Part shown: positions 1-64,000 of the stretch, one piece after another
Layout: each line of letters starts with the position of its first letter
Numbering within the stretch: the first letter of the stretch is position 1
Source of the DNA: Liolophura sinensis
Taxonomy: Eukaryota; Mollusca; Polyplacophora; Chitonida; Chitonidae
Assembly (NCBI RefSeq): GCF_032854445.1
Contig: NC_088302.1
Span: forward strand, 46,784,521-46,848,520
DNA: 64,000 nucleotides
Direction of reading: 5' to 3'
Notes under the pieces: generated by a model
What the model was told of the DNA's origin: nothing
The model's input: only the letters and a program-made list of their open reading frames with translations
The model's database searches: none
Made by a program: the position numbers and the translations under genes

Positions 1-3000
1 CTCAAATCCATCCATGGCCTCTTGGTGGTAATAAGCATCGTTAACGTAGTACGGCATCGAGTTGGTGAACGACTGAGAAGAGTTTGGTCTTTCTCTAGAG
101 GGGCTTCGAGCGCAGGCAGAGAAAAAGGTATAGAGGAGAATGAGGGTAAGGATAACTGCCCAGACGATGAAACCGATGACAGTGTTGTGGCTAACCAACG
201 CTAAAGACAGGGCCGAGAAATCGCGGGCTGTAAACAGAAAGAGGACAACGTATATACAACAGTCACGACAATACCTGGCAACAACGCCTGTGCCTTGTAT
301 AACGTCTCGCAGCTTAAGCAAAACTACATACTTATGCTTGTACAAAATTATTTAATCTGCGTATTCACAGACTTGTTAGACATGTCGACCCTGTTGATTT
401 TTTTTTTTTGATTGGTGTTTTACGCCGTACTCAAGAATATTTCACTTATACGACGGCGGCCAGCATTATGGTGGATGGAAACCGGGCACAGCCCGGGGGA
501 AACCCACGACCATCCGCAGGTTGCTGACAGACCTTCCCACTTACGGCCGGAGAGGAAGCCAGCATGAGCTGGACTTGAACTCACAGCGACCGCATTGGTG
601 AGAGGCTCCTGGGTCATCACGCTGCGCTAGCGCGCTAACCGACTGAGCCACGGAGGCCCCTCGACCCTGTTGAAGTTTTGGACTTGGAAGACAAAATGTA
701 TTTAATTAATTTGTTTGGTGTTTTATGCCGTACTCAAGAATATTTTACTCATATGACAGCGACCAGCATTATGCTGAGAGAAAACCGGGCAGAGCCCAAG
801 GAAAACCCACGTCCATCCGCAGGTTGCTGACAGACTTCCCACGTACGGTCGGAGAGGAAACCATCACGATGGAAGACCAGAAAACCCTTGTAACGTTAAA
901 TAAACGTGAAATCTAAGCTCAAACAATCAGATAAACAACAAACATTAGACAAAAACCAATTATGTAAAAGCGTGATCATTTGTTTGAGGGAGGTTTTTCA
1001 AGTTCGGATGGATGGATTGACATCACGACGGCATATACGACGGCTTTAAATTCCATGTTTGGAGGAAACCAGAGTGTCAGGGAGTCAGGGAGTCATGGAA
1101 AACTTATCAAATTTCCTCGTTTTTAATTCTCATTGTTTCTCGGTATTGTACAAAATAATTACTGTGAATTTAGTTGACAAGGTGGAATCAGTTTCATGAA
1201 CAGTATATGCCCTTGAGATTTGTCTACAGCCTGGTAGTATAATTTGTTTACAGCCTGGCAGTATAATTTGTCTACAACCTGGGAATATAATTTGTCTACA
1301 GCTTGCTAGTATAATTTGTCTACAGCGTGGTAGTATAATTTGTCTACAACATGGTAGTATAATTTGTCCACAGCCTGGTAGTATCATTTGTCCACAGCGT
1401 GACAGTATAATTTGAAGGTGTAACACTGGCAGGTCTAAAGTCACAGAAAAGTAATTTAAACTAGTTCTTAGCCTACCTTCGGGGCAGACAGTTCCTTGTT
1501 TGTGAACGCAGACATAGGAACCGGGGATGTTGATACAATCTTCGTCGTCTGCGCATGTGCCATTAACAGCTTTACACTCATTTCGGTCTAAAAAAAACGT
1601 GATTAATGCATATAATTACGAATTATAAAAAAACGAAATAAAACCACAGTAATATTGTACAATTCCTTTCTAGTATCATAGTAATGAATTAAATAATAAT
1701 TCTGATCATCATATACATTATACTAGTATATCACATATCTGGGTTATTTGTCCCCACATAAAAAAAAACAAACGAAAACGGTTCCCGGTATTTATTATCC
1801 ATTGTAGCTACAGATTAAAATTGTCCTAATAAATCCAGCGATTTAGACCATTAAATTAAAAATGACACATGTTAAAGACCGGTACAGTAAATGGCCAATA
1901 AAGTTTTGCTATGGCCGACTTGCTCATTTTGTCTGCACAGATTCTGTTGATACTAGAAAGATGTTTTGAGGTCGGTTTTGGGAGGTAATATAATATCCTA
2001 CTAGAAAAATGTAAGATTCAGCACTAAAAGTAATATTTTATGACATTTATTTGCCCCTATATTTTTTCGCAAAGATTTACATGAGTTACAGGTTCAAATT
2101 ATATAAATAGTTGTAAATTTCGAATAACTTGGCCAAACCGATTTTCTTATGCTTGGGATTTTACGTCGTACTGAACAATTTTTCAGTCATATGACGACGA
2201 GGTGTCATTAGGCGTGTGACTATTGCCGAGGTGGCGTTAAGCCATAATCATTCATTCATTCATTCATTCATTCATTCATTCGGTGTACGTATATACACTG
2301 TGTCTTCCTGTGGTGGGATGAGCTGCCATCACTGACGTGTCATACCGAAGACACCAGATTCCAGCCAAAATGACATTATACTGGCCAAGCTGGCCAACCA
2401 GTCCTGTTTCCTCGCTCCAACTTCCCAGCGCTGAGCGTCAAGTCAGGCAGCATCAAGTGCCATTTTAAAATTTCCCTTGGTATTTTATGGATATAGCTCA
2501 CATGTGATGGAAAGCTATCCCGTCCAGGTGTTGAAGGCATCGCGTGGAAACATTTCTCGTATCTGAATGCCAGTATTAGTCTTATTTGATCAGGGTTTAA
2601 GTAGTGCAACGACTGGTTGACCCGTATCACTACAATGGCTCGGTTAGGGCAACTTACTTGCTCACGGTAAGTCGTCTCAGTGAAGCAGCGCTAGATAAAA
2701 GAGCGGTGGAAATCGCCCTGCAACAAGGAGGCACATTACATGCACTCTATGAATTCCTTCGTCGTCATATGACAGACAAATCGTTAAGTATGACGTTAAA
2801 CCCCAACCCCTCACCCACTCTTAAAAACCATTATGTAAGAAAATACTTACCAACACAAGAGCGCCTGTCACTCCTCAGATAGAAGCCGCGGGGACACTCA
2901 CAGACATGTGTGCCAGGCGAATTAGTGCACAGGAACTCACACCCACCGTTCTCAATCTGACATTCATCCATGTCTAGAACAAAAACCAGACGCTTGCTAG

Positions 3001-6000
3001 CGCGTACACTTTTAACAACTGAAATGTGCATCATAAAAATAAATACCCCGAATACGTAGGTGATTATGGAGCCGAAAACGGACATTTTTTAACTGTATTT
3101 TTTATTTTTTCCACTTTGGCAGTTTTTTTTTTTAAACAGGCCGTCCCAAAAAAGAAAAATCCTCCATAAAAAGAGACTGGGTGGCAGTTTTTATTTTTTT
3201 TTTACAAGGCGGGAAAAAAAAGAAAACCGCCATGTCCCTTTTACGGTTCCTTATTTACTGCTCCGTAGGCGATCCATTATCAAAATTATCTTTTCTTTTA
3301 TCATTTGTTATTTTTCTAAAATTTACGAGTTGCACTTTCTTGCGATTGTTCTCTGTTCAAAATGATCCACAGTCCAGAAACATGGAATAACGAAATATAA
3401 CCGATGTGATGAAAATAACACCCGACAGTAGGTATAGCCCAAAATCGATGTAGGCATAGGCGAAATAGATACCTCCAGTCTTGTAGTATTTGAGAACTGA
3501 GTATAGTCGATTTCGTTTAAATTTCTCATTTGTTGTCGATTTTTATTGTGATTTTTGTACTTTGGTTTGAATAAGCCCTGCTAATTCACAAATGGGTCAA
3601 ATCGAACAGCAACGATGCTGTAGCATTCCTAAACGTAACTTCCAAGGTGGGCATTCAAAAGTTCAAAAAGGCTTTGGCAAATATGTATAGCCGTTGGAAA
3701 TTAATTTGAAATTAAATCTTTCTCAAAATTTTTTTGTTGGGAACAGAGCATCCTCAAAACTATTTTCAAAAAGAAGGAGACAACATTAATTTGAAATTAA
3801 ATCTTTCTCAAAAAAAATTTTGCTGGGAACAGAGGATCCTCAAAACTATTTTCAAACGGGGGATGGTGTCAAACGATTTACCTTCACATTTGTTCTCATC
3901 TGTATCATTTCTCTGATAACCTCTGTGACACGAGCAAATAGGTCCATTGGCCGAGTCCTCACACATGTGTTCACAACCGCCATTATTCACGGAGCACTTC
4001 GGCCTTTCTGGCATTTGTTTGCATATAACAGACTGGTTTGTCGCCAAGGATGTCTGTTGGTGTAAGATATTTGTCGTCGTCTGTTGGTGAACAGCGTGTG
4101 TAGTCGTTGTCTGTTGCGGTATAGCGTTTGTCGTCGTCGTCTGCTGCTGCTGAACAGCGTTTGTTGTGGTCGTTTGTTGCTGAACAGCATTTGTCGTGGT
4201 GTGTTGAACAGCGTTTGTAGTCGTTGTCTGTTGCTGTACAGCGTTTGTCGTGGTCTGTTGCGGTATAGCGTTTGTCGTCGTCTGCTGCTGTTGAACAGCG
4301 TTTGTTGAGGTCGTTTGTTGCTGAACAGCATTTGTCGTGGTGTGTTGGTGAACAGTGTTTGTAGTCGTTGTCTGTTGGTGTATTGCGTCTGTCGCGGTCT
4401 GTTTCTGTATAGCGTCTGCCGTGGTCTGTTGCTGTATAGCGTTTGTCGTCGTCGTCGTCTGCTGCTGAACAGCATTTGTCGTCGTCTGCTGCTGAACAGC
4501 ATTTGTTGTCGTCTGCTGCTGAACAGCATTTGTCGTCGTCGTTTGTTGCCGAACAGCATTTGTCGTCGTCTGCTGCTGAACAGCATTTGTCGTCGTCTTT
4601 TGAACAGCAGCGTTTGTGGTCGTCTGTTGAACAGCAGCGTTTGTGGTCGTCTGTTGAACAGCAGCGTTTGTGGTTATCTGTTGGACAGCAGCGTTTGTGG
4701 TCGTCTGTTGGACAGCAGCGTTTGTGGTCGTCTGTTGCAGACCAGCGTTTGTGGTTGTCTGTCGAACAGCAGCGTTTGTGGTCGTCTGTTGAACAGCAGT
4801 GTTTGTGGTCGTCTGTTGGACAGCAACGTTTGTGGTTGTCTGTTGGGGAGCAGCATTTGTGGTTGTCTGTTGGGGAGCAGCATTTGTGGTTGTCTGTTGC
4901 AGACCAGCGTTTGTGGTTGTCTGTTGCAGTTTGGGAGCAGCGTTTGTGGTTGTCTGTTGAGGAGCACCATATGTAGCCGTCTGCTGGGAAGCAGCGTTTG
5001 TGGTTGTCTGTTGGACGGCAACATTTGTGGTTGTCTGTTGGGCAACAGCGTTTGTGGTTATCTGTTGAGGAGCAGCATTTGTAGTCGTCTGTTGGGCAGC
5101 AGCATTTGTAGTCGTCTGTTGGGCAGCAGCATTTGTGGTTGTCTGTTGGGGAGCAGCATTTTGTGGTTGTCTGTTGAACAACAGCGTTTGTTGTCGTCTG
5201 TTGCCGGGCAGTGTTTGTGGTTGTGTGGTTGAGCAGCAACGTTCGTTGTTGTCTGTTGCAGAAGAGAATTCGTTGTGGTCTGTTGGTCAGCAGCGTTTGT
5301 TGTTGTTTCAGGATCTTAAACACAAACAATTTTCAAAATGATATTCAGTGAATTTTTAAATGATTTATTCTAGATTTTATTTTAATTCTTAGTTAAAAAT
5401 AAATCACTCAACATCTGGTTACGTTAAAGGACAAGGGAAAAGAGCAGCAGAGGAGGGCGGGGCTATCTCCGCGAAGTAGTGGTAATACAATAAGCCCATC
5501 ACCAGTGAGTTTAATGCCTTAAGCATCATCTGAAAAACCATTTAATATTGCAACTATGGTTACTGTGATTTTTAAAATTGATCTACTCAGTTATATTTCC
5601 ATTACAGATGTAGATGTGTCACTATACACGTATAATCGTCCTGAATGTAGAAACATTACATAAATACAGGAAACGAAAAATGTTTAAGCCAACCAAGTGC
5701 CAGGCACCGCACCGCTACCTAACAAACATTAAAGACGAGACAGTGGGTTATAGATTCGAACTTCAGAAATTTGGAATTCCGGGGGGAAATTTTATTCAGC
5801 TTAACAATGGAAGGAGCGGACATCTAACAGAGTTTAGAGCTGGAGCTATTATCATTAAAGGCAAAAGAAGGAATCCTATACCATCTGACGAGTTGGAAAT
5901 CTTAAACAACTATTTTAAATTTCATGTACTGTTCGACTGCCGCCTGAAAAAAGTGTTGCAGTTATTTTTTTAACATTTATTTAATGTACACAAAGGCTGG

Positions 6001-7242
6001 ATAAAACTGAGGAGCCCAACGTTTTTGAAGTTCTTGAACGGAAAATGTGTCTTTTGTGTCTCCCCAATGATCAGTCAATTTATGTCAACTAAGGTGTTGA
6101 AAATTTCTTAAGTGACTAGTCACATGACACGGTAAGACTTTTTTGGCCACAAAAGATTCGCATAGAAAACCCAGTACACCTGTCGTTGAAAACTCACAGC
6201 CCAGTAATAAACTGAGGAGCTGTACAAACTACAAGACTTTAACTTTCAGCAATTATCCTCATTTGGGTTCCTTTAGAACATAGCTATATTCTTACTTATC
6301 CAAAGAAAACAGTGCCTCGCCTGACATGGACAAGAAAAGGACTTATGGACACCTACAGCTGAATTAGCATTAAAACCTAAAATATCTATTATACTACATT
6401 TGATTAAAATAAATAATAAACCGCTTTACCAGATATAAGACATGCTTCCAGCGCAAATGAAAAGGGGTATGGAAAAGACTGGACTGTAATCTGGTCGTTG
6501 ACTGATGGCGGTGTGCTATAGACATGCGCAAACACTTGTCCGCCAAAGGTGTACGACAATGGGACGTAAGCATTTGGGTTCAGGATAGCCAGTCGATCAC
6601 CAGGGGCCACAGAAACATGGCTGCCTTGAGGTAAACGAACCTGAAACATGAGACAAAAAAAAAAGATAGATGATTGCTTTATTTTTTAAAAGACGTTCTT
6701 TGATGTATTCACTACCAGCCAGAGTTAAAGACATGACGTTACTAAAAAATTCTTTTTTCGAAATATTGTTGTGAAAAATAATAATATAGTCCTCAAAGAA
6801 ATAATATATTTTCCAGCTCGAAACGATTTAAACCTAAATGGTGTTCTTGATGATATTATTCCATAGTACTGCAAGGCAGCGACAGTTTTCCAAACTTCCT
6901 GCAGTACAGTGCGTGTTAGCTGTAAGTGGTGACTTGGCTCATGTGATTCAACCTTTCATAAACGCATCTTACCACATATTCACCCTGGTAGTTTTTCTGA
7001 GCCGGAACCACCGTCTCTGCCAAGAGCGTGAAGACTTTATTGTTGTTTGTGTCCGGTCGGTACACCTGTACTTTGAAGTCTATGATGGCCCCGGGCATGG
7101 TGTTCAGGTGCGTCCGGAAGGCGTGGACGGATTGACCGGTAGTCGTGAACTCCACATCAGTAAGGAAGATGGCGGTAGCATCAGTAGAATTGTAGATGAG
7201 GCCATCCTGAATGGTGTGGCCCAAGCACGTACCCAGGTAATG
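1..7242 (-). CDS. Paralogue C: EGF-like single-pass membrane protein with repeat-expanded stalk (partial)
   Basis: Exons read on the minus strand: 6973-7242 and 6430-6640 (beta-rich domain), 3882-5314 (Thr/Gln/Asn repeat stalk ending in an EGF-like module), 2851-2973 (calcium-binding type EGF, begins DMDEC), 1477-1587 (EGF-like, NEC...CINIPGSYVC), 1-200 (transmembrane segment GFIVWAVILTLILLYTFF and start of tail, running off the window). Every join has GT/AG ends; the small exons match paralogue B in size. The repeat exon holds two extra single bases that break its frame, and the first exon has one base more than its B counterpart, so the locus may be damaged, polymorphic or misassembled. No start codon was found, but a hydrophobic signal-like stretch lies near 7310-7360. 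The role is unknown; the layout suggests a cell-surface adhesion or recognition protein. Confidence 0.72.
408..660 (-). mobile_element. Full-length tRNA-derived SINE
   Basis: Read on the minus strand it starts GGGGCCTCCGTGGCTCAGTC (A-box TGGCTCAGTCGGTTAGCG), then a B-box GAGTTCAAGTCC, a conserved body (GCAACCTGCGGATGGTCGTG, ATAATGCTGGCCGCCGTCGT) and ends TTGAGTACGGCGTAAAACAC plus a short A-rich tail. The intact promoter boxes and tail identify a polymerase III SINE. It is the reference copy for this window. Confidence 0.88.
712..870 (-). mobile_element. 5'-truncated SINE
   Basis: Body and 3' end only; the tRNA head is missing. Lies beside the full-length copy at 408. Confidence 0.8.
1205..1415 (+). 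repeat. 24-bp intronic minisatellite
   Basis: About eight copies of a 24-base unit (CAGCCTGGTAGTATAATTTG plus TCTA) lie in the last intron of paralogue C, some 60 bases past its third EGF exon. No resemblance to the exon end. Confidence 0.85.
2249..2281 (+). repeat. (ATTC)n microsatellite at a short repeat's tail
   Basis: About eight ATTC units follow GGCGTTAAGCCATAATC, the end of a short interspersed element (2150-2250). Confidence 0.85.
2580..2810 (-). repeat. Interspersed repeat family 2, copy 1
   Basis: On the minus strand it carries GTCATATGACGACGAAGGAA, ATAGAGTGCATGTAATGTGC, TTGTTGCAGGGCGATTTCCA and GATACGGGTCAACCAGTCGT. The same words in the same order occur at 39550-39710, so this is a dispersed element; class not identified. 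Confidence 0.72.
3882..5314 (-). CDS. Giant Thr/Gln/Asn repeat stalk exon of paralogue C
   Basis: This 1433-bp exon follows an acceptor at 5315-5316 and ends at a GTAAAT donor after 3882. It encodes about fifty imperfect copies of an eight-residue unit (consensus QQTTTNAA, or NAV with a variable residue), from a 24-bp DNA repeat, then an EGF-like module with six cysteines (CSVNNGGCEHMC...CSCHRGY). Runs of Thr suggest an O-glycosylated mucin-like stalk. For a phase 1-1 exon the length should be divisible by three, but it is two over. The frame moves once near 5225 (CAACCACACAACC where the repeat has CAACAGACAACC) and again near 5158-5162 (one extra T on the plus strand). Only the final frame reads into the EGF. 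The other minus frames are also nearly stop-free, which is a repeat artefact. Confidence 0.7.
5614..5973 (+). CDS. Unrecognised 119-codon open frame antisense within the paralogue C intron
   Basis: An open frame with balanced amino-acid use (for example FGIPGGNFIQLNNGRSGHL and KGKRRNPIPSDELEILNNYF) and no repeats lies between the stalk exon and the beta-domain exon, on the opposite strand. It has no splice context that I can fix, no clear promoter and no recognised domain. It could be a captured coding fragment of a mobile element or pseudogene, or chance. Composition looks less random than neighbouring frames, which is the only support. Confidence 0.2.
   Translation: MCHYTRIIVLNVETLHKYRKRKMFKPTKCQAPHRYLTNIKDETVGYRFELQKFGIPGGNFIQLNNGRSGHLTEFRAGAIIIKGKRRNPIPSDELEILNNYFKFHVLFDCRLKKVLQLFF
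6430..7242 (-). CDS. Unrecognised beta-rich ectodomain of paralogue C (two exons)
   Basis: Exons 6973-7242 and 6430-6640 join in phase 0. They encode about 160 residues with alternating polar/hydrophobic strands, including the blocks IQDGLIYNS, FKVQVYRPDTNNNKVF, QGSHVSVAPGDRLAILNP and YTFGGQVFAHVYSTPP. The same domain in paralogue B is nearly identical. I do not recognise the family; a jelly-roll or galactose-binding-like fold is a guess from strand pattern alone. There is only one conserved cysteine near each end. Confidence 0.65.
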
Positions 7243-7319
7243 CTAAGAAAAAAAAAGGTCGTGAAGTTGAAGAAATATTAGTCAACAGTTTCAGTGTAAT
7301 TCCCCCTACATTCCCCAAG

Positions 7320-9545
7320 CAAGTACGAAGAAAGCGAGTACGATGCACGCAAGTTTAAAAAAGCAGTTTTATTGTTACATATCGAAATTATATGTGCGTT
7401 TTTGCAGGTTAGGAGCTTACGTATCTGTTTTAAAGAGGATGAAATTAAGAACGTTAAAATAATGTTTTTTATATCGTGACTTTCAAAGTTTCAATGGTCC
7501 CTTAACACTCCGACAGTTTGCTTTGTGGGAAAAATAAATACCCGAAAATCATTCAGTGCATGCGCTTGTTGTGTCAGATGTAATGGCGTTTTCAATATTT
7601 CTACCAGGTTAGTGTTTTCCTTGTAGAATGAAAACTATTAGTAAAGTTAGCCCAAAGATGGCGATCAGAATGTTGCAAGTCATCGCAACAAATGTGATAC
7701 GTTGAATTTTGTCGAGGTTACTTCAGTTATAATACAGAACTGTTTAATTCATCATGTAGATTATAGAAACCAAGACCTTCTATATGGTTTCTGTTACTTC
7801 ACTAACACGCCATGCCAGGGGACGACAGCGATGACGACCCTACACATATACAGCGTACTGGCACTGGGCAGTCTCGTACTCATCGTGAATCCAGGCGTCG
7901 AAAAAAAAAGACATTCGTATACCAGCCGTTAATCATAATGAGTCTTGTAGTGTTACCTTAGTCATGGCCCAAAGAAGTGTAAAGATCTCAACATTATTGA
8001 ATTTATTCACTAATTTCATTCCATGAATCTTGTATTTTCCTATCGAATATATAGTATAATATAATTTCCGATATATTTTTATATTATATACCATATTTTG
8101 TCAACTTTAGTCCCCAACTTGGTCAAAACCGTATTAAGACTTAAGCCCGGGTATTAGCTTTAATAAAGACTAAAGTGTCATTACTTCGGATGAGGATGGC
8201 ATGAAAATTTAAGCCTGGCTTAACAACCTTCCCCACATGTATAACGATGGTAACACTTAATAATTTCCATTCAAACGAAATAAGTATTTTCATATCTGGG
8301 ACCAACAGTGTACCGTTAATGAGGCACTGGTACATTTCCAGTAACAACGTGCGGAACGTTTCGTTCACCATTTTAAGAAGTAACATCGAAAATTTAAGAA
8401 AGAGCATTGAGAATTTCAGAAAACACAATACAAACAAGTTTAACTACAGAAGTAGATCGACATTTATTTTGCCAAAAAAGGAATATTGTGATAAGGTCTA
8501 CACCTAGTTGTTAGCGTACATCAATAACACATTTTCCCGCGTGATTTGTATATGTATATGCAAGTATTACATGTGTAAGGAAATGGAATGGAGTTAGAAA
8601 TTATTACTTATATTGATATAATATTGCAGTGGTATATTAGGAATGTGGAATAACTATTTTAAAGTGGAGCACCAATAAAAATATGTGTACCAAGCTGCCA
8701 TTTAGTGCACCAGTGATTACTCAATTCATTTTCACAAACTGGCTTTCATAAGATGTCGTAAATCTGTCATACATTTCAACATTAAATATGTATATGAATA
8801 TATAAAATAAAAATCATCTACCCTATACACGGGTAATACAAGCTGAAGGATAATCAATTGCGTAAGCATCAAGGTACATGTGGATAGGCCTAACCATTTT
8901 GTTGATGGCAAACACCTCGTGCCAAGTTACAATATAGAACCCAATAATGTGAGATAAGCCACAAGACCTACCCAGTATACAAAGTAAAACAAAAAATTCA
9001 CAATAAAAAATTCGTGTATACATAACATATTCAAAACAAATAAGGTTTAAGTAGGAATATTATTTATTTATTTGATTGTTGTCTTACGTCATACTCAAGT
9101 ATATTTCACTAATACGACGACGGCATCATTGTGGTGTGAGGAAACCGGGCTGGGCCCCGGGAAACCCACGACCATCCGCAGGTTGCTGAAAGATCTTCCG
9201 ACTTACGGCCGGAGAGGAATAGATGTGCATAGTATGTAATACAAAGTCCCTTACTAACAACCGTACATATAGGTTTGTCAACTCTCTCAAATGTCACGAA
9301 AAGCTGATTAACCTCCCGGCGTTAAAACAATCAGCTTTTCTTGTATGAAGTTTTTCAAGCAAAGACACAATATCATGATCACTTAATAGTGGATATGGCC
9401 AGTGTTGTAGACACTGGAACAGTTGAGACGAGAGTGCAATGTGCTTGTAAAAAGCTGATAAAAAGAAGGAACTTGTGCATGTAGCTTTTACAAATTCATC
9501 CACAAACACCCAGTGTAGTAGAAATCACCCAAATCTATTCTGGGT
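7320..9545. other. Space between paralogues B and C
   Basis: Apart from the SINE at 9068 and a possible signal-peptide stretch near 7310-7360, I see no exon. A 13-base G run at 9551 marks the B side. Expected to hold the C promoter and first exon, which I could not fix. Confidence 0.5.
9068..9222 (-). mobile_element. 5'-truncated SINE
   Basis: Body and 3' end of the same SINE between paralogues B and C. Confidence 0.8.
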
Positions 9546-9571
9546 ACGTGGGGGGGGGGGGGGCGGGGGCG

Positions 9572-12500
9572 TTATAAAGAACTGCCTGATCGAACATGAG
9601 AAGTTCCGTACAATACCGGATATTTCATTTCCATAAGCCGTGTAATTCGTTCGCGGTCAACTCTTTCTTCTTCTTGGGGATTATATGGGCCGTCGTAACA
9701 GAAGGTGGTGCCAGTGGTATAAGAAACCGAGCTACTCCTGCTTCCGCGAGACTGAACCGCAATGGCGACCAATAGGATGATGGTGATCAGAGTCAACAGG
9801 GCCAGCCAGGAGATGAAGAAGATGAACGTTGGTTCACTGATAAGTCCCAATGAATTCTGTGTAGAAAATCCAACTTCTGGAAACAAAAAAATATGGTTTG
9901 GATTATGTATCATAAATCGATTACAACAATTTTAGGCCAAAAAAACACTAATATTTATTTATTTGATTTGTGTTTCACGCCGTACTCAAGAATATTTCAC
10001 TTTTACGAAGGCGGCCAGCATTATGGTAGGAGGAAACAGGGCAGAGCCCTGGGAAAACCCACAACCATCCGTAGGTTCACTAATATTAGTATGTACTAAG
10101 TATGTGTAATAAGTAAATATGTGATAAGTATATGTGATGTGATAAAATAATATATAATATGTGATAAAATGCCACTAAACACTGTCCAAGAAAAGGGTTC
10201 GTATTTTTATCCATTTTTTTGTATTTTTTTCCGCCGAGTAAACTGTATTTGAAACATTGGATTCTGTGGTAGCATTTTGTCAAACATGACCAGTGACGTG
10301 AAATCAGGGGTTTTTTGGGCATTTAATCCACAAGGCTGTTAGACTTGTGCAATCGAAAGACACACACATATAGAGCTGTCGCCACGATATGGCTGAAATA
10401 TTGCCAATGTGGTGTTAAGCCATAATCATTCATTCATATGGAGATGTAAATGCAATCCTTAAATGGACCATGAAAAGAATAATTTTAAGCAAAAAGTTGG
10501 GATGTGACGTCATTTAACTATTTATTTCATAAATGCTCCACAGTGTTTCAGTTATATGACGATGGTCATGTTTATGGGTGGACGAAGACGCGGTGTCAAT
10601 GATACTAACTGGGTCCCAACAGATTGACGTCAAAACCGAGGTCTAAAAGGCATTTCATGAAAGTTGAAATTTGAAAATTTCTATGAAAAATAAATCAAGC
10701 TATTTTTCTTGGAAATTTTAACGGTATTTTGCGTGACTTATATTGAAATATTCACAAGAACATTGTGGATGATAGTTGGAAATTCAACTTGTGTATTGAC
10801 AGCGTATGTGTAATAACTCCCTGCCTGAACAATAGGATTTCGCGGTGGGGAGACACAGATGAGATCCCGGCATGTTCACACACATCTCTTCCTGGCCACA
10901 GGTGGTGTTACTGGAGCATTCGTCCATGTCTGTGAAACAAAGTGAAGATGTAACTTACCATATCCATGTATGAATAAACCTACAAACTAATAGCTTAAAT
11001 ACTGCGAGAAAAACTAAACAGATTTACCCCTCCGTCCATCAAAAAAAAAGTTCAAAGTTAAGCTAGTAATAGAATTATTAGACCACTATGGCACATGTGA
11101 CATATTTTAGATGGCGAAATGGCTGGGACATGTTTACAGTGTGTGTTCATATCTAATACGAATGATTATTCAAAGCAATATGTTTAAGACACATGTTGGG
11201 TTATAATCTGAAACTGAAAAGCACTTGGTGCCTTACCTAAACAGGAATGGGCATCGTCGCTAAGGGAGTATCCTGTTTGACAACTGCATTCCAACACTCC
11301 TGAAGTGTTACTGCAGCTATGTTGACAAAATCCATTGTTGGTCTCACACAAGGGAATTTCTGTGAACAGAAAATGCGATTACATTATTCAAATTTAAAAC
11401 TTATTTTCTTTCATTTACACAATTTAAACAACTATACAACCAATCATTAATTACTAGTCAGCCACCCCAACCCCTTCCAAAACAAAATAAAAGTAAACAA
11501 GTAAAATAAAATACAACGGGAAAAAATACTACAGCTTACCTTTGCACGTTCTGTTGTCGCTTGGGTCCAATTCAAAACCATAGGCGCATGCGCAGTGATA
11601 AGTTCCGGAGGCGTCAACACAGAGTTGGGAGCAGCCATGGGCAATCGTCTGACAGAGTGAAACTACAGATTCGGTCGTGGGCTGCTCACGACACCATGGC
11701 AACGTGGATATCCTTCCTTCATCTGTAGATGAACGAGTCGATTTCCTAGTCAGGTTAACTTTGGTACCATCCAATTACCATATTTTAATATTTCGCACGA
11801 AGAAGTGACGACTTAATTTACCTTCCTTGACACGCACTCCAATACAACGCTTTTGGAGGATATAATTCTGCGCAGCTGTTTTTAAATTAATAGTATTGCC
11901 AGCCGGCTAAATGTATCAGTGACACCGACATGCAGAACGCTTCTTTGGTGAAGGAATATTCTAAAAAGAAATCGTACGCTGAAATGATGTGCACATCACA
12001 AATAGGGTTTTAACAGAAAAGGTTATCAATTATGATTACTAATAGCATAGAGTTGCAGTCATGCATTGGGACAGCGGAGTATAACGTTATTAAAACTATT
12101 GAACATGTATGGCATGTTTTAGGTTTATTTAATCATATTTATTTCATTGGTATTTAATACCGTACTCACGACTTATATGATGACCTTTCCTATGAGTTTG
12201 GACAAATATCTCAGTTACTTTGGGATTCTATTTTTGTGCTGCTTTCTACATAATTGTGTTTGCATGCTTACAACGGCTTTTCTAAGCAACACTGCTTCAG
12301 AAACGTTGTCATGGTTGTGGAGATATTGACCGGCGTACACGAAAACGATGATAATGAATACGCCAAGCGAGACGCACCATTGCTGCCATCACAAGTCAGT
12401 GGTAGTGGTGGTCTTCACAGTTTAGTTTGGTTCATTCGTGTCAGTGTATTCACCAGAAGTCAACTGTAGTGATGGGCCACAAGCGTCATCCGTATACACA

Positions 12501-14220
12501 AGGACGCTAGAAATCGCGATCTCAGACATCACTATAATTACTTTCAACTGTTTGTGCGTCTCTTTAAGAATGGTCTGTGTAAACATGTGTGCAGGGATAC
12601 ATAAATATAATGTATCCGTAAAACATCCATTTGAAAGCAATGAATCACGTTTCCTTACCTGTGGATGCTTCTACTGTAGTCGATGCAGCCGTCGTTGGTT
12701 TTTCTTTGACTTGTGCCGTAGTCGGTGCAGCCGATGTTTTTTGTGCTCCGGCGGATGTTGCACCGGTCACAGTAGTGGAAGGAGCGATCTTGGAAGTGGT
12801 TTGTAACCCGGCGGTCGATTGGTTTTCTTGGGTTGAGGTTTCTAGTGCGTCTAAATAGATAATAAATGTACCAACATGTGAATCGGAATGCCATACAACG
12901 TCACAGATATAAACTACGAATTTTTTCAAAATAAAACGAAAACTTAAAAATGAAATTACACTTTAACCTGTATAGGCCTACTGGTTTTAGGAAGATCTGT
13001 ATATGATTTAAAGGACCATAGCAGCTACTGCTTCTGTATACAGGTTATTTATTTATTTGTTTCATTGGTGTTTAATTTACGCAGTACTCAATAACATTTC
13101 ACTTATACAACGTCGGCCGGAATTATGGTGGGAGGAAACCGGGCAGACCCCGAGGAAACTCACGCCCGTCCGCATGTTGCTGAGACCTTCCACGCGGGTT
13201 ATTGCTCAGAAAATAGTGTTGGTCCAGGAAGAAACCAGTAGATAAATCTTACAGGAGAATACACTTAGCCAAGATCAACATGCCAGGTATTTTTGTGAAG
13301 CATAGAAAGAGCCCTACAGATACTGAGAGAACATACATGATTTGACCCCAAAACTAGAGGTTTTAACTATATAACAGACATTACATACATATACCTAAAT
13401 CCACGCAAAAACTCACCTTGTTCCAGACATGCTTCCAGTGCAAATGAGAAAGGGTATGGAAAAGACTGGACTGTAATCTGGCCGTTGACTGATGGCGGTG
13501 TGCTGTAGACATGCGCAAACACTTGTCCGCCAAAGGTGTAGGACAATGGGACGTAAGCATTTGGGTTCAGGATAGCCAGTCGATCACCAGGGGCCACAGA
13601 AACATGGCTGCCTTGGGGTAAGTTTATCTGTTGAAACAAGTAAAACAAACAACCCATCTTATTTCTCTGAAATTATGATCTGTGTACCTCTATGAAACAG
13701 AGTGAAATTAAATTGCAACTACGATTTGCAATCGGTTTGTAATCAAAACTGCATCACAAGATATAGTAGCAGCTCACACAAACTATACAGAGTGATGAAA
13801 ATAATAACATATTTCTAGGTGTTTGTTTACTTAAATCATAATTAACCTTCGAATTGTAAATCGTGTAATTAAAAAATATTCCCGGAGAACGTTGTTTCTT
13901 TCAGCAAAATAGTATACCTTTAATAAATACTTTAAAAGTAAGTTTTCTTACCACATATTCGCCCTGGTAGTTATTCTGAGCCGGAACCACCGCCTCCGCT
14001 AACAGGGTGAAGACTTTATTGTTGTTAGTGTCCGGTCGGTACACCTGTACTTTGAAATCTGTGATTATCCCAGACATGGTGTTAAGGAACATCCGGAAAG
14101 CGTGAACTGATTGACCGGAAGTCGTGAATTCTACATCAGTGAGAAATATGGAGGCGGCATCAGCAGAACTGTAGATGAGGCCATCCTGGATGGGTTTGCC
14201 CAGGCAAGTACCGGGTAAAG
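9572..14220 (-). CDS. Paralogue B: beta-domain, Thr-rich stalk, three EGF-like modules, transmembrane tail
   Basis: Exons on the minus strand: 13952-14220, 13417-13627 (beta-rich domain), 12659-12850 (Thr/Ala/Ser-rich stalk of 64 codons), 11540-11722 (EGF-like, LPWC...GCSQLC...CACAYGFELD), 11237-11359 (EGF-like, CETNNGFCQHSC), 10825-10929 (EGF-like, DMDEC...CVNMPGSHLC), 9572-9876 (transmembrane FIFFISWLALLTLITIILL and 65-residue tail with stop). These sum to 462 codons plus an unfound N-terminal exon; a hydrophobic stretch near 14285-14335 resembles a signal peptide but its start codon and splice phase do not resolve. The 105-bp exon best ends at a GC donor (10823-10824), which keeps the phase. 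The tail motif CYDGPYNPQEEER is shared with paralogue A. Likely a glycosylated cell-surface protein; ligand unknown. Confidence 0.78.
9958..10077 (-). mobile_element. 5'-truncated SINE in paralogue B last intron
   Basis: Retains GGTTTTCCCAGGGCTCTGCC and the 3' end; close to the transmembrane exon. Confidence 0.8.
10345..10440 (+). repeat. Short interspersed repeat ending CCATAATCATTCATTC
   Basis: CGATATGGCTGAAATATTGC followed by GTGGTGTTAAGCCATAATC matches the element at 2205-2280. A short dispersed repeat with an ATTC tail. Confidence 0.6.
13050..13195 (-). mobile_element. 5'-truncated SINE in paralogue B
   Basis: Body and 3' end, with small insertions, in the intron between the beta-domain and stalk exons. 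Confidence 0.78.
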
Positions 14221-15300
14221 CTAAGGAAAAAAAAAGGATGGTGAAGTTGAAGAAATAATTAGTCGACAGTTTCAATGAAATTCCCCCGACATTCCCCAAG
14301 CAACTACGAAGAAAGCAAGCACAAATAAGAGCCTCGGAATATTGTCTAAGTTCCACGTGACGTCAGTAAGTCGTTGGATATATACAGATATGGTTTACCA
14401 TTTATCATGAAGCCCATTTTGGAAATATACCAGTTCTATGTGTAACTCAGTTATGTAATCACTTGTGTATATCCGCACTAATGAAAACAGGACAAATGAA
14501 AACAGCAATGAAATTTGTTCACGCCATTTATTTAATACATATTAACATGTATTCGCAAAATATTTCTGCAGAAAACATATACACTTTACAGAGAATTGCC
14601 TGAGAGGTCACCCAGGTCGCGTGTTGCCACGGATAAATGTACTTGTTATTTTATAAAACATTGTCTGTGGTCAGCGAGATCTGATGAGTGACATGTTTAC
14701 CAGTAAACACGTGAAATGGAATGCAATCTTTTTGTACAATATTTCGTTGAATAAATATATAAATAAACAAATGCAATCAACTTTACACGTATATAGTTGA
14801 CAGCTGTCCAGTTCAGCTACTGGCAACCAAATGGCCTATTAGTGAATTGGATTACGATCCTTTTCTATAAACCTTTCTTGAATAAATATATAAATAGATA
14901 AATAAATTATATAAATAGGTTAATAAAGTTTACACATATACAGTTGACAGCCATCCAGTGGAAATATTCAACGCACTGGTATAACTTTTCTGTTGGTTTG
15001 CGTGTAGTAAATGCTTTTTGGAATTTGACGAAAAAGCTTTATGAAATAAAATACGTAAATGTACGTTGAGGTTAAATCACTTTCTACTGTAAAGTAAAAC
15101 CTTAAATTACTGTCAATATATAAGAGTTAGTAGGTTATTAAAAAAATGTTTATAAAAAAAAGTAATATCGTATGAACATATCACAATACAAATCACAGTT
15201 TCCACTGCAAAACTATCCACAATCATGAGTGCATTTAATGCAGATTCACGAAATTCTGAACAGCCGATGCTGATTGTTTTGTCCAAGAGGAAAAACCAGT

Positions 15301-18300
15301 CTAAACAAAGTCTGAGGTAGCTGTGTGTGCCGATGTATCCGACCGTAGGTGTAGGGTGCCAAACAGAGCAGGGTTCCTTAGTTCCAATGATCTGGCACTG
15401 CGTTCCCGGTCTTCTCGTTCTTCTTCCCTTGGGTTGTATGGGCCGTCATAGCACATCGAAGCTCCAGCCGAACCGCGCTTTGAGAGTGGTCTCCCTTGTT
15501 TGGTGCGAAACTGGACTGTAATGGCTACCAGCAAAGCTAACGTGATGAACGTTAGCAGAATTAACCAGATGATAAAGCCGATAAACGTGGATTCGCTGAT
15601 AAGACCTACCGGATTTTGCGTGGCAAATCCACCACCTACAAGTAAAAGGAAAGGATCATAATTATTCCTTTAAATATGTCATATCTGTTTTTGCCCTGTG
15701 CGAGCGTATTTAATGCACTTACAAAGATAGCGATAAGCTTAGGCCTGTAAGTGGATAAATGCATGCAAAGCGTATAATGAAGATCTCACTGACCACGAGA
15801 TTGTGTTTTTCCTGAAGAGCCCATTAACTTCTGTTGGCTTTGCCTGCAAAGGTTCCAAAATAATGTTTGTTTGTTTTTTTTGTCTCATCACTACAAAAGT
15901 ATCTTAGTAGTAGTAGGCCTACTATTCCGAACAAATAATGAAGTATTCTGAATTACTTCTGTGAATTTTAAAAGACGGAGATGACCATAACGGGACGCAC
16001 TATGTGAACACAGGGTCTCTGGAGAAGGCAGGCATACATACGACCCCGGGCTGTTCACACACACCAGTCCACCCGCACACGCTGTCTCGCTCACACATTC
16101 GTCCACGTCTGAAGCGAAAACAGGAGTGTGTGGTTAGCAGTTCATACATACCATCACCCATTTTAAGGTGAAGTTTTAAACAAATGCCTACTATTAAAAC
16201 CAAAACAAGGCATTCGGAGAATACAAGCAGCTCGCCTGACTGAGCAGTTCGTAAAAGTGCATAATGTTGAATTCATGTGATACATGCAGATTCAAATATT
16301 GACCTCTAAGCCAGAATAAAGCAGAATGATATTCTCTAATTGGTGCTACGCTCTTGCCATTAACTCAACAAGAAAGACCAAAATCATTATACTGTCAGAA
16401 CTGACTGCTTATCGTATGCGTAAGGATGGCAGAGCAATGAGTTCGTATGTTATGGAGTTGAAAATCACAATGGTGGTTAAAAGACATTGTGTACAGTTCG
16501 TGCACAAATTTACCGCAGAGATCTTTGATATGCTAATCGCGAAGTGCATTTGGCAGCCTAGGCATAGAGGAAATGTTGAGCTATGAGGTACAGGCGAGCT
16601 GATAAAAGAATGTACCGGTGGTGCATGCAAAGTAAAATTATTTGTGCCTACTTTGGAGGTTACACCCTTGAAATCTGTGGTGTAGAAACTTTCTGGATAC
16701 GATATAAAGCGACGCATGTTCAAGCATGTATTCAATAATCAATGCATAATATTTTAGGTGTACAACTTTTTTTTATTTATTCGTATTGCAATCAGTGAAT
16801 ATTTTGCTAACCATGAATTGATACTATTGTCTTATGGTGGGGAAATACATAAGCAGGCCTACTTCTCAGATATGTAGTTGTTTTAGCATTAATTGTGTTA
16901 AACATTATTCAGAAAAGGGTGTGGTCTTACAGAGAACGTGGACCTGATCCTAACCTTTACATGAATGAAGGTCGCCACTCAGCTGAAACCCCTCTCGGCA
17001 GCTGCACTCCACCATCCCTGTGTTATTAGTGCAGGTGTGTTGACAAAATCCATTGTGATGGTCACAAACTGGAATCTCTGTGGAGAAAAAGAATCAAACT
17101 TAAACACATTTCAAACAAAAAAATAAACCTTGGAGTTTTAAGTTGGGAATACTTTTAACCTAGCGCAATAATTCCATGATGAGTTAACTTCAAATACCCC
17201 TACATAACCACTTGTGTTCATGAAATATTTGCACACCATATACTTGAACATTATAAAGATTGTAATGGCAATTCAAGGGAGATTCAACTCAAGTTTAATT
17301 TAATATGTATTCACTTACCTGTGCACGTTTTGTTGTCCGTTGGGTCTAAATGAAAACCTTCAAAACATGCGCAGTAATAGCTTCCGGGAACATCAACACA
17401 TTTCTGTGAGCAGCTGTGAGTTATCGTCTGACACAGCGTTACCAAGAATTCGCTCGTGCTCGCCTCTCCACACCATGGTAAAGCTAAGGTTAACCCCAAA
17501 TCTGCGGATGAACCAGTCGGTGATCCTTAGCTGATGGCTGTAAACACTTTTTGTCGAAAATTCCAAACAAATTGATTCGCTCAGTTTGGCACCAATTGAA
17601 TACTCCAGGTTTGTAACACAGGCTCCACTCCCCCGTTCGTAGAAAACCACGCGATAGTGACAAAAATTACGCACGTCTATGTGTTGCAACGAAATGAACT
17701 ATTTATTGCAGAAACCCTTGGAATTCTCATAAAATTACAGTACGCCTACACTGGGTAACGGTGGCATGCATACCGCAACAAAGGTGATGGAAGGCATATG
17801 AAATACAGTCATAATTCCAACGAAAATCTCAACGTAACACATCTGCCAACTGGAAGTATTTAATAACGTATTTAATATAACTGCACCACTGTGTTCCAGT
17901 TACCGTACATAGTACTATACCGTGCCGGTCAGTATCTATAATACGAGAGAATTGTGAAGGGTTACTAGAACAAGTCTACTCACCTGTTGTGGATGGCACT
18001 GTCCCCACTGTGTCTGAAAAGAAAAAATGTACACCTGATGAGTACAATTTGAACATGAAAACAGACATTAAATCAAATAATCCTATCAAGCATGAAACGT
18101 AATTTACTCTTTTTACATATTATAAGCTCATGTGTTTATTTCATTGGGGCTTTACGCCCTGCTCATTTACCAAATTGCCTATATATTGTACGTACTCTTA
18201 GCTGATTTATCTATTTCATTTGTTTATTTTATTTATTTCACTGATGTTTTACGCCGTACTCAAGAATATTATACCACGGCGGCCAGCATTATAGTAGGAG

Positions 18301-18696
18301 GAAAACGGGAAACCCACGCCAATCCGCAGGTTGCTGGCATTCCTTGCCCCTTACAACTGGAAAGGGAGCCAGCATGAGCTGGATTTGATCGCACAGCGAC
18401 CGCATTGGTTAAAGGCTCCTGGGCCATGACGCTACGCTAGCGCGCTAACCACCTGAGGCACGGAGCCCCCCTCTATTTCACTGGTGTTTTACGCCATGGT
18501 CATTTGCTCACATATATTACATACTCTTAACAGAACTATATCCAAATGAAACAAAAAATGGGTTCGTAACGGCATAATTCCTTAACCTTGACATATAATT
18601 AGCATTATATACATGTACATGAAGTATTACGCTATTTGTATACTTACCAGATGGGAAGGCAAAGAGACCAATCAGAAGGAGCAGTTGGCCACGCAT
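15301..18696 (-). CDS. Paralogue A: secretory signal, three EGF-like modules, transmembrane tail
   Basis: A complete six-exon model on the minus strand: 18648-18696 (ATG and signal peptide MRGQLLLLIGLFAFPS), 17984-18013 (Thr-rich linker, 30 bp), 17319-17501 (EGF-like, LPWCGEAS...CACFEGFHLDPTD), 16955-17077 (EGF-like, CDHHNGFCQHTC), 16001-16108 (calcium-binding type EGF, DVDEC...GSYVCLP), 15301-15635 (transmembrane IGFIIWLILLTFITLALL, tail CYDGPYNPREEER, stop). Lengths total 828 bp, giving 275 aa, and all junctions are phase 1. The donor of the fifth exon (GTGCGT) is the weakest call. Unlike B and C it lacks the beta-rich domain and a long stalk, so it is either the ancestral short form or a copy that lost them. 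Function unknown; a type I surface protein by layout. Confidence 0.8.
18230..18472 (-). mobile_element. Near full-length SINE in paralogue A first intron area
   Basis: Keeps A-box and B-box regions (18365-18470), with an internal deletion in the body. A repeated TTTCACTGGTGTTTTACGCC immediately to its right suggests a second truncated insertion. Confidence 0.82.
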
Positions 18697-18929
18697 GATT
18701 CTAAAACCTAAAATAAAGTAAAATTAGATTAATCAGTACTCTTGTTATGTTCCGGTTTTGCCTAGTGTCCTCCACAGAAGTGAAAATATATGAGCGTGCA
18801 CTGCATTGTCAGGTATTTTTGACTGCTGGAATAGACGTCGAGTGATACGTCTAGACTGTTTGGGCCAGCCAGTTATGAGCAACCAATGAGACACGAATTG
18901 ATCTCATGGAAAAGAATGGAAAAGATTAG

Positions 18930-19745
18930 AAATGACTGACGACTTACGTATGACCAATAAATTACTTATGGCCAATGAGTTAAGGAATGACCAGCGAGTT
19001 TAGGAATGGCCAGCGAGTTACTTCGTGACCAGTGAGTTACTTCATGGCCTATGAGTTACGAATAACCATTAAGTTACTTATGGCCAATGAGTTACGAATG
19101 ACCAGCGAGTTAAAGAATAACCAGCGAGTTAAGGAATAACCAACGAGTTGAGGCATGACCAACGAGTTACGAATGACCAATGAGTTAAGGCGTGACCAGC
19201 GAGTTAAGGAATGAGCAGCGAGTTAAGAAATGACCAGCGAATTAAGAAATGACCAGCGAATAAAGGAATGTCCAGTGAGCAAAGGAATGACCAGCGAGTA
19301 AAGGAATGACCGGTGATTTAAGGAATGACCAGCGAGTTACGAATGACCAGTAAGTTACTTCTGGCCAATGAGTTACGAATGACAAGCAAGTTAAGGAATG
19401 ACCAGCGAGTTACGAATGACTAACGAGTTACGAATTACCAATGAGTTACGAATGACCAATGAGCTATGAATGACCAATGAGCTATGAATGACCAATGAGT
19501 TATGAATGACCAATGAGCTATGAATGACCAATGAGCTATGAATGACCAATGAGTTATGAATGACCAATGAGTTATGAATGACCAATGAGCTATGAATGAC
19601 CAATGAGTTATGAATGACCAATGAGTTATGAATGACCAATGAGCTATGAATGACCAATGAGCTATGAATGACCAATGAGTTATGAATGACCAATGAGTTA
19701 TGAATGACCAATGAGCTATGAATGACCAATGAGTAAGGAATGACT
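18930..19745 (+). repeat. 18-bp minisatellite upstream of paralogue A
   Basis: Unit ACCAATGAGTTATGAATG, nearly perfect from 19430 to 19735 and increasingly degenerate from 18930 to 19430. It begins about 240 bases upstream of the paralogue A start codon, so it occupies the expected promoter or 5' region. Its minus-strand frame gives a meaningless SLVIHN repeat. Confidence 0.9.
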
Positions 19746-19749
19746 AGTT

Positions 19750-22700
19750 ATCCCACTGTCACTACTATACGGGTTTTATTCGCACTACTAACGGATCTTT
19801 TCTGTATTTTCTGCAATTTCAAGTAGTATCCACAATCAGCCTTAGTCTCACTGTGATTAGACAGCTGTTTTTAAGTGCCCAGAGGAAAGTAAAATCCACT
19901 ACGCGACAAATGGAGGATTCAAAGTAAATCCCATTAGATCCAGAGGCATTGTGAAGCACGCGAATACAAATCCGGTTAGAGTGAGATTTGAACCGTGTAC
20001 CCTGTCGATGGAAAACTACAGATAAAGTATCGCTTGACCGTGGCAAAAATCAATACCCAGCTTGACCAAGAGCCGATTACACGAACCCAAAATAAAAAAT
20101 GTTGAGACATTGTTTAGATTTTGATACTAGAAGTTGACAGTTGAACACTTATCTTTGGATGACAATTATGAGGTGTTCAAATGTTTAATTCATAACCGCT
20201 GAAATTAAGATCTATCATCGTACACAATTACACAAACAAGCCGCGTATAGAAGTATTCTTAATCTTCTGCTTTCAGATTATCCGGATAAAGTACCAACAA
20301 CACCGAGGGCTACAACAGTGTGGAGGCTACAACAGTGTAAAAGCTGGTTCAAGGTGTGGTCAGTGAAAGGGGCATGGTAGGGACGGGCAAGGTAAGTACC
20401 AAACGTGTGGAGGGAGTGGAGTGGGGAAACACCTCGAAGATTATCACAAAAATAGATGTCGAATGGATACATGGTATGAAACGTGCAAAAGTACAATAGT
20501 TTCTACAAATCATCCCCAAATTGAGGTGACGCTAACAACCCATTAGAGTAGAGTACTCTGCCTCCACGATTTCAAAGCTCATGCTGAAATTACCACATTG
20601 TGTTAGACGCCGCTCACAAAATTGATCCGCCAGTAGATATTCTGGTATTACGTTTCACTGTAACATTACACGGATACACAGATGCGAAATGAAATGCATT
20701 GATACGCCTCTCTTCCATTCAATTCCCTTAACATGCACGAGGATAGGCTATAGGGCCTGTGTTCTTAATTACTGGTAGTACTTTCACATTCACGAGCTTC
20801 CTTTCACGACTTACCAAGATCTGCATGCAAGCCAATGGATTTGAAAAAAACTCGGATATTACTGAGTGTAAGCTTAGGGTAGTTTATATCTTTACAAAGT
20901 GTACGACATATTTCTCACACGAGGAATAAAAACAAAACCGTACATATGGTGGTTGCACTTGCAGCTCAATTACACTCACGCTGATCAGCTTCACTGAACC
21001 CAAAGAAATCCCCCTCTAGAATGACATTTCCGTTCTGACTTTTTGTCAAATTCCTACCGTATGTTTACGTGTTATTTGGGTCCTGATCTCCGATCAAATT
21101 TGGATGCATATTAAAGCGGTCATAGAAACATTTGCACTCAGGAATTGCAGCTTTCTCACCTGTAACTTGTAAACCTGGCACTCCCCTGGTTGCGTGCCCG
21201 TGTCTGTCGTGTCCAGCAGTAATGCTATACAGCTACAGTGGTCAGCCCACGGGGATTATCTTGTACTGTTAAGGAGTCCGAGACACAATAGACGGTGTAA
21301 AACCGGTTTACAGTCTGGTGGGTTACCCAATGTGTGTTCCAATGGAATAATTGTAAGGCAGTATTATTGTAAGGCTCTAACTATCTGGACTTCGTATATT
21401 GTCAAAACGCCGATCTCGTTTCAGTTCCACGCGCTTATCAAATCCACATTCATCTCAAAAGTTAAAGCTGACAAAAAGTGAGATTATACACAGAATTATA
21501 CCTCATTAAATCACATTGCCACAATTTTCGCTACCCTCAAGAGTGTTTGAAGTAACATAAACAGTTCACTCCTGCAAAACTCAGTGTAGTACTATTAAGT
21601 CTTCTTCACGGCTTCAGACATCCTTGCGGTGAGCGGGGGTTATAAAATCCGATGATTCGGCTCCAAATCTGGGAAATTTAACCCCTTCTATTTGAGTACA
21701 ATCATACATAAATATCAAACGTGAAAAAAAAATGTACGGTGAATGTCAGTACGCAAATTGTTTGTTAGTTACCTGGTGTTGTGTATTTAAAAAAAATCCC
21801 TCCCCTGTCACCAGCCTATGGCAAACTCAACAATGCTATGGTAATCTCGCCTAGTCTCGCGCTAAGATATCACCCACATGTCACGTGAAAGAAGTGTAAC
21901 ATGTGATGTACTTCGTGTAAGCTGGCGTGGATCTAAATCGAGACATTAAATCGTTCACTCTGAGTTGATAACATGAACGTGAATATGTACAGGCATGTAT
22001 ATCATTGATTTATTTATTTGATTGGTTTTTTACGCCGTACTTAAGGATATTTCACTTATACCACTGCGGCCAACATTATGGTGGGGAGAGACGAAACCCA
22101 GGAGCATCCGCAGGTTTCTGGAAGACCTTTCCTCATAGGGCAAGTAACATTGAGGAAAACAACGATTTAGTAAACATCTGAACATGAATATCATGTGAAA
22201 AGTAGCAAAAACGTAACAGATGGCAGTTAAAATTCAGTAACATACCCGGTAGTTAATGTCACAGAATAGCCTACATACTTTCTACAGATGTGGATTTATT
22301 ATGACTAGTCTATTCTGAATTAGCCCACATAAACAGCATAACTCACCGATTAAAGAACATTGAGTAAAACGTGAATGATCATGGCTTAATATCGGCAATA
22401 TTTCAGCCTTTTGGCGTCGATCTTTTGGGTTACAATATTGTATTACATTCCGTGTTTTAGAATTAAGACAAGAATCAAGAAAAACGTGTACAGAAATACG
22501 ACACATTTCAATGCCCTAGTCCATATTTACAGGTCACAACATACAGTCACATACCTGGTAGCTTGATTGTTTCTCTTCAGCTTGATGTAATATGTGCGAG
22601 CTACAGGCTGAGGAATATTTCGATATAAATGCCTTAATATATATGTGCAGCAATCCGGCGATTTATAAGGGCTACGTTGCCTAACGTTTTGGTAAGTCAG

Positions 22701-25440
22701 GTTTCGACCTGATTTTAAAACCCTTGTAACCGACAATGCTAAACTGTCGGTTCCATTTTATATAGGTGAGTATGGGATTATTTCCTGCTGATATCTGCTC
22801 CAGCTGAGGGGACAGGTTTTTCTACCCTGCCGTCTCACAGCGTGCCTCACACCTTACGCCCCTGTGAGGGGTTGAAACAAATACCTCCACTCCTCCCCAG
22901 CATATTTAGAACCTATTTCTGACATCCTTATCACAGCTCCTTGCAGCTCAATGGGAAGGCGTGCTGTGTGTAGTAACACAGTAAACGTTTCAATACATCA
23001 ACTTATAGGACAAAAGATACATTTATAAAAATATTTTCCGTTCATTTGCCTCTTTCATTTTTATATGATCCAAAAGTTATATTGTATTATACAACAAAGG
23101 AAGCGCGCTTTGTGTCTTCTGTTGTGGGGAACGGTGCCTATTTATGAAAAATAAAAACGCAAATTTGCAACGCTTGTTGTACTGTACTTATTCTCTACTA
23201 CTGAAATCGTTTTGGGAAGCAAATTTTGTCACGACAATAAATCTACACGTAATTACATATCTGGTTATAGAAGAGTCCACTATCTGATGATATTACATCA
23301 GAAATTCCCCAAACAATGCATATCTGAACCCATACCACCTGAAAAAGCCGGGGTATTTCACGTTGGTTGCAATACACATATGCATTGCACAAAGATATAC
23401 CCATTACTGCCTTCACCAAGACTTTATACTTATTGAACAATTATGCGCAATGCAAAACAGATCTCGGTTGTAATTAAATTGTGAATGAAATAGATTGTCG
23501 CTCTTTTGTTACACCGATGGTTAAAAACCGACAAGTTTTGGTACTTCCAAACTTGGGTCGGTAGAACGGATTAACTGTCTGATACGACCAATAGTGACGA
23601 CGCTTTTCCAAATAGCTGGCGTTTCTGAGAGTTCACTATGCCATCTCACACTAAATGTTTAATAGTGTCTTACTCTGCATTATGAACTTTTCAGTAATGT
23701 GGCCGGTCCCTTATTAATGTATTAAGGCTTTTGAAGTATATACACAATTTTGAACCCGTGGATTCATAAATGGCCTAACAGGAAACCTCCAACCATTGGT
23801 TTTCACAGTGCATAGTTACTCATTAGCACCTGCATGTCTAATGGGTTTAAGAAAGGCGGGTGATGTAGGCCCACGGGGATGCTACTTGATATTAGTCCTA
23901 CAGGTATGGGTAATTTCCACACCTCGTATATACGCCAATGAGGGTGGGTAAATCAAGGCAGGGGTAAGGCGCCCACCAGTGTGAGGTCTGATGACAGTTT
24001 GACAGGAGCTAAACCACAGATTGACCCCCAGCACTTACGTCCTGCTAACTTTCCCTCCCGGCTGTCTCCAAATTGAGCTGATAAAATCACTCATGCTGCT
24101 CCAGGTTTAAGGGACACAACCGACTGCCTGCGTGTTGGAGTGGCATTCGTGTACCAGTTAGGTATTTACAAATTTTCGTACATGTAATGTAATATTTGTC
24201 ATTTTAGATTAAAATCGGCTTAGATAGCAGTAGACATCAGCTATGACCAGACATCTGAAGGGCACTTGTTCCGCGTACGCCACAAGTCAAATGCATACGG
24301 TGTGGTGGTTTGTTTTAACAATGCGCCAGGGTCCATTCATGTTAACAAAATAAAAGCCACCCTCCTCGGCATCGGGCTCAAATGCCATTTCCTGTCAAAT
24401 TCATTTTGGGGTGAAACTCCAACTAACCCAATCATAATATGCTCTACTCTGTTAGAAACCAGACTTAAAGGCGGATGTTCATCAGGTGAGTATGGTTTTA
24501 TATAAACATACTCCGGTTTGCAAATAAAATATATAACTTTATATGAGTAAACAATGATTGTTGGTAATCCTTGTATAACCGCCACAAATACAATTATAAA
24601 CATGAAACGAGTTTTCAGATTTACATAAATCATGACTGTTTAATGATTATTAATACTGATACATCATGGTGTAGATATTTGGCTTCAGTCTGAGTCAGGT
24701 GTGCTGCAGCATACAATAACACATACAATGTTTCTTCATAAAAACAAAGTTATGCCAAAGATAATACAAAGAGAACGAAAAACGTAGATTACAGTTTCTG
24801 ATATCTTTAAATCATGTCTTTCTTTCTGCGAATGTACGTCTTGGATATTCAGTTCTGATATGTAGCACAGCTAGAATGAAAGCTTCGAACAATAGTTCAA
24901 ACATAGTATGCGACTGACGATTTACTGATATGTACATGCAACTGTACCGTCAATTCCAATTTACCTAACATCAAAGAACCTAAATAAAGCACACAACCTC
25001 CACCCACGAACATGAAGATGGATAACGATGGAAAGTGTACACAGCTAGGCATACAGCCCAAATCTCTGCTAATGTTCACTTATAGTTTGACAGGAAAACA
25101 AAATAATCATACACTAAATATGGTCTTCCTGACGATCATTACCCTGATTATGTAGAATTTGTGTACACAAAATCGATGTAATAGTACGAGACGCTATTAA
25201 ATGAAGTTATAGGCCTACCGTTAATTGCGAGGGAGTAAAGAGCGATCACGATTTTCAGCATAACCCCACTTCTAAAGTTCTGAATACGCTAGTCAAGAAT
25301 CAGAAGTTTACTGTCGTACCAAAGTTTTACTGCTACATGTACAGTTATAATTCTCATCCGTAGTCTTCTCAGTTTGCTGCATATTTAAACAAGGCCTTCG
25401 TGGTTTCTCAGTTCTACGTTTCATCTAGAAATTAATGACA
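19750..25440. other. Gene-poor interval
   Basis: No open frame here has coding character, splice context or a recognised motif. It contains one SINE at 22010 and otherwise unique AT-rich sequence. It separates the EGF paralogues from the end of SORD. Confidence 0.55.
22010..22135 (-). mobile_element. 5'-truncated SINE
   Basis: 3' end and part of the body in the gene-poor region. Confidence 0.75.
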
Positions 25441-25467
25441 CCATCAGCTTCAATCATGGCTGTCCTC

Positions 25468-28400
25468 TCAGTTTTCCTCACATTTAATCATGACCTTAAT
25501 GGCACCATCAGCCCCAGTCCTGGTTGTCTCGAAGGCCTGTAGAGCCTGTTCCAGCGTGAACCTGTGCGTAACTAACGGCTTCACGTTGACCGTGCCAGAC
25601 GCCACCATGGCTAAAGCTGTGGGGTAGCTAACGGGAAACAGAGGAATAAAATTTTAATTAACTTTTAAAAAGACGGACAAAACACTGATTAATTTAAAAT
25701 CGTCGTCCCTATAGGCTTAATTCAGATTTGTCGTGAATTTGATCAAGGTTGTGATCATTCACGATTATGATTTTTGATCATTATTATGAACAACATTAAT
25801 TTATCCCACAACACTTGAATTAATGACTTAATTTACATTACTTGATTCAGTCGCATTATTTCCCAATTAGTGACGTTTACGTCAATGATTCATTATTTCA
25901 CCTGATTCCGACTTAACAAAAATAAAACACATTATTGTTATTGTTTTTTGGGGAGAGGGGGGGGGGGGCGCTCCGTGGCCGAGGGCATTAGCACGCCATC
26001 GCGGCGCAATGACCCAGAAGCCTCCCAGCAATGCGGTCACTGTGAGTTCCTTCAGCTCATGCCGACCTGGGGATGGTCGTAGGCTCCCCCCGGGCTCTAC
26101 CACAATACTGGCGGTATAAGTGAAATATTTCTTGTATAAGATCTCTTGTTTCTCTCATGCAGTTATTTTGTTTGAATTCATGACAAGAGAGTGAGGAATG
26201 GTGATGGACAGGGAAGTGAGGTAATGCTAACCAGTTGACGTAGCGGAAGATACCCCGGATGTCCACCTCTCGTACAGCCGCATCCACCACTGGCAGTTCC
26301 ACCACTGACGGTCCCAATCCGACGAGCACGACACAACCACCCGACGACGTCGCCTAATAAGTAATGTAACACAAGATACATACAGGCCGAAATTTAACAG
26401 TACACGCCTATTTCTTTATAGGCATAATATAGTTAAATTTCTGTCCATAGAGCTTTCGCATATAGGCCAATTTAGCGAGGGGTTCCTTAGTACTGGTTCA
26501 GTTGTATTGATAACCTTTGCAATTTTGAGTTAAGTCAATAACCTAGCGTCCGCGATAACATTATTTTATCACTTATGGCAAGTCTTTTTTTAAAAATTAT
26601 AATCGTGAGAATCTAATAACGTTGACGTTAAAACAAATTTTCGGAACCCGTGGAATGTAAACACCATAATGCAGTTCTAAATTTTACGGAGCCGCAAAAG
26701 TGACATGTTGAAAATAAAATTTTTGGAAGAAAAAAAAATTTGAAGATTAAAAAAAAAAACCTACCAGGTGAAAAAAAATTTGGGGGAAGAGAAAACATTT
26801 TTTTAACCCCAGACTTTGAAAGTCGTTGCCCCGAGTTTAGAAGTCGGGGCACCGGCGTAATGGGCCAATCACAGTTCGTTTGCCATCAAACAGCCAATTT
26901 GGCAGCCACAGACGAGCATCTCTCACTAATAACTACATGTTTTGACTAGGGTCTCACATGAGATAAATAGCTTGTATTTTATATCAAGAACAAGGATGAC
27001 AATGGGCATGATCGCCTACACAAGTCAATTCCAGTCTGTTTAAAACACATATTCTCAGCTGCCCCGTTACAGTTCTTATGAACTTCATGTACATTTGTGC
27101 ATGTACGAAATTGCTTCACGGCCACGACTATAGCTCTACGCAGCAACAGTGACGTACTGAAAGAATAAAAGAGTACACCGATTTAGACCGACTTTTTAAT
27201 GCGGCGGGCAATGCATTTATGTATATCAACAAGGCAGGTTATTCGTAAATATATTTCAAAGAGACATATATGGACTAAATAAAAATAAAATAAAAAAACA
27301 CAGAGTGCAGCCCCGGCCTTAAATAGTATATCTGATTTTTTTCAATCTCAACTGCAACAGCTATATGTGAGACACTATTCGCCTACATGTACTTGATCCA
27401 GCCAGGGTGGAACTAAGCCAAGCTATACGTTAGGGCCAAAGGCCTTATCTTTATGTCACAGACATGTCTGAGGAGGGCTGTGATAGGTTTAAAACTTATG
27501 GTATTATTTGGTTGAGTGTTTACTTTATTAATAATAATCCCACATTGTTGGAGGTTATACTATAAATAGTGTTGGCGTTCCTCGTCGTCTAAATGAACAC
27601 TTTGGGACTGAGGCAGTATAATTCGCAAGCGGCAAAACTTAATTTGCAAAAGCATAATGGCACTGGCGATCGGGCAGAAGCAACCTAAATATAGATGAGA
27701 TTATAGTGTCACCCTAATTATAAATGGTCAATCACGTCGGCACCCCGACTTTTAAACTCGGGGCCCTGACTTGTAAATTCGGGGCTCTGACTTGTAAACT
27801 CGGGGCTCCGACTTTTAAAGACGGGGGTTAATCGAAAATTTCTCTTCCAAAAAAAAATTTTCACCATGTAATTTTCTTTTCTCTTCCCAAATTTGTTTTC
27901 ACCATGTCACTTTTACGGCTCCGTAAAATTATGATCTATGTAAAAATAAAAATGACTTTGTGGAATGGGATCTAGTTTTCTTGAATCGACTCCAACCGTT
28001 ATGGCCAAGGCGATACTAGGTGGCGCTCCACTGCACTCGATGGTAATATTTGGCGCATCTCCCAGTAAGTTCTCAATTTTCTCAGCCAGAGTCTTAGCAT
28101 CTTTGGTGTCCACTAAAACGGTATGATCGGCTCCTAGAGTTTTGGCCACAGCCAAACGACCAGCGTCAATGTCTGGAACATAAATTTACTGATTGACTAC
28201 GCGCATGGCACAGGTAATAGACGACTTAAACTGCTATGAAGGCATGATGTTACTTAAAACATATATATGACTCAGAAACTTTATAATTCCCAGAACTGTT
28301 TTGGACTCCCAAATGCTCACCCTTGCTCACCCTTAATCCCCAAACCGTTCAAAAAGACACTGTAACAACTTAACTTACCAGTCATCAGAACCTTTGACGC

Positions 28401-31400
28401 ACCCATGGATTTGGCTGTCAGTAAGTTGACCAGTCCGATAGGTCCTACAACAGGATTTATCTGTTAATTTGTGTGGTTGATACATAACGCCATTTAAAGG
28501 AGCTTTCCATTTATATTACAGCGATGAGGTTTATGAGAGTAAGAAACAGAATTAACACCACCTTTCTCCAAATTCCTTTCTACCCCCTGACTTAAAGCCA
28601 CAGTTAAAGTAGCGACATCTGGATTCGAACACGCAGCCTCGTTGGCCAAGGGTTTAACATTGAATGTGAAGTAGCCAGCGCTTTAGCGTCTGGCCGAAAC
28701 TGAAATGTCATATACCTTCGCACTTTAATAACAGCCTAATCACAACCCACTGATGCCGGGTGAGCAAATCTTTACCTGTTCCACAGATTAACACCTGGCT
28801 ATCTAGGGTAATACCTGCTCACCTAATCACAGCCGCCTGATGGTGGGCATGTCCTTACCTGCTCCACAGATTAACACCTGGCTATCCAGGATAATACTTG
28901 CTCACCTAATCACAGTCGCCTGATGCTCAGCATGTCCTTACCTGCTCCACAGATTAACACCACGCTGCCTAGGGAAACACCTGCTCTCCTGCAGGCGTGA
29001 ATACCCACAGATAACGGTTCCAGAAGGGCTCCCTCCTCCTCGCTCACGTTATCAGGAAGTCTGAAACATTAACGTTTGCCATTCAGATGATTCCCTACAC
29101 ATGTATGTCAATATTTTACAAGTCTCAACCAAACTGGCAGAGCTAGTGATAGAAAACTTGATCAGATTTTAGTGATGGCATGAACTTAAACACATCACTG
29201 GGTCGATATGTACGCCAGTAATACGCTTACTGGTGAGAGAAAACTTTACCTTACCTCGGCGAAGGGCTTAATTCTCATAGAAAACTGTGCTTAACGTCAG
29301 TGAAGCGCTTAATTCTAATCTTACGTCCTTGGGGGGCTTCAGTGAACATGTAAAATTGACCTAACGCCAGTGAAGTGCTTACCTGTAACAGAAAACTTTA
29401 CCTAACCCCAGTGACGCGCTTAGCTGTAACAGAAAACTTCACCTAACATCAGTGAAGTGCTTATTTGTAACAAAATGACTTTACCTTTCACCAGTGAAGC
29501 ACTTAATTACACAAAACAACTTTAGCAATGCACTTTGCCGAATTTCAGTGAATCACTTACTTGTAGCAGAAGTCTGCCGCATGGACGTAATACCGTGCGA
29601 GAGAGCCGTCATAAGGAGGCGTGGCACAACAAGCAATGTCCTTACACAGGTTGTATCTCCCTCCCTTACAGTACTTACACCGTCTACAAGGAACAGCCGG
29701 CTCGATGGCCACGCGGTCGCCTGGAACAAAACATTCAAATAACATATTCATATTATACATCCTCGAAGGCCATCAGAGACACCAATGGTGTGGTGAAGCT
29801 AATAAACAGCAGGCATATAGCAATTGGAATATCCTTAGTCTCGCCTTAATCGGCATTAAGCAGTCTTAAATTTATTTATTTATTTCATTATGCCCGGTGT
29901 AAACCACTGTCCTTTGACAAGTCACTGACGGACTTCCCTACATGTGATGTTGAGCAGTCTTGAATGATTTGATCTCAAAACAGTGTCAAAAACATCTTCA
30001 GATCCTATAAAAATTTCATTTTTCAGGTACTTGCGGACTTACCGACTTTCAGATGGTCGACCCCTTCTCCGACCTTGGAGACGGTCCCACAGGATTCGTG
30101 GCCCAACACCATAGGGGCTTTGACCACAAAGTCCCCGATTTCACCGTTGGTCCAGTAGTGAACATCAGAACCACAGATACCCACCGAGTGAATCTTGATT
30201 TGTACCTCTAGAAACGGAAGGGTAATTTGGTATCATACTGAATGTCATGTTGTTTTAGCAATATAATTTGTTGTTCCACGCCATATTAAGATTTTTTCAT
30301 TTGTACGATGGCGGCCAGTTTTGTGGGTGAATGAAACCGGAATGCCTGGGGTAAACTACCGACCTTTGATAAATTACTGACGAACTTTCACAAAATGTGA
30401 CGTACTGATATACGCACTGTATTGGTGGAAGATTGCGCCAATAAGACGACCATACAAGCGTCGTCGGTCGCCTATTCCCACCAAAGCCCCATGGTTTATT
30501 TGAGATTGCTCTGTGTTGTGTATATTATACGTTCTGAAGACTGGAGCTCAACAACATAATATGTCAACAATACCACGTCCAAATGGGCATGCCCGTAGAT
30601 TCTTGCACCGCTGAATGGGTATACTGGAATAAACAATACGTTGAAAAGCCACACTGAATGGACGTTTCTTCAAGTCTGGCTGGAAAACCATATGGCATAT
30701 ATAACGCACGCCGTCAGAATATACTGTCATGGCATTTAGACGGATAGATTCATTCACTTTACTGCACAGGATGTAATAATATACTCCGATGCTGTGTTCG
30801 CACACGTGACTGCAGCGAGAGAGACGTATAAGACGACTTAGCCAGTCAGGATCATTATGTGACCTATATACAAACAAATCGCTGTATATAACTGTGTACT
30901 CATGTCATTAATTCTCCGCGAAAAAAAATTTGGATTCATATCAAACCATTACTATTTATTCTCCATATGTATATATCTACATACAAGCACGTTCACGTGG
31001 TCTCTCTTTATATAGGATATAGATATACATGTATACAGGCCTAGGCTCTATGCTCCGAGCTTCATTCGAGGACGCTGCATATGTAGAGCACTAGGTCTAT
31101 ACCATATGTGGGTCAGTGTTTTATCAACAGATAATGCGTTTGAAAATTGACTCAAGTCTCGCAAAATAGACAGAACCAGGTAGAGATAAATAAATGGAGC
31201 AAAGGATTTAGTCTGTAGTGGGCTGAATACTGTAAATCATGATGTTTTCGAGGCCATCGTTTTGAGATGGATTCACTATGGCGTATATACCTGAACTAAA
31301 TCGATCACTCTTCACTTCGGAAAAGCTTTCAACTTGATTATAAGTATTGTTGTTAAGACATTGTCCCTTAATTTTAACACTGCCACCAAACCACAGTTTA

Positions 31401-32758
31401 CTCGCCAGTCTGCAACACCTACCTCCATTCCCTGGCTCTGGAATTGGGCGGTCAACCTAAAGAAAGCAATACACCGTATGAATATAATTAGTTTTGCTGA
31501 AAGCTTTTTGGACAATGCGCCAAACCAGATTAAATGAATAGGAAACGATGTTTCTAACCGGTGTAGAACTTTTGTTCCGCCACTGGCTAAGTGTTCTACA
31601 TCCTGCGTGTCTCTTGATCACCATGCAGTCGAATGAATAAATAAACATAGTATGGAAGTTGACAAATTCAGTTTTCGAGCTTGGAGGAAAATGCATGTAT
31701 ACAACCAACTCTGCCATGCAGGTAACGGTAGGCCTGCATGAACCTATCCAGTTTTGGGCCAACGTAGCAATGTATTTGTCTATTTGTAGCCGAGATTCGA
31801 ACAGGTGGCCATTATATTGGTCTGAACAAAAATATGTGGACAATAATTACATAATATTTTCAAAAAGAAGCTTATACTATTGTTCATGTTGATATTTGTT
31901 GGAAGTGCGATTGTATAAATGTGAACAAGCTGTTCATTTGTCATGACAATCGTCAAAACACAACCATGCAGTGCAGGCACGTGAATCAGGTGTAGTGCAT
32001 TTCCAAATTTGTTTTCAAATAAACTTGTCTGTTTCTATACACTGACTTATTAAATCTCGACTGTAAGTAGCGAAATTCTAGGATTAGCCTTACAACAGTC
32101 TAGCCCTATCACATCGCTATGCTTTAACCTGGCTATAGACGATAGCGCACTGAAGCGCTTGGAGGGATCCATCAAACTTATGCTCTGAATGTTCCTACAT
32201 GTACCCGTATTGTTAGTAAAAGTCACTTATTGTTTGGTCATCGAAATCTGACGATAAACATCAAAACTCCGGCTCGACGTTTTCCTCTTCCACCATGACT
32301 ACCGCCAGGTTAAAGCATAGGGATGTGTTACGGCTAGGCGTAGAATTGTGCTAGATTGTAAGTTGTATCTATATATACTTTCCTTTATTTAAGGAATTCT
32401 ATTGAATATTGATAGCTAGGTCTCCTATGTATAGAATGCCCCTTACTTTTCTGGAACAAACAATTATTAACAGCTTCAATGATTTAGGAGCAGCTGGCGA
32501 TGAATTGCCACACAGGCTACTGTACATGTGATTTTCAATGCTGGAGGGGAGGTTACTCTAAACGCACTTCTACCGAAATCATCTGACCTATATATTCCCA
32601 TACGCACACGCATACGAAGAACGGCTTTGCGGCTTTTATACATGTAATCAACATGCTGGACAAACAGTCACACTATGAGAGAGCACACAGAACATAATTA
32701 CCAGTTGCAAATCGCCCTTTTTCATCAAAACAGCGGAGAGGTTTTTAGTGGGCCCCAT
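25468..32758 (-). CDS. SORD: Sorbitol dehydrogenase (L-iditol 2-dehydrogenase), nine exons
   Basis: It oxidises sorbitol to fructose with NAD+ (second step of the polyol pathway, cytosolic). Exons on the minus strand: 32702-32758, 31423-31456, 30043-30207, 29561-29720, 28942-29060, 28379-28444, 27997-28172, 26232-26353, 25468-25627. They sum to 1059 bp, or 352 aa, close to the human length, and every phase agrees. Catalytic zinc ligands are visible as Cys42 ([11 protein letters not shown]), His67-Glu68 (LGHES) and Glu153 (LLEPLSVG). The nucleotide site is GAGPIG at 177-182, followed by an Asp after strand B (LMTD), which favours NAD+. Four cysteines at 97, 100, 103 and 111 form a structural zinc lobe that the human enzyme lacks. 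The weakest splice site is the GTTGGA donor after 27997. Introns carry exon-edge duplications described separately. Confidence 0.93.
25965..26145 (+). mobile_element. SINE, plus orientation, in SORD last intron
   Basis: Head GCTCCGTGGCCGAGGGCATT (degenerate A-box), B-box-like GTGAGTTCC, and body running to GTGAAATATTTCTTG. A central deletion removes part of the body. Antisense to SORD. Confidence 0.78.
26679..27932. repeat. Inverted repeat pair in SORD intron 7
   Basis: Sequence at 26679-26870 (TTTTACGGAGCCGCAAAAGT, TTTGGGGGAAGAGAAAA, CCCCGAGTTTAGAAGTCGGG) recurs in reverse complement at 27720-27932. The arms are about 190-210 bases, roughly 0.85 kb apart, and imperfect. The right arm has expanded a 23-base subunit four times, each an imperfect CCCCGA...TCGGGG palindrome. 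A related stretch seems to occur near 3215-3250. Confidence 0.7.
28771..28985 (-). repeat. 83-bp triplication of SORD exon 5 end with its splice donor
   Basis: The genuine exon end (GTGTTAATCTGTGGAGCAG with GTAAGG donor at 28936-28941) recurs at 28855 and 28772, spaced exactly 83 bases. Both copies keep the GTGTTAATCTGTGGARCAG exon words and a GT donor (GTAAGG, GTAAAG). Copies diverge at several sites, so the duplication is not brand new. Confidence 0.85.
29240..29560 (-). repeat. 41-bp donor-like minisatellite following SORD exon 4
   Basis: The plus-strand word CAGTGAAGYGCTTA recurs at about 29298, 29368, 29409, 29450, 29492 and 29546, mostly 41-42 bases apart. On the minus strand the best units read TTCTGTTACAGGTAAGC then ACTTCACTG; the true exon end reads TTCTGCTACAAGTAAGT then GATTCACTG. 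So the array appears to derive from the exon border. Some units have lost the GT. Confidence 0.65.
30255..30400 (-). repeat. Interspersed repeat family 3
   Basis: Starts like the main SINE 3' end (CCACGCCATATTAAGA) but has its own body (AAACTACCGACCTTTGATAA, ATTACTGACGAACTTTCAC). A second fragment lies at 29868-29955. Located in SORD. Confidence 0.6.
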
Positions 32759-33144
32759 CGCATCGCTTCTCAACTATTCACTAGAGCAGCAGAAAGCAGG
32801 TCACATGTATTATAGCGACTTCTGGGCATCGGACCGACTGGAAGGCCGTGTGCAAATTCAGCTTGGTGATGTCACTAACTTTTACGTCAAACAGGCCGCA
32901 GACGTATGGAGATTTACATATCAAGTGTATCATTTTTTTTTGTTCAGTTTGAAGACACCAAAAATCCATTTAATCAACCAAGCAAATCAACACTTTGTCT
33001 AAATTTCGGGTAGGCCTATCTTCGTTTGTAATTGAAGTAGGCTGTCCAAATTGTGGCTAAAAAACTTGCTCGCAGAGGATCACGGATCATCACCTGATGA
33101 AATTACCTGCCAGAGCTATAATAACATTCTACCCTATCCTCTCG

Positions 33145-33290
33145 ACGTGGTGAGGCCTGTTAGCAGCCTGTGGATGGTCGTGAGGTTTCTCCGAGCTCTG
33201 CCCAGTTTCTTCCTGTACCGTTATGCTGGCCACCGTTGAATACGTGAAATATTCGAGGACGACGTGAAACTCTGATCAACAATAAATAAA
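33145..33290 (+). mobile_element. 5'-truncated SINE, plus orientation
   Basis: Runs from GCAGCCTGTGGATGGTCGTG to an AATAAATAAATA tail; about 0.4 kb upstream of the SORD start. Confidence 0.78.
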
Positions 33291-33299
33291 TACCACCCC

Positions 33300-36200
33300 C
33301 AACCCCTCCGGGCCTTGACTCCGTCGTTTCAAATTCTTCGATTTGACCGGGCACAAAGCAACGCGCACAATGATAAACGGGTTCCACGCCATATACAGAG
33401 TGATAGACTTATTTATTCATTATTTTTGTGGGGGTGTGTATTGATTTGCATATGATATTTAGGTCCATGCAGCCTTTGGTCGCCACATGGACAGTGTTTA
33501 TCAAGTAACATATGCCTGTGTCCGATCGATCGATGAATTATACAGCTGTGTTTTATCATCCTGTATTTTTATTATATTTTACTATTCATAGGTACCGGTA
33601 TGACAGTTTAAACAAAATTTTCAGTTTTGTCAATATTCACCCTAAAGCGCTATGCTGGCTCACACACATGATCGAATCGTACCCTATACAAATGTGGCCG
33701 CGCTTGTTTGGTTGTGGTTTTAAGTCAGTAGGCCTATAGGCTACATAGGTTGTCATGCAGGTACATGTATCCGCCAAACACTATTCAAAGAAATAAAAAA
33801 AAATCAACAAATAACCAAGTGAACATAATACAGTTTTATTCTCTCATTATAATGTATAATCAAGGACTTCACGCTGTAGAAAAGCCAATCCCAAACCGCC
33901 AGCTATATACAATACATGCAGATCTAAGTGGCCGGTATAGCTGATGTTGTGTAAAATCTATACAAACACAGTTATTCCTACATAAGTTATCGTTCGGACA
34001 ATGATTTAATAATTGTGTAATAAACCAGGCAGATTTAACTTGAAATGAAGGCATGCCACATGTAACTGTGCGGAGAGGCCAGCATATCTGTAAGTAGATA
34101 CCCGAATTCATTCCAACATTATATGGCACAACTGCCCTTTTTACGCCGGGCCTACTGCATAAGTATGCCTCACAAATATATCAAAATACAAGTCTCGGGT
34201 ATAAATTGCTTGGATTCATATAAAATTTATGTCACACATGCTGCGACAACAAAATTTTGCGGTTGGTTCATCAAGGCAGCTTTACGGCTACCTATGATTT
34301 AGTCTAAGATTTTGTTTTAAACAAAAGGAAGAACAAAACAAAACAAAACAAAAAAAATGCAAGCGACTGCACCTTTTATATCTATTTCACATTTCAAATC
34401 TGCAACTTTTAAAGTAGTTCATCTCCTATGGAAAGAGACATTCGTGCACCTGCAGCCGTCAACGATCATTGCCAGAGAAATCAGTGAATTTTAAATCGAA
34501 AGAGATTAAAAACGACAAATAATCTAAACAGCATTAGTGCTCCGAGCCTTGTTTCGCCATGTATGTAGGATAAAGTGAGCCCAGCATTATTGGCTATGTA
34601 GTCATCCACGTGTTGTATTGTATGTTACCGCTTTTTGCACGGCAACTACATATGAAGATTATCCTGAATTGACCGGCGAAGATGAATCCTCTTGAGAGAT
34701 AACTGACAAGAGAGTTGAAGTAGGCTCAGCAATTGTTGATAAAACTCAAGCAAATTCAAAATCGGTTGATGTTTACAAGGAGGAATTTCGTCCATTTTAC
34801 TTGATTTTTGTTCAACAACATTCTCAGGAATATTCACTGCCGGTTTCATGAGTTTTCAGAGGTGCCTTGAGGAAACCTTTCTAGCACGCCCCAGAGAAAC
34901 CACCGACTTCACTCGCCAGGTGTATCATGACAAATCTACTGCCGTATCCGAACCAGGAATAGGTGGTATTTGAGTAATATCGTCGGTTATAACTGCAGAT
35001 CGCTTGCATGCCGCGACAATGCCGAATTTATAGAGATATTTAGTTTTAATGTGTCTCGTTACTTTCCTTTTCAATATTGTGTCCAGTTGTAAGTCGTACT
35101 GGGCGGTCGGTCACATGGAAATTATATTTAGGGTGCTGTTTTCACCATCCCGTCCTACAGACCATGCTTGACAACACAAAGCAATGCTTCTTGGCACGAG
35201 TTCTTCAGGGAAACATTATCAATTTTCTTGATGTCCAACACTAGGCTCACATTTATGTTTGATGGACTAATTGTTTTCATTAATGTGAAAGTAACTTTCC
35301 ACATTATTGCAGACATATGACGATGGAATCAATTGTATTTACGTGATTGATATTTTACGAAATACTGGAGAACATTTCACTAATAGGACTGCTATCAGCA
35401 TTACCTGAAAGGAAAACTAAGAGAGCCCAGAGGAAACTTTGCAAGGTACACGCCAGTCCTAATGCTGCCATCTTTGCTCCCTAACTGGAATGATACGCAA
35501 GAGACAGTGGATATGATGTCCTACCAGGCCACAGACCCTGGACTGAGAAGTGCTTGGTCCATCCTCATACACTGAGTGCCAAGTGAGAGAATGCTGTTAA
35601 CATTTGCATCTAATATTGTTAAGACTGTACCCTAAGTCGCTACAGATTGATATCTACAGTTTCATGACAAGTACAAAACACCAAATATTTGTTAACATTT
35701 ATTGCAGTAGAATTTACAAGTGGAGCTATACAGTGCTGATGAGCATGTCTGTCCGAAATCTCAGCATCAGTTCTGAACATGACAAAAAATCATCCACATA
35801 TGTACAGGTGGTGGAAATTTAATGGTGACTATTCCTATATGAACATCCAAGGGTGCTTTAGTAAATCAAGTAAACAAAACTACAGAACAAATACACAAAC
35901 ACAAAATAAAAGAGAACCAATTCCGCACAAGTCAGTACTCAAATTTCCACATGCAAGAAATGAGCGTGCTTCATTTCAAAATTATCTCATTACACAGCAG
36001 AAAGAAGAAACAACTAAAGAGTTTACAAGAAATAACACCGAGCAGCTATGAAGAACATAAAACTAAACAAAAACCAAATCATAAAGTAGTCTACCATGAT
36101 ACAGAGCACATGATATTTATATATAAATGTATATATCTATGTATTGTTTGATTAACAGGCATCAGTATACAGAAGTCTGATTTCTCCATACGCTTGCAAC

Positions 36201-36380
36201 ATGATCCCTTCTTGCTTGACCAGTCAGCAGAGTTCCTAATTCAATGTCCAGTATGTTCACAGCATTCTACGCCGAGGAAGTTTATCAAAAGTTTCTGCTG
36301 ATAGCTTCCTCACTGCTATACCTCAACAAGCATTGTTTTTAAACTGGGAGAAATCAGGGACCAGAACAGGCCCACTCTCC
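33300..36380. other. Interval between SORD and SERF
   Basis: No gene recognised. The left part is SORD upstream sequence; the right part (about 35.6-36.38 kb) would be SERF 3' untranslated or flanking sequence. An AT-rich SINE-like fragment lies near 35330-35420. Confidence 0.5.
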
Positions 36381-36384
36381 TGGG

Positions 36385-38676
36385 TTATTTCCCAGCTCCC
36401 CCTGCCGCCTTATCAGCCTCTTTCTTTGCCTGCTTCTGCCTCATTATCTCAGCATCCCTGTCACAAATAAAAATACAATAAAAATGAAATAAAAAGTGAC
36501 TTTTATCAATGACTGACCATATCATGATACTAAAAATTAGACCTTACACCAATTTGCCTAAATAAAATGTATGCAAAGGAGTAAAACATAAGTCACCTGA
36601 GATTATGAATGAACTAGAATCCCACAGACAATAAAACAATCATCCAAGTTACTACCATTCACTTTACCTGTGTTTCCTTTCTTCCAGGGATGTACCACTT
36701 TCTTTAGTTTTCTTTTTTTGATCTTGCTGTTTTTTCAAGTTCTTGGCTCGTGCCAATTCCCTCTGATTCCCACCTAGAAACATCAACATACATTGTAAGC
36801 TTACATGTGCACATATACATGTAAGTAAAAACAATAAAATAAGCACATTAAATGACATCTCACAAGTAGTCTCTTACTAAATGGAGCTTAGGGTCTGGAA
36901 ATGCTGTCAGGTGGACTCATCATGGCATTGAAAAGCAAATAACATTTATATCTAATCAATATTTACATGTCAACCCTCCACTAAATCCACATCCTCAAGA
37001 TACGTCAATTTCATTTTATCCTAAATCAAGGTAAGTGTTCTTGCCCCTGGTTTGCAGTTGGTTTCCAGATTCAAAGTTTTAATCAGCTACTTTCAGTTCC
37101 ACTGGTCTAGTCCCAGATCAAGGGATCAAAACTAACTGGAAAAGGACTTTCACTAAGAAATTTCTGTCACCAACCTGCTGTATAATTTGAATTAAGTATC
37201 TCACTCAACGTGCACATTTTGTTTCATTCAAATGGGAACTGTCCTATTGCTGTAGAGTTACCTTTCCAGCATTTTGAAATCAGAATCCTCCTATCATACA
37301 CAAAACACATACTCAAAGCAAGCTTTCTGAAAATACCACAACTAACTTTCTCCTCTTTGCCTGCGACAAGTGAGATTATTTGCCTTTCGTTGGCAAAATC
37401 CCGCAAAGCACACGTATAATAATTTTAAGCCCTGTTGATTGTAAGTTGTCGCTTTAAACGCAGTTTGACATCTGTTGGTAGTTTGCAAGTAATGATTCAG
37501 AGGGTGCTAAGTTCTGCTATAGCTTTGTACATGAAGAGTTCTGCACTTTAACGGATATTTGACTTGCCACTCTACATGTATAAAGGTACTGGGTAGTCAG
37601 GTTCAATCTCCAGGGAGTTAGATTCTCCCGATTCCCATTCATCATAAAATGGGGATCATAAAACAATTCAGGTGCACCTGTTGTGAAGTAAACCTGTTTG
37701 TATCAAATTCGTCATGATTAAAACTGAAGAAAACATAAACTGATGGTGGTAGGAGCACCCAGTCAGTAAGAACCAAAATCATCGCACAAATTATCGGATA
37801 CACATTCCAAGTCTGAGGTTAAAAACTTAAGGTCATTTACCATAATTGTCAGCAATACTTATATTGGTTGACAAGGGTATGCTGCTTCTCACTTCACTGC
37901 GAGGAGATTGCTTGATTTACTTGAAGTGATGTAAAACTCGAGTCTGTAATACTTCAAACTGTAGATATCAGCAAAAATCAGAATTACACCCATTTAGCTC
38001 CATGTTATTTATCATTTTCAGGTCCTTTCAGGAACTCTGAATGCCCAAAGCTATGAACAGTATGGGTCTTTTCTTTTAAACCTGTTCTGAACACCAGTTT
38101 TGAGTATTATTTTTTAATGCATATTGGCACATCTCCTATTAGCCACTTGATCCATCCCCTGATTGTACATACACTGTGCATTTATTACCCTTTTCAATAA
38201 TGTAATTCTTTCACAATTAGAATAAGTAGTAGCAATTGAGCCTTTCTCTTAAATTCAAAATTCATGACTTTTTGACTGCAAATTTATTCATGACTATTCA
38301 CTTTTTTCATAATTGTGGCAACGCTGAATATTTAAGGATCAAAAGCTACATATCTGAACTGTCAAAATACCGTGTTGTTGTTGTTGTCACGTAGGGTCTG
38401 AATGCCCCCATTCTCCATAGTTCAACACAGACTAAGAAAGCTCTTCCACTACTCACCCCCTCCCCCCCTTACAAACACACACTTAATTTTACATGTGTGG
38501 GTTATTAGCCTTTAATTTTCTAAAAACACAAAGTGTAAGACAGTCGAACTAGATGGCTCATTCAGCTGTCCACTGCTGAGTATTAGTCGAAAAGTTCAAA
38601 TGGTGCTCCGAAGAAAACAATGCATTTCCTCAACATAGCTTGGAAAGAAACAGTTAAAAATATACTTACGAGTCAT
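36385..38676 (-). CDS. SERF2: SERF family (small EDRK-rich factor) protein
   Basis: Three exons on the minus strand: 38670-38676 (ATGACTC only), 36668-36773 and 36385-36457. They encode 61 aa beginning MTRGNQRELARAKNLKK, the family signature, followed by a highly charged Lys/Glu/Asp-rich tail (DAEIMRQKQAKKEADKAA) ending in GGAGK. The length matches metazoan SERF proteins, which are short, mostly disordered and bind RNA and amyloidogenic proteins. The split with seven coding bases in the first exon is supported by a strong GTAAGT donor. The start is the only ATG that gives the conserved N-terminus. It lies head to head with SUB1. SERF1 and SERF2 cannot be separated from sequence alone, so the symbol is provisional. 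Confidence 0.92.
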
Positions 38677-38870
38677 TTTGCTGAGGTTAATTCAACGAAA
38701 AGAAAGCGTAGCTGTGCTACTACAAGAAAAACTTCTCGACTGCTGACCTTCGTAAAATTTAATTTTCGCCTTCCACGTATGCTTCGACTACGCATGCGTG
38801 GGAGTATTTTCTACCAATCACCACAGGCATTTGGCGAAGTTGTAGAGAACAGCGAAACTTCCGGTAAGAT
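38677..38870. promoter_or_regulatory. Probable bidirectional promoter between SERF and SUB1
   Basis: The interval between the SERF start codon and the inferred SUB1 leader holds an NRF1-like palindrome (ACGCATGCGT, 38790-38799), a CCAAT word (38813-38817) and an ETS-type ACTTCCGG (38857-38864), with no TATA box. These are typical of housekeeping divergent promoters. The GGTAAGAT at 38863-38870 could be the donor of the SUB1 non-coding first exon. Inferred from motifs and gene orientation. Confidence 0.5.
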
Positions 38871-39549
38871 TTTGGAAGAAGGAAGCGCATGGTTTTGGTG
38901 TTTATTTTGAGTGTTAAATAAAAGGTTTATTTCCATATTCTGTTGTTATTTATAGCAACTTTACTATGATGATGAAAACTCATTTGAAAAAGCTAGTAAA
39001 TCGCCGAGACCAGAGTAAAATGGAAAGAAACTAATTCGAGATTGCAACAAGTTTTGCAATCTTGTGAATTTGTCATTTAGTTATTTACTTTATTTTGTGA
39101 CTGACTGCATCATTAGCAATGATATGTATGAATCGAAAAGAAAGATGTGAAAGCCTGTTCGATTAAGAAGCATAGCTGAATTAACTAGTGCCTCAGTGTT
39201 GAGTAGTGATGCACCTTTTCAGGGTTCATATGAAAGAAAATTAAGAAATGCTTACCTGGGGAAAGACCAAGAGTTCAAATCTCATTCATGCGACATTAGT
39301 GAGACATGGCACGTAGACAGTTAATGCAATGTGATGTAGCTAGCATATTCTCATTAATTTAGACCCTGCTAATGGTTTTAAATTTACCAAAATAGTTAAA
39401 GTGCATAGAGTTTGGAAGGGTACTGTGTGTAAGGTACTAAATCTGGCCAAAAGATGAGTACATTTATACTTTTTTTGTTTTACCAGATCTTCACAGTAAT
39501 TTCACTAATTATAGTGACTGAGTGCTTGCGGTTTAAAATAATACTTATC

Positions 39550-39835
39550 AATTTTTCTGTCATATGACTACAAAGGAGTCCATAAAGTGCATGTAATGTG
39601 CTTCGTTGTTGCAGGACGGATTTCCACAGCTCTTTTATTTATGACAAGTAAGCCGCCCTACCCAATCCATTATACTGATACGGGTCAACCAGTCGTTGCA
39701 CTGCCCCCATAATGCTGAACACCAAGCAAGGAATCTATAACTTCCTCTTTTAAAGTCTTTACTCGAACCAGGGTTAACCCTGGATCTCGGGTCCCCAAAG
39801 CAGACACTCTACCAAGTGAATCATTGCGGCCTGTC
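39550..39835 (+). repeat. Interspersed repeat family 2, copy 2
   Basis: Matches 2580-2810 in reverse orientation and extends further (TCGAACCAGGGTTAACCCTG, CACTCTACCAAGTGA). The extension resembles a degraded tRNA-like end, suggesting another SINE. Confidence 0.65.
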
Positions 39836-40991
39836 GTTAATTACACAGAAGTTAACTGATAAATAGAAAAAAGGACAGATATGAGTGAAGAAAGATGGTG
39901 TATTCATGCATGTCCCGGCTTGTTAGCAGCTTCATAGCTTTTGCAAGTATCTGATGAGGCATTGCAATTAGTATAACACTAATTATGCTGAGTTAAAATT
40001 GTTCACCACATTAACCTGACTGTTTTCAAACTAAGGCCATATAATTTTGAGTAAAAAAGTGAAAAGTATGAATGGAAATATGCAAGAAGATTAAATGTTT
40101 GGGCATATTCAGTTTTTATGTTTCTTGTCTCCAGCAATTGTACATGTATGTGGCAATGTGGCAGTCACAATGCAAGAGCAGTTTACCATGCTGTGTTGTA
40201 TCGGTAGACCTTCTCTTAAAGTCAGTTGTGATTCTGCATGTACCTGAGACTGCAGACACAGGCAGTTGTGAAGAACAAAAAGAATATGTTATCCCACAGA
40301 CAGAACAATAATACAAATAACTAGCAGAAATTGCCCTATTTTACCAGTTTGTGGATAGTCTGTGTTGATGCTCTCCAGTTTGTCTATAAATTCTTTGTGC
40401 GTAAAAGCTATCCATTAGAAAATCAAACCTTTGAACCTGGAAAGGCAAATTGATACATGAAAGCTGAACAAGGCCTTGGGTTGTAATAGAATTTCTGCTT
40501 CTTAATTTTCCAGTACTACATTTACGATTACAAACTTACAAAAATGTCTGTATACTATTAATCTTACTTTATTTATAAAAGCTCACCAAAGAATTTAAGG
40601 GCTTGAATACATTTAGGTATAAGTTGTAATTGCATGACTATGACTGACCAGTACATACATATAATCTGACAACTTGGTTCCATGGTGTGTTAGCCGCTTA
40701 TCCAAATAGTATCCACCTCTAATACCTGGTTTTCTCCCACCTGGACCAGAGCATTTGTCTGGTATCTGATAATGTGTGGTTTATTTCTCAGGGCCCAACC
40801 ATATGATGCTTTATACTGTCATCACATAAGCGTATGGACTCATGTGTCTATTAAACAAGCGACAGGCCCTATAGCTGTTTCACAATCAGGCAGGATTTTT
40901 AGCTGTCAAATTCCATGTACCTAGTTGTTGATCTGTTTTGTTTATTTCAGATTAGTCTTGAAGTACCCTGATAACAGAATCATCTATCAGG

Positions 40992-42297
40992 ATGCCAAAG
41001 TCAAAGGAGTTTTTATCTTCCAGTGAATCTGACTCTGATGAGGAGGTATGTCAACTTGTTTTGCCGTTGTTCATCTATTGATCAGTCTGCCGACCGGTTC
41101 CATTTACAAATGTATTTATTTGATTGGTGTTTTACGCAATAATCAAGAATATTTCACTTACATGAAGGGTGCCAGTATTATGGTGGGAGGACCTGGACAA
41201 AGCCTACATGAAACCCACAACCACCCGCAGGTTGCTAGCTGTCGTCATGTAGGTGAAATATTCTTGTGTACAGTGTAAAAATCAAATAAACAAATAAATA
41301 AAACATTGAAGGCCATGTGTCTTGCACCACTGTGATGTCTATATCTGTATGTATCACACATAAGGAAGGTCATGGGTAACTGTTATGTGTATAACTGTAT
41401 ATATCATACGTGGGAAAGGTCATGAGTAACTATGATATCTACATGTATATCAGTATGAATCACACGTGGGAAAGGTCATGAGTAACTATGATATCTACAT
41501 GTATATCAGTATGAATCACACATGGGAAAGGTCATGAGTAACTATGATATCTACATGTATATCAGTATGAATCACACGTGGGAAAGGTCATGAGTAACTA
41601 TGATATCTACATGTATATCAGTATGAATCACACATGGGAAAGGTCATGGGTAACTGTTATGTGTATATCTATATATCACATATGAGAAAGGTCACGGGTA
41701 ACTATATGTACTGTATATCAGTATGAATCACACGTGGGAAAGGTCATGGGTAACTATGATGTGTATATCTGTATCTATCACACATGGGAAAGATCATGGG
41801 TAATTTGTGGTTTCTTCCACCCATAAATCTGCCAGCCATTGTATATTTGTACAAGTATGAAATTTAACGACAATGAACTAAATAGCTATCAGCCATGCTT
41901 TGATTTATGTATTTGATTGATTGGTGCTTTCGTGGTTAGTTACTAGCTGTGAGAACTAGCTCCCTCTTGTGATAATACAAGCTGGCTGAGCCAATTTGCA
42001 CTTTATTGAGCTATCAGATGTACTCCTGAGTTCGTTCAGTTGTGAATTACCCGCTGTCTGAACCAACTTTTTCAGCTGTCATTTACCATCTGTCTGAATG
42101 AACTTTTTTTGTCAGTCAACATCTATCTGTATGAGCTTATTCGTTGGTCAGTAAATAGCTAATTAATTGAACAACTAATCCACCTGCCAATCACCAGTTG
42201 CCCCAGCCAGCTCTTTTGACGTGTAATATTTCAGCTGCCTGACCAACTGGTCTGCTATATATATATAGCACCAATGATAAACTGCTATGAAATGATG

Positions 42298-42328
<31 letters not shown>

Positions 42329-45300
42329 GGTCACAGATTAAAACCTTGTAGCATACCATTGCTTCATAGTTAAGGTTCTGCCACTTTAAAACCAAGTACG
42401 GGTATTTGTTAGCAGTTTTACTTTATTATGCAGTAATTCAAGTTTCAGTCCTGTTTTCAGCAACCAAAACCTAAAAAGAAGAAAGTTGAAAAGCCGAAAA
42501 AAGAAAAGAAGGAAGAGGAAGTTAAAGATAGCTCTGGTGTTAGAGGGAAAAATGGAGAAATGATGTTTCAGGTGAGTATTCTATAGACTCTGGTAAATTA
42601 AAAATGGAGAAATGATGTTTCAGGTGAGTGTTCTATAGGCTCTGGTAAATGAAAAAGGGAGAAATGAGGTTTCAGGTTAGTATTATATAGACTCTGGTAA
42701 ATGAAAAATGAAGAAATGATGTTTCAGGCGAGTATTCTATAGACTCTGGTAAATGAAAAATGGAGAAATGATGTTCCAGGTGAGTATTCTATGAACTCTG
42801 GTAAATGAAAAATGGAGAAATGATGTTCCAGGTGAGTATTCTATGAACTCTGGTAATGAAAAATGAAGAAATGATGTTTCAGGCGAGTATTCTATAGACT
42901 CTGGTAAATGAAAAAGGGAGAAATGAGGTTTCAGGTGAGTCTTCTATAGACTCTGATAAATGAAAAATAGGGAAATCATGTTTCAGATGAGTGTTCTATA
43001 GACTGTGGTAAATGAAAAATGGAGAAATGATGTTTCAGGTGAGTATTCTGTAGACTGTGGTAAATGAAAAATGGATAAATGGTGTTTCATATGAGTATTC
43101 TATAGTCTCTGGTAAATGAAAAATGGATAAATGAGGTTTCAGGTTAGTCTTCTATGGACTCTGGTAAATGAAAAATGGAGAAATGATGTTCCAGGTGAGT
43201 ATTCTATAGACTCTGGTAAATAAAACATGGAGAGATGATGTTCCAGGTGAGTATTCTATAGACTCTGGTAAATAAAACATGGAGAGATGATGTTCCAGTT
43301 GAGTATTCTATAGACATTGGTAAATAAAACATGGAGAAATGATGTTCCAGATGAGTATTCTATAGACTGTGGTAAATGAAAAATGGAGAAATGATGTTCC
43401 AGGTGAGTATTCTATAGGCTCTGGTAAATAAAACATGGAGAAATGATGTTCCAGGTGAGTATTCTATAGACTGTGGTAAATGAAAAATGGAGAAATGATG
43501 TTCCAGGTGAGTATTCTATAGACTCTGGTAAATGAACAATGGAGAAATGATGTTCCAGGTGAATATTTTATAGACTCTGGTAAATGAACAATGGAGAAAT
43601 GATGTTCCAGGTGAGTGTTCTATAGACTGTGGTAAATAAAACATGGAGAAATGATGTTCCAGGTGAGTATTCTATTGGCTCTGGTAAATAAAACATGGAG
43701 AAATGAGGTTCCAGGTGAGTATTCTATAGACTGTGGTAAATGAAAAATGGAGAAATGATGTTCCAGGTGAGTATTCTATAGACTGTGGTAAATGAACAAT
43801 GGAGAAATGAGGTTTCAGGTTAGTATTCTATAGACTGTGGTAAATGAAAAATGGAGAAATCATGTTTCAGATGAGTATTGTATAGATTCTGGTAAATGAA
43901 CAATGGAGAAATGATGTTCCAGGTGAGTATTCTATAGACTCTGGTAAATAAAACATGGAGAAATGATGTTCCAGGTGAGTATTCTATAGACTCTGGTAAA
44001 TAAAACATGGAGAGATGATGTTCCAGGTGAGTATTCTATAGACATTGGTAAATAAAACATGGAGAAATGATGTTCCAGGTGAGTATTCTATAGACTGTGG
44101 TAAATGAAAAATGGAGAAATGATGTTCCAGGTGAGTATTCTATAGGCTCTGGTAAATAAAACATGGAGAAATGATGTTCCAGGTGAGTATTCTATAGACT
44201 GTGGTAAATGAAAAATGGAGAAATGATGTTCCAGGTGAGTATTCTATAGACTCTGGTAAATGAACAATGGAGAAATGATGTTCCAGGTGAGTGTTCTATA
44301 GACTGTGGTAAATAAAACATGGAGAGATGATGTTCCAGGTGAGTATTCTATAGACTCTGGTAAATAAAACATGGAGAAATGATGTTCCAGGTGAGTATTC
44401 TATAGACTGTGGTAAATGAAAAATGGAGAAATGATGTTCCAGGTGAGTATTCTATAGACTGTGGTAAATGAAAAATGGAGAAATGATGTTCCAGGTGAGT
44501 ATTCTATAGACTCTGGTAAATAAAACATGGAGAAATGATGTTCCAGGTGAGTATTCTATAGACTGTGGTAAATGAACAATGGAGAAATGATGTTCCAGGT
44601 GAGTATTCTATAGACTGTGGTAAATAAAACATGGAGAAATGATGTTCCAGGTGAGTATTCTATAGACTGTGGTAAATAAAACATGGAGAAATGATGTTTC
44701 AGGTGAGTGTTCTATAGGCTCTGGTAAATAAAAAATGGAGAAATGAGGTTTCAGGTGAGTATTCTATAGACTCTGGTAAATAAAACATGGAGAAATGAGG
44801 TTCCAGGTGAGTATTCTATAGACTCTGGTAAATAAAACATGGAGAAATGATGTGTGTGTCCTTCGGCTACTTCTCTGCAAATACTCCTTGGTCACTGTTC
44901 TGTATGCAGGGCATCATGATATAATTCAAAACACTAAAAAAAGTCAGTGTATGTTTGTTACCCCGCCTCGTTACATTTTTAAACCACCTTGTGCTAAGTT
45001 ATGTGTCATCACATTAGACTGTGCACTCGTACATATATTTGGGTCATATTCTCTCCAGCGAGTTTACCGACAATTGTTATATTGAATACCAGAGAAAGAA
45101 ATTGTGTATTCATGATGACATGCTTCTGTGGAAATTTTCTATGCGTTCCACCTCTGTCAAAAAGTCTTTTTTAAGGCATACTGCTGTACAGTTGTCACTT
45201 ATGGTCTGTGTTTCCCCTATCAATAATTTTCCATCATTTGAGGACGTTTTGCATAAAGCTATCTTTAGATTCAAGGAGAGGATCTATTCTAGCAGTAACC

Positions 45301-48071
45301 ATTTATTGAGGACCATTTGCTCATCAGATGTTATGTTTGTCTCTTCAATGCATTTCATATGGAATGAACTGTTATACTGAATTATGTAAGGAAAAGACTA
45401 TTCAGCAACTTTTGCAAATTTCTTTTCTATTCTTCTCTGTTATGTATTATGTTACTAGTATTTATGAGCCATGTGTCTGAAAAAAAGTTAAATATTAATG
45501 CTAAATTACACCCAGGTTCAAGCTTGCGGAGTCTGTTAAGCTTAGGTCAAGGAATCTGTGTTACTAACACAGTGGGGTCCTGCCCTGGCAGCTTTATAGA
45601 TGTCACTGCACTTATATATGCTGTTGACTTTAATTGATCATTTAGCGTTTTTCTAATAGAAAAATGCACAGTTTAGCACAAGTGCAGTGTATGGTTCAGA
45701 TTTCTTAGGAAGGTAGGTGTACATGGATTCTCAGCCTCTGCTCATTGTTTTCATTTGTTTATTAATTTATTCAGTAACATATTTGATTTTCCAGCAGAAT
45801 GTCATCCCAAAATCTCACCTCAAATCACCTTTCTAAAATCAATAGAACTCTCAGAATAAGGAAAAATGGGCAAGTTAGTTGTCAGTGAAATTTATGGTCA
45901 TTTTGGGTACTCTTGGGTACAGCAAAAAACAGCAATCAAATAAATAAATCATTGTTCATGTGACCTTAGGGCCAGTGAGCAGTTGACAGCGTTCATGAGG
46001 AAGTTTGCTCAGTCTTAAACCACTTGTCTTCCACTGATATGGTATACATATACACGTCACAAATGGGAAGGTTCTTCTGTAATGTTCTACCTGCCACTCA
46101 CCTTTCTACCTTACGTAAAAGTGACATCTCGTGTGGACAGCCTTGAGGTGTAGTATCAAATAACAAACGAACAAATAAACGAATAAATAAATGCTAACTG
46201 AAGTGTGATTCGGACTTAACAACCCAAGATTTATTTATTTATTTGATTGGTTGTTTACACGGTATTCAGGAATATTTTACTTATAAGGCAACTGCCAGCA
46301 TTATGATGGGAGGAAACCGGGCGAAACTCATGACCATTCGCATGTTGCTGGCAGGCCTTAACATGTATGGCTGGAGAGGAAGCTAGCATGAGCTGGACTT
46401 AGCAACCATCTGAGGTTTCCATCCTGTTTGGTACAACTTGCTCTGGTCAGTATTTCACTGGTTCAATATTAGTGATTTAAAGTACTTGGAATTATGTTTA
46501 TAAATGTAAACTTTGCTTTGACCTATGTTTTCAGCTGTCACGTATGCGCTATGCCACTGTCAGTGAGTTCAGGGGTAAAGTCATGGTGAGCATTAGGGAG
46601 TATTATGAAGCAGAGGGAGAACTCAGACCTGGTAAAAAAGGTAAGCAAAGACTAGGCTGTAAGGTCTTATAATACGTAGTCCTGAGATCGGTGAGCCTTG
46701 TTCCCAGCTTACCTTTCACATTAACCTCTCTGAATTGTTATATTATCTAATTAGGAACTCAATCCTGTCGCCTGCGCTGTCCTCAATGGTCCCAATGTTG
46801 TACACCACAAAAAGAGGTGTCCGGTGATCTTAAGACCATAACATCGCAAATAACTGAAATGTAATCGACACACACATCTACTCGGACAGGTTGACAACTT
46901 CAGAAACTGCCATTTTCGAATTACGTGTTGCTATGGTGGACTCGGCTGCTCTTCCCATAATTAAGATCACCGCCTTTTTTGACCATAATTGAATACATAG
47001 TTTCTGTGTGTTATTAACACACAAATTAAGACTCCCCAATAATTTGTTAATCGCCCATTAGATATAGTTCCAAGCAAAAATTTGTTAAGATGAAACTCTT
47101 AACAACAGGGAAGAAAATGTGCGATATATCTGTGGAATGGATAACAGAAGAATGGTAGAAGTGAAAAGGTTTCACTACAAGAGCGAAAGGGGTTCACAAA
47201 AACTTGAAAGTGGATCCAGATATAACTACAAAGTAACAACTTGAAAGTGGATCCAGATATAACTACAAAGTAACAACTTGAAAGTGGATCCAGATATGAC
47301 TACAAAGTAACAACTTGAAAGTGGGTCCAGATATAACTACAAAGTAACAACTTGAAAGTGGATCCAGATATAACTATCAAGTAACATACTTTGTGTAGAT
47401 TTGTAAATGCATTTTGAGACCATGACTTTTGGGGGCATAAACATCAAAGAACCTTTCTGTTCTGCTGTTTTAGCAAGGAACCATAACTTTTTTGGGCATA
47501 AACATTAAAGAACCAGGATCTGTGCCAAATTCTGTTCTGCTGTTTTTACAAGAGACCATAACTATTCTGGGCATAAACATCAAAGAGCCAGGATTTTGCA
47601 GAATGTTTTTTTCTGGTGTTTTAACTTTTCTGGGCATAAACATGAAAAAAACAGAATTTTGTGGAGTGTTTTGATGGGCATAAACATCAAAGAACCAGGA
47701 TATTGTTACCATTATGCTATGCAGTGAAGAAATTTTTAAATTTAGACATTTGACATCAAATATTTTGTTTTCCTTGAATAGGTTTATTATTATTTTATAG
47801 AAATGTATTTCTACCAATTGTTTTTTGTAAGTTTTTAGCACTACTATTGGCATTGACTACATTGTCATTGGGGTTATTGACCGAGTGTACATGACAGTTA
47901 TATCTTCATGGATAGATGCATGCAAATTACAAAATGATGTTTCAGATTGATGTTTTTGACAGATTTTCAGTTAAATCTCACTATGTTTCAGGTATATCAT
48001 TATCTCTGGAACAGTGGAACAAGCTGAAAGAATTGACGGAGGAAATAGATGATGAAATCAAAACCCACTGA
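40992..48071 (+). CDS. SUB1: Transcriptional coactivator PC4/SUB1
   Basis: Coding exons 40992-41045, 42461-42571, 46535-46640 and 47992-48071 total 351 bp (116 aa; human is 127). Residues 1-18 (MPKSKEFLSSSESDSDEE) form the Ser/Asp-rich phosphorylation segment, 19-45 the Lys-rich region, and about 48-116 the single-stranded DNA binding dimer domain (FRGKVMVSIREYY, LRPGKKGISLSLEQW). The protein is a nuclear DNA-binding cofactor for RNA polymerase II activation and DNA repair. The first coding exon starts after an acceptor at 40949-40950, with 41 untranslated bases, so a non-coding first exon lies upstream, possibly ending at the GTAAGA donor after 38863. The 4 kb second coding intron is dominated by a 52-bp minisatellite copied from the end of the preceding exon, followed by a LINE fragment and a SINE. 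Confidence 0.94.
41113..41285 (-). mobile_element. 5'-truncated SINE in SUB1
   Basis: Body and 3' end; at 41243-41300 a short opposite-oriented 3' end (GTGAAATATTCTTGTGTACA, then AAATAAACAAAT) follows, giving a small inverted pair. Confidence 0.78.
41325..41810 (+). repeat. 56-bp minisatellite in SUB1 first coding intron
   Basis: About eight units containing GGGAAAGGTCATGAGTAACT and CATGTATATCAGTATGAATC; exact 56-base spacing at 41471 and 41527. The central four copies are nearly identical; edge copies are shorter and diverged. Confidence 0.9.
42301..42328 (+). repeat. Poly-T tract
   Basis: About 28 consecutive T in the SUB1 intron, likely the tail of an old minus-strand retroposed insert. 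Confidence 0.8.
42545..44850 (+). repeat. 52-bp minisatellite copied from SUB1 exon 3 end and its 5' splice site
   Basis: The array has a clean 52-bp period (for example TTCCAGGTGAG at 43501 and again at 43553) and about 44 units by span. Each unit holds AAATGGAGAAATGATGTTYC, then AG, then GTGAGTATTC, then an intronic tail. The first unit is the real exon end, so the array starts at the exon/intron border. Most later units carry TTCCAG where the exon has TTTCAG, and donors are mostly GTGAGT. Some units vary (GTTAGT, ATGAGT). Confidence 0.95.
44850..45390 (+). pseudogene. Degenerate non-LTR retrotransposon reverse transcriptase fragment
   Basis: Two overlapping frames carry pieces of the C-terminal part of a LINE reverse transcriptase: KKSQCMFVTPPRY followed, after a frame shift near 45020-45030, by HSYIYLGHILSSEF and YQRKKLCIHDDMLLWKFSM. 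The YLGHIL and RRKL-like blocks are typical of the thumb region of animal LINE polymerases. The copy is truncated and frameshifted, so inactive. It starts directly after the 52-bp array in SUB1 intron. Confidence 0.6.
46228..46405 (-). mobile_element. SINE body in SUB1 second intron
   Basis: 3' end and body up to GCATGAGCTGGACTT; the tRNA head is lost. Lies about 130 bases before the third coding exon. Confidence 0.8.
47201..47395 (+). repeat. 37-bp minisatellite in SUB1 last intron
   Basis: Five copies of AACTTGAAAGTGGATCCAGA plus TATAACTACAAAGTAAC, spaced 37 bases (47201, 47238 and on), nearly identical and so probably young. Confidence 0.9.
47425..47705 (+). repeat. Irregular minisatellite in SUB1 last intron
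   Basis: Five copies of GGGCATAAACATCAAAGAAC-type words with CCAGGAT and TTTTGC spacers, 50-75 bases apart. Not related to the adjacent 37-bp array. Confidence 0.8.
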
Positions 48072-49524
48072 CTGAAAAAAAATTGCTGTACTTTGGGATT
48101 TCCAGTGTCATTCATGTACCAATTTGGTCAAACAGAAAGTTGCTGATGGCAAGATGGATGAATCCCACAAATACAAATTTGCTTATATAAAATGCAATGT
48201 GCTTATATCACAGTCATAACTGCCGTATGGATTAAACTGAAATCATTCTGTAACTTAATTTTTTGAAACTGTAGATACACTGTACCATCATCATGATTTT
48301 ATTTTGTTAGTTTAATTTTATTCTGTGTCTACCTTTAGCATTTGAGTTATACCCCTTAGTTTATAAAGATTTTGTTCGCCCATATTTTTTGCTGATTAAA
48401 AATTATGCATCGTTTATCAGAGGTAAATTGTTCACTCATATTTTCCTCACATATATGGGAGAAAGTGATGAATTCTCTTTTCATAAAGATGACAAACCAT
48501 GTTTATGGGAAGATGAAGATGTCAAATGCCTTTTGGACATGATTTTCTTGTGCTTTTGAGATTTGCTGTCATAGTATGTCATGTAAATGTGTGTGTGCTA
48601 TTTACACTGAATACAACTGCCTGCATCATCAGTCATTAATGAATATTTGCTCTTTATTTCTTGTTGCTGAAGTTCCATATGTTTGCTAGAGTTATAGTTG
48701 GCTAAACAGTTGAGGGATCTCTGATCTGCTATTCCTTGACAGTTAGCAGAAGTGATTTGAATCCAGCTCCTGGGCTGAGTTATTTGAAAGTGGATTAGCT
48801 AATACACTGCACTGATATTAAGTCATATTTTATATTTAAGATTCCACCCAAATTCAGCAGTTAATACAGTTTTCTGGTCCAGAATCAAAGTATAACAGCA
48901 GCACATTTAGTTCACATTTATTATAGGGTAACACAAGTATTTTTGGGCTGAGTGCGAACTTGAAGACTTGGCTTACTGTTAAATCTGGTATGAAGTCTAA
49001 AATCAGTTTTGTACAACCAGGTCCTGATGACCAGCTTTTCTGATATGCCGCCCATATGCTGACATCTATTTTTGGACATAGAAAAAGACTTGGTTATTTA
49101 CATTACTGTTCTGATCTTTTCTGATTGTAAGATAATTTTGGAAACACACTCTTTGACACAACTGTGTTGGAACTGAAAAAGTTGGCTGTATTTGTTATGT
49201 TGCAATGTCAAATGATCAACATGTGAACGCATTTAATTTCAAACCATTGACTGTAAATACGTTGCTTGTGGACAGATTGTAAATCCTGGGATGAGATACA
49301 AGTGATCCACAAACAGCTCTATGAGAAGGTTTGTCTGTTACTTGCTGAAAGTCATTAGTTTAATTTGGGCACTCTGGTTTCCTCTACCCAAGACTCTCAC
49401 CACCGCCAAACAGGATAAATGTAACAACATTATACATAAATCAGTCAATCAGCCAATCCAATTAATCATCTACCACAGTGGTAGCTATATGATCGTTATT
49501 TCATGCTATGCTCTTAAAGTTTTC

Positions 49525-49795
49525 ACTTATACGATGGTGGTGGTTATGGTGCCAGCGCTGCGAAATGACCCAGGACCCTCTCACCAATGTCATCGCTGTG
49601 AGTTCAAGTCCAGCTCATGCTGGCTTCCTCTCTGGTAGTACATGGCAAGGTCTCCCTGCAAACTGCTTATGGTTGTCGGTTTCCCTCAGGGTCTGCCTGA
49701 TTTCTACCCACCATTATGCTGGCTGCTGTTGTATGAGTGAAATGTACTTGAGTATGGTGTAAAAAACACTGATCAAATAAATAAACAAAATGTAT
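49525..49795 (+). mobile_element. Near full-length SINE, plus orientation
   Basis: Contains B-box GTGAGTTCAAGTCCAGC (49591-49607), full body and an AAATAAATAAACAA tail; A-box end replaced by GTGGTGGTTATGGTG. Confidence 0.83.
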
Positions 49796-50344
49796 AATGG
49801 CAGCCATTTGCAGGAAATACATATGACGTATGTACAGAGTTCCAGATCTTGGAATTAGTTACACGTGATCCACAAATTCTTGCCTGGAAAAGTATGTCAG
49901 TAACGGTATACTTGTTAATGGGCATTAGAAAAGTCTGGGCATTCCATGTACTCCATGGACTCAGTGTTTTATTTTAACATATAGACATCGATTATAACAC
50001 TGATACATGTCAGAATACAGCCCTTAACATCATGTAATTAATCTGTCAACTTACTTAAAGTTAAATAAAGGCCATTATAGATTGGACATCAAAACAGGAA
50101 CTAAATATTGGTTCATGAGGATGGACAATCACAATAAAGAGGTATAAAATCGAGGGTAATTGGGTGTCGTGAGTGACAGGCTAGGCTAAGCTTAATTTTA
50201 GGTAGAGCAGATTTATTCAAGCTTGACTAAAATCACAGGAGTTAGCCTTGAAAATCTTAGGTCTCCATTTTCAGCCAGTGAATGTGGCTTCTGTATACAT
50301 TTAAGCATCAAACATTGTTTTTCCTGCACATCTGGAATGGGCCA

Positions 50345-50770
50345 AATTGCTCCTGGCCCCTCAGCAACCACGTTGGGGATGGCCTCTCAGTACATCACCG
50401 CTGATAGCCCCCCAGCAACCATGTTGGGGATGGCCTCTCGGCACAACACTGATGATAGCCCCTCAGCAACCACGTTGGGGATGTCCCCCAGCAACCACGT
50501 TGGGGATGGCCTCTCGGCACAACACTGATGATAGCCCCTCAGCAACCACATTGGGGATGTCCCCCAGCAACCACGTTGGGGATGGCCTCTCGGCACAACA
50601 CTGATGATAGCCCCTCAACAACCACGTTGGGGATGTCCCCCAGCAACCACGTAGGGGATGGCCTCTCAGTACAAACACCGCTTATAGCCCCCCAGCAACC
50701 ACATAGGGGACTAACCACATCAGCAACTATATTAGAGATGGCCTGTCAACATTTACATTGGGGATGACCC
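50345..50770 (+). repeat. GC-richer minisatellite downstream of SUB1
   Basis: Repeats of CAGCAACCACGTTGGGGATG joined by GCCTCTCGGCACAACACTGA or TCCCC, organised as a higher-order unit of about 110 bases (50460-50680). Both strands show open frames because of the repeat. Confidence 0.85.
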
Positions 50771-51112
50771 TTCAACAATACACAAGACATCATAATATGA
50801 CTTGAACACAGACTAGAAGTACAGATTCACAAAGGCCTGAATTTCTGGTAGCCTGAAAATTGTTCAAAAAGACGTGCTGCATTAATCTTGTTCAGACAGG
50901 AAGTGACCTCTGTTAGATGGTTAAGCTTCACTAGCTTGGATGTGGCTTACGAAAGTTTTGAAAGCACTTGACCCGGGATAAGATGGGATTGGTGGCTTGA
51001 TTGCTTCATGTATGTTTCTGCACGTTAGAATAAAACTAGATTTAAACAACCAACCACATTGTCCAAATTTTAATAGTCAGCACTTGTTTTCTACATGAAT
51101 CTTTTTGCTTAT

Positions 51113-51370
51113 GTTATTTATTTGATTGGTATTTTACGCCGTACTCAAGAATATTTCACTTATACAATGGTGGCCAGCATTATGGTGGGAGCAAACCGGG
51201 TAGAGCCCGGGGGAAACCCACAATCTCCACAGGTTGCTGAAAGACCTTCCCATGTATGGCCGGAGAAAAAGCCATAAAACTGGACTTGAATTAATAGCTA
51301 TCGGATTGGTAGGAGACTGCTGGGCCGTGCTGCACTTGCTTGCTAACCCCCTCTGCCAAAGAGGCCCCTG
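51113..51370 (-). mobile_element. Full-length SINE
   Basis: Complete from the 3' end to the tRNA head (GGGGCCTCTTTGGCAGAGGG on the minus strand, diverged A-box). Confidence 0.83.
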
Positions 51371-51461
51371 CTCATGTTAGAATTCTACATGCCAAAGCTG
51401 GATTAAAATAACCAACAACAATGAAGATACTGATATTTACATTTACATGTTGATCCAATGC

Positions 51462-51463
<2 letters not shown>

Positions 51464-51512
<49 letters not shown>
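51464..51512 (+). repeat. (TA)n microsatellite
   Basis: About 24 TA dinucleotides, intergenic, just after a SINE. Confidence 0.95.
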
Positions 51513-51515
<3 letters not shown>

Positions 51516-53324
51516 ATACCATAAATCTGATTTCATGGAAAATAGTTTTATTTACACAATTAGATTATTATAAATATCAATACAGTTCATCAGGGCAGTC
51601 ACATCATGTAAAATTATGCAGAAATTATCACAGAAATAAAAAAAATTAGAGCAATTCCCCAAACTAATAATTTGCAAAAAATCTGAAATATACTAGCACT
51701 TGATAATAGCAACACTTTTGTGCAAGAGCAAGTATTCAGGAGTTTTCTAAATCAAAATCAAGATCACATCGCTAAAAGTCACAAGTATGACAGATGTGCA
51801 GCCTCCTATACAGAGCAATTAAACTCAAAGTCATTTGAATTATTAATAAGGATGCCTTACCACATATATACCAGAACATGCACGATAACTTGTGAACACA
51901 GGAAAGGCTAATGCAATACAACATTCTGCACATCTTCAGAAACATGATCATAGCGATTTTCACCATTATAAATTACACATTATGTTTGAATTCACCTGTC
52001 TGGAGAATCATTAATTTACCTAAAATTATCTCAGCTGCAAAACACACATTAATAACTTATTAAAAATTAAAATGAAAACAACAAAATAGGTAAAAACCTA
52101 TATTTTGAAAATAAAGTAGAGATGTAAACTTTGTCACACTGTTACAAGCTTAGATTAGCTATAATACACATACATATAGAAGTACTTACCCGCTGATTAT
52201 AAATGAGTTAATCCATCATACATGTATGTTTCTAGTCTTATATCTTTAAGGGAATGGTGCAATTTTAAAGATTAAATAAAATCTGTGCAATCTAAAATAG
52301 AACTCTGGCTTAAATATGTTAACTATATGTACATTGTCAGCTAAATATACACAAAAATGCAGCCTTTCAAGGCTGATAAGATCAAACAGCACCTATTTAC
52401 TTGCATACAACTCTATTCTTACCTGTCCTGTAATGAGATGATAAAGGCTATTTGGCATTAAGATAATTTCAGATGAAATGCCCTCGCACAGAATATCATG
52501 TCTTAGCACTGCCTTTCTGCCCTAGATTATCTCCCTTTCTGCTTAAAACAGCAGATATAATTCTATGAATAGGTTATCATTCACTTGTTCAGACTTTTAC
52601 GAGTCTTATTTTTAAAAGCATGAAATATGTATGATGAAATTGAAAGCAATTCTTTTGTAGAACAGCTCTTAATGTACTTCTCAACCTCAGTAAGAATTCT
52701 TGTAGGCACTAGAGAATTAATTTATCTTAAAGTGCCAAAAGATGGAGTCAGAATACATATACCAAACAGAAGGATGACAACAAAAAGACTATACCATGTA
52801 ATCATCAGTGAAAATTTACACAAACAAATAGAGACTTACTCCGTTTTTAAAAATGTTCCTTGGTTCACCCGTCTCAGAGTCTGCTCTTACCCTAGCCTTA
52901 ACAGGAACAAACAACTGATGAAAATAGTGTCATCTGAACTTCAATGACACAACTGAGACTTCAAAATGAAGATCTTAGTGGTGCTTTCAAGTGTTTTCAA
53001 CCAAGCACTATGAAGGTCAAACTTGCTTTATTTCAATGGCCCAAGAAGTTAAACGTGTAATATAAACAGTGGATATTTCTTGAACATAATTTCAATTAAA
53101 TCTGGCCAGAAAAAACTGTGAGTGACATAATCTCTATATGCAATCTGTCCCTGATATTTTCTGTACACCTTGTGTTAAAGCAAACCCTCCTCCCCTCACC
53201 CCCCCCCCTCCCCGCCGGACCCCAAGCAAATATAAGCTAACCTGAAAGACTATTACTGTGTAACTAAAGCAACTAGCAACTACATGTTCCTGTAACCTCA
53301 ACACCTGCTACCTATGTACATGCA

Positions 53325-53735
53325 AAAGGTAGCCATATAAATACCTACATACATGTATAAGGCAGCCACTTAAATACCTACATACATGTATAAAGTAGCC
53401 ATATAAATACCTACGTACATGTATAAGGCAGCCACATAAATACCTACATACATGTATAAGGCAGCCACTTAAATACCTACATGTACATACATGTATAAGG
53501 TAGAAATATAAATACCTACATACATGTATAAGGCAGCCACATAAATACCTACATACATGCATAAGGCAGCCACATAAATACCTACATACATTCATAACGC
53601 AGCCACTTAAATACCTACATACATGTATAAGGCAGCCACATAAACACCTACATTATGTACAAGGCAGCCACTTACATACCTACATACATGTATAACGCAG
53701 CCACATAAATACCTACATACATGCACAACCTTTAG
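53325..53735 (+). repeat. About 33-bp minisatellite
   Basis: A dozen units of ACCTACATACATGTATAAGG plus CAGCCACATAAAT; intergenic. It changes sharply into the next array near 53725. Confidence 0.9.
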
Positions 53736-54425
53736 CATTCAGTCAAACATGTACATACAGTCTCAGTGATATCAGCACAACCTCTAGCATTCAGCCAAAC
53801 ATGTACACACAGTCTCAGTGATATCAGCACAACCTCTAGCATTCAGCCAAACATGTACATACAGTCTCAGTGATATCAGCACAATCTCTAGCATTCAGCC
53901 AAACATGTACATAAACTCAGTGTTATCCACACAACCTCTAGCATTCAGCCAAACATGTACACACAGTCTCAGTGTTATCTGCACAACCTCTAGCATTCAG
54001 TCAAACATGTACACACAGTCTCAGTGATAACTGCACAACCTCAAGCATTCAGCCAAACATATACATACAGTCTCAGTGATATCTGCACAACCTCTAGCAT
54101 TCAGTCAAACATGTACACACAGTGTCAGTGATATCTGCACAACCTCTAGCATTCAGTCAAACATGTACATACAGTCTCAGTGATATCTGCACAACCTCTA
54201 GCATTCAGTCAAACATGTACATACAGTCTCAGTGATATCTGCACAACCTCTAGCATTCAGTCAAACATGTACACACAGTCTCAGTGATATCTGCACAACC
54301 TCTAGCATTCAGTCAAACATGTACATACAGTCTCAGTGATATCTGCACAACCTCTAGCATTCAGTCAAACATGTACACACAGTGTCAGTGATAGCTGTAC
54401 AACTCGATTGCATTCAGTCATATAC
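53725..54425 (+). repeat. 52-bp intergenic minisatellite
   Basis: About thirteen units with TCTCAGTGATATCTGCACAA, CCTCTAGCATTCAGTCAAAC and ATGTACACACAG. Same period as the SUB1 array but unrelated in sequence. Confidence 0.9.
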
Positions 54426-55726
54426 TGTAGGGCCTAAATGTAGTCAGAATAATTGCTGTGCAAACCTCTTCTGTTCAGTAACACGTGCACAGTCTCCAAT
54501 TATGCTGTCTGTCTTATAATTCATTTAATCAACATAATTAATGTGTCTGCCTTAGTCATCTCTACTGACGTACCAACACTGAGTTCAAGAATACCTGAAT
54601 ATCTTAAATTTGACACACAGCCTTTTATACTAAAGTAAATTTAAAAAATTTAAATCAGACACTCTTTTCTAAATTTAGTTACCACACCAACCCTGAAAAT
54701 ATAAGATCCCACCTCTGACTTTCTAGAGCAGTTTAAGTAAAATTCAAATGAAAATCCAGTTTAAACTGAACTAGACTGGAATAAAAAGCATGAATTGCTT
54801 AACATCTTTGTGTTAAATAAAAATAAGGGCGAAAAAAATTATATTTTAAAATTCTGTTAAATTTAGAATAGCAATATGCATACACATATGTTTTAACCTT
54901 TATCTGGTGCTTAATTGAAAACAAAAACTACTCCTTGTAACTTTAAATAATGATAATAATGATAAAATGATGGTAGCCAAGGTGTAAGCTATAACAAGAA
55001 AGAACTCTTCCCTAAAACACACATTTGCACGTATTGCAATACATAACAAGACAAACACCACGCAATATATCCTGTGACATTGTTTACATTTAAACATTCC
55101 ATGGCAAAGCTTACTTCATCACCGGCATGTCTGGTCTGTTTCTACATTATCATGTAAGTATGTAAAACAATTCCATAATTTCTATCCTCTTATATAAATG
55201 TATTGTTCAAATGCAACATTTGCTTTGGCATGGTTGGAATCTCAAGAAGTTATATTTCAATGGTAAGACAGAATAAGTCTGTAAGAAGATGCTGTGATAT
55301 GTGATAGGGTCTGAAGTGTTGTCAGGCAGTGAAAGAACAGGAATACACGTTTACATTTCTCAGCAAAGATGTAGTTTTCCTGTAAATAACAGTAAATACT
55401 GTAGTACACCCATATCATGCACTTTACAGCACTGCGTTTTAAATGTATGTTATACCGTTGTTGTCTGGACTATATCATCTTCTTTGTAACTATGTTTGAC
55501 TTGTACCTTGATTGTTAAGCAAGGCCTATTTGTCTGCAGTTGATAAGTTTAAGCATTGTGTGGTGCCTACATGTACATCTCAAAAGGATTCCTACATCTA
55601 CACCATATTTTAATTACATTAAATTCAATGTAGAACTGATGGATATATCATGAGCTGATAACAGACCTCTGATAATAATGTATATTGCAAGGTGAACATT
55701 TAGATAAACAAGCACAAACCACTCGA

Positions 55727-58700
55727 TTATTCATCTGGGTAGATTTCAAAGTCCAGTGAGCTGTTCTCTAGGTATGAGCTGAGAGGTGTAAACACCCGAG
55801 TGTGGTGCGCCTTGCTGGTTGGGCTGGTTGGACTGAATGGGAATGAGGAGGTCATCACACTGGAGTTGAGAAGCGAAGCTGTGTTAGCATTGTCAACATG
55901 ATCAAAACTGAAGATGAGGTCACTTCGGGGTCGGGTTAGTCGACCACGCTTTTCCTTGTCCTTCAGCAGTGTCTGCATCTTGTGCTGTAGACACAGAATT
56001 TCTTCCACCAGCAGACACTGCTGCATGTAACGTGCTGGAGACCCACCTCCAATTATCTCTGCTGGCTCAAGCCAGCGCAGATAGCACTGTGACCACAGGC
56101 GAATCAGAGGTGTTGAACAGTCAGGTTTCAAGACTACATGTTTATAATGCAAATTTGGCACATTTTCATACAGTTTGTGCAACTTACGAGAGTAAATCTG
56201 GCTTAGATTTGCCCCACTTGAGTGTCCGTCTCCATTTACTATTACTTTGCCACCACCTTTTCCAAACCGAGGCTTGGTACTGTTTCAGTTGGGAGTAAAC
56301 ATCGGCTTTGTTCAGGTACAGGGGGTTGTTGAAGAAAGACCTGTATTCTTTGCCAAATTGGAAGTCCCACTTCCATACAGAGGGCAGGTATATGGGTGGA
56401 ACAGTAGTCTTGGTCATGCCCACAAGAAGGCTCTTCTGTTGATGGGGGCTGTTAAAGAGGAAGGTTTCAAACAGTCCCATGTAGATGCTGTCCCAGACAG
56501 TGGTCAGATATGTCTCTGTGAAGGCGAATGAGGATGGGAATTGCTGCAGCATCTGCCAGACACAGTCCAGGAAAAGGAGGAACACTGGAGACTACAACAC
56601 AACAGGGCAACCATGATTACATAGTGGTTTGATTGAAGTTTTGCTATGTGTTCACAAAACGATTCTAGTCACACAAAGAGAGTCAGGCTTACATGGAACT
56701 GTCTTGAGTACATGTACCTCGCACACTTAGTGATGCAATACTGCAAATGGTTCTGAATGTTTTCTGTTGACAAATTATCTGGATTTCTGGATCATTGTCT
56801 TTATCAGCACTTTTGCACCATTTTGTTTTCCAAAATATGGTCCGTCACAAACACAGCCCAAAATGAAATAACAAGAAAAAAAAAAAAATTTGCAATAAAT
56901 ATTATAGGAATTACTTATTTCTAGGGCTTGGAAAAGAAGTGAAAACAGAGTGCCAGATGCATTTGCTGAACACCATATCAATAAGATACCATAAACTATT
57001 TAATGAGGTGCAGCCCTGCACTGTTACTCCATGTTTCTCACCTCCAGGCTATCAGCTGATCTTATGAGCCCACAGCGCTGCTGGAAGGGATGAGCCATCG
57101 CCACCCACTCCTTTTGTATGAGGAGCTGGAAGCCCTCCAGGGTACGAGAATTAGGGTCTAACATCAGCTGTACCAGGGAGGACACCACACAGCTGAAGTC
57201 TCGACCACCCGCCTCTGAAACAACAAGAGTCACCGTCAAGGTCAAGCTGTGTCTGGCTTGTCGGAACAACAAGTCATAGTCCAGGTCAAGTTGTGTCTGA
57301 AATGTAGGGACAACACGAGTCATCAAGGTCAGGGTCAAGTTGTGTGTAAGGTGTAGGGACAATAAGAGTCATCGTCAAGGTGAGGTGTAGGGACAGCAAG
57401 AGTCATTGTCAAGGTCAAGTTGTGTCTGAGGTGTACTACACGAAGCAGTTCCTAACTGCTCTGATCTCATCTGCACAGTGGGAATTCCTGCACACTGCAA
57501 TTTAACTGCTGAGCAAAATCCAAAGTTTCTGGTTAATATTTCAAAATGAAAATACACTTTGATCTAAAATTTGCATTTGTGTGTGTGGAAAGTGGTAGGA
57601 GTCGGGAATGGTGGATAGAATTAGAATAAATTATGAGTTTGAAAAACTGAAAATGTAATCACTCCATGATGATGGGCCATACCATTGACGGAAGAAGTCA
57701 GCATTACTCTGAAAATTATAATCTAGAAATACTGCATTGTGATCATCTTATAACCAATAGGCCAGATTCCAAGAAAATATAAAAATTACATAAAGTTCAA
57801 ATGAAAAAGGGTGAAAAGTTAGTTGTAATTATAGTTTAAAATATTTTTCAACTTTGTTTTAAGGAGAAAAGAAACTTGAAAATAATGTTTTCATGGTGGG
57901 TATTTAGAACCACCTCTTGGTATATATCGTCTTTGCGTAACAGTGTATTAAATGAGGATGTAACACATGTTAAATACATGGTATATATGTATTTGCACTA
58001 GAATTTGGCCTTTTCAGCTCAAAAATGTGTTCAACCTGAATTTTTATCATATTTACATTTTTAATATATTCACAAATATTACCATAATTCAGATTAAATG
58101 CAGGTGTCTGGCTATGAACAATAAATTTATTAGACATTTATCACATCCTTATATTGAAAATTGTTATTCAAAGACAATAAATACCAAAAGGTTGTTCAAA
58201 ATACCCACCATACAGAAATATTTTCCAATACCCTTTAATCCTGAAAGAAAAAATCTAAAAAAATATTAAAGACCATATTCGCAAACAAGTTTTCCTGCTC
58301 TTTCATCTGATTTCGGCATCATTTTTATGTTTTCTTCTCCTTCAAAGGTTATGCAGGTTACAGTAAAATGTGCATGAGAGATTAAAAAAGAGAGACTCTT
58401 GTTATTATCAGTGATGGAGAGATTAACTCCAGTTGCATTACCCTTCAATATCACAGTTCTCTCATTTTCCTCCATTTCTTTTGTTGCACTGACAGCTAAC
58501 AGCAGACAGGACTGGACGCTCTGTAACCACTTGGTGTTCTCAAGGGAGCTAAACCAGGTCAGGTCTGTGCTCCAGAAGTCTTTTTCAGAATCTGCAGGAT
58601 AATTTATTGCATTTTAAAATCAAAGAACATTTGAAATAAATGATAAATGTATCTTTAACTTTTTAAAATAAGATTTAAAATAAGAAGCTTATAAGCATTA

Positions 58701-61700
58701 AGTTTGATTGGTAAAATATAAAACTATTCAAAGCAAACAAACATTCTAGGATTTTAAAGCCATAAATCTGAGGACAGGTTTAGAAAACAATCACAGCATA
58801 AAGTGAATTTAGCTTCAACCATGGCATAAGGTCTGCAATACTATCTGATTTCTTTTTTTCCTCGTAAATGCATGTAAAATGAAAACCCACCTCACTTCCT
58901 TAATATGAGCACTACACAACCAACTGTTTGAGGTACAAAGTGCACATACTATAATGTCTTGAACCTACCTATGACGACCAGTTCTTTTAACTTCTCATAA
59001 CTCCACTGCAGATCTCTCAAGGTAGGGCATTCCTTACTCAGATCAAACACAGTGGGTGTGCGGCCCCGGGAATGGGTCAGCCGGACTGCCTCCACAGCTC
59101 TATTATAAACCAGATCTCAAATGGTGAAGCAAGAAGAACTGAATGATTGACGGACTGACTGATTGGTGTCTAGCACCTTTTTTGAGACAGCCACTGAGAA
59201 AGAGTAAACGGGACTGACTTCACTCATTACAAGTATTTGAAATTGCAAAGCTGCAAATTCTTCACTGCTTTTGCTAACAGTGGTAATAATATACAAACTG
59301 ACTGATTGTGACTTCATATCATACAGGTATTTGGGGAAATCATTGAAAAGCATATGTATATGTACAACACAAAGGTTACCTAGACTCTACTTCTGTCATT
59401 GTGGTATCACTCCTCAAGCACGACATCCTCACCAGCGATGCACCGTTCACAAACGTGTATGACCATGTCTGCAAAGGGAACAAATGAGTGTTATTAGCAA
59501 AGAACATCAATAGTGCAAAAATAACAAGCAAGCAAACATTTAAATCATGGGACTACTCACACCAAGATGCACAACTGTTAGTCTGTAACAAACTCAGTGC
59601 TCATGATTAACAAAGAATTAATCTCAGGCACCTTGAATATCATTTTTGTTTTGTTTTTGTTTCTTTGTGTTTTGTTCACACTTCAGTTTTCGATTTATTT
59701 TAGTTACTTAATAAAATTCTATGGTGTACTTGTCCTTATGGTCCATCCTTACAATGTTGCAAGATAGCGATGTGAAACCAAGATTATCCACCTTAATTTT
59801 CACCTAGAGAAAAAGTGTTTGTAATGTTTACGAGTCTAAACACTACTCATGCATAACAAGCAAGCTACTCCAGTATTAAATAAGTTGTTTGAAATGAAAG
59901 AAGATTTTGTGACATCACTGACAAAACGTATCACTCATACTGACTTCACTTACTGGTGGTCTGTTATCCACAAAATGTAATGTGTCACTCTTCATGACAG
60001 ACACAGGTAATTTTGCCGGCATGGTAAAACTTTCAGGTAAACTGCAAAATACAAGGAAAGGTTTAAGCTGTACTCAAGAATACACATCAGTTCTACAATG
60101 GTTATAAGGCTAAAAAGTTCAGGAAGACTGAGGGAGCACGAATGAACACGGTTCAGTTTGCTTGTGTGTTTGTTTGTTTACAGTCAGAATACAGATGTAT
60201 ACACACATATAATAAAGAAGATATTAGTATAAACATTTATTATAAACAAGTGTTTAAATGACTGCAAGGTGGTAATAAAGTCTGGGTGGACTTGTTCTAT
60301 CCCGTTATAGTAACATGCAGATGTATATATAGTAAGTATAACGATAGAAGAAATACAAGTTGAGACTTTAAGTCACGAGGTTGGAAGTGTTTGGAGAGGG
60401 CGAGGAGTGGTGGTGGTAGAGGGCGAGGAGGGGTGGTGGGGGAGGGCGAGGAGGGGTGGTGGGTGAGTGTAAGGAGGGGTAGTCGGTGAGTGTGAGGAGG
60501 GGTGGTGGGAGAGGCTGAGGAGAGGTGGTAGGTGCGGTTGAGGAGGGGTGGTGGGTGAGGGCAATTATTGGTGGTGTGTGAGTGTGAGGAGGGGTGGTCG
60601 GTGAGTGTAAGGAGGGGTGGTGGGAGAGGCCAAGGAGGGATGGTGGGTGAGGGTGAGGAGGGGTGGTGGGTGAGGGCAAGGGTGGTGGGTTAGTGTGAGG
60701 TGGGGTGATGGGTGAGGGCGAGGAGGGATGGTGGGAGAGGGCGAGGAGGGGTGGTGGTGGGACAGGGCGAGGAGGGGTGGTGGGTGAGGGTGAGGAGGGG
60801 TGGTGGGTGAGGGCGAGGATGGCAGGAGAGGGCAAGGAGGGGTGGTGGGTGAGGTCAGGACTGGTGGTGGGAGAGGGCGAGGAGGGATGGTGGGTGAGGG
60901 TGAAGAGGGGTGGTGGGTGAGGGTGAGGAGGGGTGGTGGGAGAGGGTGAGGAGGGTGGTGGGTGAGGTTGAGGAGGGTTGGTGGGTGAGGTCGAGGAGTG
61001 GTGGTGGGAGAGGGCGAGAAGTGGTGACGGGTGAGGGCGAGGTGTAGTGGAGTTGAGGGCGAGGAGTAGTGGCGGGCAAGGGCGAGGAGGGGTGGCGAAT
61101 GAGGGCAAGGAGGGGTGGTGGGAGAGGGCAAGGAGGGGCGGTAGGCGATAGCGAGGAGGAGTGGCGGGTAAGGGCGAGGAGTGGTCGCAGGAGAGGGCAA
61201 GGAGGGGTGGCAGGTGAGGGCAATGAGGGGTGGTGGGTGAGGGCAATGCGGGGTGGTGGGTGAGGGCAAGGTGGGGTGGCGGGTGAGGACGAGGAAGGGT
61301 GGTGGGTGAGGGCAAGGTGGGGTGGTGGGAGAGGGCGAGGAGGGGTGGTGTGTGAGTGTGAGGAGGGATGGTGGGAGAGGGTGAGGAAGGGATGTGGGTG
61401 AGGGCAAGGATGGTGGGTGTTCAAAGCTCTGCCCAATTTTGTCAACCCATAAATCTGGCGACTGTCATATAACAAAATATTTTGGGGTATGGTTTTAAAG
61501 CATGATCAAATCAAAAGACAAAACAATTTAAAAATAGGATGAAAATTCACACATCTGGAAATATGTACTAGAATGTCAATGTCAGAAGATCAAGTACATG
61601 TTTGTGACTTAATATCTCAAGAATTATGCATGCCAACAGCCAATCCTCAAATGGTATAGCAGAAAATAGTACATAAATCAAAACTCTTCATATAGGTGTA

Positions 61701-63403
61701 AAATTCTTACTAGTCATCAGTACAGATATATTGTCTGAACAGCATTATTATCTTGCTATGAATGATGGACAAACACATAAATATGATGGTACAATACTGT
61801 ACATGTATATTAAATCCATCTCACAGCTGTTAGCCAAGTTCAAGATATCTACAACTGCTTATTTATAGGACACAACATGGAATCAAAAGGGTCATTGTTA
61901 TATATTCCACTCCAGGTGTGGGTGGGTCATCATAACGTAAACAGGTTTTCATTGAAAGGTTGAACTGACCAGTCACAGAGGTTGAATCGTTCGTTGACCT
62001 GTGTGACTTCCCAGCCTGTGATACCTCCCAGTCTGTCTAGCTCCCACTCCCAGTCAGATGGTGCCATGTACAGGTGATTTCTGCCATCAGAGTCTACAAC
62101 AACAAACACGGGCAGCGTTAATATCACAAACAGCTCTATATCAAAGACAATGTTTGCATCAACAGCAACAATCAACTAAGCTAATATGTAAGTAAAACAC
62201 AATGATCTGTGGAATGGTCTGGTGTTCTGCTGCTATACTCCAAATGTAAAATTTAACTTTCGTTGACATTCTAATTACCTATCTGATTGGAGTGTTACAC
62301 CGTATTAAAGAATATTTCACTTAGGCAACAGCGACCAGCACTATGATGGGAGGAAATCAGGCAGAGCGCACTGGAAACCCATCAACATCTGCGGGCTGCC
62401 GTGACTTGAATCAAGGACGAAGAAGGACGGAAGAAGAAGGATAGAAGAAGGACAATGGATTTTTTTTACCATAGTTTTCCTACATGTAAAACTGCCTACA
62501 TCATGTTTTCACCTTGTACCATTTTTATGCAAATGTACTGACTAAACAAAAATGACACAGTTCTGAGAGATGTCCAATGTTAATTACATTCACAAAACTG
62601 CTTCCAGAGATCATATACTCACTTTTAAAATTAGAATTCCTTCCATACTCCATAGCAAAGAGTAACTGGGGCCGGTTGGGGAATCCAAATGCTGTAATAG
62701 CATTGAGAATCTGACAGAAACACAACATAAAATGAAAGCATCTGTATACAAATGAAGTACCATTATAAAGTATGATACATCAGATCCATCAGTGGTGCAT
62801 TTCAACCAGAGGAAAAGCACACTCACACACTTGTTTTGATAGGCTTGTCTTCTTTAGAAAAAGCCTTGCTTTTATAAAGATGACAAACATTATAGTCACT
62901 GAGGAAGTTGTAGGATTTGTCAAATGCACAGAGTGATAAGTTATTATTAAACTTAGTGCTGAAATTTTTTATCAAGTATCAGGCACATTATTTTCACAAT
63001 CCTTCAAATAAACCTGCTCAGGTGTGTCCATTGTACCGAACTATTGCAGGCACAGATCGCAGAAAATATTTTAATCTAAATGTACATGTAATTAAACCTT
63101 GGTGCCGATACCTCAGGGCTTGTTGACAAATACTGCATGTAGGGCATAACAGATATACATGTAAGTAAGCACTAGTAATAAATCACACAATGATGGGAGG
63201 GTTGTGATTTACACTGGCCAGTGAGGTTTCCTCCACTCATAAGTCTGACTGCCAGGACGCTATAAGAATTTTTTTCATTTTATTTTTAACCAGCATTAAA
63301 GATGACATATGAAGAACTAAATTAGTCATGCAATGCTAAATGTTACCTTTTTATCTTCTCCAGCAGGGGTACGTACTAACCCAAATCTGTGAAGCCTAAA
63401 GTC
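55727..63403 (-). CDS. MTMR10: Myotubularin-related pseudophosphatase, MTMR10/11/12 group (5' end outside window)
   Basis: Exons on the minus strand: 63347-63403 (DFRLHRFGLV), 62623-62710, 61970-62093, 59954-60041 (ends FVDNRPP), 59380-59468, 58969-59099, 58442-58591, 57042-57214 and a last exon 55727-56591. All junction phases agree down to 56591. In active myotubularins the P-loop is HCSDGWDR; here the spliced sequence reads LKEAGGRDFSCVVSS, with no catalytic cysteine, so it is a pseudophosphatase that probably scaffolds active myotubularins on phosphoinositide membranes. Downstream blocks (LIQKEWVAM, FLLFLDCVWQ, FLFNSPHQ, CYLRW, SSFPFSP near the C-terminus) fit the MTMR10 type best. In the last exon the frame changes between about 56290 and 56180 with no phase-consistent intron, suggesting a one-base error or a real frameshift. 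The 3' part ends EIYPDE before the stop at 55727. Confidence 0.88.
57215..57445 (-). repeat. Minisatellite abutting the MTMR exon 3' splice site
   Basis: Five imperfect units of 34-48 bases, sharing GACTCTTGTTGT- and CAAGGTCAAGTTGTGTCTG-type words, run up to the acceptor before 57214. The last unit supplies the polypyrimidine tract and CAG of the real site; others carry acceptor-like CTACATTTCAG or CACCTCAG. Confidence 0.7.
60365..61420 (+). repeat. Kilobase purine-rich G-tract minisatellite in an MTMR intron
   Basis: About forty units of a 24-base GGGGTGGTGGGTGAGGGCGA-type repeat, almost all G and A plus T on the plus strand. The transcribed (minus) strand is C/T rich. Runs of GGGG, GGG and GGGG close together make quadruplex or triplex structure plausible. 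Minus-strand open frames of 280-315 codons here (PSPTTPP-type) are repeat artefacts. Confidence 0.93.
62276..62400 (-). mobile_element. 5'-truncated SINE in MTMR intron
   Basis: 3' end and part of the body, diverged (CAACAGCGACCAGCACTATG). Confidence 0.75.
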
Positions 63404-63581
63404 CTGCAGAGAAAAAAAAAAGAGAGATAAGAATGAAAGAAAGCATGAGCCTGAAATGTTTAACATTTCAAGATTAACGTCAAAATATTAGTCACATTTA
63501 ATAATTAGTGTATTAGTCACTTGGCATCAAGAGGGTTAAAACCGTAGCTTTTACATTTATGTGGTGATGAATATTTACTTA

Positions 63582-63690
63582 TCTATTTGATTGGTGTTTT
63601 ACACCGTACTCTAGAATATTTCACTTATATTTCACTTGGTGGGAGGAAAGTGGACAGAGCTAGTGAGAAACCCACGATCATCCGCTGGTT
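63582..63690 (-). mobile_element. 5'-truncated SINE near the right edge
   Basis: 3' end plus a deleted body, in the intron upstream of the first visible MTMR exon. Confidence 0.72.
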
Positions 63691-64000
63691 GCTGGCAAAG
63701 CGCGTGATGAATAGACTCCCAAAACCCATGTACAATTGTGAGTCTATAGCAGTAGATAATTTGATTGTTTACCCCATGCGATATCAATTTTCACTCATAA
63801 CACAGTCTATTTTTACGAAAGAAGGATACCTGGCTTTCTGGGAAGAGAACCCTTCCTATGTGTGATAAACAGGTTTGAATGTCATCCAGGTCATACCTGT
63901 GGAAGACACGTGGTCTTCACCAAAAGTAATACTAAGCAAACAACCCCATGGGTGCCGTTAACTACTTAGTGTCACCATGACCCCATGAATAATGAGATTG

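Follow-up and report, generated by a model that had tools for sequence, protein, structure and literature searches.

In the 64,000-nt stretch of DNA that was analysed (the window), a gene encoding SUB1/PC4 carries, at the end of its second coding exon, a tandem array of 44 units of 52 bp in which the exon end, the 5′ splice site and the adjoining start of the intron are repeated together. The array is probably a minisatellite of the type termed mirages, close to neutral, with the first donor normally used.

The SUB1/PC4 reading frame is intact. Four coding exons, with splice joints inferred from homology, frame and consensus, fit in phase and translate to 116 amino acids when the first donor is used. 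The first coding stretch, MPKSKEFLSSSESDSDEE, is at 40992..41045 on the + strand, as placed by sequence, translation and phases, and its exon begins at about 40951, just after TTTCAG. The second coding exon (42461..42571, + strand; QPKPKK...GEMMFQ) is 111 nt long and of phase 0 at both ends. The third (46535..46640, + strand) contains the start of the PC4 domain, and the last coding stretch (47992..48071, + strand) runs to the stop codon. A query of 73 residues, taken from the second and third coding exons, matches Pfam PC4 with an E value of 1.3e-15 and six PDB PC4/Sub1 sequences, the best with an E value of 1.7e-11. The original prediction had named 42461-42571 coding exon 3; with the start codon at 40992 it is the second coding exon, and with a 5′ non-coding exon included in the count it ranks third among the exons.

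Tandem Repeats Finder gives the array as positions 42547-44853, with a period of 52, 44.4 copies, 91% matches and a score of 3662. As it runs from 25 bp inside the exon into the intron, the repeat unit spans the exon/intron boundary. When cut at the splice junction, the array consists of 44 head-to-tail units (42572..44853, + strand) that occupy 58% of the intron at 42572-46534. The native 5′ splice site, GTGAGT at 42572..42577 (+ strand), belongs to unit 1 and is the first of the 44 junctions. The exon end copied by the units comprises 25 bp (42547..42571, + strand). This sequence, GAAAAATGGAGAAATGATGTTTCAG, has one other exact copy, at 43014, and the remaining units differ from it by a few changes. 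Unit 6 is 51 bp long and unit 44 breaks off ahead of its CAG. Thus about 44 copies of a 52-bp unit, formed from the last 24 or so exon bases, the donor and the intron start, with the real donor at 42572, had been correctly described from the sequence, the exon part being 25 bp.

A homology of the intron part of the unit with a region further into the exon (ATAG.CTCTGG) is no more than suggestive: depending on which of three scoring schemes is used, 45, 134 or 412 of 1000 shuffles match it, and 115, 147 or 429 out of 1000 stretches drawn at random from the window do as well, in the same order of schemes. A search of the whole window for stray copies of the unit gave nothing better than a match of 14 bp at 47932-47945 (E 0.029), which is taken as chance.

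Most junctions of the array retain a donor like the native one. The sequence CAG|GTGAGT is found at 33 of the 44 junctions, the native one included, and 11 depart from it. The junction GT is intact in 37 units and is otherwise AT (four units), GC (two) or TT (one); AG precedes the junction in 43 units. The donors other than GTGAGT are GTTAGT (3), GTGAAT (1), GCGAGT (2), ATGAGT (4) and TTGAGT (1). The later donors had been described as equally good. This applies to the 32 of 43 later units that match the native 9-mer and fails for the other 11. Pairing with the U1 5′ end was calculated with an 11-nt general metazoan sequence. The predicted energy is -14.1 kcal/mol in 32 units, the native one included (31 of the 43 later units share this value), and -12.2 kcal/mol in one more. 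Junctions at or below -12 kcal/mol therefore number 33 of 44, compared with 1 of 290 other GTs in the SUB1 introns, the best of which has -12.2 kcal/mol. The donors of the preceding and following SUB1 exons pair at -6.9 and -9.5 kcal/mol.

Some units also carry the hexamer AATAAA. The hexamer is found in 18 units, always 24 bases into the unit, and its density on the + strand is 7.9 per kb in the array versus 1.5 per kb elsewhere in the window. In all 17 cases with a donor downstream, the hexamer ends 23 bases ahead of the next junction. This fixed spacing, together with the concentration of strong predicted U1 sites, might suggest telescripting, whereby U1 bound to the array shields the intron from premature cleavage at the AATAAA sequences. 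Such a shielding role is highly improbable. The U1 sites and the AATAAA are both to be expected once a unit of this sequence is amplified, the hexamers belong to one unit subtype, neither feature shows a sign of maintenance, and the U1 end used in the calculation is the general metazoan sequence. Also very doubtful is a broader reading, in which the 32 sites that exceed any of the 290 other GTs (a 33rd ties with the best of these) form an intronic U1 platform whose copy number sets how full-length SUB1 transcripts are balanced against those from later donors and those cleaved in the intron.

Use of a donor other than the first would have a uniform consequence. By translation, the outcome is identical for all 43 later junctions, namely a 59-residue product that ends in VSIL and is devoid of the PC4 domain; the predicted stop after GTG AGT ATT CTA, with truncation before the DNA-binding domain, is thus found for every later junction. 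It could be supposed that the array acts as a decoy, whereby part of the splicing goes to later donors, early-stop transcripts result and copy number sets SUB1 output. The uniform truncation and the native 9-mer in 32 of the 43 later units fit this supposition. In addition, a paper by Lievers from 2001 is said, by its title, to associate the human CBS VNTR with reduced CBS enzyme activity, and by likeness of build this counts against neutrality. A decoy is nevertheless unlikely, since the donors of the SUB1 array are without clear conservation and amphioxus mirages are reported, in the available text of two papers, not to disturb splicing (PMC3087553; PMC3902484).

Another possibility is that the units correct themselves. 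A transcript spliced at donor k would undergo a second splicing step, from donor 1 to the AG at the end of unit k-1, normal mRNA would be restored, and the array would represent raw material for intron gain according to the Rogers model. Most units do run from GT to AG, as the junction counts above indicate. In 43 contexts, however, the 18 positions upstream of the AGs hold 3-6 pyrimidines, compared with 11-13 upstream of four SUB1 acceptors, and as judged from these sequences the AGs are poor acceptors. At 52 nt, the units are moreover close to the minimum size of animal introns. Gain of introns through AGGT duplication has been described (PMC4974935) and is suggested for globin mirages (PMC3087553), as far as the available text of these papers goes, yet self-correction, taken jointly with intron gain, is decidedly improbable for the SUB1 array. 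With respect to recursive (ratchet) splicing, the AG|GT junction is present and a strong pyrimidine tract before the AG is not; the pyrimidine-poor tract speaks against both recursive splicing and the use of units as introns.

The pattern of differences between units points to the way in which the array has grown. There are 32 distinct sequences among the 43 full units. Mean pairwise differences fall from 6.2 in units 1-12 to 4.8 in units 13-26 and 3.0 in units 27-43, so that the units are most divergent beside the exon and least divergent at the far (3′) end. A block of seven units, 13-19 (43195..43558, + strand), is the source or the copy of units 27-33 (43923..44286, + strand) at an offset of 14 units; the paired units differ at 1, 0, 1, 1, 0, 0 and 0 positions, and no run of this length appeared when unit order was permuted 500 times. 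This is how an ordinary expanding minisatellite usually looks when turnover takes place at one end and the exon border is left alone.

The diversity of the units also bears on whether the copy number is an artefact of assembly. The array was seen in a single assembly, and in the draft genome of amphioxus one of the globin mirages appeared to be misassembled, according to the available text of PMC3087553. The 32 distinct units among 43, the divergence gradient and the inexact block duplication are unlike an invented array, which leaves an artefact extremely improbable, even if the exact number of 44 may be off.

No clear sign of selective maintenance is seen in the splice positions of the units. 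The mean number of non-consensus units is 1.3 at the nine splice positions versus 2.8 at the other 43 positions, and splice-position conservation ranks 7 of 52 among circular shifts, which leaves room for a possible weak constraint. The share of variable positions in the splice block is unremarkable, 32 of 52 shifts being as low or lower. Of the 42 internal junctions, 31 have an intact 9-bp donor block; eight of the 52 blocks of equal length, the donor block included, reach 31, and the mean is 23.9.

A neutral mirage may have formed as follows. Tandem duplication over the SUB1 exon/intron boundary would have created a second donor, and slippage or unequal exchange would have expanded the array to 44 copies, with the most recent turnover, as the unit pattern indicates, towards its far (3′) end. 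The first donor would normally be spliced, presumably for three reasons: with it the exon, only 111 nt long, is complete; it precedes the others in transcription; and the frame is maintained. Transcripts from later donors, all of which reach the same early stop when translated, would probably be destroyed.

Several observations count for this neutral mirage: the intact SUB1 frame with the first donor, the divergence gradient, the block duplication, and the 11 of 44 junctions that depart from CAG|GTGAGT. The richness of the window in minisatellites counts for it as well; tandem repeats, minisatellites included, comprise about 14% of the window in 25 regions, which were merged by hand from 41 Tandem Repeats Finder rows. 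On the other side, exclusive use of the first donor is not self-evident, as most later donors pair with U1 like the native one and lie in native exon context. SR proteins are able to favour the intron-proximal of two donors, which also counts against such exclusive use; a 1990 paper by Krainer and a paper on DOK7 and SRSF1 are reportedly connected with this property. Circumstantial evidence leans towards a strict preference for the first site over a tuning array, because the amphioxus genes of the same structure are reportedly spliced regularly and the splice positions of the SUB1 units are not clearly better kept. Variation of the SUB1 copy number between individuals is plausible, as the CBS and mirage arrays vary.

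Other features were observed in the window. A second array of 52-bp period is at 53722-54420. SUB1 (40951-48071) adjoins a myotubularin-related gene with a 3-PAP domain (55727-57214); human SUB1 and MTMR12 are adjacent on 5p13, and the pairing may represent an old microsynteny. A minisatellite at 57215-57415 (- strand) abuts TTTCAG, probably the acceptor of a myotubularin-related exon whose inferred limits are about 57042-57214. It comprises two Tandem Repeats Finder rows, 57220-57381 with a period of 49 and 3.5 copies, and 57349-57415 with a period of 34 and 2 copies. Some of its units end, by eye, in acceptor-like letters, e.g. CTACATTTCAG, and it may be an acceptor-side boundary array whose unit is without exon letters. 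Enrichment of arrays at splice junctions was not found in the window: two of eight junctions, the eighth being this probable MTMR acceptor, which was picked after its array was noticed, are in an array or at most 8 bp from one, and at least two were so placed in 7112 of 20000 random placements of 25 arrays.

A dispersed element of about 120-130 bp is present at 41106-41300, followed there by an inverted copy of its own end, and partial copies with about 68-80% identity are found at 12 other places in the window; it may resemble a repeat common in molluscs and brachiopods, a likeness that would count against amphioxus as the host. A 492-amino-acid open frame at 3811-5286 (- strand) displays repeats of the TTTNA-QQ type, probably a coding minisatellite, and then an EGF-like domain (FXa_inhibition, E 1.4e-8). 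At 27916-28185 (- strand) there is a sorbitol dehydrogenase-like exon piece (best PDB match E 4e-9; Pfam ADH_zinc_N), and the open frame 26057-26353 looks by eye like a further such piece. Coding-like stretches at 6404-7242 and 13367-14362 (- strand) are nearly identical by eye, which suggests tandem gene duplication; two scanned pieces of the 6404-7242 copy gave no Pfam match at E 0.01.

The SUB1 array is a naturally occurring series of 5′ splice sites that are nearly identical, compete with one another and lie in native exon context. Should RNA show the first donor alone in use, the array would reveal how strictly the choice among equal donors is governed by position; use of later donors would make it a repeat by which the output of a general transcription cofactor is set. 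A host outside the cephalochordates would indicate a wider animal range for mirages than that found reported.

The term mirages refers to minisatellite-like repeats over intron/exon boundaries in the Adh3 and globin genes of amphioxus. Their units measure 10-160 bp, and many but not all of them carry the AG/GT signals (PMC3087553). In the available text of the same paper, the BflGb6 mirage has six and three units in two haplotypes, the Adh3 mirage shows somatic instability, and RT-PCR suggests regular splicing of Adh3 and globin transcripts, and the copies are named as potential cryptic sites. Further amphioxus mirages are found in TnC and PGBD5, with 60-bp and 108-bp units and, for PGBD5, two to seven copies (PMC3902484). 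The SUB1 array resembles these cases (Adh3, BflGb6/BflGb9, TnC, PGBD5), at least as the available text describes them, in its boundary-spanning unit and in a splice signal present in many units but not all. A homogenised interior with border units left out is also seen, clearly at the exon end only. The gene differs, the described mirage cases are cephalochordate, and the copy number is 44 compared with six and three in BflGb6 and two to seven in PGBD5.

Tandem AG|GT junctions that form ready-made GT...AG modules are shared with introns gained by AGGT tandem duplication, for which the available text of PMC4974935 gives the Rogers model, ATP2A1, 24-bp repeats in fission yeast and potato RdRp. 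In contrast to these, the SUB1 duplication is at an existing donor and extends into an existing intron, which removes the need for a new one; the AGs of the array are also without a pyrimidine tract. The available portion of a paper on an earthworm metallothionein with intronic minisatellites (PMC12783039) contains no boundary array that we could find.

The human CBS VNTR has a published association with enzyme activity, going by the Lievers title, whereas none is known for the SUB1 array. Designated c.1444_1467+7(16_21), this VNTR has 31 bp per unit and 16-21 copies and varies between people, and a further CBS duplication, of 68 bp and at a different intron/exon junction, still yields normal mRNA, as stated in the available text of PMC2630376. 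From its published name, the CBS unit would consist of the last 24 exon bases and the first seven intron bases. Exon end and intron start are repeated in tandem as in SUB1, but the unit is shorter (31 bp versus 52 bp) and the copies are fewer. An array built on an exon/intron boundary is an architecture already described in amphioxus mirages and the human CBS VNTR, and the SUB1 array is a further, many-copy case, with more copies than those amphioxus and CBS cases whose numbers can be read from the available text.
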